64,000 bases of DNA from Gluconacetobacter azotocaptans (lineage in GTDB: Bacteria; Pseudomonadota; Alphaproteobacteria; Acetobacterales; Acetobacteraceae). Below the pieces are notes generated by a model. The model was not told the origin of the DNA. It did no database searches and saw only the letters and a program-made list of their open reading frames with translations. This document shows, one piece after another, positions 1-64,000 of this stretch. Each line of letters opens with the position of its first letter. Positions within the stretch are counted from its first letter, which is position 1. The translations under genes were made by a program, and so were the position numbers. The stretch is taken from the NCBI RefSeq assembly GCF_014174355.1, contig NZ_JABEQF010000005.1:310001-374000 (forward strand), in the 5' to 3' direction.

Positions 1-273
1 GACGACGATCCTGTCCGCCAGCGAAGCCTCCTCGACCGATTCCGTCGGATGGATCACCACGCCGTTCGAGGCCGCCACCTCGTCATGCGACAGGCCGACG
101 GTCGTCCAGCGATAGCATGCCCGGTCCGTCAGACTGTTGGCTGCGCGCAACGGCTCGATGACGGAACTGAACGCCATCATCGGAAATCCCGGGAAAACCA
201 GGATCGCAAACGTGATCGGCGACGTTTCCGGCGACGCGGCGGCATGCAACGATATCCGTGAAGCCAAAATCAA
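1..273 (-). CDS. GlxA/CdhR-type AraC-family transcriptional regulator, N-terminal part (cut by window edge)
   Basis: An open minus-strand frame runs off the left edge. It reads as the DJ-1/PfpI-like N-terminal domain of GlxA-family activators: ITFAILVFPGFPMMAFSSV, then IEPLRAANSLTDRACYRW, then EVAASNGVVIHPTE. In this family (GbdR, CdhR, SouR and relatives) the domain precedes a C-terminal AraC helix-turn-helix, which would lie outside the window. Upstream of codon 273 the frame is stopped near position 339 with no ATG or GTG, so the start must be one of three TTG codons (271-273, 265-267, 247-249); the first is reported. It diverges from the hydrolase at 397. Family call is good; the start and the ligand are unknown. 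Confidence 0.72.
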   Translation of the reverse strand, partial: MILASRISLHAAASPETSPITFAILVFPGFPMMAFSSVIEPLRAANSLTDRACYRWTTVGLSHDEVAASNGVVIHPTESVEEASLADRIVV

Positions 274-396
274 TGATCCGTTTTGAAGATTGAATAATCG
301 CGTATCCCATGATCCTGTATGCGCCGCCGGACATGGTCAACGGCAACGGGAAGCCACGCGCATCATTGCCGGCCCCATCGGCAAGGAAGGAAGAGT

Positions 397-1308
397 ATGT
401 CTGTTTCATGGTCTTTCTCTCCCGCGGCGCTGCTGCGGCAGCATCATGCGCGCGATGCCGCGCAGACCATGGGGCCGCTGCCGGACGATGTGACGGAGAC
501 GCCCTTCCCGCCATCCGGACTGTTTCGCGGCGGCCTGATGGCGGACCCGCACACGCGCCGCGGACAGGACGTCATCGTGTATTTCCACGGTGGGGGCTTC
601 ATCGCGGGGGGCCCGGAAACCCACCGCCATGTCACGGCATGGCTTGCCCACATGACGGGCCTGCGGGTGCTGTCGGCGCGCTATCGCCTGGTGCCCGAAC
701 ACCCTTTCCCCGCCCAGGCCGATGACGCCGTGGCGGCCTGCCGCGCGATGCTGGCCGTCATTGGAGAAGATGCGGGGATATTCCTGGCGGGGGATAGCGC
801 CGGCGCCTGCGTCAGCCTGTGGGGACTGCACCGCATGACCGTTGCGGAACGGCAAAAAGTACGCGGCCTGATTCTGTTTTATGGCGGATACGGACAGGTG
901 GAAAGCGAAAGCATCACGCGCCGCGGAACAGCGGAAAACGGGCTGGACAGTGGCACGCTCTCCATCATGTACGATCGTCTGCGCGGCGCGGGCCCCGAAG
1001 GCAATCCGGTCTGGCCGACCGCGTTCGCATCCCGGATCACGCAACCCGCCTATGTCGTCGCGGCGGAGCGGGATGCGATATTCGACGATTCAATACGGTT
1101 GTTCCACGCCATCGAAGGACAGAACCCACATTCACGGCTGGTCATCGTCCCCGATCAGGACCACAGTTTCCTCAAGGGAGCAGGACAGGACCCGACCGCA
1201 CAGATCGAACTGGCCCGCGCTTCGACATGGATTGGTACATTGACGGCCCAGGGACCGCTTTCGACGCCCGGGCCGGGCGACCGGCCGGCACACGCGCTCC
1301 ACAGCTGA
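397..1308 (+). CDS. alpha/beta hydrolase, hormone-sensitive-lipase-like esterase
   Basis: A 303-residue cytoplasmic esterase/lipase-like hydrolase. The oxyanion-hole motif HGGG lies at residues 64-67, the nucleophile elbow GDSAG at 132-136 (Ser134), and the C-terminal acid and base appear in AERDAIFDDS and DQDHSFLKG. The size is usual for the HSL/type IV esterase family. The ATG at 397 is preferred over the longer frame from 319 because GGAAGGAAGAG sits just upstream and the extra N-terminus does not look like protein. The gene is divergent from the GlxA-type regulator, which may control it. The substrate cannot be read from the sequence; short-chain ester hydrolysis is the family expectation. 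Confidence 0.85.
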   Translation: MSVSWSFSPAALLRQHHARDAAQTMGPLPDDVTETPFPPSGLFRGGLMADPHTRRGQDVIVYFHGGGFIAGGPETHRHVTAWLAHMTGLRVLSARYRLVPEHPFPAQADDAVAACRAMLAVIGEDAGIFLAGDSAGACVSLWGLHRMTVAERQKVRGLILFYGGYGQVESESITRRGTAENGLDSGTLSIMYDRLRGAGPEGNPVWPTAFASRITQPAYVVAAERDAIFDDSIRLFHAIEGQNPHSRLVIVPDQDHSFLKGAGQDPTAQIELARASTWIGTLTAQGPLSTPGPGDRPAHALHS

Positions 1309-1329
1309 GCGAACGTACAAAGGCGTCCT

Positions 1330-2487
1330 TCAAACTGCCAGCGCGTCGATCATCCGGGCCAGAAAGCGGTCCCCCTCCGCCAGTTCGGCGCGCGTGATAT
1401 ATTCGTCGGGCTTGTGCGCCCTGTCGATCGACCCGGGGCCACAGATGATGCAGGGCAGGCCGAGCTGTTCCTGGAACAACCCGGCCTCGGTCCCGAAACC
1501 GACGCTGACGACCTCGTTCCGCCCCGCCGCCGCCAGACCCAGCGCGCAGACGTCGGAGCCGGTGTCCGGCACCAGCCCCGGATAGGCGTTATCCACCGCG
1601 ATCGCGATCTCGCCACCGGGGCCGGAAGGCGGGGCGCGTTCGGCGACGATGTGCGCCGCGGCCTGACGCAGCCGTTCCAGATAGGGCGCGGAGTCGTCGC
1701 CCGGCAGCAGGCGCATCTCGAACGCGACCTGGCAGCGGTCGGGCACGATGTTCAGCGCGGTGCCGCCCTGGATGATGCCCACCTGCACGGTGCCGAACGG
1801 CACGGCATAGCCGTCGGCGCGCGCGCCGTCCCGTTCCAGGTCGCGTTGCAGGGCCTCGATCGCGCGCACCATGTCGGCCGCCATCAGGATCGCGTTCTGA
1901 CCCAGATACGGATTGGCCGAATGGGCCGCCCGCCCGGTGCAGGTGATGGTCGCCGCGACCTTTCCCTTGTGCCCCACCGCAACGTGCAGATCGGTCGGTT
2001 CGCCCACCACGCAGCCCGCCGCGCGGAACCCGTCATCGCGCAACTGCCGCAGCAGCGAGCGCACGCCGACGCAGCCGATTTCCTCGTCATACGACACGGC
2101 CAGATGCAGCGGACGCGCCAGCGCCGGGCGCCCCGCCGCCTCGTGCGCCGCCGTCATCATGCAGGCCAGGAACCCCTTCATGTCGCTGCTGCCGCGCCCA
2201 TACAGCCGGCCGTCGCGTTCGGTCAGAACGAAGGGATCGGACGCCCAGTCCTGCCCCGCCACCGGCACCACGTCGCTGTGCGCCGACAGCACGATGCCGT
2301 CGTCGCGGTCGGGGCCGATGGTGGCCAGCAGGCTGCCGCGCCCCGGCACGTCGCCCGGCAGGCGGCGGATGCGCGCCCCGGTCGCCGCCAGTTCGCCCTC
2401 GACCCAGTCCAGCAGCGGCAGGTTGGTCTGCCGGCTGATGGTGGGGAAAGCCACCAGGCGGGCCAGGAAATCGACGGTCCGGCTCAT
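1330..2487 (-). CDS. argE: acetylornithine deacetylase (M20 metallopeptidase family)
   Basis: A 385-residue M20 deacetylase of the ArgE/DapE group. Visible metal and catalytic residues: His70 and Asp72 in LSAHSD, the bridging Asp102 in GRGSSDMKGF, and the Glu pair 135-136 in YDEEIGC. ArgE removes acetate from N-acetylornithine in arginine synthesis. The genome also has argJ (31131), which recycles that acetyl group, so this enzyme may instead deacylate another N-acyl amino acid. The ATG at 2487 overlaps the stop of the upstream permease (ATGA), showing translational coupling with a nucleobase-type permease, which also argues for a catabolic substrate. Longer in-frame starts would lie inside the permease gene. 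Confidence 0.8.
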   Translation of the reverse strand: MSRTVDFLARLVAFPTISRQTNLPLLDWVEGELAATGARIRRLPGDVPGRGSLLATIGPDRDDGIVLSAHSDVVPVAGQDWASDPFVLTERDGRLYGRGSSDMKGFLACMMTAAHEAAGRPALARPLHLAVSYDEEIGCVGVRSLLRQLRDDGFRAAGCVVGEPTDLHVAVGHKGKVAATITCTGRAAHSANPYLGQNAILMAADMVRAIEALQRDLERDGARADGYAVPFGTVQVGIIQGGTALNIVPDRCQVAFEMRLLPGDDSAPYLERLRQAAAHIVAERAPPSGPGGEIAIAVDNAYPGLVPDTGSDVCALGLAAAGRNEVVSVGFGTEAGLFQEQLGLPCIICGPGSIDRAHKPDEYITRAELAEGDRFLARMIDALAV

Positions 2488-3917
2488 GGCCCGTTCCCCG
2501 CGGCGACGGGCGCCCCGCCATCGGGCACGACGCCCGACACGTCGTTCAGGCCGGCGCGCGCGGCCATCCACAGATAGAGCGGCGCCGTCACCGCCAGCCC
2601 CACCAGCCAGGACAGGTCGATCCCGCCCATCGCCCGCGCCAGCGGGCCGGTATAGAGCGCGTTCGACAGGAACGGCACCTGCACCGCGATCCCGACTGCG
2701 TAGCAGATCATCGCCGGTCCGTTGACGTAGCCGTAGATCCCGCCATCCGCCTGGAAGAACGAGTCCACGTCATAGGCGCCATGCCGGACGAGGTAGTAAT
2801 CCACCAGATTGATCGCGGTCCACGGCACCAGCACCGCCATCAGCAGGTTCAGGAATTCGGTATAGCTTTCCATGAAACTGCCGGCGAAGAACAAGGCCAT
2901 CAGCAGGGCGGCGACCATCAGGACCACGGCCATGCCCACCCGCCAGCCCGGTCCGAAACGGGCATGCGGCCAGAAGGTCTGGAGCACCGTCAGCGACGAC
3001 AGCGTGCCGCAATACACGTTCATCGCATCGGTCACCGCGATGCCCACCGACAGGATCACCATGACCGGCATCGCCGCGGGGCCGAGCAGGCCCGACATCG
3101 TCGCGACCACCGGCGCGCCGTGCGCCAGCCCGCCCAGCACCACCCCCAGCGCCATCGGCAGGGCCGACCCCAGCACCGTCCCCCAGTAGGTGGCATGGAA
3201 CGCCATGCGCATCCCGCGTTCGTCCGCCGGCATGTAGCGCGAATAATCCGAGACGTACGGCGCATAGGCGATCTGCCACAGGGCCGAGACCGAGAACGCG
3301 CCCAGGATGCCGGTGACGGACGCGCCGCCCGACGTCCAGCCCACCATCCCGCCGGCCCGCACGCCCACCCACAGCAGCGACAGCAGCACCGCCCCGCCGC
3401 ACAGCACCGTCATCATCCGGGTTGCGGCATGGATCAGGCGATATCCCCAGATGACGGGCGGCACGACCAGCGCGGCGATGATCAGGATGCCCGGCATGCG
3501 CCCCAGGCCCGGCGCCATGCTCTGCAGCCCCTCGCCCCCCAGCACCAGGTTCGACGCGGCGAAGCCCACGTACATCACCACCATCAGCACGGTCACCGGC
3601 ACCGCGCCCAGCGATCCGAACTGGCCGCGCGTCTGCACCATCTGCGGCACCCCCAGGCCCGGCCCCTGCGCCGCGTGCAGGGCCATGAAGACGGCGCCCA
3701 CCAGATTGCCCACCACGACGGCCAGCAGGCCCACCAGCGGCGAAAGATGGAAGACAGTTGTCGCCAGCGCGCCGGTCACGACCGTCAGCATCATCATGTT
3801 GGACCCGAACCAGACGGTGAACAGATCGCGCGACCGGCCATGCCGCTGGGCATGCGGGATGCGATAGATCGTTCCCGTCTCGATTCCGGCCGCAGCGCCC
3901 TCTGTCGTCAGAGCCAT
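2484..3917 (-). CDS. NCS1-family cytosine/purine/hydantoin-type permease
   Basis: A 477-residue polytopic inner-membrane protein with about twelve hydrophobic segments, of the length and pattern of nucleobase:cation symporter-1 proteins (CodB, Mhp1 and relatives). The N-terminal segment SRDLFTVWFGSNMM and the helix containing QIAYAPYVSDYSRYMP resemble the family. The ATG at 3917 has AGGACGG directly upstream; the frame extends further but without a better start. It overlaps the ArgE-like gene by 4 bp. Substrate is unknown: cytosine, purines, allantoin or hydantoins are all handled by relatives, and the coupled M20 enzyme suggests an N-carbamoyl or N-acyl compound (inference). Confidence 0.85.
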   Translation of the reverse strand: MALTTEGAAAGIETGTIYRIPHAQRHGRSRDLFTVWFGSNMMMLTVVTGALATTVFHLSPLVGLLAVVVGNLVGAVFMALHAAQGPGLGVPQMVQTRGQFGSLGAVPVTVLMVVMYVGFAASNLVLGGEGLQSMAPGLGRMPGILIIAALVVPPVIWGYRLIHAATRMMTVLCGGAVLLSLLWVGVRAGGMVGWTSGGASVTGILGAFSVSALWQIAYAPYVSDYSRYMPADERGMRMAFHATYWGTVLGSALPMALGVVLGGLAHGAPVVATMSGLLGPAAMPVMVILSVGIAVTDAMNVYCGTLSSLTVLQTFWPHARFGPGWRVGMAVVLMVAALLMALFFAGSFMESYTEFLNLLMAVLVPWTAINLVDYYLVRHGAYDVDSFFQADGGIYGYVNGPAMICYAVGIAVQVPFLSNALYTGPLARAMGGIDLSWLVGLAVTAPLYLWMAARAGLNDVSGVVPDGGAPVAAGNGP

Positions 3918-4117
3918 CCGTCCTGTCCCCTGTCCTGGCTGCCGGATCGGTCCGGGCAGGCGAAATGCGCCGCCGCGGCGCGACATCATGTTTCACGACC
4001 CGATCCGTTCACGCAACAGATGCGCAGGCGGCCGCACGGCGCAACTTCATAATCATGACGCGCAAGCGCGGTTTCGCCGGGGATCAGGCCATCCTTGCAG
4101 CAATGACCGCTACGCGA

Positions 4118-4375
4118 TCAATCGAACGGATTGCGTACCCGGTCCGGCGCTTTCGGGCCGGGCACGGCGTCCGGCAGGCCAGGGTCGGCTTCCAGCGCCG
4201 CGACCACGCCCTGCAGCATCGCCAGCAGGCGACGCGCGCGGTCCAGCCCCGACCGGTCGCGCGTCAGGTCGGTCCGGCCGTAGAACGCGATGGCGTCGCG
4301 CCCGTTCTCGATCGTCATGCCGTCGATGGTTTCCGACATCGTGTCGTCGGCGAACGGTACCAGGCGTCGCGTCAT
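4118..4375 (-). CDS. hypothetical small protein
   Basis: An 85-residue protein, no signal peptide or membrane segment. It begins TRRLVPFADDTMSETIDG and ends in a charged, proline-rich tail. Its ATG at 4375 lies 5 nt after the stop of the nuclease gene, so it is probably the last gene of the same transcript as the reductase and nuclease upstream. No domain recognised. Codon use looks like that of a real gene. Between it and the NCS1 permease start (3918-4117) there is about 200 nt of non-coding sequence that probably carries the permease promoter. Confidence 0.6.
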   Translation of the reverse strand: MTRRLVPFADDTMSETIDGMTIENGRDAIAFYGRTDLTRDRSGLDRARRLLAMLQGVVAALEADPGLPDAVPGPKAPDRVRNPFD

Positions 4376-4380
4376 GTTCC

Positions 4381-5235
4381 CTACCCCTTCAGCCATCTGC
4401 GCCACAGGCGCTCGATCTCGCGCATCTGCCGGCGCGTCGTGCGATCGGCCGGCCCGGCATCGGGATGCGGCAGGTCGAAGCGGGCCGCCTTTACCGCATC
4501 CGGCAGGGCGGGAAACGGATCGATCCCCACCACACGGATCAGCGTGTCCACCGTCACTTCGTTGCAGGTCGGGCGCACGGCGCGGTTGCGGCAGACATAG
4601 ACCCCGGCCCCGTTCCGCGCCGGGTCATAGACCGCCTTCCATGTCGAGGTCGGCACCAGCACATGGCCGCCGATGCGCGACAGGTCGCGCGCGTGAAAGG
4701 CCGGGCCGGTGACGACGTACAGATCGCCGTCCCGCCGGGCCAGCTTCCGCACCGCCTCCTCGATCCCGGCCCAGATGCCCCGGTTCAGGTCGCCGGCCTG
4801 CGGCACGATATTGGACAGCAGGAAGCTCTCCTGCTGCGCCGCGTCGTCGGGCATGTCGCCCGAGGGCGCCATATGGCCCCGATCATAGCCCGAACGGCGA
4901 AAATCATCGATTTCGGCCCGGTCGGACGGCGGCAGGCGCTGATCGGCAGCGAAAACGCCCGTACGCGGCACGGAACCGGCGGCCGCGACGGCCGCCGCCG
5001 TCAGATGTTCGGCCGACCACAGCGGACCGCGCGACACGCCCGACGCCAGCACGGCATAGGCCCGATTGCACAGCAGATGCGTCCGCACCGCCAGCGCCGG
5101 CCGCGCGAGCGTCGGCAAGGCATCACCGACACCGAACGCCGGGCACGCCGCCTGCGCCCACGCGCGATCGGGGGCCAGGGCCAGGCACAGCAGCGCAAGG
5201 CCGATGCGGATGCCGCGCGGGCGGCGGCAGGGCAC
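4381..5235 (-). CDS. secreted DNA/RNA non-specific endonuclease (NUC1/NucA family)
   Basis: A beta-beta-alpha-metal endonuclease, 284 residues from the proposed GTG start. A signal peptide (RRPRGIRIGLALLCLALA, cleavage near AWAQA) sends it to the periplasm or outside. The hallmark DRGH is at residues 118-121 with His121 as general base; Asn151 and Glu159 in LNRGIWAGIEE supply the usual metal-ligand context. The GTG at 5235 lies 6 nt downstream of the reductase stop at 5241; the longer frame would sit inside that gene. Such enzymes cut DNA and RNA without sequence preference, for nutrient scavenging or competition. Position inside an amino-acid catabolic gene run is unusual. Confidence 0.85.
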   Translation of the reverse strand: MPCRRPRGIRIGLALLCLALAPDRAWAQAACPAFGVGDALPTLARPALAVRTHLLCNRAYAVLASGVSRGPLWSAEHLTAAAVAAAGSVPRTGVFAADQRLPPSDRAEIDDFRRSGYDRGHMAPSGDMPDDAAQQESFLLSNIVPQAGDLNRGIWAGIEEAVRKLARRDGDLYVVTGPAFHARDLSRIGGHVLVPTSTWKAVYDPARNGAGVYVCRNRAVRPTCNEVTVDTLIRVVGIDPFPALPDAVKAARFDLPHPDAGPADRTTRRQMREIERLWRRWLKG

Positions 5236-5240
5236 GCGGT

Positions 5241-6146
5241 TCAGACGGCCCCCATCTGCCGCAGCGCCACTCGGCAGGCGGCCAGATCCCACGCGGCGCA
5301 ACCCACGCTCTTGAACACCACCGGCCGTTCGGCCGGCGGCGGAGGGCCGTCGATCGCATCGACCAGGGGGCGAACCTGGTCCCACGACACGCCGGCCTGG
5401 ATGTAGTCCCCGGCCTCGACCGGCGCACCCACCGGGTCGTCGACATACAGGACGCTGCCGCCGATGGTGGTGGCGCCGATTTCCACCATGTCGGGACGAA
5501 AGGCTCCGACCCCGACGATCAGGCGCCCGGGCCAGGCCGGCAGGTCATACAGCGGCACATGCGACGTCGTGACCAGGATCACCACATCCACATCGCCCGG
5601 ATCGTCGCCGGCCGACACGCAGCCGACCGGCAGGCCCGTCCGCTCGGTCACCGCGCGTTCGCGGGCCACGGAACGCCCCTGCACGAACACCGCCGCCTGG
5701 GGCCAGGTGTCGGCCAGGGCCTGGACATGGGCATCGGCCTGCGCGCCGGTGCCGATGACCAGGATGCGGCGCGGGGCATGGGGCAGCAGCCGGCGTATCC
5801 CCACCAGCGTCACCGCCGCCGTCCGGCGCCCAGTCGTCACCGGGCCGTCCAGGGTGAACAGCAATTGCCCGGTCCGCGCGTCGCCGCACGTCACCTGCCC
5901 GTGGATGGCCGGCAGGCCCTGGGCGGGATTGTCCGGATAGACGGTGACCAGCTTGTGGCACAGCAGATCCGGGCCGGCGCAGGGCATGGACAGCAGCACG
6001 CCCGCGCCCGACGGCGCCTGCATCACCTGCCGTTCGGGGCACAGGATGGCGCCGTCGCGATAGGCCGGCATCGCCGCCTCCAGCGCCTCGACCAGACCGG
6101 CGTAGGGCAGAAGCCCGGCCGTCGCCTTTGCATCGTACGTGTTCAT
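5241..6146 (-). CDS. ornithine cyclodeaminase/mu-crystallin family; likely Delta1-piperideine-2-carboxylate / Delta1-pyrroline-2-carboxylate reductase
   Basis: A 301-residue member of the ornithine cyclodeaminase/mu-crystallin family. The Rossmann nucleotide-binding turn is in RRILVIGTGAQADAH, and KLVTVYPDN plus the GADRPDM-like segment GAFRPDMVEIG are family landmarks. Many bacterial members reduce cyclic imines (DpkA/LhpI type) rather than deaminate ornithine. The next genes upstream on the same strand are an ALDH7 dehydrogenase and a FAD amine oxidase, which makes reduction of piperideine-2-carboxylate to L-pipecolate in D-lysine breakdown the best guess. Pyrroline-2-carboxylate from 3-hydroxyproline is the main alternative. 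The start at 6146 is chosen because the earlier frame lies in a repeat-rich intergenic segment. Confidence 0.8.
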   Translation of the reverse strand: MNTYDAKATAGLLPYAGLVEALEAAMPAYRDGAILCPERQVMQAPSGAGVLLSMPCAGPDLLCHKLVTVYPDNPAQGLPAIHGQVTCGDARTGQLLFTLDGPVTTGRRTAAVTLVGIRRLLPHAPRRILVIGTGAQADAHVQALADTWPQAAVFVQGRSVARERAVTERTGLPVGCVSAGDDPGDVDVVILVTTSHVPLYDLPAWPGRLIVGVGAFRPDMVEIGATTIGGSVLYVDDPVGAPVEAGDYIQAGVSWDQVRPLVDAIDGPPPPAERPVVFKSVGCAAWDLAACRVALRQMGAV

Positions 6147-6149
6147 GAC

Positions 6150-6295
6150 GGATGTTCCGGTCAGATCAGGGACAGGATCGGGCTTGGCCCGAACCCGCCA
6201 GGGTCCGAGGCCCTGGACCCCGATCATGGGTAAGCAGATCGGTTGCCAAAGGCCAATGGCCTTTGGCGGGTTTCAGGGCCGAACCCTGAGGCGTA
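6150..6295. repeat. intergenic run of short inverted repeats
   Basis: Between the reductase and the ALDH7 gene lie several back-to-back hairpins: CCAGGG/CCCTGG (6198-6203 with 6211-6216), a perfect 10-bp pair GCCAAAGGCC/GGCCTTTGGC with a 3-nt loop (6245-6267), and CAGGG/CCCTG near 6274-6288. None is followed by a T-run on either strand, so they do not read as intrinsic terminators. The style (hairpins made of GGGTCCGAGGCCC-like blocks) resembles dispersed intergenic repeats seen in acetic acid bacteria; this is recollection, not tested here. Confidence 0.5.
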
Positions 6296-6296
6296 A

Positions 6297-7823
6297 CTAC
6301 CCGATATCGAACGACACGCCCTGCGCCAGCGGCAGGGTGGAGCCGTAATTGATCGTGTTGGTCGCCCGGCGCATATAGCCCTTCCACGCGTCCGAGCCGG
6401 ATTCGCGGCCGCCGCCGGTTTCCTTCTCGCCACCGAAGGCACCGCCGATCTCGGCCCCCGACGTGCCGATATTGACGTTGGCGATGCCGCAATCGGACCC
6501 GGCCGCCGACAGGAAGCGTTCGGCCTGCCGCAGGTCGGTGGTGAAGACCGCCGAGGACAGGCCCTGCGGCACCGCGTTCTGTGCGGCGATCGCCTGGTCC
6601 AGATCGGTGTATTTCATGACATACAGGATGGGCGCGAACGTCTCGTCCACCACGGGGCCCGCCTGTTCGGCCATTTCGACCAGGGCCGGACGGGCGTAGA
6701 ACGCGTCGGGGAAATCCTCGGCCTTTTCGCGATTGCCGCCGGTCACGACGCCCCCCAGGGCGCGCGCCGCATCCAGCGCCTGCTGCATGCGCTCCATCGC
6801 CGCCGCGTCGATCAGCGGCCCGACCAGATTGCCCTCGTCCAGCGGGCTGCCGACCGTCACCGATTCGTACGCCGATTTCAGGCGCGCCACGAAGCCGTCA
6901 TAGATGCTGTCATGCACGAACAGGCGACGCAGCGTGGTGCAGCGCTGCCCCGCCGTGCCCATGGCGGCAAAGGCGACGCCGCGCAGGGTCAGTTCCAGAT
7001 CGGCCGAGGGCGTCACGATGGCGGCATTGTTGCCGCCCAGTTCCAGGATGGCGCGGGCGAAGCGGGCGGCCAGGCGCTGGCCGACCGCGCGGCCCATCGC
7101 CGTCGATCCCGTGGCCGACACCAGCGGCACGTCCGGATGATCGACCAGGATCTCGCCGATTTCGCGCCCGCCATTCAGCAGGACCAGCAGCCCGTCGGGC
7201 ACGGCGCTCCCCGATGCCGCGAAACGGGCGGCGGCGCGGCGGAAGATGGCCGCGCAGGCCAGGGCGGTCAGCGGCGTCTTCTCGGACGGCTTCCAGACGA
7301 CCGAATTGCCGCAGACCAGCGCCAGCGCCGCGTTCCACGACCAGACCGCCACCGGAAAGTTGAAGGCCGAGATCACACCCGTCACGCCCAGCGGGTGCCA
7401 CGTCTCCATCATGCGGTGCTCGGGCCGTTCGGTCATGATGGTCAGACCGTGCAACTGGCGCGACAGACCGACGGCGAAGTCGCAGATATCGATCATCTCC
7501 TGGACCTCGCCCAGCCCTTCGGACGGGGACTTGCCGACCTCGATCGACACCAGGCGGCCCAGGGCCTCCTTGCCGGCGCGCAGTTCCTCGCCCAGCAGAC
7601 GCACCAGTTCGCCCCGGCGCGGCGCGGGCACCAGCCGCCAGGCCAGGAAGGCGGCGCGGGCGGCGGCGATGCCCTCATGCGCCACCTGCGGCGTCGCGGC
7701 GACCACCCGCGCGATCTCGCGCCCATCGACCGGCGAGCGAACGGGCATATCGCCGGCCAGCGCGTCGGCCGGAATGTCGAGCGAGGCCAGAAGGGAGCGG
7801 GTTTCGGCGGAAAGATCGGGCAT
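6297..7823 (-). CDS. amaB: ALDH7-family aldehyde dehydrogenase, probable alpha-aminoadipate-semialdehyde dehydrogenase
   Basis: A 508-residue NAD-dependent aldehyde dehydrogenase of the antiquitin (ALDH7) group. Glu261 in LELGGNN is the general base and Cys295 in AGQRCTT the catalytic thiol. The segment with NIGTSGAEIGGAFGGEKETGG and the ending after RRATNTINYG are typical of ALDH7, which oxidises alpha-aminoadipate semialdehyde (the open form of Delta1-piperideine-6-carboxylate) to alpha-aminoadipate. The FAD oxidase upstream and imine reductase downstream complete a pipecolate route. The ATG at 7823 is the natural start. Co-transcribed with the oxidase (46 nt gap). Confidence 0.88.
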   Translation of the reverse strand: MPDLSAETRSLLASLDIPADALAGDMPVRSPVDGREIARVVAATPQVAHEGIAAARAAFLAWRLVPAPRRGELVRLLGEELRAGKEALGRLVSIEVGKSPSEGLGEVQEMIDICDFAVGLSRQLHGLTIMTERPEHRMMETWHPLGVTGVISAFNFPVAVWSWNAALALVCGNSVVWKPSEKTPLTALACAAIFRRAAARFAASGSAVPDGLLVLLNGGREIGEILVDHPDVPLVSATGSTAMGRAVGQRLAARFARAILELGGNNAAIVTPSADLELTLRGVAFAAMGTAGQRCTTLRRLFVHDSIYDGFVARLKSAYESVTVGSPLDEGNLVGPLIDAAAMERMQQALDAARALGGVVTGGNREKAEDFPDAFYARPALVEMAEQAGPVVDETFAPILYVMKYTDLDQAIAAQNAVPQGLSSAVFTTDLRQAERFLSAAGSDCGIANVNIGTSGAEIGGAFGGEKETGGGRESGSDAWKGYMRRATNTINYGSTLPLAQGVSFDIG

Positions 7824-7869
7824 CGGATATCCTGTCAGAACATTGGTCGCACAAAAAATGGGAAACGGG

Positions 7870-9165
7870 TCAGCCCCGGGTCTTCACCCGCTCCCCCGCC
7901 GCATGGGCAAGGCAGGCACCCGTCTCATAGAAGATCTGCCGGGCCCGGCGAAACCCCGGCGGCCGGACATCCGTCACCGGCAGCGGCAGGGCGGCATCGT
8001 CGGTGATGCCGCGCACCACATCGGCCAGCACGCGGCCGAACACGGTACCCGGGGCGATGCCCCGTCCGTTATAACCACAGATCGCGACGATCCCCGGCGC
8101 CAGGCGGTGGAAGCGCGGCAGGCTGTCGGCGGTCATGCCGATGGTGCCGAACCATTCGCTTTCAAAGCGCACCGGTCCGATCTGCGGGAACATCCGCGTC
8201 ACCGAACGGCGCGCCCAGTCCCGGTGCACGCCCAGCCCCGCGCCGGACAGCGCGCCGATGCTGCCGAACACCAGCCGCCCGGCCTGGTCCATGCGGAACG
8301 AGCGCAGGATGCGGCGGGTATCCCATGCCCCCTGCCGGCCCGACAGGATGGTCCGCCGCACCGCATCGGGTAAGGGCGGCGTCGCGCAGTTGAAATAGGG
8401 CAGCGGCATCAATTCCTGCGCCAGGGTCGTCCACGGGCCGGTGCCATAGGCGTTCGACGCCACGATGACCTGATCCGCCAGCACCTGCCCGCCCGGAAGA
8501 TCCAGCTGGTAGCGCGCGCCGGACTGCATGCAGCCGATCACCGGCGAGCGCGTGAAGACCCGCGCCCCCGCCGCGATCGCCGCCGCGGCCAGTCCGCGCG
8601 CATAGGCCAGGGGCTGGATCGTGCCGGCGCGCGGGTCCAGCAGGGCAGCCCGATAGGCCACGCTGCCGGTCATGCGGCAAGTTTCCGCGCCATCGAGCAG
8701 GCGTACCGCGACGCCCCGCGCCTGCCACTGCCGGGCGCGTTCGCGCAGTTCGCGCACGCCCTTTTCATCGTCGGCGCAATGCAGGGTGCCGGTCCGCTCC
8801 GCCTCGCAGGCGATGGCATGGCGGTCGATCAGGTCGAAGACCTCGGCCGGCGCGTTGCCCAGCAGCGACAGCAACCGTTCGCCATACGGTTCGCCCAGCG
8901 TGCCCGGCAGATCGTCGGGCATGACCCACATGCCGGCGTTGACCAGGCCGACATTGCGCCCCGATCCGCCGAAACCGACCTCGGCGCCGTCCAGCACCAC
9001 CGCCTCGATCCCCGCCGCGGCCAGGTTCAGGGCGGCGGACAGGCCGGTATAGCCCGCCCCCACGATGGCCACCCGTGTGGTGACCTGTCCCGACAGCGCC
9101 GTGGTGGCGGGGGCGGCCGGCGCGGTGCATTCCCACAGACCGTGGGATCGCGGGTCAGCCAGCAT
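7870..9165 (-). CDS. FAD-dependent amine/amino-acid oxidase (DAO family), candidate L-pipecolate oxidase
   Basis: A 431-residue flavoprotein of the D-amino-acid-oxidase/glycine-oxidase fold. The dinucleotide motif is in VAIVGAGYTGLSAALNLA, and C-terminal GYNGRGIAPGTVFG is the usual FAD-contact region. ATG at 9165 has GGAGA a few bases upstream. Together with the ALDH7 gene downstream it matches the amaA-amaB arrangement of pseudomonads, in which AmaA oxidises L-pipecolate to Delta1-piperideine-6-carboxylate; gamma-glutamylputrescine oxidase (PuuB-like) is a related alternative. It is the first gene of the minus-strand catabolic run. Confidence 0.82.
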   Translation of the reverse strand: MLADPRSHGLWECTAPAAPATTALSGQVTTRVAIVGAGYTGLSAALNLAAAGIEAVVLDGAEVGFGGSGRNVGLVNAGMWVMPDDLPGTLGEPYGERLLSLLGNAPAEVFDLIDRHAIACEAERTGTLHCADDEKGVRELRERARQWQARGVAVRLLDGAETCRMTGSVAYRAALLDPRAGTIQPLAYARGLAAAAIAAGARVFTRSPVIGCMQSGARYQLDLPGGQVLADQVIVASNAYGTGPWTTLAQELMPLPYFNCATPPLPDAVRRTILSGRQGAWDTRRILRSFRMDQAGRLVFGSIGALSGAGLGVHRDWARRSVTRMFPQIGPVRFESEWFGTIGMTADSLPRFHRLAPGIVAICGYNGRGIAPGTVFGRVLADVVRGITDDAALPLPVTDVRPPGFRRARQIFYETGACLAHAAGERVKTRG

Positions 9166-9439
9166 GTCGTGTGGTCTCCACCTGGCAGGCCGGGCACACA
9201 TCCTGCCCTGCCAGCCCACGCCCGTTCGTTCCTGTCAGCATCATCCGCCGCCCTGTATCCGCCGCCTCTCCGTCGGACTGGTGTGCGTTCTGCCGCCGAA
9301 ACGCTCAAGTGCTACTTGGTCAGGGGGTCATTCCCATCCGGAATGATCTGTGCCGCCCGGCCGAAAACCGGCGGCCCCATCCCTGAAATCCGAATTCCTA
9401 CGATATTGTAATCTGTTTTTGACCCAGATCATGTCCTGA

Positions 9440-9535
9440 TCCCCGCGACCCTGCCATACAGACAGGGCGATGGGGGCATCGCATATCTAATCATCACTTT
9501 ACACTTGCAGGGTCTTCGGACCCTGCATTTTTTTT
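9440..9535 (+). ncRNA. candidate small RNA (three hairpins ending in an intrinsic terminator)
   Basis: On the plus strand, opposite to both flanking genes, three stems follow each other: CCCTG/CAGGG (9449-9453 with 9463-9467), GCGATG/CATCGC with a GGGG loop (9467-9472 with 9477-9482, sharing one base) and a perfect 8-bp stem with a TTCG tetraloop followed by eight T (9507-9535). No open frame fits. An additional GATCA/TGATC pair sits at 9427-9441. The 5' end and promoter are uncertain; TTGACC at 9419-9424 could be a -35 element but no clear -10 follows. It does not resemble an RNA family I know. A terminator with no upstream gene on that strand is the main argument. Confidence 0.42.
9507..9535 (+). 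terminator. Rho-independent terminator
   Basis: GCAGGGTC / TTCG loop / GACCCTGC is a perfect 8-bp stem with a UUCG tetraloop, followed by A and eight T. Its direction is plus, whereas the genes on both sides are minus, so it must end an unannotated plus-strand transcript. Confidence 0.8.
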
Positions 9536-9589
9536 GCGCGGCACGGGACGATGCCCCGTCGGGACACCGCCTCGTCCTGCGGCCCCCAC

Positions 9590-9670
9590 CGCCCTGCCCT
9601 CCGGACGGGACGATGGGGAATCACCTTTCGCACCGCCACATTTACGCTTGCATGGTCCTGGAGCCCTGCC
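9590..9670 (+). repeat. degenerate direct repeat of the small-RNA segment 9447-9527
   Basis: An ungapped 81-nt alignment to 9447-9527 gives about 48 identities by hand count, concentrated at both ends: CCCTGCC at the start, the GAC.GGG.CGATGGGG block, and TTTAC.CTTGCA.GGTC plus CCCTGC at the end. The middle 22 nt differ. This copy has lost the perfect stem and the T-run, and ends 18 nt before the last codon of the CtrA-like gene. Confidence 0.5.
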
Positions 9671-9688
9671 GTGTCAGGCCACTGGCAA

Positions 9689-10435
9689 TCAGAGTGCGCC
9701 CAGGGACGGCGCCGGGCTAGCCGTCGGCACCGCGACGGGTTTCGGCACCGCCGGACGAGGCAACGCATCTTCCTTCAGCATATATCCCTGCCCCCAAACG
9801 GTGGTAATCAGGTTATCGACCCCGGCCTGATGCAGCTTCTTGCGCAATTTGCAGATAAAGACGTCGATGATCTTCATCTCGGGCTCGTCCATGCCGCCAT
9901 AGAGGTGATTGAGGAAGGCATCCTTGGTCAGCACCATCCCCTTTCGCAGCAGCAGCAGTTGCAGGATCAGATATTCCTTGCCGGTCAGATGCACCGGCCG
10001 TCCGTCGACCGAGACCTCGCGGCTGTCCAGGCAGAGCTTCAACCGGCCTGCCCGCAAGGTCGGTTCGCAATAGCCCTTCGATCGCCGGACCACCGCCTGC
10101 ACGCGCGCCGCCAGTTCGGTCGGGTCGTACGGCTTGGTGACGTAATCGTCCGCCCCGGCGGAAAACGCCTTTACCTTGGCCTGGGGCCGAACCAGACTGG
10201 ACAGGACCATCGCCGGCGTGTCGATCCGCGCGGCCCGGATCGTCCGCACGACCTCGTATCCCGCCATGTCCGGCAGGACCATCTCCAGAAGAGCAAGGTC
10301 GTAGTCATACCGTCGAAGCATTTCGACCGCTTCGCCCCCCGTGGAGACATGGTCGACGGAATATCCGATCGACCGCAATGTGCCGGAAGTACCTTCAGCC
10401 GTGTCATCATCATATTCGACGAGCAGAACGCGCAT
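9689..10435 (-). CDS. CtrA-like OmpR-family response regulator with a non-canonical receiver (Glu51 in place of Asp51)
   Basis: 248 residues. The C-terminal winged helix (LTGKEYLILQLLLLRKG, FLNHLYGGMDEPEMKIIDVF, ICKLRKKL) is nearly that of CtrA, the alphaproteobacterial cell-cycle regulator. The receiver aligns with Caulobacter CtrA without gaps, but position 51, the phospho-acceptor Asp, is Glu (YDYDLALLEMVLPDM), and Asp8 of the acidic pocket is Tyr (VEYDD). Lys101 and the Ser of VLSS remain. Thus phosphotransfer is unlikely, and Glu51 may lock an active-like state. The C-terminus is a Pro/Ala-rich tail ending in GAL. ATG at 10435 is chosen by CtrA alignment; a TTG ten codons upstream (10465) is possible. 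Probably a paralogue, with the true ctrA elsewhere. Confidence 0.9.
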   Translation of the reverse strand: MRVLLVEYDDDTAEGTSGTLRSIGYSVDHVSTGGEAVEMLRRYDYDLALLEMVLPDMAGYEVVRTIRAARIDTPAMVLSSLVRPQAKVKAFSAGADDYVTKPYDPTELAARVQAVVRRSKGYCEPTLRAGRLKLCLDSREVSVDGRPVHLTGKEYLILQLLLLRKGMVLTKDAFLNHLYGGMDEPEMKIIDVFICKLRKKLHQAGVDNLITTVWGQGYMLKEDALPRPAVPKPVAVPTASPAPSLGAL

Positions 10436-11298
10436 TGGACCACCACAGGTTTTATTTTGTAACAATTACTACCTATAGGTGTATATCCTCCCTGAAACAA
10501 TCTTTATGAGACGCATCTTCTCCATATCGTCCTTCGACTCACGCATATGTTATATCAAACATTTCTCTCGCCGGTCGGCAGGAGCCAATTCCTTCATCAA
10601 TACGATTTCGTTTCGAGATACGTTTTTTCCTTGAAAGAGACCGGAGAGTGGGTATACCCACCACCACCGAACGTCGTCTTGCGCCCACTGGACGCGATGC
10701 GGCACCCCAAACAAGAAACGATCATGAACCCCCGATCTAGAAACGCCTCGCGGGGGGGCCACGCCCGACGCATGTCGTCCGCGGGGTCCGTTCGCAGGCA
10801 GTGTGCATATCCGGGTCTGACCGTCCTGCTCGTCTGCTGACCTGCCCGGTCGGCCGACCGGCTTCGGGCTTTCCCGGTTCGAGCAACCGCTTGAACGGCA
10901 GGAGGCCCTGCTTCGTGGCTTTTTGTATTTTTCCGCACGTCCGGTGCCCCGTGCGGCAGGACCGGCGCGCATGAACCGCGCCCATGCCCCCGCCGCATCC
11001 CGCCGGCCGCGTGGCGCGCCGGCTATTCCCCTGCGGGCATGGTGTCGCGGCAGCGTGCTGCGTCATGCGTCCCCTCCGGGAATGCAGCCCCGCCGGGCCG
11101 AACCGGATCGCCGGCCCGGCTTCACCCACCATGTCGCGCTGGGATGCGCCTGGATGGCGGTGCGTGCCATCCACGGACTACGCAGCCGGGGCGTGCTGCG
11201 GCCACGCCATGTTTCCCGCCTGTTGCCGGTCATCGTCAGGATGTCGGGCGTATCGGGGACGGAAATACCCCTGAAATCCAGCCGGTAGAATATCGGGT
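10436..11298. other. 863-nt stretch without a convincing gene
   Basis: The first 250 nt upstream of the CtrA-like gene are clearly richer in A and T than the neighbourhood and probably hold its promoter. Further on there is a perfect 16-bp palindrome CCGGTCGGCCGACCGG (10846-10861), a 5-bp hairpin GCAGG/CCTGC followed some nucleotides later by two T-runs (about 10900-10932), and an inverted repeat CCGCACG/CGTGCGG (10933-10939 with 10950-10956). Short open frames on both strands (for example 10547-10840 plus) have no recognisable domain and no good ribosome site. No transposase remnant was seen. Confidence 0.5.
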
Positions 11299-12102
11299 CT
11301 ACACCAACCCGTCGGGCCGCATCGTCACCCCGTGATCCAGCGGTCCGGCCCCGGCGCCATAACCCGGCGCCGCCGCGATCGCGGCCCGCAGGTAGGTGCG
11401 CGCCCGTACTACCGAATCGCGCAAGCCCATGCCCTGCGCCAGTCCGGTGGCGATCGCGCTGGCCAGCGTGCATCCGGTTCCGTGCGTGTGGCGCGTCTGC
11501 AGCCGCGCGCCCGAAAACAGGTCGACGCCCGAGTCGCTGACCAGTACGTCGGTCAGCACGTCGCCTTCCAGATGGCCGCCCTTCAGCAGCACGGCCTGCG
11601 CCCCGGCCTGGCGCAGGTCCATCGCCGCGCGGCGCATGTCGTCGACAGTGCGGATGGGATAGCCGACCAGCACCTCGGCTTCGGGCAGGTTGGGGGTCAG
11701 CAGGGTGGCCAGCGGCAACAGGTCGCGCTTCAACGTTTCGACTGCGTTGTCCTGCAACAGCCGCGATCCGCCCTTGGCCACCATGACGGGGTCGAGAACA
11801 TAGGGAATGCCCGGCCGGCCCCGTATGATGCCCGCCACCGCGCTGATGATGTCCGCCCGGTCGAGCATGCCGCTCTTGAACGCATCGGCGCCGAGATCGT
11901 CCAGGACGCAGAGCATCTGCCGCATGACGAAATCGACCGGAACGGCAAAGACGTCATGCACGCCCACCGTGTTCTGCGCCGTCAGCGCCGTCAGCGCCGT
12001 CATGGCGAAACCGCCCAGCGCCGTGATCGCCTTGATATCCGCCTGGATACCCGCCCCACCGCCGGAATCGCTGCCGGCAACGACGAGAACACGCCCCTTC
12101 AT
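11299..12102 (-). CDS. thiD: bifunctional hydroxymethylpyrimidine kinase / phosphomethylpyrimidine kinase
   Basis: A 267-residue ribokinase-fold kinase that phosphorylates HMP and then HMP-phosphate for thiamine synthesis. It begins KGRVLVVAGSDSGGGAGIQA, the family signature, followed by ITALGGFAMTALTALTAQNT; DPVMVAKGG and the anion-hole/catalytic region THGTGCTLASAIA (general-base Asp position taken by the GTGC-type motif) are present. Full family length. It lies 12 nt downstream of glmM and is probably the last gene of that transcript. The partner thiM is at 33043. Confidence 0.95.
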   Translation of the reverse strand: MKGRVLVVAGSDSGGGAGIQADIKAITALGGFAMTALTALTAQNTVGVHDVFAVPVDFVMRQMLCVLDDLGADAFKSGMLDRADIISAVAGIIRGRPGIPYVLDPVMVAKGGSRLLQDNAVETLKRDLLPLATLLTPNLPEAEVLVGYPIRTVDDMRRAAMDLRQAGAQAVLLKGGHLEGDVLTDVLVSDSGVDLFSGARLQTRHTHGTGCTLASAIATGLAQGMGLRDSVVRARTYLRAAIAAAPGYGAGAGPLDHGVTMRPDGLV

Positions 12103-12114
12103 GGCGCTATACCC

Positions 12115-13473
12115 TCACGCCGCGACCTGGACCGAATCGATTGCCGCGCACATGGCGGCGACGACCCGTTCCACCAGAGCCGGATCCTCGGCCTCGGCCA
12201 TCACGCGCACCAGCGGCTCGGTCCCGCTTTCGCGCAGCAGCAGGCGGCCCGCCGTGCCCAGTTCGGCTTCCGCCAGAAGCCTGGCCTGCTGCACCGACGG
12301 TGCGTGCAGGGGGCTTTCGCCCCGGAAACGGACATTGCGCAGCATCTGCGGGAACGGCGTGAACATACGGCAGACCTGGCTGGCCGGACGGCCCTCCTCG
12401 ACCAGCACGGCCAGGACCTGCAGGGCCGCCACCAGCCCGTCACCGGTGGTGGCGAAGTCGGACAGGACCATGTGGCCGGACTGCTCGCCGCCGATATTCG
12501 CGCCCAGTTCGCGCATGCGTTCGACGACATACCGGTCGCCGACCGCCGTGCGCACCAGTTCCAGGCCCATCCCCTCCAGGCACCGGGCCAAACCCATGTT
12601 CGACATCACGGTGGCGACGATCTGCGCCGTGTTCAGCCGCCCCTGCCGGGCCCAGGACCGGGCGATCAGCGCCAGGATCTGGTCGCCGTCGATCAGCCGC
12701 CCCTGTTCGTCGGCGATCAGCACCCGGTCGGCGTCACCGTCGAGCGCGATGCCGATATGCGCCTTGTGCTCGACCACCGCCGCGCACAGCGCCTCGGGAC
12801 GGGTCGATCCGCAATTCTCGTTGATGTTGATGCCATTTGGGTCGCAGCCGATGCGGATGACTTCAGCCCCCAGTTCCCACAGCGCCGTCGGCGCCACGCG
12901 ATAGGCCGCGCCGTTCGCGCAATCAATCACGATCCGCAGCCCGTCCAGCCGCCGCCCACGCGGGAACGAGCCCTTGGCGTTCTCGATATACCGGCCCACG
13001 GCATCGTTCAGGCGCGATGCCCGCCCGATCCGGTCGGGGGCCGCCAATTGCCCCGTCAGGTCGGAGCGCATCAGGGATTCGATCTCGGCCTCGGTCTCGT
13101 CCGACAGCTTGAAACCATCCGGCCCGAACAGCTTGATCCCGTTATCGCCGAAGGGATTGTGCGAGGCCGAGATCATGACGCCCAGGTCGGCGCGCAGCGA
13201 GCGCGTCAGCATGGCGATCGCGGGCGTGGGCATCGGCCCCACCAGGGTCACGTCCATGCCGGCGGACAGGAAGCCGGACACCAGGGCGCATTCGATCATG
13301 TAGCCCGACAGCCGCGTATCCTTGCCCAGCAGGACCCGGTGGCGATGCGTCCCGCGCGTGAAGCGCAGGCCGGCGGCCTGCCCCAGCTTCTGCGCGATTT
13401 CCACCGTCATGGGGTCCTGGTTGGCGGTCCCCCTGATCCCATCGGTGCCGAACAGTTTTCTTGTTTTGGTCAT
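12115..13473 (-). CDS. glmM: phosphoglucosamine mutase
   Basis: 452 residues, the usual length. Converts glucosamine-6-phosphate to glucosamine-1-phosphate for peptidoglycan and lipopolysaccharide precursors. The phosphoserine loop [14 protein letters not shown] places the active serine at residue 104; the metal-binding loop LDGDADR and the sugar-phosphate loop near [11 protein letters not shown] are intact. FGTDGIRG at the N-terminus supports the ATG at 13473. It follows folP by 7 nt, a common order in proteobacteria (ftsH-folP-glmM). Confidence 0.96.
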
Positions 13474-13480
13474 GCCTTGG

Positions 13481-14554
13481 CTATCCCTGGGTACGCGTGG
13501 CCATCGCGTGGCCTGCCCCAGCCTTATCGCAGGTCCACAGCCCCTGCCAGACCCGCACGGCCTGGATCATGGAGGCCACGTTGTGCACCCGCAGGATGGG
13601 GTTGCCCAGCGCCAGGCCCGGCAGGCTGCTGACCAGGGTGCCCGGATCGCGTTCCGAGGCCACCGGCACGTGCGCCAGGTCGCCCAGCAGGCGCTTGCGC
13701 GACGTCCCCAGCAGCACGCGACAGCCCAGATTCGCCAGAATCGGCAGCCGGGCCAGCAATTCGGCGTTCTGCGGCCCGTTCTTGGCGAAGCCGATCCCGG
13801 GATCGACGATGATCCGGCTGCGATCGATGCCCGCCGCCACCGCCTCGTCGATCCGCGCCGACAGCTCGCGAACCACCTCGACCCCCACGTCGTCATAGAC
13901 CGCCAGGCGGTTCATCGTCTGCGGCGTGCCGCGCATATGCATCAGCACCACCGGGCAGGCCGCATCCGCCACGACCGCCAGCGCGTACGGGTCATGCATC
14001 AGGGCCGAAACATCGTTGATGACCGTGGCCCCCATCCCCAGCGACGACGCCATGGTGCGGGCATTGCGGGTATCGACCGACAAGGCCACGTCGGTCTGGA
14101 TTCGCAGTTCCGCGAAGACCGGGGCGATCCTGGCCCATTCCTCGTCCGGCGTGACGACGGCCGAGCCCGGGCGGGTGCTCTCGCCCCCGATATCCAGCAG
14201 GCCGGCGCCGGCCGTCACCATCGCGATCCCCGCACGCATCCCCGCTTCGGGGCCGAAATGCCGGCCGCCGTCGCTGAAACTGTCGGGGGTTATGTTCAGG
14301 ATGCCCATGACCTGCGGCCCGTCCGGCAGGTCCGCCGACGGCAGGGGCGTGGTCATCCGCGCCAGTTCCGGCAGCCAGTCGGATGGAATATCGGACGCCG
14401 GCACCAGGCGGGTCGTCCCGTCTCCGATCAGCCGCGCCAGCGTGAAGGCAGCCGGCCCGCCGACCAGCCAGTGGGCGAAACCCGCCTCCACCGCCGCATG
14501 CGCCGCCTGCCCGAAGACCAGTCCCGTCGGCTCGATCAGCCGAAAAGCATCCAT
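13481..14554 (-). CDS. folP: dihydropteroate synthase
   Basis: Condenses p-aminobenzoate with dihydropterin pyrophosphate in folate synthesis. The first signature ([15 protein letters not shown]) starts near residue 83, the second is [11 protein letters not shown], and [11 protein letters not shown] and VLLGTSRKR follow. With 357 residues it carries about 80 extra N-terminal residues compared with the compact E. coli enzyme; this leader is soluble and unlike any domain I know. ATG at 14554 has GGGAAC and GGGC upstream. Lies between ftsH and glmM, the usual order. Confidence 0.95.
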
Positions 14555-14585
14555 GCCCTGTTCCCATCACCGCACTGTCGGAACG

Positions 14586-14615
14586 AAAACAGGCGGAGAA
14601 GACCCCCGCCTGTTT
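14586..14615 (-). terminator. probable intrinsic terminator after ftsH
   Basis: A perfect 10-bp stem AAACAGGCGG/CCGCCTGTTT (14587-14596 with 14606-14615, 9-nt loop) that in the minus direction ends in GTTTTCGTTC. It sits 23 nt after the ftsH stop. The T-run is short, so folP may still be partly read through. Confidence 0.6.
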
Positions 14616-14638
14616 CCCGAATTCGGATAAATGCAAAT

Positions 14639-16570
<1,932 letters not shown>

Positions 16571-16706
16571 CTTGCCCATTGTTCCATACGCTGGCGCCAC
16601 CCGGTTCCCGTACGGTGCCGGAGCACGCAAGACCGTCCATTCTGACCAGGGGCCAGACGCCTTTTCAACCTAATGTTCTACCCTACATAGGCCGATCGGG
16701 GGACAT

Positions 16707-18110
16707 TCACACCCCCATGTCCGGTCTTTCTTGCACCGCGAGGGCAAATTCACCCCCCGGACCCACCCCTGGCCCATCCCCCGGACCATCCGGGGGCAGA
16801 TCCCCGAACAGCCCGCTCTCGGCCGCCAGCGCCCCGGGCAGCAGCGCGATCCGCACGTCGGCCAGGTCCGGCGCATGGCAGATTCCGGCCAGCGGCACCG
16901 CCACCACCCGGCCGTCGCGATGCAGGGCCGGCAGCGTCCGCCACGCCCGCGCCGGCCAGCGCGACCGCCATCCCGGCGGCGCCCAGCGCGCGACCGGCCC
17001 CGCCGCGCCGAAGGTCACGCCATCCAGCACAAGACCCGGGGGGGCCCACAGGACGAAACGCCCGTCCCAGCATGCCCCGGCCCGCGCCGGGACAGCGGCG
17101 TCCATCGCCGCTTCCTCGCGCACCACCAGCCAGGCCAGACCGGCCCGGCGCAGCGCCGGGCCGGCCGGCAGCAGGCAGGCCCCGCCCAGGGTCGCCGCCC
17201 GCGGCGCGGCCGCCAGCGCATCCACCGCCCGTCGCGAAGGCGGGTAGTCGCCGCCCGACACCATCCGCAACACGGATGCCAGCGCCCGGGGGCACAGCAG
17301 GTCGGCCGGCAGCGCGACCCACCCCCCGGGGGCGTATTCCGTCCGCGCCGCCAGCGCCACGGCCTGGCCATGGTCCGCCACCATGCGTGCCCGCCCCGCC
17401 CGTGCCGCCGACCGCCGGGCCAGTTCGGCGCGTTCGGGGTCACCGGCCAGCGCGCCGCGTACCCGCGCCCGTTCGGCGCGGACATCGGCGTTCGACGGGT
17501 CCTCGATCCATGCCAGTCCGGCGTGACGGAGGGTCGCACGCAGCCTCTCCTTGCCGAACCCCAGCAACGGCCGCACCAGCCGCAGGTCCGCCGTCGACGA
17601 AATCCACGCCATGCCCGCCAGCCCGTCGGGGCCGCTGGCGGCGCGCCGGCGGATCAGGATCGTTTCCGCCTGGTCGTCCGCATGATGTCCCAGCAACAGG
17701 TCGATGATGCCCGCCTGCCGGCAGGCCCGCGTCAGGGCGGCGTAGCGGGCGCGCCGCGCACGGTCGGCCAGACCGGGGCCGCGCCTCAGCCCTTCGAGGA
17801 CCAGAAGGTCGGCCGGAATGCCCAGATCGCGCAGCCGGTCCAGCGTCAGCAGTGCCTCATGCGCCGATTCGGCGCGCAACCTATGATCGACCACCAGCGC
17901 CCGCACCGCGCGCCGCCAGCGCGCGGCGAGAAACGCCAGGCACAGGCTGTCCGCTCCGCCGGACACCGCGATGCCCACGGGGGGCATATCCGGCCCGCCG
18001 GGCGTTCTGTCAGGCACCCATGGGCCCAACCGCGCCATCACCCGTGCGAACAGCGCGTCGCCCACCACCTCGCCGGGGGAGTCACCCGGGGCGCGGATCA
18101 GGTCGGCCAC
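16707..18110 (-). CDS. tilS: tRNA(Ile)-lysidine synthase
   Basis: Modifies C34 of tRNA-Ile(CAU) to lysidine so that it reads AUA; essential in most bacteria. The PP-loop ATP motif is in GIAVSGGADSLCLAFLA (about 47-63) and the catalytic region in LLGHHADDQAETILIRR and WIEDPSNAD. 467 residues with a divergent, Gly/Pro-rich C-terminus. The frame starts at a GTG (18110), 16 nt after the cpoB stop. Lies between cpoB and ftsH. Confidence 0.93.
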   Translation of the reverse strand: MADLIRAPGDSPGEVVGDALFARVMARLGPWVPDRTPGGPDMPPVGIAVSGGADSLCLAFLAARWRRAVRALVVDHRLRAESAHEALLTLDRLRDLGIPADLLVLEGLRRGPGLADRARRARYAALTRACRQAGIIDLLLGHHADDQAETILIRRRAASGPDGLAGMAWISSTADLRLVRPLLGFGKERLRATLRHAGLAWIEDPSNADVRAERARVRGALAGDPERAELARRSAARAGRARMVADHGQAVALAARTEYAPGGWVALPADLLCPRALASVLRMVSGGDYPPSRRAVDALAAAPRAATLGGACLLPAGPALRRAGLAWLVVREEAAMDAAVPARAGACWDGRFVLWAPPGLVLDGVTFGAAGPVARWAPPGWRSRWPARAWRTLPALHRDGRVVAVPLAGICHAPDLADVRIALLPGALAAESGLFGDLPPDGPGDGPGVGPGGEFALAVQERPDMGV

Positions 18111-18126
18111 GCCGTTCAGGCCGGTG

Positions 18127-18987
18127 TCAGTGGCATCCGGCGCGGGTGCGATAGCTCGTCTCGGCCGTGCGGACCTTGGGCGCGGGGGATGGGAATTCGC
18201 TTTTCAGCTTGTCCAGCGCCTGGCAGGCGGACGGCTTGTCGCCCAGCGCCAGCAAGGTCGCCGCCACGCCCAGCAGTGCGTCAGGGGCGCGGCCCGAACG
18301 CGGCGCACGATTATAGGTGTCGTAATAGGCCACCGCCGACTGGCGATATTGCTTCTGCCCGGCCAGCGACTGCGCCAGCAGGAACTGGGCGTCAACCTGA
18401 CGCGGACCGCGCGGACCGGACAGGACCTCCTGAGCTGCGGCCTGCGCCCCGGCATAGTCCCGGCGCAGCAGCGCGGCATTGCCGTCCTGCAACGCGGCGT
18501 CGGCCGTGCGCTTCGCAGGCTTCGGGGCAGCGGGCGCCGCGGCCGGGGCCGAGGGTGCTGCGGCCCCGCCATGCCCGTTCTGGGCCGCGAAATTCATGTC
18601 GTCGATCTGCTTCGACATCGCCGCGTTCTGGGTCTGGACCTGATTGGTCAGCTGGTCCAGTTGCCCGCGCATGTCACGGACCGCCTGCTCCAGCGTGCTG
18701 ACCCGGTCCAGCAGCTGCGCCGTCAGGTCGCCGTTGACCGGCGGCGAGGACGTGGCGCCGGGCGCCACCGGAGGCGGCAGCGCGCCGCCCGGACCGGCGG
18801 CGGACTGAAGCTGCGACAACTGCTGGCGCAGGTCCATGATCTGGTCCTGCAACGCGATGCCCTCGCGGCTCGTCACATCCTGGGCCAACGCCGGCACGGG
18901 CGACAGGACGCCCAGGCCGGCCAGTAATCCCAAGGCCGTCAGGGGCAGGACACGGAAGGAAGGAGGGCGGAATGCGACAGACCCCAT
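18127..18987 (-). CDS. cpoB: Tol-Pal system protein CpoB (YbgF), cell-division coordinator
   Basis: A 286-residue periplasmic protein that links outer-membrane constriction with PBP1B-driven peptidoglycan synthesis. Signal peptide 1-36 (ending PALAQ), a Gln-rich coiled-coil section (about 45-130) for trimerisation, an Ala/Pro linker, and C-terminal TPR repeats (QDGNAALLRRDYAGAQAAA onward, with RAPDALLGVAATLLALGD). Located right after pal. The palindrome between them should limit read-through from pal. Confidence 0.92.
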   Translation of the reverse strand: MGSVAFRPPSFRVLPLTALGLLAGLGVLSPVPALAQDVTSREGIALQDQIMDLRQQLSQLQSAAGPGGALPPPVAPGATSSPPVNGDLTAQLLDRVSTLEQAVRDMRGQLDQLTNQVQTQNAAMSKQIDDMNFAAQNGHGGAAAPSAPAAAPAAPKPAKRTADAALQDGNAALLRRDYAGAQAAAQEVLSGPRGPRQVDAQFLLAQSLAGQKQYRQSAVAYYDTYNRAPRSGRAPDALLGVAATLLALGDKPSACQALDKLKSEFPSPAPKVRTAETSYRTRAGCH

Positions 18988-19067
18988 GAACGGCTTTCCC
19001 TTGCAAGACGGCAGAATTTTGCGAACGGCCGGACCGGAGGTCCCACCATGCGTCCTGCCCCTTGTCT

Positions 19068-19105
19068 AAAACAAAACCGGCCAGGCGATAAGCGCCTGGC
19101 CGGTT
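19068..19105 (-). terminator. strong intrinsic terminator between pal and cpoB
   Basis: A perfect 13-bp stem, AACCGGCCAGGCG/CGCCTGGCCGGTT (19075-19087 with 19093-19105), 5-nt loop; in the minus direction it is followed by TTTTGTTTTAG. It lies 33 nt after the pal stop and so closes the tol-pal transcript ahead of cpoB. Confidence 0.85.
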
Positions 19106-19138
19106 CCATCCGGGTCCGAAAAGTTCCGGCAGGCCGGA

Positions 19139-19615
19139 TTAGCGAACCGAGGTGATCGCGTTACGGTTCTGGGCCCACGACTGCTCGTCGTCGCCGGTCG
19201 CCGTGGGGCGGTCCTTACCATACGAGATCGTGGTGATGCGCGAGGCGGCGACGCCCTTCGCCACCAGGTAGTCGCGCGCGGCGTTGGCGCGGCGCTCGCC
19301 CAGGGCGATGTTGTATTCCTCGGTGCCGCGATCGTCGCAGTTGCCGGCAACCTGGATCGTTACCTGCGGATACTTGGCAAGCCACGCGGCCTGACGGTCC
19401 AGGGTGCCCTGGGCCTCGGTGGACAGGTTGTTCTTGTTCAGCTCGAAGAACACGCGATCACCGACATTGGCAACCAGGTCGGCTTCGCTGCCGGGCGTGA
19501 CGCCGGTGGTCTGCGCGGCGGCGCCGGTCCCGGTCGTGGCGCCCTTGTCCGAGTTGTCCGAGCACGCCGCCAGAAGCACGGCCATGCCAAGCGCACCAAG
19601 AAGCTTCAGTCTCAT
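19139..19615 (-). CDS. pal: peptidoglycan-associated lipoprotein Pal
   Basis: An outer-membrane lipoprotein of 158 residues with an OmpA-like domain that holds peptidoglycan and is mobilised by TolB. Lipobox LLAAC gives Cys18. The OmpA-like domain spans about 50-155: VFFELNKNNLSTEAQGTL, then GNCDDRGTEEYNIALGERRA with the conserved peptidoglycan-contact Asp and Arg. ATG at 19615 is chosen because the signal peptide starts there. The 247 nt up to tolB lets pal have its own promoter. Confidence 0.96.
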   Translation of the reverse strand: MRLKLLGALGMAVLLAACSDNSDKGATTGTGAAAQTTGVTPGSEADLVANVGDRVFFELNKNNLSTEAQGTLDRQAAWLAKYPQVTIQVAGNCDDRGTEEYNIALGERRANAARDYLVAKGVAASRITTISYGKDRPTATGDDEQSWAQNRNAITSVR

Positions 19616-19862
19616 TATTTTTGATCCTGAGATCGGTTCCCTCAATGGAACCATATGATTAAGTTGCCGGGTAAAGTCTCTGGTCCCGACACTCGTTTTG
19701 TTCCGTCAACAACCGGGCGACAGAACGTGGCGAACACTGGAGACCAGTTGCCCGTTAACGCCAGACCTCATTAATCGTCAAGATGTCCGGAACACATACC
19801 CGTCATCTTGTTTTCGTATCGACCGGAAAAGCACAGTAGAGCGCCTTTCCGGCCTGAAATAT

Positions 19863-21221
19863 TCACCCGTTCAGCGGCGACCAGGCCGGATCCGACGCAC
19901 CGCCCACCGGGATCGCGCGTTCGTGAAAGCCGGTGATGTCGACGGTGCTGATCCCCGACGAGAACCCGGCGCCCCCCGCCCCCGCCGCGGTCTGGCGACA
20001 GAAGGCGATGACCCGTCCATTGGGGCAGAAAGACGGGCTTTCGACCGTAAAACCCTGCGTCATGATCCGTTCGCCCGTGCCGTCCGGTGCCATCACGCCC
20101 AGCGAGAAGCTGCCGTTGGCGATACGGGTGAACGCGATCAGGTCGCCGCGCGGCGACCAGACAGGCGAGCCATAGGTGCCGCTGCCATAGGAAATCCGCT
20201 TCGCTCCGCCGCCGCTGGCGCTCATGATATAAAGGTGCGGCGTACCCCCGCGATCCGAATTGAAGACGATCTGCGACCCGTCCGGGCTGTAGCACGGGCT
20301 GGTGTCGATCGCGCCGGAACTGGTGAGCTGCCGCTTTGCCCGGGTCACCAGGTCCACGGTGAAGATGTCGGACCCACCGCCGCGCGTCGCCGACAGCACG
20401 ACCGACCGTCCGTCCGGGGCAAAGCGCGGGGCGAAGGAAATCCCTTCGAAATCGCCCAGCAGCTGCTGCCGCCCGGTCGCCAGGTTGAGCATGTAAACCC
20501 GCGGACGATTATTTGCATAGGACATGAACGCCAACTGGTCGCTGGCCGGGCTGAAGCGCGGCGTCAGGGTCAGCCACTGGCCGCCCGACAGGTAGTGGCT
20601 GTTGGCCCCGTCCTGATCCATGATCGCCAGGCGCGTCGTCTGGTGTGCGCGCGGGCCGGACCGCGCGATATAGGCGATGCGGGTGTTGAAATAGCCCTTC
20701 TCGCCCAGCATGCGCTCATAGATCACGTCGGCGATGATATGCGCGATCTTGCGGACATCGGCCGCCGCCGCGGTATAGGCGGTGCCCTGGATCTGCGTCC
20801 CCGTCAGCACGTCCCACAGGCGGAATTCCACCCGCAGCGCGCCGCCGCTGCTGGTGGCCGTCCCGCTGACCAGCGCACGGGCGCCCAGCGATTTGTAGGT
20901 GCCGAAATCCGGCATGCCCGCGGGCAGCGAACCGGCGATCGGGCGGAACAGGCCGCAATTGCCCAGGTCGGCGGACACGACCGCGCTGACCTGCTGCCCG
21001 AAATCGCCGCCCAGCGGCGGAATCACGATGGGAATCGGTTCGGAACGCGCCTGGTCCACGGTGATTTCGGCGGCGCCAGGCGCCCCCTGCGCCAGGGCGG
21101 CCAGCGGCGAGGCCAGGATACCGCCCGCGATGCCGGCGCCGATCAGGCCACGCCGGCCGAAAGCGGTGGCCAGCAGGGAAGCATCCCCATCGGAAATCAA
21201 TGGCATATCACTCGGACGCAT
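19863..21221 (-). CDS. tolB: Tol-Pal system beta-propeller protein TolB
   Basis: Periplasmic propeller protein that shuttles between Pal and the TolQRA complex. The N-terminal TolB domain (about 50-180) is followed by WD-like blades recognisable by repeats such as [36 protein letters not shown] and [12 protein letters not shown]. The leader reads [17 protein letters not shown] and resembles a twin-arginine signal. ATG at 21221 follows GAGGAGAGAACCCC; a start at 21269 that overlaps the tolA stop is possible but lacks a ribosome site. 452 residues. Confidence 0.95.
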
Positions 21222-21265
21222 GGGGTTCTCTCCTCGGTCTCGCCGCATGGTGATCGCTTGCTTCT

Positions 21266-22255
21266 TCATGGGCGGAAAACGAATTTCAGTTGTCGTGTCT
21301 GTCCCAGCAGATTCTTCGGCACCGGCAATTGCGCGCAGGTCGGGCTGAGCACCGCGGCGCGCGCACGCTCGGCCAGGGCGCGGTAGGAGGGGTCGCCTTC
21401 CATCCGTGCCTGGGTTTCAGGGCTGAACTGCACCAGGCGGGCCATGCCGGTCGAATCCACTGTCACGACCAGATGGGCCACGAATTGGGCATAATTGCGG
21501 GCCGCCGTATCTTCGGAATAACAGCGCCGCACCGCATTGCCGATCGCCTTCTGGTCGGCGGCGTTCAGCGCGCTGGTGATGTCACCGTCCGGCCGCCCGC
21601 CGCCGTCGGGCGCGCCGCCCTGCACCGGATTCGTCCGCGCCTTGGGCGGGTGGGTCTGCTTCTGGTCGGCACGGAACGCATCCAGCGTCGCCAGCAGCGA
21701 GTGCGTGTCGGGCACCGGCTTCTTGGTCGGGTTGGGCTGCGTGACGTGCGAGAATTGCTGAGTCTGCGGCAGCGCATTGGGCGTGGGCTGCGGCGAGGGC
21801 GGGGCCACCGCGTGCGACGGCACAGGCGGCGACGGCGGTGTCGGCGGCGCCTTCACTGCGTCGGGCGACGGCTGCTCGACCTTGGGCGGCACCGGAACGT
21901 CGGGCAGCGCCTGGGGCGGCGTCTCGGGCGGCGGGGGCATGGGCGGCGGAGGCGGCGGCGGGGGCGGCGCTTCCTCGGGCGGGGCCTTTTCCGGCGGAGT
22001 GGGGGCCGGCGGGGCTTCCTGCGGAACAGGGGCCGGGGCCGGCGCGGGCTTGGACGCAGGCTTGTCCGCCTTGTGGGGCATGCCGCCGCTGTCGGAGGTG
22101 AATTCCATCTCCACCGTCGGCGGCGGGGGTGGTTCGGGCGGGATGGGCGACGGCAGCCCCAGCAGCACCGCCAGCAGCAGCGCGACATGGGCGCAGCCGG
22201 ACACCAGGACCGACCGGCGCATCAGGACAGTTTCGGAACGACGCGGCTGAACCAC
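21266..22255 (-). CDS. tolA: TolA-like energy-transducing protein
   Basis: A 329-residue protein with a single N-terminal membrane helix (about 19-35), a very Pro/Ala-rich middle (about 36-190) spanning the periplasm, and a small C-terminal domain ([35 protein letters not shown]) typical of TolA/TonB-type ends. It couples the TolQR proton motor to TolB-Pal. Start is GTG at 22255 with AGGAG ten nt upstream; ATG at 22222 is an alternative. The middle is Pro-rich instead of the E. coli Ala/Lys helix, common in alphaproteobacteria. Confidence 0.92.
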
Positions 22256-22287
22256 GACGAGGATGCTCCTACCCGGCGAACGGGCAA

Positions 22288-22731
<444 letters not shown>

Positions 22732-22734
22732 GGT

Positions 22735-23469
22735 TCAGCCCCTTTCCTCGGACTGGCGGGACAGGATGGCGGCGAATTCGGTGCCGAACCCGCCCAGCCG
22801 GTCCTCGAACAGCGCCAGGCTGTTGTTGATGACGTTATAGGCAATCACGGCCGGGATCGCGGTCACAAGGCCGATGGCGGTGGCGAACAGCGCCTCGGAA
22901 ATGCCGGGGGCGACGACGGCCAGGTTGGTGTTGTGCATCGCCGCGATGGCCCCGAAGGCGTGCATGATGCCCCACACCGTTCCGAACAGGCCGATGAACG
23001 GCGCCACCGGCCCGATGGTGGCCAGGAAGATCATCCAGCGGCCCAGCCGCTCCATCTCGCGCGTGATGGTGATGGACATAGCGCGGTCCACGCGCTCCTG
23101 CACGCCGCCGCGCGCCAGGTCCACGCCGGCGATCCGCGCCGAACGCCGCCATTCGCCCATCGCGGCGCCGAATACCGCCGCCAGCGGGTGCAGCGGCTTG
23201 GCGCCGTCGGCTTCGTACAGGTCGTCCAGGCTGCCGCCCGACCAGAACCGGTCCTCGAATTCCGATGCCAGGCGGTTGACCCGCCGCAAGGTCACGATCT
23301 TGTCGAAGATGATGCCCCACACCACGATGCTGCTGAGCACCAGGCCGATCATCACCAGTTTGACGACGATGGCCGCGTGTAGGAACAGACTCCAGAGCGA
23401 CAAACCGCCGGCCGCAGCCGCGCCCAGATTCGCCGCGTTAACCGCTTGGTCCAAAAACGCCTCCTGCAC
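22735..23469 (-). CDS. tolQ: TolQ, MotA/TolQ/ExbB-family proton-channel subunit
   Basis: An inner-membrane protein with three helices: about 24-45 (LHAAIVVKLVMIGLVLSSI), 145-165 (FLATIGPVAPFIGLFGTVWG) and 180-205 (ISEALFATAIGLVTAIPAV), where the Thr/Ser residues line the proton path. Counted from a GTG at 23469 (residues VQEAFLDQAV, GGGCAGAAG upstream) it has 244 residues, near the family size; a longer GTG start at 23526 has GGAG only 4 nt away and adds an Arg-rich stretch. First gene of the tol operon; 166 nt separate it from ybgC. Confidence 0.94.
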   Translation of the reverse strand: MQEAFLDQAVNAANLGAAAAGGLSLWSLFLHAAIVVKLVMIGLVLSSIVVWGIIFDKIVTLRRVNRLASEFEDRFWSGGSLDDLYEADGAKPLHPLAAVFGAAMGEWRRSARIAGVDLARGGVQERVDRAMSITITREMERLGRWMIFLATIGPVAPFIGLFGTVWGIMHAFGAIAAMHNTNLAVVAPGISEALFATAIGLVTAIPAVIAYNVINNSLALFEDRLGGFGTEFAAILSRQSEERG

Positions 23470-23635
23470 CTTCTGCCCGCAACCGCGCGATCGCGGTCCC
23501 GACCGCCACGCGGGGCAGTCTGACACTGCACTCCAGTGCGTTCCTTATAGGCTTCCGCGGAAAAGCAGAAGCACCCCCCACCGCTGTTCCACCATGACGG
23601 GACAAAGAATTATCGTCCGCCCCGCCGGTGTCCCA

Positions 23636-24036
23636 TCAGTCCACCAGTCCGCCCAGAAGATCACGCCATAAGGGCGGAAATCGGGCAGGCCGGCCGTCGG
23701 CTACGCGCACGCAGGCCAGGCGCACCTCCAGGTCCGCGCAGAGGGTCCCGCCCAGCAGGAACAGCTGCTCCAGGCGGCAACTGGCCGACCCCAGTTCGAT
23801 CAGGCGCGTGGTGACCGTCACCAGGTCGTCCAGGCGCAGCGGCTGGCGGTAGCCGATGGCGGCATGCCGCACGACGAAGGCCAGCCCATAGTCCTCCAGC
23901 AGCGCCGAGACCGGCTGGCCCAGGCCGCGGATCGCCTCGGTCCGCGCGCGTTCGGCGAAGGCGAGGTAGCGGGCGTGGTAGACGACGCCGCCGGTATCGG
24001 TATCCTCGTAATAGACCCGGAAATTGATGCCATGCC

Positions 24037-24040
<4 letters not shown>
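23636..24040 (-). CDS. ybgC: YbgC-family acyl-CoA thioesterase (hot-dog fold)
   Basis: 134 residues. The catalytic segment [20 protein letters not shown] carries the conserved Asp and the hot-dog helix. Usually the first gene of tol-pal clusters. The ATG at 24040 overlaps the ruvB stop (ATGA), so translation is coupled to ruvB; longer frames would lie in ruvB. Confidence 0.94.
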
Positions 24041-25085
<1,045 letters not shown>

Positions 25086-25089
<4 letters not shown>

Positions 25090-25688
25090 CGCGCCAGTTC
25101 CCGCAGGCTTTCGCGGATCACGACGTCCAGATCCGCCTTATCGTTCAGCCGGGCCACGATCCGCGCCACCACCGGATGGGCTTCGGCACGCCGGAAGCCC
25201 AGGCCGGCCAGCGCCAGCAGCGCGTCGGCCTCGACCCCGCCGCCGGCCGCCTGCACCGGCATCGCAATCCCCGGGCCCGTGGGCATCCGCCCCGTCTTGT
25301 CGCGCAGTTCGGTCAGGATGCGCTCGGCCAGCCGGGCGCCGACGCCGGGCGCGCGGGTCAGGCTGGCCTTGTCGGCCGAGGCGATCACCGCGCTCAGTTC
25401 GCCCGACGACAGGGACGACAGAATGGCCAGCGCCACCTTGGCCCCCACCCCCTGCACCGTCGTCAGCAGGCGGAACCATTCGCGTTCGGCGCTTTCGGCA
25501 AATCCGTACAGCAGGAACGCATCCTCACGCACCACGGTCTCGATCAGGACGCGCGTCGTCTCGGGCGGGCGGGGCAGGACGGACAGCGTGCGGGTCGAGG
25601 CCTGGACCAGATAGCCGACACCATTGACATCCACCACGCAGCGATCGGCCTCCACCTGGCTGACCAGGCCCGTCAGATGCGCGATCAT
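25086..25688 (-). CDS. ruvA: Holliday junction branch-migration protein RuvA
   Basis: 200 residues from the ATG at 25688 ([15 protein letters not shown]). OB-fold domain I (1-65), helix-hairpin-helix domain II ([17 protein letters not shown] and [13 protein letters not shown]), flexible linker, domain III ([14 protein letters not shown]). Overlaps both ruvC and ruvB by ATGA, so the three are translated as a unit. A far longer open frame upstream is only the antisense shadow over ruvC. Confidence 0.97.
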
Positions 25689-26191
25689 GCCATGCGCGTC
25701 CCGGCCATCACGCGCAGGGTGCTGGCGCGATGATGCGCGTGGCAGATCGCAACCGCCAGCGCGTCGGACGCATCGGCGCGGCGGATCGTGGCCCCGGGCA
25801 GCAGGCGGCGCACCATCATTCCCACCTGGTCCTTGCTGGCGGCGCCGGTGCCCACCACCGCCCGCTTCACCGCCATCGCACCGTATTCGGAAACCGCGAT
25901 TCCGGCCAGCGCGGGCACCAGCAGGGCAACCCCGCGCGCATAGCCCAGCTTCAGCGTCGAGGACCCGTTGCGGTTGACGTAGGTTTCCTCGACCGCCGCC
26001 TCGTGCGGGCGGTGGGCCCGCACCAGTTCCAGCAGGGAGTCGTGCAGCAGGCGCAGCCGTTCGGGGACCGGAGTGTCCCCGTCGGTGGCGATCACCCCGT
26101 CGGCGACATGGCACAGCCGGTTGCCATCGACATCGACAATGCCCCAGCCCGTGAAACGCAGGCCCGGATCAATGCCCAGCAACCGGACCAT
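25685..26191 (-). CDS. ruvC: crossover junction endodeoxyribonuclease RuvC
   Basis: 168 residues, resolves Holliday junctions. LLGIDPGLRFTGWG carries the first catalytic Asp (Asp8), VEETYVNRN the Glu, and ASDALAVAICHAHH the C-terminal acidic residues. First gene of ruvC-ruvA-ruvB, 8 nt after yebC stops. Confidence 0.97.
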   Translation of the reverse strand: MVRLLGIDPGLRFTGWGIVDVDGNRLCHVADGVIATDGDTPVPERLRLLHDSLLELVRAHRPHEAAVEETYVNRNGSSTLKLGYARGVALLVPALAGIAVSEYGAMAVKRAVVGTGAASKDQVGMMVRRLLPGATIRRADASDALAVAICHAHHRASTLRVMAGTRMA

Positions 26192-26199
26192 GCGCGCGG

Positions 26200-26949
26200 T
26201 CAGGCTGAAAGCCTCTCGGCCACGTCGTCGGGCAGGTCGAAATTCGCGTACACCGCCTGCACGTCGTCATTCTCCTCCAGCACGTCGACCAGCTTGAGCA
26301 GGCTGCGCCCCTTGTCCTCGTCCAGGGTGACGAGGGTGCCCGGGCGCCAGTCCAGCCGGGCGCTGGCGGGCTCGCCGAAGCGGGCCTCCAGCGCGTCGCG
26401 CACCGCGAAGAACGATTCGATGGGGCAGGTGACCTCGTGCGTCTCGGCAGACGATTCGACGTTTTCGGCCCCGGCCTCGATCGCGGCCTCCAGCATCTCG
26501 TCCTCGCTGGCGACCGAGGCCGGGTATGTGACGACGCCCAGCCGGGTGAACATGAAGGACACCGAATTGGTCTCGCCCAGTGACCCGCCATGCTTGGAGA
26601 ACGCGGCCCGCACGTCCGACGCGGTGCGGTTGCGGTTGTCGGTCAGGGCCTCGACGATCACCGCGACGCCGGCCGGGCCGTAGCCTTCGTACCGGACCTC
26701 GACGTAATCGTCGCCGCCGCCGGCGCCGGTCGCCTTCTTGATCGCGCGCTCGACCGTATCCTTGGGCATGTTGACCTCGCGCGCCGCCGAAATCGCGGCG
26801 CGCAGGCGCGGATTGGACGCCGGGTCCGGCAGGCCCGACCGCGCGGCAACCGTGATCTCGCGGATCACCTTGGCGAATTGCCGCGCCCGCCGGGCGTCCT
26901 GCGCGCCCTTGCGGTGCATGATGTTCTTGAACTGGGAATGACCCGCCAT
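26200..26949 (-). CDS. yebC: YebC/TACO1-family translation or transcription factor
   Basis: 249 residues starting [17 protein letters not shown], the family signature, with [14 protein letters not shown] and [20 protein letters not shown]. YebC proteins have been described as regulators of ruv genes and, more recently, as factors that relieve ribosome stalling at proline runs. Adjacent to ruvC as in many bacteria. Confidence 0.96.
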
Positions 26950-27034
26950 CGTTCGTCTCTAACCTTCGTCTTCAGTCCCGAAGCGCAGGGCGCGCGCTCT
27001 CAACTCTCTGTTTGTGCAGTCCCCCGGCCGGACG

Positions 27035-29851
<2,817 letters not shown>

Positions 29852-30086
29852 GTAGACCTTCCGGGATGGCGCGGCTCCGCTCCTGTCCGGACGGGCAGGC
29901 TGGAACTGTAGGAATGGCATTCTCGCGCGGCATCTCAGATAAGACCCATGCCGCCACCGGTCAACCGAAGCGACCGCCTGCGGGCCACGCCGCGGCGCAC
30001 CAGGGCGCGCGCCAGGCAGCCTTGCAGGACCGGGCTGCCTCGGCCATGATGCCCCGAGACGCTTTATATCTTAGGGTTTTCAACAC

Positions 30087-31037
30087 ATGCGGCTTTCCAG
30101 CCCGGCAGCCTCCTTCATGGCGGCGGCCCTGCTCGCTCCTGCGCTTTTCGCCCCTCATGCCCGTGCCGCGGCCCCCGCGGCGACGCCGGCCGCACCGGCA
30201 GCCGCCCCGGCCGCCGCATCGGCCACCCCTGCGGCTCCGGCCAATCCGAACCCCGTCGTCGCCACCGTGAATGGCGAGGACATCCACCTGGACGACGTGC
30301 GCCAGGCCGCGGCCACGATGCCGGCGCAGCTGCGCCAGCTGCCGCCCAACATGATCTTCCCGATGCTGCTGAACCAGCTGATCGACCAGAAGGCCATCCA
30401 GGCGGCGGCCCTGCGCACCGGCCTGCAGAATCAGCCGGACGTCCAGGCGCAGATGCATGCCGCCGCCACCAACGCGCTGCAGAACGCCTATCTGTCGCAG
30501 CAGGTCGCCCCGACGCTGACGGATGCGGCGATCCAGGATTATTACAACCAGAACTACGCCAACAAGAAGCCCGAGACCGAGGTCCATGCCCGCCATATCC
30601 TGGTGGCGACCGAGGCCGAGGCGACCGGCATCATCAAGCAACTGAAGGCCGGGGCCGATTTCGGCGCGCTGGCGACCAAGCTGTCGACCGACAAGGCGTC
30701 GGCCAAGCAGAACGGCGGCGACCTGGGCTGGTTCAAGAAGGGCGACATGCTGCCGGCGTTCTCGGACGCGGCCTTCGCCATGAAGCCCCACACCTTCAGC
30801 CAGACGCCGGTTCATTCACAGTACGGCTGGCACGTGATCGAAGTGCTGGACACTCGTACCGCGGCCGTGCCCAAGCTGGACGCGGTGCATGACGAGATCC
30901 GCCAGAAGCTGATCCAGCAGGGCGTCCGCCAGGCGGTGGATAAGGCGGTGGCGGGCGTGACGATCGTGCGTTACGATCCCAGCGGCAAGCCGATCCCGGC
31001 CACTCCGCCGGCCAAGGCGACCCCCGCGAAGAAGTAA
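30087..31037 (+). CDS. periplasmic parvulin-type peptidyl-prolyl cis-trans isomerase
   Basis: 316 residues. Signal peptide 1-28, an Ala/Pro linker, a SurA-like N-terminal chaperone part (VVATVNGEDIHLDDVRQAA onward), and a parvulin domain (HARHILVATEAEATGIIKQL ... QNGGDLGWFKKGDM ... VHSQYGWHVIEVLD, about 180-285). Assists folding of secreted proteins; resembles PrsA/PpiD/SurA-like alphaproteobacterial isomerases. Placed next to secA, so the pair links export with folding. An A+T-rich TTTATATC patch upstream may be promoter. Confidence 0.92.
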   Translation: MRLSSPAASFMAAALLAPALFAPHARAAAPAATPAAPAAAPAAASATPAAPANPNPVVATVNGEDIHLDDVRQAAATMPAQLRQLPPNMIFPMLLNQLIDQKAIQAAALRTGLQNQPDVQAQMHAAATNALQNAYLSQQVAPTLTDAAIQDYYNQNYANKKPETEVHARHILVATEAEATGIIKQLKAGADFGALATKLSTDKASAKQNGGDLGWFKKGDMLPAFSDAAFAMKPHTFSQTPVHSQYGWHVIEVLDTRTAAVPKLDAVHDEIRQKLIQQGVRQAVDKAVAGVTIVRYDPSGKPIPATPPAKATPAKK

Positions 31038-31130
31038 AGCGGGCGGCCTACGCCGCCCCCACCACCCGGCCCCCTTCTCGGGGCCGGGCCACGACCGCCC
31101 CGAAGCCGCGCAGGACAGAAGACCGGACCG

Positions 31131-32366
31131 ATGGCAGCCCCCCTTCCCGTATCCCCCCTCGCCCGGCCGATGCCCGCACTGGCTCCTGTGGCCGGTGTCC
31201 GGTTCGGCGCGGCTGCCGCCGGCATCCGCTATACGGGGCGCACCGACCTGGTCATGGCCGAATTCGCGCCCGGCACCACGGTCGCGGGAGTCTTTACCCG
31301 CAGCAAATGCCCCGGCGCCCCGGTCGACTGGTGCCGCGCGGCCCTGCCGCAAGGCGTCGCCCGCGCGCTGGTGGTCAATGCCGGCAACGCCAACGTCTTC
31401 ACCGGCCGCGCCGGGTTCGAGGCCACGCAGGCCAACGCCGCCGACGCCGCCCGCCTTGTCGGCTGCGCCGCCAGCCAGGTCTTCCTGGCCTCGACCGGCG
31501 TGATCGGCGAAATCCTGCCCCACCAGAAGATCACCGATGCCCTGCCCGGCCTGTACGCCACCCTGTCGGACAACGGCTGGGCGGATGCCGCGCGCGGCAT
31601 CATGACCACCGATACCTTCCCCAAGGGCGCGGTCCGCGAGACCACGATCGGCGGCACCCCCGTGCGGATCCAGGGCATCGCCAAGGGCAGCGGCATGGTG
31701 GCCCCCGACATGGCGACCATGCTGTGCTTCGTCGCGACCGACGCCGCATTGCCGGCCCCGGTCCTGCAGGCGCTGCTGTCGGCGGGCACGAACAAGAGCT
31801 TCAACCGCACGACGGTCGATTCCGATACCTCGACCTCGGACATGGTGCTGCTGTTCGCCACCGGACTGGCCGGCAACCCGCCGATCGCCGCCGAAACCGA
31901 CCCTGCCCTGGCCGACTTCGCCGAAGCGCTCGATTCCCTGCTGCTGGAACTGGCGCTGCTGGTGGTCCGCGACGGCGAGGGCGCCACCAAGCTGATGCGC
32001 ATCCAGGTCACCGGCGCCACGTCCGACGAATCCGCCCACCGGGTCGCGCTGGCCGTCGCGAACTCGCCGCTGGTCAAGACGGCGATCGCCGGCGAGGACG
32101 CGAACTGGGGCCGGGTCGTCATGGCCGTCGGCAAGAGCGGCGAACCCGCCAACCGCGACACCCTGTCGATCGCGATGGGCGGGGTCTGGATCGCGCGCAA
32201 CGGCACCGTGGTGACGGGATATGACGAAACGCCGGTCGTCGCCCACATGAAGGGGCAGGAGATCGACATCGACATCGACCTGGGCCTGGGCAACGGCGCC
32301 AGCACCGCCTGGAGCTGCGACCTGACCCACGGCTATATCGACATCAACGGATCGTACCGGAGCTGA
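31131..32366 (+). CDS. argJ: bifunctional ornithine acetyltransferase / N-acetylglutamate synthase
   Basis: 411 residues. ArgJ recycles the acetyl group in arginine synthesis and cleaves itself before a Thr nucleophile; KGSGMVAPDMATMLCF places it at Thr196. NAGNANVFTG, TDTFPK and the C-terminal EDANWGRVVMA and HGYIDINGSYRS are family landmarks. Part of a plus-strand run after the PPIase (93 nt). Confidence 0.96.
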   Translation: MAAPLPVSPLARPMPALAPVAGVRFGAAAAGIRYTGRTDLVMAEFAPGTTVAGVFTRSKCPGAPVDWCRAALPQGVARALVVNAGNANVFTGRAGFEATQANAADAARLVGCAASQVFLASTGVIGEILPHQKITDALPGLYATLSDNGWADAARGIMTTDTFPKGAVRETTIGGTPVRIQGIAKGSGMVAPDMATMLCFVATDAALPAPVLQALLSAGTNKSFNRTTVDSDTSTSDMVLLFATGLAGNPPIAAETDPALADFAEALDSLLLELALLVVRDGEGATKLMRIQVTGATSDESAHRVALAVANSPLVKTAIAGEDANWGRVVMAVGKSGEPANRDTLSIAMGGVWIARNGTVVTGYDETPVVAHMKGQEIDIDIDLGLGNGASTAWSCDLTHGYIDINGSYRS

Positions 32367-32420
32367 CCGCCGGCCCCGGCCAGCCCCAGCCTTCCACGAT
32401 CCCTGCCAAGGACGCGCACC

Positions 32421-33020
32421 ATGTCCGATACGCCTTTTGGCACCAGCCCGTTCGGCCGCGTCCCGCCCCGCCATGTCTGGCTCTATGCCGGTTTCTGGTT
32501 CCGCGTCCTGGCATGGTGGGTCGATACGATGGTCGTGTGCGTCCTCGGCTGGGCCATCAGCCGTGCGGTCGCGCCCAGCCTGTCGATCACCATCCTCGAC
32601 AGCGGAACAGGCGGCGGGATGGGCGGCGGCAAGTACCAGATCGCCGACATCGTGCCCCTCGATTATTCCTATTCGTACAACATGCTCCAGCCCGCCTGGC
32701 ATGGCAGCGGCCTGTATGAATTCCTGCAATTCGTGCTGCCGGCGCTGTATTTCATCCTGTTCGAAGCCTCGCGCCTGCAGGCCACGCCGGGCAAGCTGCT
32801 GTGCCGCATGCGCGTCACCGACCTGCATGGCGGGCGCATCAGCATCCGCCGCGCCGCCGGCCGGTATTTCGGCAAGTTCCTGTCCCTGCTGCTGTGCGGC
32901 TTCGGCTTTCTGATGGTCATGTGGACGTCGCGCAAGCAGGGGTTGCACGACCTGCTTGCCGGCACCTGCGTGATCCGCCGGCAGGAGGAGGCCCTGCTCA
33001 GTTTTGCCCCGCCGGGCTGA
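32421..33020 (+). CDS. RDD-family membrane protein
   Basis: 199 residues with three or four hydrophobic segments. The RDD hallmark appears as FRVLAWWVDTMVVCVLG (Arg..Asp in the first helix) and the later ATPGKLLCRMRVTDLHGG and SRKQGLHDLLAGTCVI. Members are small inner-membrane proteins, some linked to Na+/H+ exchange, mostly unknown. Clustered with argJ and thiM on one strand without obvious functional link. Confidence 0.88.
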   Translation: MSDTPFGTSPFGRVPPRHVWLYAGFWFRVLAWWVDTMVVCVLGWAISRAVAPSLSITILDSGTGGGMGGGKYQIADIVPLDYSYSYNMLQPAWHGSGLYEFLQFVLPALYFILFEASRLQATPGKLLCRMRVTDLHGGRISIRRAAGRYFGKFLSLLLCGFGFLMVMWTSRKQGLHDLLAGTCVIRRQEEALLSFAPPG

Positions 33021-33042
33021 CCCCGGCGTGGAGGGAGGTTCC

Positions 33043-33891
33043 ATGACCCTTTCCCCACCCGCCCCGTTCACGCCCGCCGCCGTCGCCGACACGCTGGAAC
33101 GCATCCGCGCGCGCACGCCCCTGATCCACAACATCACCAACATCGTCGTGGCCAACAGCACCGCCAACGCCCTGCTGGCGATCGGCGCGTCCCCCGCGAT
33201 GGTCGAGGCCGAGGACGAAGTCGCGCAGCTGGTGCCCCTGGCCGCCGCCCTGGTGGTCAATGTGGGCACGCTGACCGTGCCGCAGGCCGCCGCCATCGCG
33301 CGGGCAACCCGCGTGGCCCGCCTGTCCGGCACGCCCTGGATCCTCGACCCGGTCGCGGTCGGGGTACTGGATTTTCGCTCGCGCGTCGCGCTGGACAGCC
33401 TGGCCGACGGCCCCCGGGCTATTCGCGGCAACGCCTCCGAAATCATGGCGCTGGCGCATCTGCGCGGGGCCGGCGGCGACGCTCCGCCATCGGGACGCGG
33501 TGTCGATTCGCTGTCCGGCGCGGCGGAGGCCCTGCCGGCCGCACGAAGCCTGGCCCGCGCCACCGGGGCCTGCGTCGCCGTCAGCGGCGCCACCGACCAC
33601 ATTACGGACGGCCCCCGGGTCGCGACGGTGGCCAACGGCCACCCGATGATGACCCGCGTCACCGGACTGGGCTGCACGGCCACCGCCATCGCCGGCGCCT
33701 GCCTGGCGGTGGGGGACGACGCCATGGCCGCCTGCGCCCATGCCATGGTCCTGATCGGCCTGGCCGGCGAACTGGCCGCCCGGACCGCGCCGGGGCCCGG
33801 CAGCCTCCAGGTCGCGATCCTGGATATGCTGTACCGGCTGGACAGGCAGACGGTGACGGAGCACGCCCGGATCGCCCCTCTCGAACCCTGA
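33043..33891 (+). CDS. thiM: hydroxyethylthiazole kinase
   Basis: 282 residues. Phosphorylates thiazole alcohol for thiamine salvage. PLIHNITNIVVANSTAN at the N-terminus, DPVAVG, and VTGLGCTATAIAGA with the active-site Cys identify it. ATG at 33043 has GGAGGGAGG upstream; the frame from 33004 overlaps the RDD gene. No TPP riboswitch was seen ahead of it. Confidence 0.95.
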   Translation: MTLSPPAPFTPAAVADTLERIRARTPLIHNITNIVVANSTANALLAIGASPAMVEAEDEVAQLVPLAAALVVNVGTLTVPQAAAIARATRVARLSGTPWILDPVAVGVLDFRSRVALDSLADGPRAIRGNASEIMALAHLRGAGGDAPPSGRGVDSLSGAAEALPAARSLARATGACVAVSGATDHITDGPRVATVANGHPMMTRVTGLGCTATAIAGACLAVGDDAMAACAHAMVLIGLAGELAARTAPGPGSLQVAILDMLYRLDRQTVTEHARIAPLEP

Positions 33892-33969
33892 TCCGGTTTT
33901 CCCTATACAGAATATCCTTGCCCGGTCCGCGGCGACCGTTCCATCGGCAACAGGAGGCACTAAACAGGC

Positions 33970-36429
33970 ATGCCGGTTTCCCCCGTTTCCAGATCCCCGT
34001 CCCCCCGCCCCTCGGGGAAGACCATCCATCGGAGAGCGTGGTCCGGCCTGATCGCCGCCCTGTTTCTGCTACTGTCGTCGGGCGCCGGCCCGGCCCTGGC
34101 CGCCGCCCCCCCGTCCGCCCCTACGATGACCGCCCAGCAGGCGCAGCAGGTGCTGGGCGTGCTGAACGATCCGCAGAAGCGGGCGGAATTCACCCGCACC
34201 CTGTCGGCTATCGCCGGCACTCTGCCCGCGCCCGCCGCTGCCCCGGCGGCTGCCGCCAAGCCGGCCGCTGCCTCCGCCCCGGCGAATACGTCCGATGACG
34301 GGACGCTGGAACCCGACAGCCTGGGCAGCGACATCGTGGGCGAACTGTCGGGCGTGCGCGACGCCACGGTGCGGCAGGCCCGGCAGTTCGCCGGCCTGTT
34401 CTCCGACCTGGCGTTCGTCGGCCGCTGGGTGCACAGCGAACTGGCCAGCCCGCAATCGCGCCAGACGCTGCTCGACGCGTTCGGCCGGGCCGGGGCGATC
34501 GTCCTGGTGGCCCTGGCCGCCGAACGCGGGCTGTCCATCGCCCTGCGCCGGCCGCTGGCCGCCGTGACTTCGCGCGCGGTCGAGGCCGAGCGGCGCCTGA
34601 ACCGCCGCGCGACCGAGGCCCCGCCCGCCACCGAGGCCCTGCCCGAGACGGCGGCCGAACAGAAGACGCAGGAAACCCGCCAGCAGGACGACCGCAAGCA
34701 GCACGAAACCCTGCGCATCATCGGGCGCATCCCCTTCTCGCTGCTGCATCTGCTGATCAAACTGATCCCGGTCGCGCTGTTCCTGGGTGTCGGCTACGCG
34801 GGCGCGGCGTTCCTGACGGTCTCCGACCAGGCGGAACTGGTGACGCTGACCCTGACCAACGCCTACATCATCGCGCGGGGCGCCTACCTGCTGGTCGAGA
34901 CGGTCTTCGTCCCGAAATCGCCGACCATCCGCCTGTGCAAGGCTTCGGATTCCACCGCCCGCATCGTGATCCGCTGGTGGACCCTGCTGGTCGCGGTCCC
35001 GTCGATCGTCGTCTGCCTGTCGTCGCTGGGCGCGCTGTTCCATCTGGCCCCCCGCGGAACCCAGGCGATGATCCGCGCCATCGTGCTGGGCGAACATATC
35101 CTGATCGCGCTGTTCATCTGGCGCATCCGCCGGCCGGTCGCCGGCGCCCTGCAGCCGCCCGCACGGTTCCAGGGCCGGTCGTTCTGGATTTTCGTGGGGC
35201 GGCTGGTGCAGTTCTGGTGGCTGCCGGCGATGGTCTTCGACCTGGCGCTGTGGCTGGTGTGGGCGACGCAGATCCGCGGCGGCTACGCCTGGATCTGGCG
35301 CACCATGGCGCTGACCGTCATCGTGATCCTGCTGTCGCGGGTCCTGGCGGTGCTGGCCTTCGGCATGCAGAACCGCCTGTTCCATGTCAGCGACGATGTC
35401 GAGGCGCGCTATCCCGGCCTGCAGGCGCGGGCGGATTACTATTATCCCCTGGCGCGGCGCAGCCTGTCGGCGCTGCTGATCTTCGCCACCATTGTCATCC
35501 TGCTGCAGGCCTGGGGGATTCCCACCTTCGCCTTCTTCCTGCACGGCGCGCTGGGCACCCGCATCGTGGCGGCCGTGCTGTCGATCCTGATCGCCTTCAC
35601 CATCGCCACGGTGGTGTGGGAAATCGCCAATGCCGCCCTGCAGACCCAGATCACCCGCTTCGAGACGACCGAGCAGGCGTCCCGCGCCATCCGGCTGCGC
35701 ACCGTCCTGCCGATCATCCGCACCGTGCTGCTGACCTTCATCATCGTCATCGTCGCCGTGACGACGCTGTCGCAGATCGGCATCAACGTCGCACCGCTGC
35801 TGACCGGTGCCGGCATCCTGGGCGCCGCCATCGCCTTCGGATCGCAGAGCCTGGTCAAGGATTTCATCACCGGCTTCTTCATGCTGGTGGAAAACGCCAT
35901 GCAGGTCGGCGACTGGGTGACGGCGGGCAGCGTCTCGGGCACGGTGGAACATCTGTCGATCCGCACGCTGCGCCTGCGCACGACGTCGGGCGATGTCCAT
36001 ATCATCCCGTTCTCGTCGGTCACGTCGATCGCCAACACCTCGCGCGATTACAACGTCATCGTCGTGTCCTTCATGCTGGACCTCAGCGAAGACCCCGACC
36101 GCGTCGCCGCCATCCTGGCCGACGTCGTGGCGGGCATGCGCGCCGACGACGCCTTCGCCCCCATGATCCTGTCGGACTTCACCTTCCTCGGTGTCGAGGT
36201 CGCGGACGGCAACGGGGCGAAATTCCTGGGGTCGATCCGCACGGCGCCGGGCGCCAAATGGAAGGTGTCGCGCGAATATTACCGCCGGCTGGGGCTGCGC
36301 ATGGTCAAGGAGGGCGTGAAGTTCCCGATCCCCACCGCCATTTCCATGATGACCAATGCCGGGCCCAATCCGCTGCGCATCCGCCAGGACACGCCCGAGC
36401 CACCCCAGCCGGACCCTGCCCATGACTGA
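33970..36429 (+). CDS. large MscS-family mechanosensitive channel
   Basis: 819 residues. Signal-like segment (22-45), a periplasmic Ala-rich part, then about ten hydrophobic segments; the C-terminal MscS core runs from the pore helix TGAGILGAAIAFGSQSLVKD through the beta domain FITGFFMLVENAMQVGDWV and the alpha/beta vestibule. Size and architecture resemble YbiO/YjeP-like multi-helix channels rather than the small MscS. It would release solutes at hypo-osmotic shock. Overlaps the next gene by 8 nt. AGGAGG lies upstream of the ATG. Confidence 0.92.
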   Translation: MPVSPVSRSPSPRPSGKTIHRRAWSGLIAALFLLLSSGAGPALAAAPPSAPTMTAQQAQQVLGVLNDPQKRAEFTRTLSAIAGTLPAPAAAPAAAAKPAAASAPANTSDDGTLEPDSLGSDIVGELSGVRDATVRQARQFAGLFSDLAFVGRWVHSELASPQSRQTLLDAFGRAGAIVLVALAAERGLSIALRRPLAAVTSRAVEAERRLNRRATEAPPATEALPETAAEQKTQETRQQDDRKQHETLRIIGRIPFSLLHLLIKLIPVALFLGVGYAGAAFLTVSDQAELVTLTLTNAYIIARGAYLLVETVFVPKSPTIRLCKASDSTARIVIRWWTLLVAVPSIVVCLSSLGALFHLAPRGTQAMIRAIVLGEHILIALFIWRIRRPVAGALQPPARFQGRSFWIFVGRLVQFWWLPAMVFDLALWLVWATQIRGGYAWIWRTMALTVIVILLSRVLAVLAFGMQNRLFHVSDDVEARYPGLQARADYYYPLARRSLSALLIFATIVILLQAWGIPTFAFFLHGALGTRIVAAVLSILIAFTIATVVWEIANAALQTQITRFETTEQASRAIRLRTVLPIIRTVLLTFIIVIVAVTTLSQIGINVAPLLTGAGILGAAIAFGSQSLVKDFITGFFMLVENAMQVGDWVTAGSVSGTVEHLSIRTLRLRTTSGDVHIIPFSSVTSIANTSRDYNVIVVSFMLDLSEDPDRVAAILADVVAGMRADDAFAPMILSDFTFLGVEVADGNGAKFLGSIRTAPGAKWKVSREYYRRLGLRMVKEGVKFPIPTAISMMTNAGPNPLRIRQDTPEPPQPDPAHD

Positions 36430-37159
36430 CGCCCCCACCCTGCCCACCCTGGAACAGGTCGAGGCCCCGCTGCGCGCCGGCGGGTTCGCCTTCCTGCGCG
36501 CGCCCGTGATGCGCACCCTGCTGGCCCCCTACGGGCTGGCGGACTGGGCAGGTTTCGCCGACAGCTGGAACCGGCTGGGGCTGGACCGCTACATGGCCGA
36601 TGGCGGGCGCTATCGCCGGCGGCGGCACGCGACATTCACCGTCACCGCTGACGCGACCGAGCGCAAGAAGCACCAGCCGCATTACCAAAGCCGCGACTAC
36701 AACGAACTGAATGGCGGGATCGAGCGCTGGTTCCGCCCGGTCGAAACCGCCACCGGCGCCCACCCCGCCCTGCTGGCCATCCTGCGCCTGATGCACCGGC
36801 TGGTGACCGACCTGACGCCGCCCGCCGGGCGGCCCGACGCCTGGCATGCCGAAATCCATCAATTCCGCATCGAAGCCCGGCCGGACGAACCCGGCGAACC
36901 GACGCCCGAGGGGCTGCATCGCGACGGCGTCGACTGGGTCCTGGTCCTGATGGTCCGGCGCGAGAACGTGGCCAGCGGCGAGACCTCGATCCACGATCTG
37001 CACCGGCAGCAGGTCGGCCATTTCACCCTGGCCGAACCGCTGGACGCGGCGCTGGTCGACGACAACCGGGTCTATCACGGCGTTACCGCCGTCCGGCCGA
37101 TCGACCCCACGCGCCCGGCCTATCGCGACGTGCTGGTCGTGACCTTCCGGCACCAGTAA
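36422..37159 (+). CDS. 2-oxoglutarate/Fe(II)-dependent dioxygenase (2OG-Fe_Oxy_2 family)
   Basis: 245 residues. Iron ligands are visible as His166-x-Asp168 (LHRDGVDW) and His219 (VYHGVTAV), with Arg231 or Arg235 positioned for 2-oxoglutarate. The nearest characterised relatives are free-amino-acid hydroxylases such as isoleucine dioxygenase. The start overlaps the channel's stop by 8 nt, implying coupling. The frame upstream to 36356 is inside the channel gene. The substrate is unknown. Confidence 0.85.
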   Translation: MTDAPTLPTLEQVEAPLRAGGFAFLRAPVMRTLLAPYGLADWAGFADSWNRLGLDRYMADGGRYRRRRHATFTVTADATERKKHQPHYQSRDYNELNGGIERWFRPVETATGAHPALLAILRLMHRLVTDLTPPAGRPDAWHAEIHQFRIEARPDEPGEPTPEGLHRDGVDWVLVLMVRRENVASGETSIHDLHRQQVGHFTLAEPLDAALVDDNRVYHGVTAVRPIDPTRPAYRDVLVVTFRHQ

Positions 37160-37177
37160 GGGCCGCGCCGAGCCGAC

Positions 37178-38551
37178 ATGCTGTTCAGTACCCAAGGCTT
37201 CCTGCTGGGCTTCCTGCCGGCGACGCTGATCCTGTTCCATCTCTGCGCCCGTCGCCGCACGGCCAGGCAGGCGGTGCTGGTGGGCGCCTCGCTGGTGTTC
37301 TACGGCTTCTGGGACTGGCGCTTCGTCCCGGCGCTGGTCGGGCTGACGCTGGCCAACTGGGGGCTGGGCCGCGCGTGGGCGGCGACCGGGCAGAAGATCT
37401 GGCCCGTCACCGGGCTGGTGCTGAACCTGCTGATCCTCGGTTTCTTCAAATATGCGAATTTCTTCGCCGAGAGCATCGCGACCGCCCTGGGGCGGCATCA
37501 CACGGCGTGGGCCATCGCCCTGCCGCTGGGCGTGTCGTTCTTCGTATTCCAGAAGATCGCCTATCACGCCGACCTGCTGCGCGGGGCGCGGCCGGTGCGC
37601 AGCGCGCTGGATTTCCTGGAATTCGTTACATTCTTCCCGCAGCTGATCGCCGGCCCGATCGTCCGGCACAGCGAGATCGTGCCGCAATTCGAAACCGACC
37701 CGCACGGCCCCGCCGTATGGGAGAACCTGTCGCGCGGGTCGATGCTGCTGCTGATCGGCCTGGCGAAGAAGGCCGGCCTGGCCGACAGCCTGGCGCAGGT
37801 CTGCAACCCGCTGTTCGAGCAGGCGGCGCATGGTGCTTCGCTGAACATGGCCCAGGGATGGCTGGCGGCGATTTCCTACAGCCTGCAAATCTTCTTCGAT
37901 TTTTCCGGCTATTCCGACATGGCGATCGGCATGGCGCTGCTGTTCGGTCTCCGCCTGCCGTTCAACTTCGACGCACCCTATCGCGCGACCAGCATCCGGG
38001 CCTTCTGGCGGCGCTGGCACATGACGCTGTCGCGCTTCCTGCGCGACTATCTCTATATCCCGCTGGGCGGCAACCGAAAGGGCACGGCACGCCAGATCGC
38101 CAATCTGGTCGCGACGATGGCGCTGGGCGGGTTGTGGCATGGCGCGGGATGGACGTTCGTGGCCTGGGGCGCGCTGCATGGCGCAGCCCTGTCGGTCAAC
38201 CACGTCTGGAGCCGGACCGGCATCCGGCTGGCCGCGCCGCTGGCCTGGGCCGCCACCATGCTGTTCGTCATCCTGGGCTGGGTACTGTTCCGCGCCCCCG
38301 ACTTCCCGACCGCGACGCGGATGCTGCGCGCCATGGCGGGTCTTCACGGCGTGGGGCGCGCGCCCATCCACGATGCCGCGCTGTTCTGGATCGCGCTGGC
38401 CGTGGCCGTGATCGGGCCGTCGTCGCAGGATGCGGTGTCGAGGATGCGTCCCTCCCCGCTGCTGGCCGTGCCGGCGGGCATCGCCTTCGTGTTCCTGCTG
38501 CTGCTGATCGGGGGGCGGATTCCGGATGCGTTCATCTATTTCCAGTTCTGA
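37178..38551 (+). CDS. MBOAT-family membrane-bound O-acyltransferase (AlgI-like)
   Basis: 457 residues, about ten helices. Core motif: FFDFSGYSDMAIGMALLFG, RRWHMTLSRFLRDYLYIPLGG and GGLWHGAGWTFVAWG with the active His. AlgI/PatA-type proteins pass acetyl groups across the membrane to exopolysaccharide or peptidoglycan. The overlapping downstream gene would be its periplasmic partner. The polysaccharide acted on cannot be told; acetic acid bacteria make acetylated exopolysaccharides. Confidence 0.92.
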   Translation: MLFSTQGFLLGFLPATLILFHLCARRRTARQAVLVGASLVFYGFWDWRFVPALVGLTLANWGLGRAWAATGQKIWPVTGLVLNLLILGFFKYANFFAESIATALGRHHTAWAIALPLGVSFFVFQKIAYHADLLRGARPVRSALDFLEFVTFFPQLIAGPIVRHSEIVPQFETDPHGPAVWENLSRGSMLLLIGLAKKAGLADSLAQVCNPLFEQAAHGASLNMAQGWLAAISYSLQIFFDFSGYSDMAIGMALLFGLRLPFNFDAPYRATSIRAFWRRWHMTLSRFLRDYLYIPLGGNRKGTARQIANLVATMALGGLWHGAGWTFVAWGALHGAALSVNHVWSRTGIRLAAPLAWAATMLFVILGWVLFRAPDFPTATRMLRAMAGLHGVGRAPIHDAALFWIALAVAVIGPSSQDAVSRMRPSPLLAVPAGIAFVFLLLLIGGRIPDAFIYFQF

Positions 38552-39593
38552 CCGGCCCTGTGCCGGTCATGCGGGGGCCTGGCGGCGCTTCGCCCTGACG
38601 TTCGCCGCCACACTGGGCGGGGCGGGGCTGTTCGTCTTCCTGTTCGTCGTGACGGTCGATCCATGGGACATGCTGCCGCTGTCGCCGCCGCTGCACCGCA
38701 TCCCGATTTCGACCAACGCGCGCTATACGATGCCGGTGCTGGCCCGCAGCGACCGCTTCGATTCCACCATGGTCGGCACCTCGACGGGGCGCCTGCTGCA
38801 ACCGGCGATCATGGATGCCCCCTTCGGCGCGCGCCTGTCGAACATGGCGATGAACAGCGCGACCCCGTGGGAGCAGGACCGGCTGTTGCGGCTGTTCCTG
38901 CGCCACCATGCCGCCCCGCGCGTGGTGCTGATCGACATCGACGCCTCCTGGTGCTTCGCCTCGCCCACCACCCTTTCCAGCGCGAACCGGCCGATGCCCG
39001 GTTGGATGTACGAGGGCTCGCGCTGGCGCGGCTATGCGGACATGATGAACCTGTATGCCGTGCAGGAAGCCGCCAACCAGTTCATGTGGCTGATCGGGCA
39101 CAAGCGCCAGCGCTTCGGCTCGGACGGCTATACCAGCTTCGTGCCGCCCGACGACCGGTACGATCCCCGCCGGGTGGACGCCCAGTTCCGGGGCTGGAAC
39201 TTCGACCTCCGCAAGGCGACGGGGCCGGTTGCCCCTCCGCTGTCAATGCCGATGCTGCGCCGGATGGTCGACGCCATTCCCGCCGACACCACGAAGGTCC
39301 TGTGGTTTCCCCCGACGGCGCCCGAAATGCAGGGCGCTCCCGGCAGCGTCGTCGCCGCGACGCGGGACGCCTGCCGCCAGGCCGTAGCCGCCATCGGTCG
39401 CGGCAGCCCCCATACGCTGGTGATCGATTTCGACATCCCCGGGCCACTGACGGCCGCGCGCGACAATTTCTGGGACCCCATTCATTACCGCATGGCCGTG
39501 GCGCGGACGATCATGAACGACCTGGCGGCTGCCCGCGCCGGCCAGCCCGTCCCGCCAGCCGATGCGCAAATCCTGGTCCCGCTGGCGCGCTGA
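38526..39593 (+). CDS. SGNH-hydrolase-like partner of MBOAT (AlgJ/AlgX/DltD-like role)
   Basis: 355 residues. One N-terminal membrane anchor (about 21-45), then a periplasmic domain with GTSTGR (Ser86) and DPIHY (Asp317, His320), which match the Ser and Asp-x-x-His parts of an SGNH triad. It starts within the MBOAT gene (26-nt overlap; GGGGGGCGG upstream of the ATG), so the two are co-translated. I infer that it takes the acyl group from the MBOAT protein and transfers it to a glycan. Family-level identity with AlgJ is weak. Confidence 0.72.
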   Translation: MRSSISSSDRPCAGHAGAWRRFALTFAATLGGAGLFVFLFVVTVDPWDMLPLSPPLHRIPISTNARYTMPVLARSDRFDSTMVGTSTGRLLQPAIMDAPFGARLSNMAMNSATPWEQDRLLRLFLRHHAAPRVVLIDIDASWCFASPTTLSSANRPMPGWMYEGSRWRGYADMMNLYAVQEAANQFMWLIGHKRQRFGSDGYTSFVPPDDRYDPRRVDAQFRGWNFDLRKATGPVAPPLSMPMLRRMVDAIPADTTKVLWFPPTAPEMQGAPGSVVAATRDACRQAVAAIGRGSPHTLVIDFDIPGPLTAARDNFWDPIHYRMAVARTIMNDLAAARAGQPVPPADAQILVPLAR

Positions 39594-39708
39594 CGCCCCG
39601 CCCTGGGGCATCGGGCGCCATGCGCCAGGTGGCCCTTGCCGATGACCGGTCATCTGTTATGGAAGATGATCGTCCCGAGGGGAGGCCCCGAACCGATTGG
39701 AGAGGCTG

Positions 39709-40845
39709 GTGAACGCGACCGATCACGGCCAGCCGGAATGGCACCTGGACAGTGATGCGTCCGGAACCGTGGTCGTCCTGTCCGGGGAATGGATCGCCCA
39801 GGATGGCCGCATTCCCCCCTTTCCCGCCGACGGGTTGCGCCAGGTGGAAAAGGGGCAGGGCATCGCCTTCCGGACCGAATCCCTGGGGCGGTGGGATACC
39901 GCGCTGATCAGCTTTCTGTGGGACCTGAAACAGCAGGCGACCCGCGCGGGGCTGGAACTGCGCACCGACACGCTGCCGGATTCGGCGCGCAAGCTGCTGG
40001 ACCTTCTGCCGGAACAGCCCGCGCCACCGCCCGCGCCGCCGCACCGCGCCTTCGCGCCCGTCACGGCCGTGGGTGCCTACACCATCGACAGCCTGACCGA
40101 GATCGGCACCGTCACCGAACTGGGGGCCGAGACCGCGCGCGGCGCCCTGGCGGCGGCCACCGGTCGCGGGCGCATGCGGTGGACGGACCTGATGTCCAAC
40201 GTCCGCGACGCCGGGCCGTCGGCGCTGCTGATCGTCGGCATCGTCAATTTCCTGATCGGCGCCATCCTGGCCTTCGTCGGCGCAGTGCAGTTGCGCAAAT
40301 TCGCCGCAGACATCTATGTCGCCAGCCTGGTCGGCATCGCCGTGGTGCGCGAGATGTCCGCCGTCATGACCGCGATCATCATGGCCGGACGCACCGGGGG
40401 CGCCTATGCCGCGCGGATCGCCACCATGCAGGGCAACGAGGAAATCGACGCCCTGACCGTCTTCGGCATTCCGGTGTCCAGCTACCTGATCCTGCCGTCG
40501 ATCCTGTCGCTGATCCTGACCATGCCGTTCCTGTACCTGTATGGCTGCCTGATCGGCATGCTGGGCGGGTTCTGCGTGGCCATCGGCATGCTGACGGTGA
40601 CCGGCGCGGGCTATTTCCACCAGACGATCAATGCCATCGCGCTGAGCCAGTTCGAATTCGGTTTCGTCAAGAGCATCTTCTTCGCCGCCCTGATCGGCCT
40701 GACCAGTTGCCGCATCGGCCTGCGGGCCGGACGCAGCGCGGCCGATGTCGGCGTGGCGGCGACGCGGGCGGTGGTGGTCGGGATCGTCGGCGTCATCGCG
40801 CTGGATGCGATCTTCGCCGTCATCGCCAACACGCTGGGGATCTGA
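39709..40845 (+). CDS. mlaE: MlaE-family phospholipid ABC permease with N-terminal STAS-like domain
   Basis: 378 residues. The first 110 or so read like a STAS/MlaB domain (TVVVLSGEWIAQDG ... DTALISFLWDLKQQATRAG) joined to an MlaE permease with five or six helices (MSAVMTAIIMAGRTGGAYAARIATMQGNEEIDAL is the conserved core). GTG at 39709 has GGAGAGG just upstream; TTG at 39697 is an alternative. First gene of a four-gene lipid transporter; no separate mlaB is then needed. Confidence 0.92.
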   Translation: MNATDHGQPEWHLDSDASGTVVVLSGEWIAQDGRIPPFPADGLRQVEKGQGIAFRTESLGRWDTALISFLWDLKQQATRAGLELRTDTLPDSARKLLDLLPEQPAPPPAPPHRAFAPVTAVGAYTIDSLTEIGTVTELGAETARGALAAATGRGRMRWTDLMSNVRDAGPSALLIVGIVNFLIGAILAFVGAVQLRKFAADIYVASLVGIAVVREMSAVMTAIIMAGRTGGAYAARIATMQGNEEIDALTVFGIPVSSYLILPSILSLILTMPFLYLYGCLIGMLGGFCVAIGMLTVTGAGYFHQTINAIALSQFEFGFVKSIFFAALIGLTSCRIGLRAGRSAADVGVAATRAVVVGIVGVIALDAIFAVIANTLGI

Positions 40846-40848
40846 GGC

Positions 40849-41661
40849 ATGATCGACACGGTTCCTGACATGTCTCCTGGCGATGCGAAGCGCGAAACCC
40901 TGATGTCGCTGCAGGACATCACGCTGGCGTTCGGTCCCAAGATCATCCAGCAGAACGTGTCCTTCGACGTCCGGCGCGGCAGCATCTTCGCCGTCATGGG
41001 CGGGTCGGGATGCGGCAAGAGCACGATCCTGAAAAGCATGATCGGCCTGCTGCGCCCGCGCCAGGGCCGGTACCTGGTCGGCGGCGACAATTACTGGCAG
41101 GGCGACGACGCCCACCGCGTGGAGGTCAGCCGCCGCTTCGGCGTACTGTTCCAGAGCGCCGCGCTGTGGAGTTCGCTGACGGTAGGCGAGAACGTCGCCC
41201 TGCCGATGCAGATGTTCACCAAGCTGGACCCCGGCACCATCCGCCGCCTGGTGGAACTGAAGCTGGGCCTGGTCGACATGCTGCATGCGATCGACCAGTA
41301 CCCCTCGGAACTCAGCGGCGGCATGAAGAAGCGCGCGGGACTGGCGCGCGCCATGGCGCTGGACCCCGACATCCTGTTCTTCGACGAGCCCTCGGCCGGG
41401 CTGGACCCCATTACCTCGGCCCGGCTGGACGACCTGATCGTCAACCTGCGCGACGGGCTGGGGGCGACGATCATCATCGTCAGCCACGAACTGCCCAGCC
41501 TGTTCGCTATTGCCGATGACGGCATCTTCCTCGACGCGCGCACCAAGACGCCGATCGCCCGGGGCGCCCCGTCCTGGCTGCGCGATCATTGCGACGATCC
41601 GCAGGTCCACGCCTTCATGCATCGCGAACGCCCCGAAACCCCGTCCGGAAGGACCGACTGA
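40849..41661 (+). CDS. mlaF: MlaF-family ABC ATPase
   Basis: 270 residues. Walker A GGSGCGKST (51-59), signature LSGGMKKRAGLARA, Walker B ILFFDEPSAGLDP, switch His in VSHELPS. Energises retrograde or anterograde phospholipid transport with the MlaE-like permease. Starts 3 nt after it. Confidence 0.95.
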   Translation: MIDTVPDMSPGDAKRETLMSLQDITLAFGPKIIQQNVSFDVRRGSIFAVMGGSGCGKSTILKSMIGLLRPRQGRYLVGGDNYWQGDDAHRVEVSRRFGVLFQSAALWSSLTVGENVALPMQMFTKLDPGTIRRLVELKLGLVDMLHAIDQYPSELSGGMKKRAGLARAMALDPDILFFDEPSAGLDPITSARLDDLIVNLRDGLGATIIIVSHELPSLFAIADDGIFLDARTKTPIARGAPSWLRDHCDDPQVHAFMHRERPETPSGRTD

Positions 41662-41664
41662 CCC

Positions 41665-42633
41665 ATGGCAAACAGACAGACAGCCGTCGGCGCGTTCGTC
41701 GTCGGTGGGGTGGCGCTGGGAATGGCCGCCCTGATGTTCTTCGGCAATTTCCACTTCTTCGCCGGCACCCGGCAGGCGGTGGTGATCTTCCAGGGCTCGA
41801 CCTCCGGCCTGACGGTGGGCGCGCCGGTCACGTTCCGGGGCGTGCGCGTCGGCGCGGTGGACGAGATTTCGATCACCTTCGACCCCAGGGTCCATGCGGC
41901 CTTCATCCCCGTCACGATCGAATTGCAGCCCGGCAAGGTGATGCTGAGCGGCGGGGACAACGGCCATCGCCCCCTGCACCTGCAAGACCTGATCGACCAT
42001 GGGCTGCGGGCCTCGCTGAACGTGCAGAGCTTCGTGACCGGACAGTCGGAAATCGACCTGGATTTCGATCCGGCGTCCCCCGCGATGCTGCATCCCGACA
42101 TCGCGACGACGACCGAAATTCCCACCCGGCAATCCGCCATCCAGAAGGTCCAGGAAACTCTGACCCAGTTGCCGCTGAAGGAACTGGCCGACAACGCCAA
42201 TATCGCGTTGCAGAGCATCCGCCAGTTGTCCGAGCGGCTGGACCGCGACCTGCCGCCGCTGGTCGACAGCGTGAAGCAGACGTCGGACCATTCGCGGACC
42301 GCCGTCGACGCCGCCGCCCGCGCCATCGACGATCTGCAACGGCGCCTGGATACGACCCTGACCGGCATCGACACCCTGGCCACCACCGGCGCGCGCCAGC
42401 TTGACGCCCGGGGCGCCGACCTGCACGCGCTGCTGGTCAACTCCGACCAGACGGTGATCCAGGCGCGCGAGGCGCTGGCCGGCGTACGGGACATGACCTC
42501 GCCGCGTTCGGCCGATCGCGCCAACATCGACTCCACCCTGCGCGACCTGTCGGCCGCCGCCGCCGCCCTGCGCGGCTTCGCCAGCGACGTCGAGCGCAAT
42601 CCGCAACTTCTGCTGATGGGACGTCGCCCATGA
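41665..42633 (+). CDS. mlaD: MlaD/Mce-domain substrate-binding protein
   Basis: 322 residues with one N-terminal helix (about 8-30) and a Mce domain (VVIFQGSTSGLTVGAPVTFRGVRVGAV). The long helical C-terminus (about 150-320) is larger than in E. coli MlaD and more like PqiB/LetB-like or Gram-positive-type Mce proteins, so it may build a longer tunnel. Stop overlaps the next ATG. Confidence 0.92.
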   Translation: MANRQTAVGAFVVGGVALGMAALMFFGNFHFFAGTRQAVVIFQGSTSGLTVGAPVTFRGVRVGAVDEISITFDPRVHAAFIPVTIELQPGKVMLSGGDNGHRPLHLQDLIDHGLRASLNVQSFVTGQSEIDLDFDPASPAMLHPDIATTTEIPTRQSAIQKVQETLTQLPLKELADNANIALQSIRQLSERLDRDLPPLVDSVKQTSDHSRTAVDAAARAIDDLQRRLDTTLTGIDTLATTGARQLDARGADLHALLVNSDQTVIQAREALAGVRDMTSPRSADRANIDSTLRDLSAAAAALRGFASDVERNPQLLLMGRRP

Positions 42634-43262
42634 TGACCCGACCGCCTTCCCGCCTGTCGCGCCCTACCCGTCCGGCCCGCGTGGCCCTGCTGTCCGCCCT
42701 GCTGCCGATGGCCGTGCTGGCGGGCTGCGCGTCGCCACCGGTACGGTTCTACACGCTGGGGGCGCCGGCGATCGCGACCGGGGCGGTGCCGGTCACCGCA
42801 TCCCCGCTGGCCACCACTGCCCCGGTCGTCGACGTCGGGCGGGTCGTGCTGCCGGATTATCTGGACGGGCAGGACATCGTGGTCCGCGCCGGCAACCAGA
42901 TCGAACGCAGTGCCAGCGGCCGGTGGGCCAGCCGCCTGTCGGTGGGGGCCACCGACCTGATCACCGCGCGTCTGGCGCAGGCCCGGACGGACCTGTTCGT
43001 CAGCGACCAGCCCCAGCCCTTGCCCGCGACGTGGCGCCTGACGGTGAATATCAGCCGGCTGGACGTGACGCGCGACGGTGCGGCGGCGCTGAACGCCGAC
43101 TGGTCGATCGTCCCGCACGATCCGCACCTGCCCATCCTGCACGATCGCGCCAGCCTGACGCAGTCGGGCTCCGCCGCCACCGACGGCGCGGTCGCGACCC
43201 TGACGCAGGCGCTGCTGGACCAGTTGGCCGACCGGATCGTGGCCGGCTGGCCAAAAGGGTAG
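42630..43262 (+). CDS. ABC-type transport auxiliary lipoprotein (PqiC/YmbA family)
   Basis: 210 residues. Lipobox VLAGC after a hydrophobic helix, then VRFYTLGAP, typical of this family, and VVDVGRVVLPDYLDGQDIV. It sits in the outer membrane or periplasmic face and, in place of MlaC/MlaA, may link the Mce tunnel to the outer membrane. Translationally coupled to mlaD (4-nt overlap). Confidence 0.9.
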   Translation: MMTRPPSRLSRPTRPARVALLSALLPMAVLAGCASPPVRFYTLGAPAIATGAVPVTASPLATTAPVVDVGRVVLPDYLDGQDIVVRAGNQIERSASGRWASRLSVGATDLITARLAQARTDLFVSDQPQPLPATWRLTVNISRLDVTRDGAAALNADWSIVPHDPHLPILHDRASLTQSGSAATDGAVATLTQALLDQLADRIVAGWPKG

Positions 43263-43303
43263 ATGCCGCAAGGACCCAGGCGCAGCGGGCGCCTGTGGCG
43301 CCT

Positions 43304-44638
43304 CTAGTTCGTGTGTCGAACCTTGATGAGGAAACTATTGACCTTCTCGGACAGGATCTCGGACTGCCGAGACAGCTTCGCCGAGGCTATTGCCACATCC
43401 TGACCGGTTCGCCCGGACGCATCGGCGGCTTGGGTGACCTGGGAAATGCTTCTGGTGACCATGGAAGTGCTTTGGGAAACCTCGTGTATATTTCGGGAAA
43501 TTTCCTGGGTTACGGCCCCTTGCTCCTTGACGGTCGCCGCACTGGCCCCCGCGATCTCGTTGATTTTTCCGATGGTGGTGCCGATGTTCTGAATCGCCCC
43601 CACCGCGTCCGAGGTGGCGCCCTGAACATTCACGATCTGGGCCGCTATCTCATCGGTCGCCTGGGCGGTCTGATTGGCCAGGTTCTTGATTTCCATGGCG
43701 ACCACCGCGAAGCCTCTTCCCTCATCGCCTGCCCGGGCGGCTTCGATCGAGGCATTGACGGCCAGAATCTTCGTCTGTCTTGCAATATTGTTGATCAGCT
43801 TGACGACGTCGCCAATCTGGCCGACCGATTTTTCCAGACTTTGAACAATCGCATTGGTATTTTGCGCCTCGTCAACGGCTGACGTTGAGATGGACGCGGA
43901 CTGACCGACCTGCGCGCTGATGTCCTGAATGGAAGACGAGAGTTGTTCGGTCGAAGCGGCGACGACCTGGACGTTGCTGGAGACCTGTTGGGCGGCCACG
44001 GCAACGGCGTTTGACTGTTTCGCCGTCATTCCGGTGGATTCAGCCATCGATTGCGCATTTTCGCGCAATCTGGTCGCCGCCTCGGCCACGATATTGACGG
44101 TGGATGCGATTTCGCGCTCGAAGCTGTCCGCATGCTGGCCCATCAGCACGGCGGCCGCTTCCTTGCCGGCGTCGATATAGACGGATATCGCCAGATCCAT
44201 GTCGAGAAAGGCGGCCTTGTTGATTGCGGTGACAATCCGCGCGAGGCGTTCGGGGTCGCCCTGGTAGGATGTGCTGGCAATTCCAACCAGCTTGTTGATC
44301 GTGAAGCAATAGCCCGCCATATACCAACGCGGTTCCAGACCGACACGCTGGTGGATGCGGCCAATATTTACGGCCTGCCGAAAGTAGTGCTCGTTAAAGG
44401 CCCCGCTGAACACGTTATCCAGCCAGTGTATTCGCTGCATGTCCCGCGCATGGTCGATTCTCTTTCCAACGAAAATCCTGGCGGCCTCGGGAGCCCTGGC
44501 GACATGGCTGTAGAAGGCATCCAGGACCGTGTCGATGTGTTTCTCCAACACGGGACGGAACTCCCGCAGGGAGGCCCGGGTTGTTTCGTCAATCTGGAGA
44601 AATCCGAGGCGCGTGTCGCGATCTACGTTGTCAATCAT
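43304..44638 (-). CDS. globin-coupled chemotaxis transducer (HemAT-like aerotaxis sensor)
   Basis: 444 residues, without membrane helices. Residues 10-165 form a protoglobin-type heme domain: [18 protein letters not shown] places the proximal His at 96. Residues 190-440 are a methyl-accepting signalling domain; the hairpin tip is [27 protein letters not shown]. Thus it senses O2 and signals to CheA. Codon and base use is less GC-biased than in neighbours, and no che genes are near. ATG at 44638 starts the globin part; the longer frame from 44968 is unlikely. Convergent with the lipoprotein gene. Confidence 0.92.
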
Positions 44639-44843
44639 GATGGATCGAATAACATTCGAACCAGCCGGCGCAAAAGAACGAACCCGATGCCGCCTATGTC
44701 GTGGCGACATACCTCCTCTTTGATTTGCCTGAGTTCCAGGCGCCCTTTTTGGAAATCCGGTCTGGCAGCGCCCCTGGATGCGGACCTCCTGCTCCGGGCT
44801 GGCTGGGCGGGGTTCTTGCGAACCGCTGCGCCCAGCCCCGAAA

Positions 44844-45965
44844 TCACCGGGCCTGGGGCACGTGCGCGGCGTAGCGGTCCCAGTTGCGGGACAGTTCGCG
44901 CACCACCACGCTGCCGACCTGATAGGCTGCAACGACGGACGGCAGGTAACCCGAATAGCCGCCCTCACTCGCCTCGGATTTCAGCAGGTCGGCCGCCGTC
45001 TGGCCCGGCGGCGGCATGTCGAAATTGCTGGCGGTCCGCAGCAGCAGCACACGGTCCAGATCCATGCGCCCCGCCTGCGCCTGCAAGGACAGGGCCTGCA
45101 TGAAGCCGACATCCTCTTCGGCGGTGGTGGCGAAAACGCCCTCGCCCTTGGTCCAGTAATTCACCCAGCGCTCGGCCCAGGCATTCATCCGGGCGCCGAC
45201 CCAGAAGGTCTCGCCGGACAGCGTATCGCCCAGCAGGACAGACGGCGGCGCCTGTGCGGGGACGAAGCCCGTATAGCGCGCGCGGATCGCCTTCAGCGCC
45301 GTCGTGTCCTCCAGCGTCAGGGACCGCGTCAGGGCATAGGCCCAGCGGACCAGCCCCGGATTGAGCGTATAGGCCATGTCGCCGGACAGCGAATGCAGCG
45401 GCGGCACCGGCCGTTCGTCCGGGCGGCTGCCCTGCACGGGGGTGTAGCCGTCGGGCCAGTCCGCCGGTATTTCACGCGCGTCGATCGCATGGGCCAGCCC
45501 CCCGTTGACCACGCGCGGCGCCCAGACCGCCGAGCCGACCGACCCGAATTTCGGGTCGATGCCCGCAATGCCCGCCAGCACGAAATAGGCCTGGCGCAGA
45601 TCAAAGCGCGGGTCGAGGACCAGGGCGGTGATGGCCGAGGCCATATGTTCCGGCCCTTCGCCACTGGCGATGCCCAGCACCTGCAGGTCGGGGTTGTAGC
45701 GCATCACGCCATGCCAGGTGCCGGGGGCCGGCAGTTCCTGTTTCAGCGGCAGCTTCTCGACCCAGGTCTGGAATTCGCCCGGCATGTCGCCCGTGTCCTT
45801 GCCGATCTCGAACGTGGTCACGACGACCACCCGCACCGGGATCTGCGCGGTGGCGGCGGCGGTGGCGGCGGCGCGCGCCGGGGCCGGAGCCATCAGGCCG
45901 GCCGCGATACCGGCCCCCATCACGCAGGCCCCCATCATGCCTGTCAGGCGTACTGTCAGTTTCAT
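44844..45965 (-). CDS. purine nucleoside permease-like protein (NUP family), exported
   Basis: 373 residues with a signal peptide (ending PAPARAA). The family, named after a fungal nucleoside transporter, lacks membrane helices and has a nucleoside-phosphorylase-like fold; conserved parts here are [33 protein letters not shown] and [10 protein letters not shown]-like [12 protein letters not shown]. It would bind or process purine nucleosides in the periplasm. Its ATG overlaps the stop of the deaminase gene (ATGA), implying joint purine nucleoside handling. Confidence 0.9.
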
Positions 45966-47536
45966 CCGTTCCCCTCTTGCCGACCGGTCGCGGCCCCCCG
46001 GCCGCCCTCGCCGATCAGTCCGATCTCGAAATCATGAAGCCGGTGCTCCAGGTCCCATTGCAGGCGCGCCTTGTCGCTGCGGGCCAGCAGGTCATGGCAG
46101 GCGCCCCGCGCCGGGACCGGCCCCGGCGGCACGGCGGCACAGGCCGCGACCATGCGGTAGGGCGCGGTGCCGCGCCACAGACTGTCGCCCGGCACGAACG
46201 CATATTCCAGCCCGGCGCGCGACAGGTCCCGCAGGGCGCCGTATTCCAGCGCATAGGTCGTCGCCGCGCGTTCGTATTCCCGCGTCAGGTCGATGCGCGA
46301 CACGCCCTCGTCATCCGTCGACAGGGCCACCGGCACGCCCGCGGCGCGATAGGCGGTGAAGGGATGGGCCGCACCGGCGACCCCCAGGATGACGTCGTTG
46401 CTGGTCAGGTTGATTTCCACCATCACCCGGCGGCGCGCCATCTCCGCCATCAGCCCGTCGGGATCGTCCTCATGCACGATATCGACGCCATGGCCGATCC
46501 GCCGCGCCCCCGCGACCTCGACCGCCTCGCGGATATGGGCGCGCAGCCCCTCGGGCGGGACCAGCCCCGGCGCCAGTTCCCCGGCATGCAGCGACAGTTT
46601 CACCTGCGGGTCGCGGCGGGCCAGCCAGCCGAACATGCGCATGTGCAGGCTGTAGTCGCGCATGGCCACGGCATCGTCCTCGGGCGCCACGATGTTCACG
46701 CCCACGAAGCGCGGATCGGCCTTGACCAGCGCATAGCCGAAATCGAGCTGCGGGAAGACCATCGCCGGCGGCATGGTGCGGACCGTCTGGTACAGGTAGC
46801 GCACCGCAACGCCGCACCCCGACTGCGCCCGGGCGGTGCCGCAGCGCAGCACGTCGCGCATGCGCGCCTCCATCGCGTCCACCTCCTGCCGGGCGGAGGC
46901 CACCAGCGCCGGCAGCGCCGGGGCCATCGCCTGATCGGCGGCGGCAAACCCCTCGTCACGCAGCGGGTACTTCAGGCCCAGCCGCGCCACCGGCATCAAT
47001 TGCGGCGAGACCATCAGTTCCAGATACAGGACATGGTCGCCCGCCGCATGGGTCACGGCCTCGGCCAGCATGTCGCCGCCATGCGTGGCCTCGACCGGCA
47101 TGAAGCGGGCGAAGGTGGCGAAGAAATGGTCATGCCCCGACCGGTCGTCCGGCGAAGGCACGAAATCACGCATCGACAGCGCGTCGATCATCCGCGCCCG
47201 GTCGTCGGGGCGGGCGACAAGGTCGCCGGCCGGCACCTGTCCGGACGCGGGCGCGCAATGACCCGAGAGGATACGCCCCTGGCCCGGTGCGACGCACATG
47301 CCGTCGTGGGCCGCCCAATCCAGCAGGCTTTCGGCGTAGATCGCCCCGGCCAGATGGTTGTGCAGGTCCGCCCCCTTGGGCATGGCGCGCAGCACGACCG
47401 CCAGGCGGTCGGGGTCGTGGCGGATCCGCTCGAAGGCCGCATCCGCCGGGTCCGGCGCGGCGACAGCGGGCGTGACGGCGCAGAACAGGGAGGCGAGGCC
47501 CCCGACCAGGGCGCAGGCAAGGGCGATTCGCGACAT
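45962..47536 (-). CDS. exported adenosine deaminase-family enzyme
   Basis: 524 residues from ATG 47536, which opens a signal peptide (SRIALACALVGGLASLFCA). Zinc motif LHNHLAG (His59, His61), LHAGE (His317, Glu320), GHG (His349) and STDDEG (Asp408-409) constitute the complete adenosine deaminase active site. The long insert (about 75-235) resembles secreted ADGF-like deaminases rather than cytosolic Add. Makes inosine from adenosine in the periplasm, with the coupled NUP protein. The longer frame upstream overlaps the DUF1653 gene. Confidence 0.9.
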   Translation of the reverse strand: MSRIALACALVGGLASLFCAVTPAVAAPDPADAAFERIRHDPDRLAVVLRAMPKGADLHNHLAGAIYAESLLDWAAHDGMCVAPGQGRILSGHCAPASGQVPAGDLVARPDDRARMIDALSMRDFVPSPDDRSGHDHFFATFARFMPVEATHGGDMLAEAVTHAAGDHVLYLELMVSPQLMPVARLGLKYPLRDEGFAAADQAMAPALPALVASARQEVDAMEARMRDVLRCGTARAQSGCGVAVRYLYQTVRTMPPAMVFPQLDFGYALVKADPRFVGVNIVAPEDDAVAMRDYSLHMRMFGWLARRDPQVKLSLHAGELAPGLVPPEGLRAHIREAVEVAGARRIGHGVDIVHEDDPDGLMAEMARRRVMVEINLTSNDVILGVAGAAHPFTAYRAAGVPVALSTDDEGVSRIDLTREYERAATTYALEYGALRDLSRAGLEYAFVPGDSLWRGTAPYRMVAACAAVPPGPVPARGACHDLLARSDKARLQWDLEHRLHDFEIGLIGEGGRGAATGRQEGNG

Positions 47537-47586
47537 ATGGCGATGGTGCGGCGATCGATTCCAAAACGCAACAGGGTCGCCGGGGA

Positions 47587-47814
47587 TCAATGCCCGGCCA
47601 CCTCGTCGGGTCCGATGGGCCGGAAGCGGGGCATGCCGTCCACGTCCTCGACCCACATCGACAGGGGACGGACCCAGTAATCGCCCCGGGCCTCGCTGCG
47701 ATAGGTGACCAGCCATTCCTCGGTCTCGGAATGGCGGCCGACGCACAGCAGGGTATAAAGCCCGCCCTTGTAGTGCCGGTACAGCCCCGGCCGCGTCCTG
47801 TCGGTTGCGGTCAT
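47587..47814 (-). CDS. DUF1653 domain protein
   Basis: 75 residues, almost all one DUF1653 domain: PGLYRHYKGGLYTLLCVGRH, EEWLVTYRSEARGDYWVRPL. Function unknown. ATG at 47814; 50 nt before the deaminase start and on the same strand, so may head that transcript. Confidence 0.85.
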   Translation of the reverse strand: MTATDRTRPGLYRHYKGGLYTLLCVGRHSETEEWLVTYRSEARGDYWVRPLSMWVEDVDGMPRFRPIGPDEVAGH

Positions 47815-47930
47815 GCGTCGTTTCCCCCCGTGATGCGTTGCCTGTTGCGTCTCGCCCCCCGCGCCGGCCGGGGCTATCATCGCGACGGCCGTGCCGCAGC
47901 GGCCGGTACGAACCGACGGAACTTCATCGC

Positions 47931-48491
47931 ATGAACCGACTGCCCCGTCATATGTTTGCCCTTCTCCTCGTGACGGCGGCGCCGCCCCTGGACCGCCCCG
48001 CCCGGGCGGCGCCCGCCCACCGGACATCCCACACCGCCATCCCCGATGGGCCGGTCGTGCTGACGCAGCAGCCGGGCACGGCCCTGGACCAGACGGCGCG
48101 CAAGCTCAATGCCGCCGACCTCGCGGCGGCGGCCCGGCGCGGCGATACGCCGGTGGTGCTGGTGGGGTCCGCGCCGCTCTCGACCCGGGCGGGGGAAACG
48201 GCGCTGTTCGTGCAGCTGCAATCCGCCGCCCTGTGCGGTTCCGCCGGATGCGCCACCTCGGTCTATCTGCAAAAAGGCCATGACGACTGGACCAAGGTGC
48301 TGGATTCGGTCAGCGGCCCGGTTTCGCTGTCGCACCGGACGCACGGCGGCATGCACGACTTGGTCATCAACGGTACCGACCGCTGGGTCTGGAACGGCCA
48401 TGCCTACCGCGACACGATGCCGGCCCCGCCGATGGACGACTTGCGCCGCTCGATCGAACGCTACCAGGCGCAGCATCCGAAGCCGCACTGA
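47931..48491 (+). CDS. hypothetical exported protein
   Basis: 186 residues. N-terminal signal-like stretch (RLPRHMFALLLVTAAPPL). The mature part (about 28-186) has a Cys pair (LCGSAGCATSVYLQ) and WVWNGHAYRD near the end, similar in feel to small periplasmic proteins with a lysozyme-inhibitor or heme-binding shape, but I recognise no family. Divergent from DUF1653. Confidence 0.7.
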   Translation: MNRLPRHMFALLLVTAAPPLDRPARAAPAHRTSHTAIPDGPVVLTQQPGTALDQTARKLNAADLAAAARRGDTPVVLVGSAPLSTRAGETALFVQLQSAALCGSAGCATSVYLQKGHDDWTKVLDSVSGPVSLSHRTHGGMHDLVINGTDRWVWNGHAYRDTMPAPPMDDLRRSIERYQAQHPKPH

Positions 48492-48511
48492 CATCAATAG
48501 GGGGATGGGCG

Positions 48512-48585
48512 TGGAGCGGATGAAGGGAATCGAACCCTCGTATGCAGCTTGGGAAGCTGCCGTTCTACCATTGAACTACATCCGC
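48512..48585 (-). tRNA. tRNA-Gly(CCC)
   Basis: Read on the minus strand it starts GCGGATGTAGTTCAATGGTA, has the anticodon stem GCAGC/GCTGC with loop TTCCCAA (anticodon CCC), T arm GAGGGTTCGATTCCCTT, acceptor end CATCCGC, discriminator T and an encoded CCA (48512-48514). All arms pair. Confidence 0.95.
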
Positions 48586-48720
48586 GACGCTGACGCCCCT
48601 ATAGCCCAGCGCCGCGGGCGATGCAATCCGTCCACGCGGGCCACGGCGGGATGCGATGGTTGACGACGCCTGCCCCGATCCGCAATAACCCTGTCGTCCG
48701 ACGTACCCTGCGGTTTGCCG

Positions 48721-48783
48721 GACCCTCGTGATTTGATCGGCCGGCTTGCGACGAGGTTAAACAGACGCGCTAAAGAGGCCTGA
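48721..48783 (+). promoter_or_regulatory. SAM-II riboswitch upstream of metZ
   Basis: Stem P1 CCTCGT/ACGAGG (48724-48729 with 48751-48756), the L1 stretch TGATTTG immediately after it, TTAAACA and GCTAAA (48769-48774) are the conserved SAM-II elements; the H-type pseudoknot can form between GGCC at 48739-48742 and GGCC at 48777-48780. SAM binding is known to switch such genes off. The ribosome site of metZ lies 120 nt downstream, so control could be through a longer leader. Confidence 0.88.
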
Positions 48784-48916
48784 CTCCGCCAGAATCCCGC
48801 GGGCGTCACGGTTTCCACGGTCGGGTAGCCGCGTCGAGGCGGGGCCGGCCGTGTCGACAGGGCACCGGACGGCCACAGCCTCGGCACTTCTGACGATTCT
48901 GTTCCGGGAGCTCCTG

Positions 48917-50119
48917 ATGAGCAACGACTCCACCGACACCGCCTACCGCCCCGCTACACGCCTTCTGCATGCCGGCATGGAGCGCACGCCCTTCGGCGAG
49001 ACCAGCGAGGCGATGTTCCTGACGTCGGGTTTCGTCTACGACAATGCGGAGCAGGCCGAAGCGACCTTTACCGGCGATGTCGTCCATTACCAGTACAGCC
49101 GTTTCGGCAACCCCACGGTCGCGGCACTGGAACGGCGCCTGGCGGACCTGGAGGGGGCCGAGGCCTGCATCGCGACCTCGACCGGCATGGGCGCAGTGTC
49201 GTCCGCCCTGCTGTCGCACGTCAAGGCCGGCGACCGGGTGGTGGCGTCGCGCGCGCTGTTCGGCTCCTGTCACTGGATCGTGGCCAACCTGCTGCCGCGC
49301 TACGGGGTCGAGACGGTATTCGTCGACGGTGGCGACCTCGCGGGGTGGCAGGCCGCGCTGGCCCAGCCCACGGCCGCCGTGCTGCTGGAAAGCCCGTCGA
49401 ACCCGATGCTGGAAATCCTGGACATCCGCGCCATCGCCGACCTGGCGCACAAGGCCGGGGCCATCGTCGTGGTCGACAATGTCTTCGCCACCCCGCTGCT
49501 GCAAAAGCCGCTGGAACTGGGGGCCGACGTCGTCGTCTATTCCTGCACCAAGCATATCGACGGCCAGGGCCGCGTACTGGGCGGCGCGGTGCTGGGCACC
49601 CAGGACTGGATCGCCAACACCCTGCAGCCGTTCACGCGCAACACCGGCAACGCGCTGTCGCCCTTCAACGCCTGGGTCATGCTCAAGGGGCTGGAGACGC
49701 TGACCCTGCGCGTCCGCGCGATGACCGAAAATGCCGCCACCGTCGCCGATTACCTGGCCGGGGCCGAAGGGGTCACGCGGGTGTTCTATCCCGGCCGACC
49801 CGACCATCCGCAATACGAACTGGCGCAGCGCCAGATGACGGGCGGATCGACGCTGGTGGCCTTCGAGGTCGCGGGCGGCAAGGCCGGGGCGTTCGCCTTC
49901 ATGAACGCGCTGCGGCTGATCGCGATTTCCAACAATCTGGGCGACGCGCGGTCGATGGTCACCCATCCCGCCACCACCACCCACATGAAGATCAGCCCCG
50001 AGGACCGCGCCCAGCTTGGCATCACCGACGGCGTCATCCGCTTCTCGGTCGGGCTGGAAGACGCCGAGGACCTGAAGAACGACCTGGCCCGCGGCCTCGC
50101 CGCCCTCGGGCTTCGCTGA
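48917..50119 (+). CDS. metZ: O-succinylhomoserine sulfhydrylase
   Basis: 400 residues, PLP-dependent Cys/Met-metabolism enzyme. ATRLLHAGMERTPFGETSEAMF matches MetZ; PLP lysine is in VVYSCTKHIDGQGRVLGG; SHLGDARS-like NNLGDARSMVTHPATTTH is the substrate loop. Makes homocysteine from O-succinyl- or O-acetylhomoserine and sulfide. ATG at 48917 has GGGAG upstream. Under SAM-II control. Confidence 0.95.
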   Translation: MSNDSTDTAYRPATRLLHAGMERTPFGETSEAMFLTSGFVYDNAEQAEATFTGDVVHYQYSRFGNPTVAALERRLADLEGAEACIATSTGMGAVSSALLSHVKAGDRVVASRALFGSCHWIVANLLPRYGVETVFVDGGDLAGWQAALAQPTAAVLLESPSNPMLEILDIRAIADLAHKAGAIVVVDNVFATPLLQKPLELGADVVVYSCTKHIDGQGRVLGGAVLGTQDWIANTLQPFTRNTGNALSPFNAWVMLKGLETLTLRVRAMTENAATVADYLAGAEGVTRVFYPGRPDHPQYELAQRQMTGGSTLVAFEVAGGKAGAFAFMNALRLIAISNNLGDARSMVTHPATTTHMKISPEDRAQLGITDGVIRFSVGLEDAEDLKNDLARGLAALGLR

Positions 50120-50141
50120 CGCCCCCAGGCAGGAACGCGCC

Positions 50142-50618
50142 ATGGTCAACGACAGACAGCCTCCCCCCCGGATGGATCCCGACCCGGACGCCATGCTGGC
50201 CGAGGCCATGGAGAACGCGCCCTGCTACGAGGCGACGACCGACGCAATCCGCGTGATCGTCCGTACGTTCTGGCTGGACGACCAGTCCCAGCCGGACGCG
50301 CACCGCTTCACCTGGGCCTATCGCATCCGGATCGAGAATCACGGCACCGAGACGGTGCAGCTTCTGCGCCGCACCTGGGACATCACCGACGGCACCGGCC
50401 GCATCGAGCATGTCCATGGCGACGGCGTGGTGGGCGAGCAGCCGGTCCTGGAACCCGGCCAGGCGTTCGAATATACCTCGGGCGCGGCATTGCAGACGCC
50501 GACCGGCTTCATGCGCGGGCTGTACCACATGATCCACCCGCACACGCACCGGCAGTTCGACGTCCAGATCCCGCCCTTCAGCCTGGACTGTCCGTATCAC
50601 CCGGCGATCATCCACTGA
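50142..50618 (+). CDS. apaG: ApaG-domain protein
   Basis: 158 residues, immunoglobulin-like ApaG (DUF525): AYRIRIENHGTETVQLLRRTW, VVGEQPVLEPGQAFEYTSGA, PTGFMRGLYHM. Seems to bind pyrophosphate or act with hydrolases; function is poorly known. Has 30 extra N-terminal residues. Starts 22 nt after metZ, likely co-transcribed. Confidence 0.94.
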   Translation: MVNDRQPPPRMDPDPDAMLAEAMENAPCYEATTDAIRVIVRTFWLDDQSQPDAHRFTWAYRIRIENHGTETVQLLRRTWDITDGTGRIEHVHGDGVVGEQPVLEPGQAFEYTSGAALQTPTGFMRGLYHMIHPHTHRQFDVQIPPFSLDCPYHPAIIH

Positions 50619-50699
50619 CGCACGTCATCGCCTCTTCCATCTGACCCGCGCGCCTGTTCCCGGATGTTTCCGGCAGCCGCCTTCCCGGCAAGACACAGT

Positions 50700-51317
50700 A
50701 TGACCTCCTCCGATACGTCCCCCCTGCCCCGTCCCTCGCGCGAGGAGGCGGAAGACGCCATCCGCACCCTGTTGCGCTGGGCGGGCGAAGACCCGTCGCG
50801 CGAGGGGCTGCTGGACACGCCGGGCCGCGTCGTGCGGTCGTACGAGGAATTCTTCCAGGGTTATGGCGAGGACCCGACCGCCATCCTGGCGCGCACCTTC
50901 GCGGAAGTGGAGGATTATGACGAGATCGTCCTGCTGCGCGACATCCGCTTCGAAAGCCATTGCGAACATCACATGGTGCCGATCATCGGCGTGGCCCATG
51001 TCGCCTACCTGCCCCGCACCCGCGTCGTGGGCATCTCCAAGCTGGCCCGGGTGGTCGAGGCCTATTCCCGCCGCCTCCAGATCCAGGAGCGGCTGACGGC
51101 GCAGATCGCCAATACGATCAACGACGTCCTGCAACCGCACGGGGTCGCGGTCATCCTAGAGGCCGGACATCAATGCATGACCACGCGCGGCGTGCATCGC
51201 CCGGGCGTGTCGATGGTGACCAGCCGCATGCTCGGCGTGTTCCGCACCAATTCGGACACACGGCGCGAACTGATGGCGATGCTGAACCGTCCGTCGGTCG
51301 CCAACGCCCACATCTAG
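50700..51317 (+). CDS. folE: GTP cyclohydrolase I (FolE type 1)
   Basis: 205 residues. First step of folate synthesis. Zn ligands: [14 protein letters not shown] (Cys, His) and [11 protein letters not shown] (Cys), with [19 protein letters not shown] upstream. ATG at 50700 fits family; ATG at 50664 is possible. No THF-type riboswitch noticed in the 80 nt upstream. Confidence 0.95.
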
Positions 51318-51369
51318 AAGACTGCCTTGAAAGCGGCTCCCCCGGCGCGCCGGCCGCATCATCGGGCCG

Positions 51370-52554
51370 TCAGGCCGATGGCGCCAGGCTCAGCAGCAGC
51401 CCCGCCAGCAGCCGCGTGCGTGGAACGATGCTCGACACCAGCATATGCTCCTCCAGCGTATGGTACATGTCGCCGAGTATTCCCAGCCCGTCCAGCGTCG
51501 GCACACCCATCGCGCCGGTGAAATTGCCATCCGAGCCGCCCGGCGAACTGGACGCGGCGACGTCGAACCCAAGCCCCCGCGCCACCTGACGGGCATGTTC
51601 GAACAGCGCCGTGCAGGCGCGGCCCGGCGTCCAGACGGGGCGGACACAGGTCGGCCTGACCGTCAATGCCACGTCGGGCGTGCTCGAACGGCGGGCGAGC
51701 ATCCGTGCGATGCCCGCCTGCAGCTCCGCCTCGGTTTCGGCCATGCTCAGCAGCACCCGGGCGTCGCAATGGGCCGCGACGCAGTTCGCCCATTGTCCGC
51801 CCTGGATGACCCCCACGGAATAGGTACAGCGCTCGGTCGACATCGCTTCGATATCGAGAACCTGCCGGCACATTTCGCGGATGGCGCTGCGGCCGGCGGC
51901 CAGCCTGGCGCCCGCGTGGCTGGGCCGCCCGGTGGTGCGGACCTCGAACCGCGCCACCGCATGCCGCCCGCTTACCAGGCCGCCACAGGGGGTGCCGTCG
52001 GGCCGTCCGGGCTCGGGCACCAGCACGAGGAGGTTGCGCGCGGCCTCGGCCTCGACAAGGTCGCGGGCCGAGGGCGTACCGATTTCCTCATCCGGGGTCA
52101 GCAGGACCGTAACCGGCAGCGGCGTTGCCAGCCCGGCAAGACCGATCTGGCGCAGGGCCTCGATGGCCATGTAGGTGCCGCCCTTCATGTCGCAGATGCC
52201 GGGGCCATAGACCCTGTCGCCCTCGCGGCGCACCGGAAGCTGCTTCAACGTGCCGAGCGGATGCACCGTGTCCAGATGCGCGGCAATCAGGATTCCCGGC
52301 GTGCCGTCGGGCGCGGAATGGGGAAGACGGGCGCGAATGCAGTCGCCCAGCCCCATGCGTCCCGGGATGCGTTCGATGCGCGCCCCCATCAGCGCAAGCG
52401 CGCGCGATGCAAGATCCATCATGCGATTGACCGCACCGGCCTCCAAGGTCGGGCTTTCGCATTCGGCCCATTCCATGATGCCCGCCACCATGCGGTCCTC
52501 GTCGAAATGGAGCGTATCCTGGGCCGAGCCGGTATCGAGCGTCGAAAATCCCAT
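51370..52554 (-). CDS. M20-family peptidase, carboxypeptidase-G2-like (glutamate carboxypeptidase)
   Basis: 394 residues. His93 and catalytic Asp95 in AAHLDTVHP, bridging Asp122 in GICDMKGG, Glu155-156 in LTPDEEIG, and SGGSDGN-like SSPGGSDGNFTGAMG near the C-terminus as in carboxypeptidase G2. It would cut a C-terminal glutamate or other amino acid from a conjugate. Cytosolic: no signal. ATG at 52554 follows AGGAGAAAGAG. Divergent from the LysR gene, which probably regulates it. Confidence 0.88.
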   Translation of the reverse strand: MGFSTLDTGSAQDTLHFDEDRMVAGIMEWAECESPTLEAGAVNRMMDLASRALALMGARIERIPGRMGLGDCIRARLPHSAPDGTPGILIAAHLDTVHPLGTLKQLPVRREGDRVYGPGICDMKGGTYMAIEALRQIGLAGLATPLPVTVLLTPDEEIGTPSARDLVEAEAARNLLVLVPEPGRPDGTPCGGLVSGRHAVARFEVRTTGRPSHAGARLAAGRSAIREMCRQVLDIEAMSTERCTYSVGVIQGGQWANCVAAHCDARVLLSMAETEAELQAGIARMLARRSSTPDVALTVRPTCVRPVWTPGRACTALFEHARQVARGLGFDVAASSSPGGSDGNFTGAMGVPTLDGLGILGDMYHTLEEHMLVSSIVPRTRLLAGLLLSLAPSA

Positions 52555-52655
52555 CTCTTTCTCCTGCGATCCTGCCTTGGCCCGGCGTGGTGCGTCCGGG
52601 ACGGGCATTCACTCTAGGAAGCACGTTTGTTTTCCGGCCAGATCGATTTTGTGTT

Positions 52656-52674
52656 CATGGTGGAACGGTTTTCG
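52656..52674. promoter_or_regulatory. putative operator half: repeated 19-mer in the M20/LysR divergent region
   Basis: CATGGTGGAACGGTTTTCG occurs here and, with one change, at 53692-53710 past the lysR gene. It lies midway (about 100 nt from either start) between the divergent genes, where a LysR-type regulator would bind. Unlike the other copy, it has no palindromic second half. Confidence 0.5.
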
Positions 52675-52754
52675 CGTAGCCCGTCCCAAGCGCAGGAAAC
52701 GCGCGCCGGATCGCCACCAGCACGCATTTTCAAACAGGCCCCCGGGAGGAACCG

Positions 52755-53651
52755 ATGCACGTAAAGGCACTGCTCTACTTCCAGGTCCTTGCCCGCACCG
52801 GCTCGTTGCGTCGGGCGGCGCAGAAGCTCGACATCACGCCGACGGCGCTGACACGGCAGATCGAGAATCTGGAACATTTCTTCGGCGCGCCGCTGATCGA
52901 GCGCGAGCAGCAGGGTGTCCGCCTGACCGCGGCCGGAGAAGTGGTGGCCGAACGCGCGGGCCTGGTCGCGCGCGAACTGGATTCACTGCGCGCGCGCGTC
53001 GACGACCTCAAGGGCTTGCGGTCCGGAACCGTCACCATCCGGGCGTCGGGAAGCCCGGTCTCCAGCGTGCTGGCGCCGGCGCTCGCCGCGCTGCATCAGG
53101 AATTTCCCGGCCTGCGGTTCAATGTCGAAACCGCCGGCGGTCCCTCGATCGGCGCCGCGCTGACCTCCGGCGAGGTCGATCTGGGCCTGACCCTGTTCGC
53201 GCCCTCGCTGTCCGAACTGACGATCTGTTCCCGCCTGCACGTGGTGCATTCCGCCATCATGGCGCCGTCCCATCCGCTGGCCGGCAGGCGCGAACTGTTT
53301 CTGGAGGATGTGCGCGCGCATGCCCTGTCCATACCGGATTGCAGCTATTTCGTCCGGCGGGCGTTCGATCGCGTCATCCCGCCGAACGAGGCGGGATTCG
53401 ATCCGATATTCATGACCGGATCGTTCGAACTGCAGCTCGATCTGGCGATGCGCGGCTCGGCCGTGCTGTTCCTTCCGGAAATCTGCTGCCGCACGCCCAT
53501 CGAACGGAATCTGCTCCGGGCCGTGCCGCTGGCGGGTCCGTTGCAGGTTCCGACCGCGCTCGACCTGCTGCGCGCCACCAATCGTCCGCTCTCCTTTGCC
53601 GCGCGGATGGTCGCGAACCGCATCGGACGGATCATGACGACCTTCGCCTGA
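52755..53651 (+). CDS. LysR-family transcriptional regulator
   Basis: 298 residues. N-terminal winged HTH (ALLYFQVLARTGSLRRAAQKL, TPTALTRQIENLEHFFG), linker helix, substrate-binding domain (TVTIRASGSPVSSVLAPALAAL; GEVDLGLTLF). Divergent from the M20 gene and upstream of amidase, TonB receptor and symporter, the likely targets. Confidence 0.92.
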   Translation: MHVKALLYFQVLARTGSLRRAAQKLDITPTALTRQIENLEHFFGAPLIEREQQGVRLTAAGEVVAERAGLVARELDSLRARVDDLKGLRSGTVTIRASGSPVSSVLAPALAALHQEFPGLRFNVETAGGPSIGAALTSGEVDLGLTLFAPSLSELTICSRLHVVHSAIMAPSHPLAGRRELFLEDVRAHALSIPDCSYFVRRAFDRVIPPNEAGFDPIFMTGSFELQLDLAMRGSAVLFLPEICCRTPIERNLLRAVPLAGPLQVPTALDLLRATNRPLSFAARMVANRIGRIMTTFA

Positions 53652-53687
53652 ACACCGCTTGCCCCCGCGCCTAAAGCGGACCAGATA

Positions 53688-53724
53688 TGCGCATGGTGCA
53701 ACGGTTTTCGTTGCATCATGCGCA
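53688..53724. promoter_or_regulatory. 37-bp palindrome between lysR and amidase genes
   Basis: 16-bp arms TGCGCATGGTGCAACG and CGTTGCATCATGCGCA (one G.T mismatch) around GTTTT. No T-run follows on either strand, so an operator or RNA hairpin is more likely than a classic terminator. The left arm plus loop is the 19-mer seen at 52656. It lies 97 nt before the amidase start. Confidence 0.65.
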
Positions 53725-53820
53725 CAAAAACAGAATGGCGTCCGGGGCGGCCCGCTGCCTAACATCCATTTCTCGACCGGAACAAGATGGCACGGCCGGT
53801 TGAAATCGCAATCAGGGCGA

Positions 53821-55227
53821 ATGGAAAAACACGACATGCTCGATCTGACGGCGCGCGAACTCCTGAAGCTGTTCAGGACACGGTCGCTTTCACCGGTGGA
53901 GTACGCCCGGCACCTGGTGGCCCATATCGCGCGTTGGGAACCCGCATTGGGCGCGCTGTATCTTTATGATCCCGACCGTCTTTTGTCCGAGGCCGCGCAG
54001 TCCGAGGCGCGCTGGATGGCGGGGACGCCCGCCGGCATGCTCGACGGCGTTCCGGTCACGGTCAAGGAACTGATCGCCACCAGGGGCGACCCCATTCCGC
54101 AGGGCAGCGCCGCCAGCCCCCTTGTCCCGGCTCCGGCGGACGCCCCCATCGCGGCCCGCCTGAAGGAAGCGGGGGCGATCATCTTCGCCAAGACCACGGT
54201 GCCCGATTTCGGAATGCTGTCCTCGGGGCTGTCGACGTTTCACCGGCTTGCCCGCAATCCGTGGAATCTGGCCTGCAACCCCGGGGGGTCCAGCGCCGGT
54301 GCCTCGGCGGCGGCGGCGGCGGGATATGGCCCGCTTCACGTCGGCACCGATATCGGCGGTTCGGTGCGCCTGCCCGCCGCGTGGTGCGGGCTGGTCGGCT
54401 TCAAGCCCAGCCTGGGGCGTATCCCCGTCGATCCTTACTATATCGGCCGCTGTGCCGGGCCGATGACGCGGACCGTCGACGATGCCGCGCTCATGATGCC
54501 GGTGCTGGCCCTGCCCGATGCGCGCGATGCGACCAGCCTGCCGCCCGAGGCCATCGACTGGGACGGCTATTATCGCGGCATGCGGCTGCGGGGGCTGCGG
54601 ATCGGCTTGCAACTGGAACCGGGCTGCGGCCTGCCGCTCGATGCCGAAATCCGCGCGGCGGTGACCGCCGCCGCCGAACGCCTTGCCGAACTGGGGGCCG
54701 AGATCGTGCCGGTGCCGCCGGTCATGACGCAGGACATGCTGTCCGGCCTCGACGATTACTGGACGGCGCGAAGCTGGGCCGAACTGCGCAAGCTGCCCGA
54801 GGACAGGATGGACAAGGTGCTGCCCTTCATCCGGGACTGGGCCTCGCGCGGGAAGAACATCGACGGCGTGCGCGCGGTCGACGGGCTGGGGCAGACCTTC
54901 GCCATGCGTCGCGCCTGCGCGGCCCTGTTCGAATCGGTGGACGCGGTCCTTTCGCCCACGACGCCGGTGGTCAGCTTTCCGGCCGAATTCCCCGGACCGA
55001 CCAACGACCCCGACCGGTCCTTCGACCACATCGTCTACACCGTGCCGTGGAACATGTCCGAACAGCCCGCCGTATCGATCAACTGCGGATTTTCCTCGGA
55101 CGGGATGCCGATCGGCCTGCAGATCGTCACCCCCCGCTTCGCCGACCTCGACGCGTTGCGGCTGGCCTCGGTCTGCGAAACCGCGCGCGGGCCGATCACG
55201 TCGTGGCCCGCGCCCCCCGCCGCCTGA
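53821..55227 (+). CDS. amidase-signature hydrolase
   Basis: 468 residues. Ser-cisSer-Lys triad: Lys82 in VPVTVKE, Ser157 in NPGGSSAG, Ser181 in GTDIGGSVR. Hydrolyses an amide. No signal, so substrate must first enter the cytosol. ATG at 53821 (EKHDMLDLTAREL) follows AGGGCG. Relatives include acylamidases, indoleacetamide hydrolase and GatA-like proteins; no gatC is present, so not tRNA amidotransferase. Confidence 0.9.
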   Translation: MEKHDMLDLTARELLKLFRTRSLSPVEYARHLVAHIARWEPALGALYLYDPDRLLSEAAQSEARWMAGTPAGMLDGVPVTVKELIATRGDPIPQGSAASPLVPAPADAPIAARLKEAGAIIFAKTTVPDFGMLSSGLSTFHRLARNPWNLACNPGGSSAGASAAAAAGYGPLHVGTDIGGSVRLPAAWCGLVGFKPSLGRIPVDPYYIGRCAGPMTRTVDDAALMMPVLALPDARDATSLPPEAIDWDGYYRGMRLRGLRIGLQLEPGCGLPLDAEIRAAVTAAAERLAELGAEIVPVPPVMTQDMLSGLDDYWTARSWAELRKLPEDRMDKVLPFIRDWASRGKNIDGVRAVDGLGQTFAMRRACAALFESVDAVLSPTTPVVSFPAEFPGPTNDPDRSFDHIVYTVPWNMSEQPAVSINCGFSSDGMPIGLQIVTPRFADLDALRLASVCETARGPITSWPAPPAA

Positions 55228-55277
55228 CCGCCCTCGCCCATTTTCCGCCACCGCCAGCCAGACGGAACAGCATCGCC

Positions 55278-57611
55278 ATGCCCAGACACGCGCGCCACGG
55301 ATCGCTGATCCTCCTGTGCGGCCTCGCGTCCCTCCCTGCCGGATCCGCCAAGGCGGCCCCGATGCCCGCCCCAGGGGCCGCCCCAAGCGCCGTCCCAGTG
55401 CCCGCCACGACTCCGGCGGCCGTGGCCGCACGTCCGGCGGTGCGGGCCGATGCCCCCGCGCCGGGCGCGCCGGCCCCGGCGGGAGAAGACATCCTGGTCC
55501 ATGGCGCCCAGAACAACGGCAGCCGCGTGCAACGTTCCGGAATCGCAATATCAAGACTCACGCGCGACCAGTTGGTCCGGGCCGGCGTCACGACGGTCAA
55601 CGATCTGCAGCGCCTTGTTCCCAACCTTCAGGTCGAACCCGCGATGGGCGGCGGGCAGCCGCAGTTCCATCTGCGGGGCATCGGGTTCTTCGATTACGGT
55701 TCGAACAACATGCCCGATGTCATGACCTATGTGGACGGCGTGGCCTATCCGTTCGGCATCATGACGCAGGGCGTGATGTATGACCTTTCGGCCGTCGAGG
55801 TCGAACGCGGCCCGACCGGCGCGACGGCCGGCCGCAATACCTCGGGCGGCGACATCGACATCATCACCGCCGAGCCCACGCATCGCTGGACGGCCGGCGT
55901 GATGCAGGACATCGCCAATTACGCGCGCAGCAAGACCGACCTGTTCGTCTCCGGCCCGCTGGCGCGGAACGTCACGTTCCGCCTTTCGGCCGAAACCAAC
56001 CATGGCGGCGGATATTTGCACAACCGCGACACGGGCGAACATATCGGCAGCACCGACCGCGGCGCCGTGCGCGCCAAGCTGAACTGGGACGTCGACGACA
56101 CCATGAACGTGTCGCTCAACGGCCATTGGGCGGTGGACAGGTCCGACGCCACGCCGGGCTACATCATCAAGCCGTTCGTCACGCAGGCGGGCAAGGGCGT
56201 CCTGATTCCGGTCGATACCGATCACTATGCCACGGGCTGGGGTATTTCGCCTCAATTTGCCAGTCTCATCGGCGTGTCGCCGAACCAGAAGCCGTTCCGC
56301 GACAACCAGACGTGGGGCATCGACCTGTCGATCCGCAAGGACCTGCCCTGGGCGCGCTTCACCTCGGTCAGCGCCTTCGAGGCGATGAGCCGGCACGAGA
56401 TGAATGATTGGGACGCGACATCGTCCTACGAGGCCGATAATTATTTCGATACCAACCTTTCGGTCTTTTCGCAGGAATTCCGCCTCGCCTCCCGCCGCCA
56501 GGGGCCGCTGACCTGGTCGGCCGGGCTGTATTACTTCAAGACCGACATGCAGGACCGCATGGTGACGGACTACATGTCCACCCACATGTTCATAAACGAC
56601 ACGCGCTACGGCCAGCCGGACCAGTCCTTCTCGCAATTCGCGCAGGCCGTGTATCGGCCGATCACGAACTTTCGGCTGATTTTCGGCCTTCGTCATGAAA
56701 GCGAATGGAAGGATCTGACGAATTTCTATACGCAGCATCATCCCGGCCCGCAGGCCCTGACCTATGACCGGCATACCGGAATGGATCAGGTCACCGGGAA
56801 GGTGGGTTTCGAATACAACGTCACCCGCGACATCCTGACCTATTTCAACATTCGCCGCGGCGTGAAGGAGGGCGGATTCACGGCCTACAACCTGACCAGC
56901 CCCTCGCAGCTCGCGCCGATCAAGCCGGAATGGCTGGTGGCCTACGAACTGGGGGCGAAAACCGAATTCTTCAACCATCGGGTCCAGGTCAACGGAGCCG
57001 CCTTCAAATACGATTATCACGACCAGCAGGTGCAAAGCGCCATCGTGGATCCGGTGATGGGGCCGATCGGCAAGATCGTGAACGCGCCGCGTTCGTCGAT
57101 CTGGGGCGTGGAGCTCGAAGCGCAGGCCGAACCGGTACGGGGGCTGCATCTGTCGCAGACCTTCGGCTACGAGCGTGGAGAATACAACCGGTTCCAGATC
57201 GCCAACCTCGCAGCCACGGCGGCCCTTCATGTTCCCGGCGGATTGTATACGCCGGTCTTTACGAATATGGCCGGGAAGGACATGGGCTTCCCGAAGCTGA
57301 CCCTCAACGGCTCGGCCGCCTACGATATCGGCCTGCCGGGGAACTACGTGCTGACGCCGGAAGTCGATTATTCGTATCGCAGCCTGCAGACCGCCGTCCT
57401 GCTCGGTCCGCTCTTCAACATCAAGCCGTACTTCCTGCTGAACACGTCCCTGACCTTCCGCCCGAAACATGGTCGGTGGAGCGTCAGCGGCTACGTCCAG
57501 AACGCGCTTGACCGCACCTACGACCTGACCCGCAATTTCTTTACCACGTCCGATTTCGGCATCGTCGGCCCGCCGCGCTTCTATGGCGCGCGGCTGAGCT
57601 ACACCTACTGA
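55278..57611 (+). CDS. TonB-dependent outer-membrane receptor
   Basis: 777 residues. Signal peptide, Ala/Pro-rich leader, TonB-box-like EDILVHGAQ (about 70), plug domain (LTRDQLVRAGVTTVNDLQRL, EVERGPTGATAGRNTSGGDI), and a 22-strand barrel ending in Tyr after YGARLSYTY. Takes up a large or scarce substrate. Sterile siderophore genes nearby are lacking; the context with amidase and peptidase suggests an amide-type nutrient. The frame runs open far upstream but that part is the amidase in another frame; ATG 55278 starts the signal. Confidence 0.92.
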   Translation: MPRHARHGSLILLCGLASLPAGSAKAAPMPAPGAAPSAVPVPATTPAAVAARPAVRADAPAPGAPAPAGEDILVHGAQNNGSRVQRSGIAISRLTRDQLVRAGVTTVNDLQRLVPNLQVEPAMGGGQPQFHLRGIGFFDYGSNNMPDVMTYVDGVAYPFGIMTQGVMYDLSAVEVERGPTGATAGRNTSGGDIDIITAEPTHRWTAGVMQDIANYARSKTDLFVSGPLARNVTFRLSAETNHGGGYLHNRDTGEHIGSTDRGAVRAKLNWDVDDTMNVSLNGHWAVDRSDATPGYIIKPFVTQAGKGVLIPVDTDHYATGWGISPQFASLIGVSPNQKPFRDNQTWGIDLSIRKDLPWARFTSVSAFEAMSRHEMNDWDATSSYEADNYFDTNLSVFSQEFRLASRRQGPLTWSAGLYYFKTDMQDRMVTDYMSTHMFINDTRYGQPDQSFSQFAQAVYRPITNFRLIFGLRHESEWKDLTNFYTQHHPGPQALTYDRHTGMDQVTGKVGFEYNVTRDILTYFNIRRGVKEGGFTAYNLTSPSQLAPIKPEWLVAYELGAKTEFFNHRVQVNGAAFKYDYHDQQVQSAIVDPVMGPIGKIVNAPRSSIWGVELEAQAEPVRGLHLSQTFGYERGEYNRFQIANLAATAALHVPGGLYTPVFTNMAGKDMGFPKLTLNGSAAYDIGLPGNYVLTPEVDYSYRSLQTAVLLGPLFNIKPYFLLNTSLTFRPKHGRWSVSGYVQNALDRTYDLTRNFFTTSDFGIVGPPRFYGARLSYTY

Positions 57612-57627
57612 ACCGCAGGCGGCAAAC

Positions 57628-57903
57628 GTGTCGAAACCCATGAGGACGGACGGAGTGGAAAAGGAAAACGGAGGCGCGGGCTTGAGGGAACCGGCGGCAG
57701 GCCAGGGTTGGCGCGTCGCCGTCGGGCTCGGCGTTCCATTCTGCGCCATCGTCCTGGCCATTCCCTTCCTGGGCGGCACGCGGATGACGGTCGCGGCTTT
57801 CCCGTTGCCCGTCTTCTGGATGTTCTGCTGCTTCATTCTGGCCTCGCTGTGCATGGCCATTGTCTGGACCCTGTCCGACCGCCGACGGGGCGACGATGGC
57901 TAG
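57628..57903 (+). CDS. small two-helix membrane protein (DUF3311-like) partner of the symporter
   Basis: 91 residues with two membrane helices (about 29-48 and 56-80). Such small proteins precede many sodium/solute symporters (as in PanF/YhdT-like pairs) and here overlap it by 8 nt. Start is a GTG at 57628 with AGGCGG upstream; an ATG at 57640 is possible. Confidence 0.78.
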   Translation: MSKPMRTDGVEKENGGAGLREPAAGQGWRVAVGLGVPFCAIVLAIPFLGGTRMTVAAFPLPVFWMFCCFILASLCMAIVWTLSDRRRGDDG

Positions 57904-59272
57904 CATCGTCTTCCTGTCCATCATCATGCTGTCGGTCGCGGTCGCGCTCTATTCCCGACGTGGCCACGCACATCAGGATTCGCGCGATTTCTTCGTCGCC
58001 TCCGGCCAGTTCGGCGGCCTGCTCGTCTTCGTCCTCGCGGTCGGCGAGACGTACAGCATCGGCAGCATCCTGGGCTTCCCTGCCGCCGCATATGGCCAGG
58101 GCACGTCCTTCGTGCTGTGGTTCCTGGGCTATATCGTACTGGCCTATCCGCTGGGCTACTTCGTCAACCCGCTGATCTGGCAGGCCGGCCGGCGATGCGG
58201 CGCGCTGACCATCGCCGACCTGTTCCGCGTGCATTTCGCCAGTCCCGCGCTGGAACGCATCGTCGTCGTCAATGCGATCCTGTTCCTTCTGCCGTTCGGC
58301 GAGCTTCAGTTCGCCGGCCTGCTGAACGTGCTGGAAGAATTTCACTGGAACGTGCCGCCGTTGATGCTGACCGGAGGCGCCGCCATCGTGACCTTCGCCT
58401 GGCTGATGCTGTCGGGCATCCGGGCGCCGGCCTATGTCTCGATCATCAAGGACAGCCTGGTTGTGATCGCGGTCATATTGGTGGGGGTGGCAGCCGTGCG
58501 GACGATGGGCGGGCTGCACGCGCCCCCTGCCGGCCTGCCCGGCCACGACCGGCTCGGCACGCAGGATCAGATCTATGCCATGTCGACCATCCTCCTTCAG
58601 GCGATGGGGTTCTGCGTGGCCCCGCAGACGGTCGCCTTCCTGTTCACCGCGCGATCGGGGCGGACGGTGCGGCGCAACCAGATCGTCATGCCGCTCTATA
58701 TGCTGATGTTTCCGTTTCTCTACCTGGTCGCGGTCTATGCCCGCGTGGTCGGCCTGCCGTTGCCGTCGGCCAATGCCGTGTTCATGGCCAGCGCGCATGC
58801 GCTGCTGCCGGGGTGGGCCGTGGGGATCGTCGCCGCCGCCTGTGCGCTCTCCGCCCTCGTTATCCTGGCCGGGACCTGCCTCACGCTGGGGCCGCTTGTG
58901 TCCCATAATCTGCTTCATGGCCTGTCGGACAACCAGCAACGACGGGGCGCACAATTCGTGATCGCGCTCTATCTCGTCTTTTCCATCGTCGCCGCCAGCC
59001 ATCTTTCGGGTCTGATGGTCGCGCTGACCAGCATGTACTATCTGGGGGTTTCGCAGATGGTCCCGGGCATGGCCGCCGTGATCTGGCGCCGCACCCCCGC
59101 GCCGGCCGCCATCGGTGCCGGCCTGGTCGTGGGTGGTGCGGTGGCGGTCGTGCTCTTTCTCGCGGGGGTGCGGCCCGGCGGGCTGAATGCGGGCCTCGTC
59201 GGGCTTCTGGTCAATCTCGCAACGATCACGGTGGCGCAGGGGCTGGCCCGCATGCGCACCGCCCGGGCCTGA
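57896..59272 (+). CDS. sodium:solute symporter (SSS family)
   Basis: 458 residues, about 13 helices. DFFVASGQFGG near the start, AVGETYSIGSILGFPAAAYGQG (core helix 1), and SVVIAVILV-like SIIKDSLVVIAVILVG are family features. Imports an organic acid or amino acid with Na+. ATG at 57896 overlaps the small protein gene, so the two are translated together. Carries what the TonB receptor brings into the periplasm (inference). Confidence 0.9.
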   Translation: MASIVFLSIIMLSVAVALYSRRGHAHQDSRDFFVASGQFGGLLVFVLAVGETYSIGSILGFPAAAYGQGTSFVLWFLGYIVLAYPLGYFVNPLIWQAGRRCGALTIADLFRVHFASPALERIVVVNAILFLLPFGELQFAGLLNVLEEFHWNVPPLMLTGGAAIVTFAWLMLSGIRAPAYVSIIKDSLVVIAVILVGVAAVRTMGGLHAPPAGLPGHDRLGTQDQIYAMSTILLQAMGFCVAPQTVAFLFTARSGRTVRRNQIVMPLYMLMFPFLYLVAVYARVVGLPLPSANAVFMASAHALLPGWAVGIVAAACALSALVILAGTCLTLGPLVSHNLLHGLSDNQQRRGAQFVIALYLVFSIVAASHLSGLMVALTSMYYLGVSQMVPGMAAVIWRRTPAPAAIGAGLVVGGAVAVVLFLAGVRPGGLNAGLVGLLVNLATITVAQGLARMRTARA

Positions 59273-59469
59273 CGGCCCTGCGGTTCAGAATTCCTTAATG
59301 CGGGCCATCTAATGCCGGATGGATGCACGGGACATTTTCGTCCGGCAGGAACCTGAACCGGAGTTTAGGCAACAGTTCGTACCCCCGGGCGTTCCCTCAC
59401 CAGGACGTAGCGGTTGCCGCAGGGCGACTGCTGCAGCCCGCCGTTGCCATTGATGCAGGAGAACCCCTT

Positions 59470-60330
59470 ATGGCCCAGAGCATTCCGCCCCAGAGCCAGG
59501 ACCATCAGCCGGGCGTCGAGCGTCTGCTTCAACCACAGGCGGAACATATCCGTGCCGATTATCGCGGCAGCGGCAAGCTGAAGGGGCGCCGCGCGCTGAT
59601 TACGGGCGGCGACAGCGGCATCGGCCGTGCGGTCGCATTGCATTTCGCGCGAGAGGGCGCGGATGTTGCCATCGTGTATCTGGAAGAAAAGGAAGACGCG
59701 CAGGAGACTGTTCGCCTGATCGAGGCCGAGGGCGCGAAAGCTCTCGCAATTCGGGGCGATGTTTCCAGAAGCGAAACCTGCGACGCGGCCGTCGCGCGCA
59801 CGGTCGAGGCATTTGGCGGCCTTGATGTCGTGGTGAACAATGCCGGCGTCCAGTATGTCAGCGAGGACCTGACCGATATCGACGATGCCACATGGCAGCG
59901 TCACATGGACGTGAACATCAACGGATATTTCTATATCGCGCGCGCCGCGCTGCCGCATCTCGGCAAGGGCAGCGCCATCATCAACACGTCGTCGATCAAC
60001 GCCTTTGCCGGCAACAAGGCTCTGGTCGCCTATTCCACGACCAAGGCGGCCGAACTGGGCTTTACGCGCGCCCTGGCGCTGCAGCTTGCCGAGCGGAACA
60101 TTCGCGTCAACGCCGTGGCGCCCGGCCCGATCTGGACCCCGCTGCAACCCGCCAGCTGGGGGCCGATCGACCCGCAGGCCGTGGCCGACCTGGGCAAGGA
60201 TACGCCGCTTGGCCGCATCGGGCAGCCCAGCGAAATGGGGCCGGCCTATGTCTATCTGGCGTCGAATGACGCATCCTACGTCACGGGCCAGACCGTCCAC
60301 GTCAACGGCGGCATGATCGTCAATGGCTGA
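59470..60330 (+). CDS. short-chain dehydrogenase (YghA/general-stress-type SDR)
   Basis: 286 residues. NAD(P) motif TGGDSGIG (45-52), NNAG (124-127), catalytic Ser175/176, Tyr189, Lys193 (AYSTTKAA). The leading 40 residues (QPGVERLLQPQAEHIRADYRG) resemble the YghA/YdaD (glucose-dehydrogenase-like stress SDR) group. ATG at 59470 follows GCAGGAGAA. The next gene starts 8 nt before this one stops. 59273-59469 shows no gene. Confidence 0.9.
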   Translation: MAQSIPPQSQDHQPGVERLLQPQAEHIRADYRGSGKLKGRRALITGGDSGIGRAVALHFAREGADVAIVYLEEKEDAQETVRLIEAEGAKALAIRGDVSRSETCDAAVARTVEAFGGLDVVVNNAGVQYVSEDLTDIDDATWQRHMDVNINGYFYIARAALPHLGKGSAIINTSSINAFAGNKALVAYSTTKAAELGFTRALALQLAERNIRVNAVAPGPIWTPLQPASWGPIDPQAVADLGKDTPLGRIGQPSEMGPAYVYLASNDASYVTGQTVHVNGGMIVNG

Positions 60331-61591
60331 GGCGCTTCCGTCGCTGATGCTGCCGGAATCAACCTGGCTGCGTTCGGCGCCCCATCGCCGCTGGCTCGAT
60401 CATCAGGGCCAGCGATTGCTGGATTTCTCCAAACCCTCGCGGGTCGACGCAGGGTTCGCGGCACTCGGCGACGACGGCCGGCTGATGACGGGGGCAAGCG
60501 CGGACAGCATCCTGACGGCACGGATGACCCATGTCTACGCGGTCGCCGCCGGACGCGGTCTTCCCGGATGCGCCCCGCTGGCGGCACATGGCGTCGCCAG
60601 CTTGCTGGGGCCGTTGCGGGATCATGCACATGGCGGCTGGTTCGAAGGCGTCGCCCCGGCGGGACAAGGGCCGGAGGGCGGCCGCAAGCAGGCGTACCTG
60701 CACGCCTTCGTCGCGCTCGCGGCCTCCTCGGCGGTCGTGCAGGGCATACAGGGCGCGCAGGACTTGCTGAAAGACGCGCTGGCGGTATGGGAGCGCCATT
60801 TCTGGAGCGAGGATGAAGGCGTCTTCCGCGAAAGCTTCGCCGCGGACTGGTCGGATGAAGAAGATTATCGCGGCGCCAATGCGAACATGCATTCGGTGGA
60901 AGCCTGCATGGCCGTCGCGGACGTCACCGGAAATCCGGCATGGCGTCGGCGGGCGCTGAGAATTGTCGAGCGGATCATCCATACCCTGGCCCGTGACGCC
61001 GGATATGCCGTCCCGGAACATTATGATCGCAACTGGACTCTTCTGAAGGATTTTAATCGCGACAAGCCGACGGACGACCTGCGCCCCTATGGAATGACGC
61101 CCGGGCATTTCGTCGAATGGTCGCACCTGCTGCTCAAGCTGGAAGCCGCCCTGCTGCGCGCGCGCGGTTCGGCCCCCCTCTGGCTGCTGGAAGACGCCAT
61201 TGGTCTTTTCCGCCGTGGCACCGACGCCGGGTGGGCGCGTGACGGTGAACCGGGCCTGCTCTACACCGTGGGCTGGGACCTGGAACCTGTCGTGCATAAT
61301 CGCCCCCACTGGTGCCAGGCCGAAGCCATGACGTCAGCCGCCGCGCTGCTGAAGCGTACGGGACATGCGGAATACGAAAAATGGTACCGCAAGATCTGGG
61401 ATTATATCGACCTTTACATGATCGACCGCACGCAGGGCGGGTGGCTTCAGGAACTTGACCGGCATAATCGCCCTTCGGCCGTGGTGTACCAGGGCAAGGC
61501 CGACCTTTACCATGCCTGGCAGGCGACGCTGACGCCGCTTCTTCCCCTTGCGCCCAGCTTTGCCACCGCCGTTTCGATCATGGACGGCTGA
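60323..61591 (+). CDS. AGE-family sugar epimerase/isomerase
   Basis: 422 residues of an (alpha/alpha)6 barrel: GGWFEGVAPAGQGPEGGRKQAYLHAF, GANANMHSVEACMA, GYAVPEHYDRNW, PGHFVEWSHLLLKLE, NRPHWCQAEAM carry the conserved Arg/His/Glu and His residues of mannose isomerases/YihS. Probably converts an aldohexose to ketohexose (mannose or sulfoquinovose-like). Translationally coupled to the SDR. Confidence 0.9.
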   Translation: MAEALPSLMLPESTWLRSAPHRRWLDHQGQRLLDFSKPSRVDAGFAALGDDGRLMTGASADSILTARMTHVYAVAAGRGLPGCAPLAAHGVASLLGPLRDHAHGGWFEGVAPAGQGPEGGRKQAYLHAFVALAASSAVVQGIQGAQDLLKDALAVWERHFWSEDEGVFRESFAADWSDEEDYRGANANMHSVEACMAVADVTGNPAWRRRALRIVERIIHTLARDAGYAVPEHYDRNWTLLKDFNRDKPTDDLRPYGMTPGHFVEWSHLLLKLEAALLRARGSAPLWLLEDAIGLFRRGTDAGWARDGEPGLLYTVGWDLEPVVHNRPHWCQAEAMTSAAALLKRTGHAEYEKWYRKIWDYIDLYMIDRTQGGWLQELDRHNRPSAVVYQGKADLYHAWQATLTPLLPLAPSFATAVSIMDG

Positions 61592-61722
61592 CGGAAGGGC
61601 GAAATTCATCAAGCTCGCGTGACCCGCTCGCACCTGCCTGTCCGGGCGGTTATCCTCGCGCCGCGAACGGGGCGAGGCCGGCTCCCGTGCCGGATGCCGC
61701 CCTCGGGGCAGGAGGCAGGATA

Positions 61723-62778
61723 ATGAAGGCGCTTGTCTATCGTGGGCCTGGCGACAAGGGGCTGGAAGACCGGCCTCGGCCGCAGATCCTCCAGCCTGGG
61801 GATGCGATCGTCCGGATGGCCAGGACGACCCTGTGCGGAACGGACCTGCATATCCTCAAGGGGGATGTGCCGACCTGCGCGCCGGGCCGGACCCTGGGGC
61901 ACGAGGGGGTCGGGGTGATCGACGCGGTCGGGGCGGCCGTCACGACATTCCGGGCCGGGGACCGGGTCCTGATCTCGTGCATCACCTCTTGCGCCCGCTG
62001 CGATTATTGCCGGCGGGGCATGCCCTCGCATTGCGAGACCGGGGGATGGCTGCTGGGCAACGCCATCGACGGAACGCAGGCCGAATTCGTCCGCATCCCG
62101 CATGCCGAAACCAGCCTCTATCCCATTCCCGCCGGCGCGGACGAGGACGCGCTGGTCATGCTCAGCGACATCCTGCCGACGGGCTTCGAATGCGGCGTGC
62201 TGAACGGCAAGGTCGCGCCGGGGGGCACGGTGGCGATCGTGGGCTCGGGGCCGATCGGGATGGCCGCGCTGCTGACGGCGCAGCTCTATTCCCCGGCCGA
62301 GATCATCATGATCGACCTCGACCCGCACCGGCTGGAGGTCGCGCGGCAGTTCGGGGCAACGCACGTCATCGACAGCAGCGCCGGCGACGCGGCGGCGCAG
62401 GTGATGGCCCTGACCGGCGGGCGGGGCGTCGACACGGCGATCGAGGCCGTGGGTATCCCCGCCACGTTCCAGCTGTGCCAGGACATCGTGGGGCCGGGGG
62501 GCACCATCGCCAATGTCGGCGTCCATGGATGCAAGGTGGATCTGCACCTGGAAACGCTATGGTCGCGCAACATCACGATCACCACCCGGCTGGTGGATAC
62601 GGTGACGACGCCGATGCTGATGAAAAGCGTGCTGTCCGGCCGGCTGGACCCGAAGCGGCTGATCACCCACCGCTTCACGCTGGACACCATCATCGAAGCC
62701 TACGACGTGTTCGGCCAGGCGGCCCGGCATCAGGCGATGAAGATGCTGATCACGATGGAGGCGGCCCAGCCGGGCTGA
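61723..62778 (+). CDS. zinc-dependent alcohol dehydrogenase
   Basis: 351 residues, medium-chain dehydrogenase. Catalytic zinc: Cys38, His60, Glu61 (GHEGVGVID); structural zinc: Cys90, Cys93, Cys96, Cys104. Rossmann turn VAIVGSGPIGMAALL. N-terminus MKALVYRGPGDKGLEDRP resembles isopropanol/threonine-dehydrogenase-like enzymes. ATG follows GGCAGGAGGCAGG. Third gene of the SDR-AGE run though 131 nt away. Confidence 0.92.
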   Translation: MKALVYRGPGDKGLEDRPRPQILQPGDAIVRMARTTLCGTDLHILKGDVPTCAPGRTLGHEGVGVIDAVGAAVTTFRAGDRVLISCITSCARCDYCRRGMPSHCETGGWLLGNAIDGTQAEFVRIPHAETSLYPIPAGADEDALVMLSDILPTGFECGVLNGKVAPGGTVAIVGSGPIGMAALLTAQLYSPAEIIMIDLDPHRLEVARQFGATHVIDSSAGDAAAQVMALTGGRGVDTAIEAVGIPATFQLCQDIVGPGGTIANVGVHGCKVDLHLETLWSRNITITTRLVDTVTTPMLMKSVLSGRLDPKRLITHRFTLDTIIEAYDVFGQAARHQAMKMLITMEAAQPG

Positions 62779-63103
62779 CGGCGGCGGGGTCGCGCTGCCA
62801 GGCGCCGCGGCTTTCCATGCAGGCGGCGTAGGCATGTTTGATGCGCACGCGCTGGCTGCCGCCGGTTGGCGTGAAGGTCGCGGTCGGCGTGGCGGCCATC
62901 GTCGCGTCGGTCTGGCAGAAAGCATCGTCCGACTGATATTGCGCCCCATGCGGGTCGATGACGGTGCTGTAGCCCGCGATATTGCCATACACCGTATGTT
63001 CACGATGGTGATGCCGGTGGGCCGCCGCCGGACAGGCGATCGCCATCGACGCCGCCAGTATCAGCAGGCCTGTCAGCCGGGTCGTGGCGATGTGGGCGGT
63101 CAT
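62750..63103 (-). CDS. hypothetical secreted protein
   Basis: 117 residues. Signal peptide (TGLLILAASMAIACPAAAH), then HRHHHREH, and two Cys (FCQTDA, ACMESR). No family recognised. Its end overlaps the convergent alcohol dehydrogenase by 29 nt; its start overlaps the antiporter stop (ATGA). Confidence 0.7.
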   Translation of the reverse strand: MTAHIATTRLTGLLILAASMAIACPAAAHRHHHREHTVYGNIAGYSTVIDPHGAQYQSDDAFCQTDATMAATPTATFTPTGGSQRVRIKHAYAACMESRGAWQRDPAAVSPAGPPPS

Positions 63104-64000
63104 GATGGGGTTTCCTGCAAATCCATGCGTCTGGAGGCCGGGGCCGGAAAATCCGGCGGGGCGGGCTGCGGCAGGGCCTTCGCCTCGATCCTCAGCTCAT
63201 GTTCCATGAAATCGAGTTCCTGGGTAATCGTCCACTCGGTTTCGTCATTGATGTGCTTCTCCATCATCCGGCGGTGCAACAGTTCGCGCATGTGACGGAT
63301 GACGAACAGGCGCAGCGCCAGTTCGGTCCGCTTTTCGCGGATCGCGGCGACGCGGATGTCGGCCTCGGCCGCCTGGGTGTCGTCCAGCCGGCGCAGCGCG
63401 TCCTGATATTCGTGCAACAGGCGGGAAATGGCTTCCTGCCGCAATGCGCCGGCCTCGTCCAGCGGGGCGCCGTGGGCAGTCAGCCGTTCCTGCTCGTCCT
63501 GCATGACCCGGATCGCCGCGCGCGCCAGTTCGATGCGCATCCCGTCCAATTCGCGCAGCGAGGGATCATTTTCCCCCGGCACCAGTCCGGCCAGCAGGCC
63601 CGGCATCGCGATGCTGGCCAGCAGAAGCGAACAGATGATCACCCCGGCCGCCAGGGTCACCAGCAGGTCGCGTCCCGGAAAGGCGGGGCCGGCCGCGGAC
63701 GCCACGGGCAGGGACAGCACGGCGGCCAGCGTGATCGCCCCGCGCGTGCCGGCCACCGTCATGACCAGCACGCTGCGCCAGGACGGGATAACGGTGTTGC
63801 GATGGCGGAAGCGCGCCAGGACCACCCGCATGGTGATCGAGATCCAGATCCAGGCGAAGCGCATCGCGCTCATGGCCACCTGGATGGCGACGATGGCCAG
63901 CAACAGCGACCAGGGCGACAAGCCGCCGGCCCGCGCCAGGCGGACGCCGCCGGTCACCAGATCGGGCAGTTGCAGCCCCAGCAGCAGGAAGATCACCGCG
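63100..64000 (-). CDS. CPA1-family Na+/H+ antiporter, C-terminal part (cut by window edge)
   Basis: The last 300 residues of a monovalent cation/proton antiporter. Helices include VIFLLLGLQLPDLVTGG, a core helix pair with VAGTRGAITLAAVLSLP, then a long charged cytosolic tail (about 130-298) rich in Arg/Glu and predicted helical, as in NhaP/YjcE-like proteins. N-terminal part lies beyond 64000. Coupled to the secreted protein. Confidence 0.88.
   Translation of the reverse strand, partial: AVIFLLLGLQLPDLVTGGVRLARAGGLSPWSLLLAIVAIQVAMSAMRFAWIWISITMRVVLARFRHRNTVIPSWRSVLVMTVAGTRGAITLAAVLSLPVASAAGPAFPGRDLLVTLAAGVIICSLLLASIAMPGLLAGLVPGENDPSLRELDGMRIELARAAIRVMQDEQERLTAHGAPLDEAGALRQEAISRLLHEYQDALRRLDDTQAAEADIRVAAIREKRTELALRLFVIRHMRELLHRRMMEKHINDETEWTITQELDFMEHELRIEAKALPQPAPPDFPAPASRRMDLQETPS

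Follow-up and report, generated by a model that had tools for sequence, protein, structure and literature searches.

The window analysed here, a stretch of 64,000 nucleotides from Gluconacetobacter azotocaptans, contains a gene for a regulator of the CtrA type, CtrA being a master regulator that is phosphate-switched in many related bacteria. The residue that would accept the phosphate, Asp51, is a glutamate in the window protein, and the original prediction was that the gene encoded a paralogue, constitutively active or blind to phosphorylation, in competition with a normal CtrA for the same DNA sites. The question raised by this locus is whether such a second CtrA exists and, if not, in what manner the genome's one CtrA might act when its receiver has no acceptor.

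The ctrA gene of the window and its copy number

The features of the gene are the following:

9689..10435, minus strand: ctrA orthologue with an aspartate-less receiver, 248 aa; ATG at 10435, stop at 9689-9691; sole copy found
10082..10435, minus strand: receiver domain, residues 1-118 (Pfam PF00072 at residues 3-113; 4qpj 1-118)
10283..10285, minus strand: codon 51, GAG, Glu replacing the phospho-acceptor Asp (translated codon; the same in 13/13 same-genus CtrA genes)
10412..10414, minus strand: codon 8, TAT, Tyr replacing the second metal-binding acid (translated codon)
10382..10384, minus strand: codon 18, Gly, corresponding to Leu18 in the CtrA-ChpT contact given in the available text of PMC9981736
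9770..10054, minus strand: winged-helix DNA-binding region, residues 128-222, conserved (PF00486 at residues 145-220; entropy; dN/dS)
9692..9769, minus strand: variable tail, residues 223-248, ending in GAL and not AA (translation, family alignment)

A Pfam search located a receiver (REC) and a Trans_reg_C domain in the 9689-10435 product, the PF00072 match to the whole protein being at 5e-22, and with its Glu51 the receiver falls under the definition of an aspartate-less receiver (ALR). The top NCBIfam model was that of CtrA (NF045991; 2.6e-97, 325 bits, with the second-best model at 1.2e-44), although the 325 bits miss the curated cut-off of 350 bits of a model whose name refers to the Rhodobacterales. 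In a structure search, residues 1-118 aligned with 118 residues of 4qpj, the solved receiver of Brucella CtrA and ninth in the list, the best match being 1kgs, another OmpR-type regulator. The CtrA-like DNA-binding domain that had been predicted is thus present, both as Trans_reg_C/PF00486 and through the CtrA model as the best one, and the translation likewise bore out the natural D51E change, the tyrosine in place of the pocket Asp8, and the loss of the AA tail: where a phosphorelay CtrA has Asp51 with acids at 7 and 8 and an AA degron, the window protein has Glu51, Glu7, and Tyr8 and terminates in SLGAL. Its gene has thiD-like and glmM-like genes as neighbours. A sequencing slip at codon 51 was excluded because Glu51 recurs in 13/13 same-genus CtrA genes, with varying GAA and GAG codons, and because Asp is retained by 8/8 further OmpR-type receivers that were examined in that genome, an FtcR-like one with Gln apart.

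The genome searched for CtrA copies comprises 4.13 Mb in 57 contigs and is rated 100% complete. Among 20 matches the window gene stood first, and a second CtrA, with Asp51 or otherwise, was not found in that genome; with the CtrA profile the window gene reached 8e-131 and the next gene 8e-53. The runner-up (C3:337839; L002 1396-2214), with 45% identity over residues 28-225 of the window CtrA, is a distant gene that we call FtcR-like, and which adjoins flgI, flgJ, and flgN, as those names were read from the open reading frames. In a tree that we chose to root on the FtcR-like rows, this gene and three same-genus FtcR-like rows formed a branch of their own (100% support), distinct from the CtrA rows. 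Its receiver, with Gln51, Ala79, and Ala101, is the second in the genome without an acceptor Asp. The two regulators are therefore alike in their CtrA-family DNA-binding domain and in a receiver devoid of the acceptor, but unlike in sequence (45% identity), in the flagellar neighbours of the FtcR-like gene, and in their separate branches.

The window gene groups in the tree with CtrA and apart from the other OmpR-type regulators, and no gene of the genome matches CtrA better, as is expected of a CtrA orthologue by descent; it is the genome's one CtrA as far as could be found. The competing paralogue had been suggested by a D51E change alongside a CtrA-like DNA-binding domain; but since the search of this genome, rated 100% complete if in 57 contigs with gaps between, turned up no second CtrA, and since the place of the CtrA orthologue in the tree is taken by the Glu51 proteins, that reading is scarcely credible, and a competitor at CtrA sites fails because there is no other CtrA found with which to compete. 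The contrary expectation, that the gene would prove to be the only homologue and regain Asp51 upon correction, did not come true, Glu51 being fixed in the genus.

Compared with a phosphorelay CtrA, the window protein is likewise an orthologous OmpR-type regulator, its receiver is unchanged in length relative to Brucella, and its DNA-binding domain and dimer-face residues are conserved; it departs from such a CtrA in Glu51, Tyr8, an altered docking helix, and the missing AA tail, and its genome in having no recognisable ChpT and no clear CckA. With the ALRs or pseudo-receivers ChxR (Glu) and RitR (Asn) it shares the replacement of the acceptor Asp, which replacement is most often by Glu, and it fits the ALR pattern described in the available texts of PMC4395418 and PMC12632262—the first acid kept, the second lost, and the pocket Lys kept—through Glu7, the loss of Asp8, and the retained Lys. 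Unlike ChxR and RitR, it is an orthologue of CtrA whose loss of a relay partner can be traced across relatives. The protein is CtrA by descent and an aspartate-less receiver by chemistry, and caution is advisable against annotating Glu51 genes as phosphorelay CtrA.

Residue 51, ChpT, and CckA among relatives

In a search of 14 same-genus genomes with all candidates scored, CtrA was found in 13, with Glu51 in 13/13, and was not found in the 14th (87% complete). The gene is intact in 12/14 genomes, with codon 51 being GAA in 10 and GAG in 2, and is frameshifted in G004, whose row was misaligned in the family alignment (R at 51) and whose Glu51 was taken from the same-genus search instead. Residue 8 varies among Y, H, N, G, and S, so that, of the two residues whose fixation in relatives was to be checked, Glu51 is fixed within the genus and Tyr8 is not.

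For the wider comparison 145 CtrA-like rows were fetched, from which we dropped 5 partial ones, 14 of g68/g96/g24, L185, and L155, leaving 124 counted rows; these are a chosen subset of the family, in which the ChpT-less genomes were fetched as completely as the listed matches permitted and the ChpT-bearing ones mostly at 1-2 per genus. A further 11 named CtrA rows served in the tree but not in the counts, and L251, labelled Asaia bogorensis, was nearest to other alphaproteobacteria and was treated as a mislabelled bin. The family sample held Glu51 rows in 19 genera. Among the matches listed from public genomes, 78/80 loci had Asp51 and 2/80 had Glu51, the latter from Novacetimonas maltaceti (identical to a g73 row) and Acetobacter musti (88% identical to a g31 row), and these two named Glu51 species are acetic acid bacteria. 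In the open-access literature searched, in so far as its text was available, no description was found of a CtrA in which Glu51 is fixed. The dropped group from g68 (L166, L168, L170, L172-L174), g24 (L176), and g96 (L178-L184) stands separate, has Arg, Ser, or His at 51, no better CtrA match being listed for the genomes concerned, and is possibly a strongly diverged CtrA.

ChpT was not found in the host genome by PF10090, a Caulobacter control being positive, and PF10090 exceeded its cut-off in 174/299 family genomes. A family-specific profile built from 21 ChpT sequences split the 299 genomes into two classes, 175 of them (hand count) scoring at least as well as 3.4e-26 and all others either scoring no better than 8.7e-11 or giving no match, with nothing between those two values among the matches listed; the host genome reached 5e-7 only. 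The family-wide CtrA and ChpT searches are to be read as a first-look filter on draft genomes, with 9 candidates scored per genome. Among the 124 rows, the ChpT-bearing ones have Asp51 in 49/49 instances, and the 75 ChpT-less ones comprise 50 with Glu51, 21 with Asp51, and 4 with another residue, where the ChpT-less status of 6 Glu51 rows was assigned by genus and not by test, and where completeness is 73-87% for the genomes behind 4 of the 21 Asp51 rows (G174, G087, G099, G052) and 81% for that behind one Glu51 row (G157). The tracking of CtrA with ChpT is also imperfect, since the ChpT-bearing G193 and G148 (98-99% complete) yielded no CtrA-level match.

On a quick tree, residue 51 changed at least 9 times. 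The AU test ruled out a single clade of the 52 Glu51 rows (p 4e-25), in our reading because Asp51 rows—g46 and part of g60—nest inside the Glu51 groups and g81 stands apart. The correlation between ChpT and residue 51 consists mostly of one clade plus g81 and is not statistically independent; tests on independent pairs found 4-5 supported pairs and had no power. Glu is evidently not required once ChpT is gone, because 21 ChpT-less rows keep Asp51, some of them nested in Glu51 groups. The genus g60, classed as ChpT-less, contains both states, Asp51 and Glu51 (L047 and L186 versus L059, L140, and L187), and its rows form a natural pair for the effect of the charge at 51.

The best match to a CckA profile in the host genome (2e-112) was a receiver-PAS-kinase-receiver hybrid kinase, of a two-receiver type (L106, L117) that occurs also in the ChpT-bearing G016 and G215, the CckA candidates of the ChpT-bearing G070 and G044 (L102, L105) having one receiver. 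Three of the four source genomes of that profile scored 4e-288 or better, the fourth, G215, being outside the comparison, and other ChpT-bearing genomes scored from 1e-128 to 5e-174, so that the profile does not decide CckA identity and is ambiguous outside the host genome; the ChpT-less Glu51 genomes G038, G022, and G091 retain CckA-like hybrid kinases at 7e-174 to 5e-161. On this profile the host genome has no clear CckA.

That ctrA occurs without a recognised chpT in part of the Rhodospirillales was already published (Brilli 2010, PMC2877005; Tomasch 2021, PMC8116508), and the present genomes are alike in that respect; a change of the acceptor residue is not mentioned in the available text of either source, and the words 'D51', 'aspart', and 'receiver' are absent from that of PMC2877005, in which CtrA phosphorylation in Caulobacter is called the indispensable layer of CtrA control. 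The main text of PMC13214618 does not mention CtrA. A clade in nature where purifying selection maintains CtrA with neither a recognisable donor nor an acceptor constitutes a ready comparison, which would reveal both how CtrA behaves without a phosphate oscillation and how a receiver changes once one relay protein has been lost.

The distance between ctrA and chpT is no more than about 10 kb in at least 36 genomes (hand count, among the matches listed). Two ChpT-bearing relatives (L096 3523-10642 and L097 2500-9569) have chpT followed by cheA and cheW and convergent with ctrA, to which the L097 locus adds a CheY-like receiver, cheB, and cheR; the phosphorelay pair is located there in a chemotaxis locus, unlike the ctrA of the window.

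Relaxed and conserved residues and a proposed explanation

Column entropy was compared between 19 Glu51 genera and 40 ChpT genera. The mean rise in the Glu51 genera was +1.19 at residues 7-9, +0.98 in helix 1—already the most variable segment among the ChpT genera—and +0.91 at residues 52-68, with 0.08-0.68 elsewhere in the receiver; by element, helices 2-5 and strands 3-4 rose by 0.39-0.91 and strands 2 and 5 by 0.08-0.10. The DNA-binding region rose by +0.10, residues 186-202 within it falling by 0.06. As measured by entropy, the relaxation is receiver-wide, being strongest at the pocket and the docking helix; and because it extends across the whole receiver it is not confined to the docking face, which circumstance counts against the explanation that we favour below.

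According to the available text of PMC9981736, CtrA Leu18 makes an apolar contact with ChpT, and the beta4-alpha4 loop touches the ChpT CA domain. Residue 18 is hydrophobic in 47/49 ChpT rows, 2/50 Glu51 rows, and 3/21 ChpT-less Asp51 rows, and Gly80, in that loop, is present in 49/49, 11/50, and 6/21, respectively, a pattern that points to docking residues varying with the presence of ChpT. In the pocket, an acid (D/E) at residue 8 occurs in 49/49 ChpT rows and is lost from 44/50 Glu51 rows, 40/50 of which retain Asp9. The AA tail ends 31/49 ChpT rows, 5/50 Glu51 rows, and 13/21 ChpT-less Asp51 rows. Among the Glu51 rows, D96, D97, R111, R117, and R118, which from other OmpR-type receivers we take to lie on the dimer face, are kept in 50/50, Ser/Thr79 likewise in 50/50, and Lys/Arg101 in 47/50; the available text of PMC9981736 places a conserved dimer patch of CtrA on beta5 and alpha5. 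In 11 same-genus pairs the dN/dS was 0.02-0.16 for the receiver and 0.02-0.20 for the DNA-binding region (one pair being near saturation), values indicating that ctrA is under purifying selection in the genus of the window.

We propose that the lineage of the acetic acid bacteria lost its phosphotransferase ChpT, the host genome being left without a clear CckA, and that, with no phosphate donor, Asp51 would then have given way to Glu. The negative charge that Glu carries permanently, lying against the retained Ser79 and Lys101, might partially imitate an aspartyl-phosphate. Asp8, which binds metal, and the helix 1 face that docks ChpT would thereafter have been free to change, with purifying selection holding both the DNA-binding domain and the dimer face (alpha4-beta5-alpha5). 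Because these last two parts stayed under such selection, we suppose that CtrA would dimerise and bind its targets without phosphorylation, its activity being set by the amount made, through transcription, and by neither the phosphorelay nor AA-tag proteolysis. From what the sequences establish—the sole copy found, the fixed Glu51, the want of a recognisable ChpT, and the changed docking residues, together with the conserved dimer and DNA-binding residues and the purifying selection—we infer the constitutive competence for DNA binding, the order of the steps, and the control by amount. On balance we hold it probable that CtrA in the acetic acid bacteria became uncoupled from the phosphorelay as a phosphorylation-independent and probably constitutively competent aspartate-less regulator; that it is a natural and heritable D51E phosphomimic, fixed over many genera of these bacteria and controlled only by the amount made, we advance with greater hesitation. 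If true, the protein would stand in the same D51E state as the laboratory-made CtrA, permanently off the phosphorelay.

A mimic may, nonetheless, not be needed. According to the available texts, a D-to-E change by itself is often too little to activate a receiver, the activity of the ALR ChxR survives a change of its Glu (PMC4395418), and in R. capsulatus a non-phosphorylatable D51A CtrA raised gene transfer when D51E did not (PMC6363796), so that a phosphorylation-free CtrA can act without imitation of the phosphate. For these reasons the main rival is a plain phospho-blind scaffold, in which Glu51 would be merely a mutationally near and tolerated residue after the loss of ChpT, and in which CtrA would work as the unphosphorylated CtrA does elsewhere or be switched by another ligand or partner. 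That in aspartate-less receivers at large Glu replaces the Asp more often than any other residue (26%, in the available text of PMC4395418), that the 21 ChpT-less Asp51 rows display the same change at residue 18, and that most Glu51 rows have forfeited the acid at residue 8 all suit such a scaffold; yet where ChpT-less rows have a residue other than Asp at 51 it is Glu in 50/54, and the partners that a mimic would need, Ser/Thr79 and Lys/Arg101, are kept in the proportions given above, although the count is weakened by shared ancestry. We consider the scaffold without mimicry rather unlikely.

A decay of the receiver toward loss, with CtrA dispensable in the group and its pocket eroding, is improbable. 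Some CtrAs of g31 (Acetobacter-like), g41, and g66 do have position 51 occupied by H, N, or A and lack Lys101, for which D, I, A, or L is substituted, a CtrA-level match was not found in g30, g77, g100, and one g31 genome (G129), and the frameshifted copy of G004 belongs to the very genus of the window; but the same-genus dN/dS is low in both domains, the dimer and DNA-binding residues are near invariant, and the gene is intact in 12/14 of the same-genus genomes. Random loss at other receiver residues, named beforehand as the mark of decay, thus applies outside the genus and not within, and the eroding receivers and the genomes lacking a CtrA-level match illustrate a possible end of the path. 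Four g31 receivers (L145, L150, L157, L159) have D, E, or H at 51, with D replacing Lys101 in two. More improbable still is a receiver that continues to be phosphorylated, by a different kinase or phosphotransferase, or on some other residue: the CckA-like hybrid kinases of G038, G022, and G091 and the frequent Asp9 would favour that possibility, but the window CtrA has neither the acceptor nor the second metal ligand, and the host's best CckA match is of the two-receiver type seen also in ChpT-bearing genomes.

Upstream region and binding motifs

With respect to the expression of ctrA, on which the proposed control by amount would depend, a promoter was not found upstream of the window gene by a consensus scan. 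By eye and by comparison the following features were noted:

10471..10480, no strand: palindrome ACCTATAGGT, conserved in the genus ahead of ctrA; distance to the start codon about 44 nt
10477-10472, minus strand: possible -10 TATAGG (by eye), overlapping the palindrome
10500-10495, minus strand: possible -35 TTGTTT (by eye), 17 nt before the possible -10

The palindrome, which is perfect and may be an operator or a -10 region, stands about 44-49 nt before ctrA in 12/13 same-genus upstreams, that of G011 being one base off, and occurs also in 2/4 g73 and 1/4 g60 upstreams. GANTC precedes ctrA in 6/12 same-genus upstreams, with no pattern. A terminator-like hairpin with a T run lies on the plus strand at 9506-9527, with no plus-strand gene evident before it, and may be due to chance, one such hairpin having been found versus 0.9 in shuffles.

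As a marker of lost proteolysis we considered RcdA, which we take to be the family of PF07323; it was not found in 43/43 genomes, ChpT-bearing and ChpT-less alike, with a positive Caulobacter control, and proved uninformative in being missing from both classes. The CtrA boxes were similarly dropped as a route to the regulon, TTAA-N7-TTAA having no consistent enrichment over the control: the host genome contained 3 versus 18 for the reversed control, and among 40 genomes the count was above the control in 6, equal in 3, and below in 31. Upstream of ctrA itself the box was present in 7/68 upstreams, uncorrected for chance in AT-rich sequence, with none in the genus of the window and all seven in ChpT-less genomes (G038, G043, G194, G231, G262, G073, G147). 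Those boxes (L145, L047, L059, L140, L135, L146, L156) are situated 112-170 nt before ctrA, at -142 in three of g60, and would make autoregulation of ctrA possible in these seven genomes.
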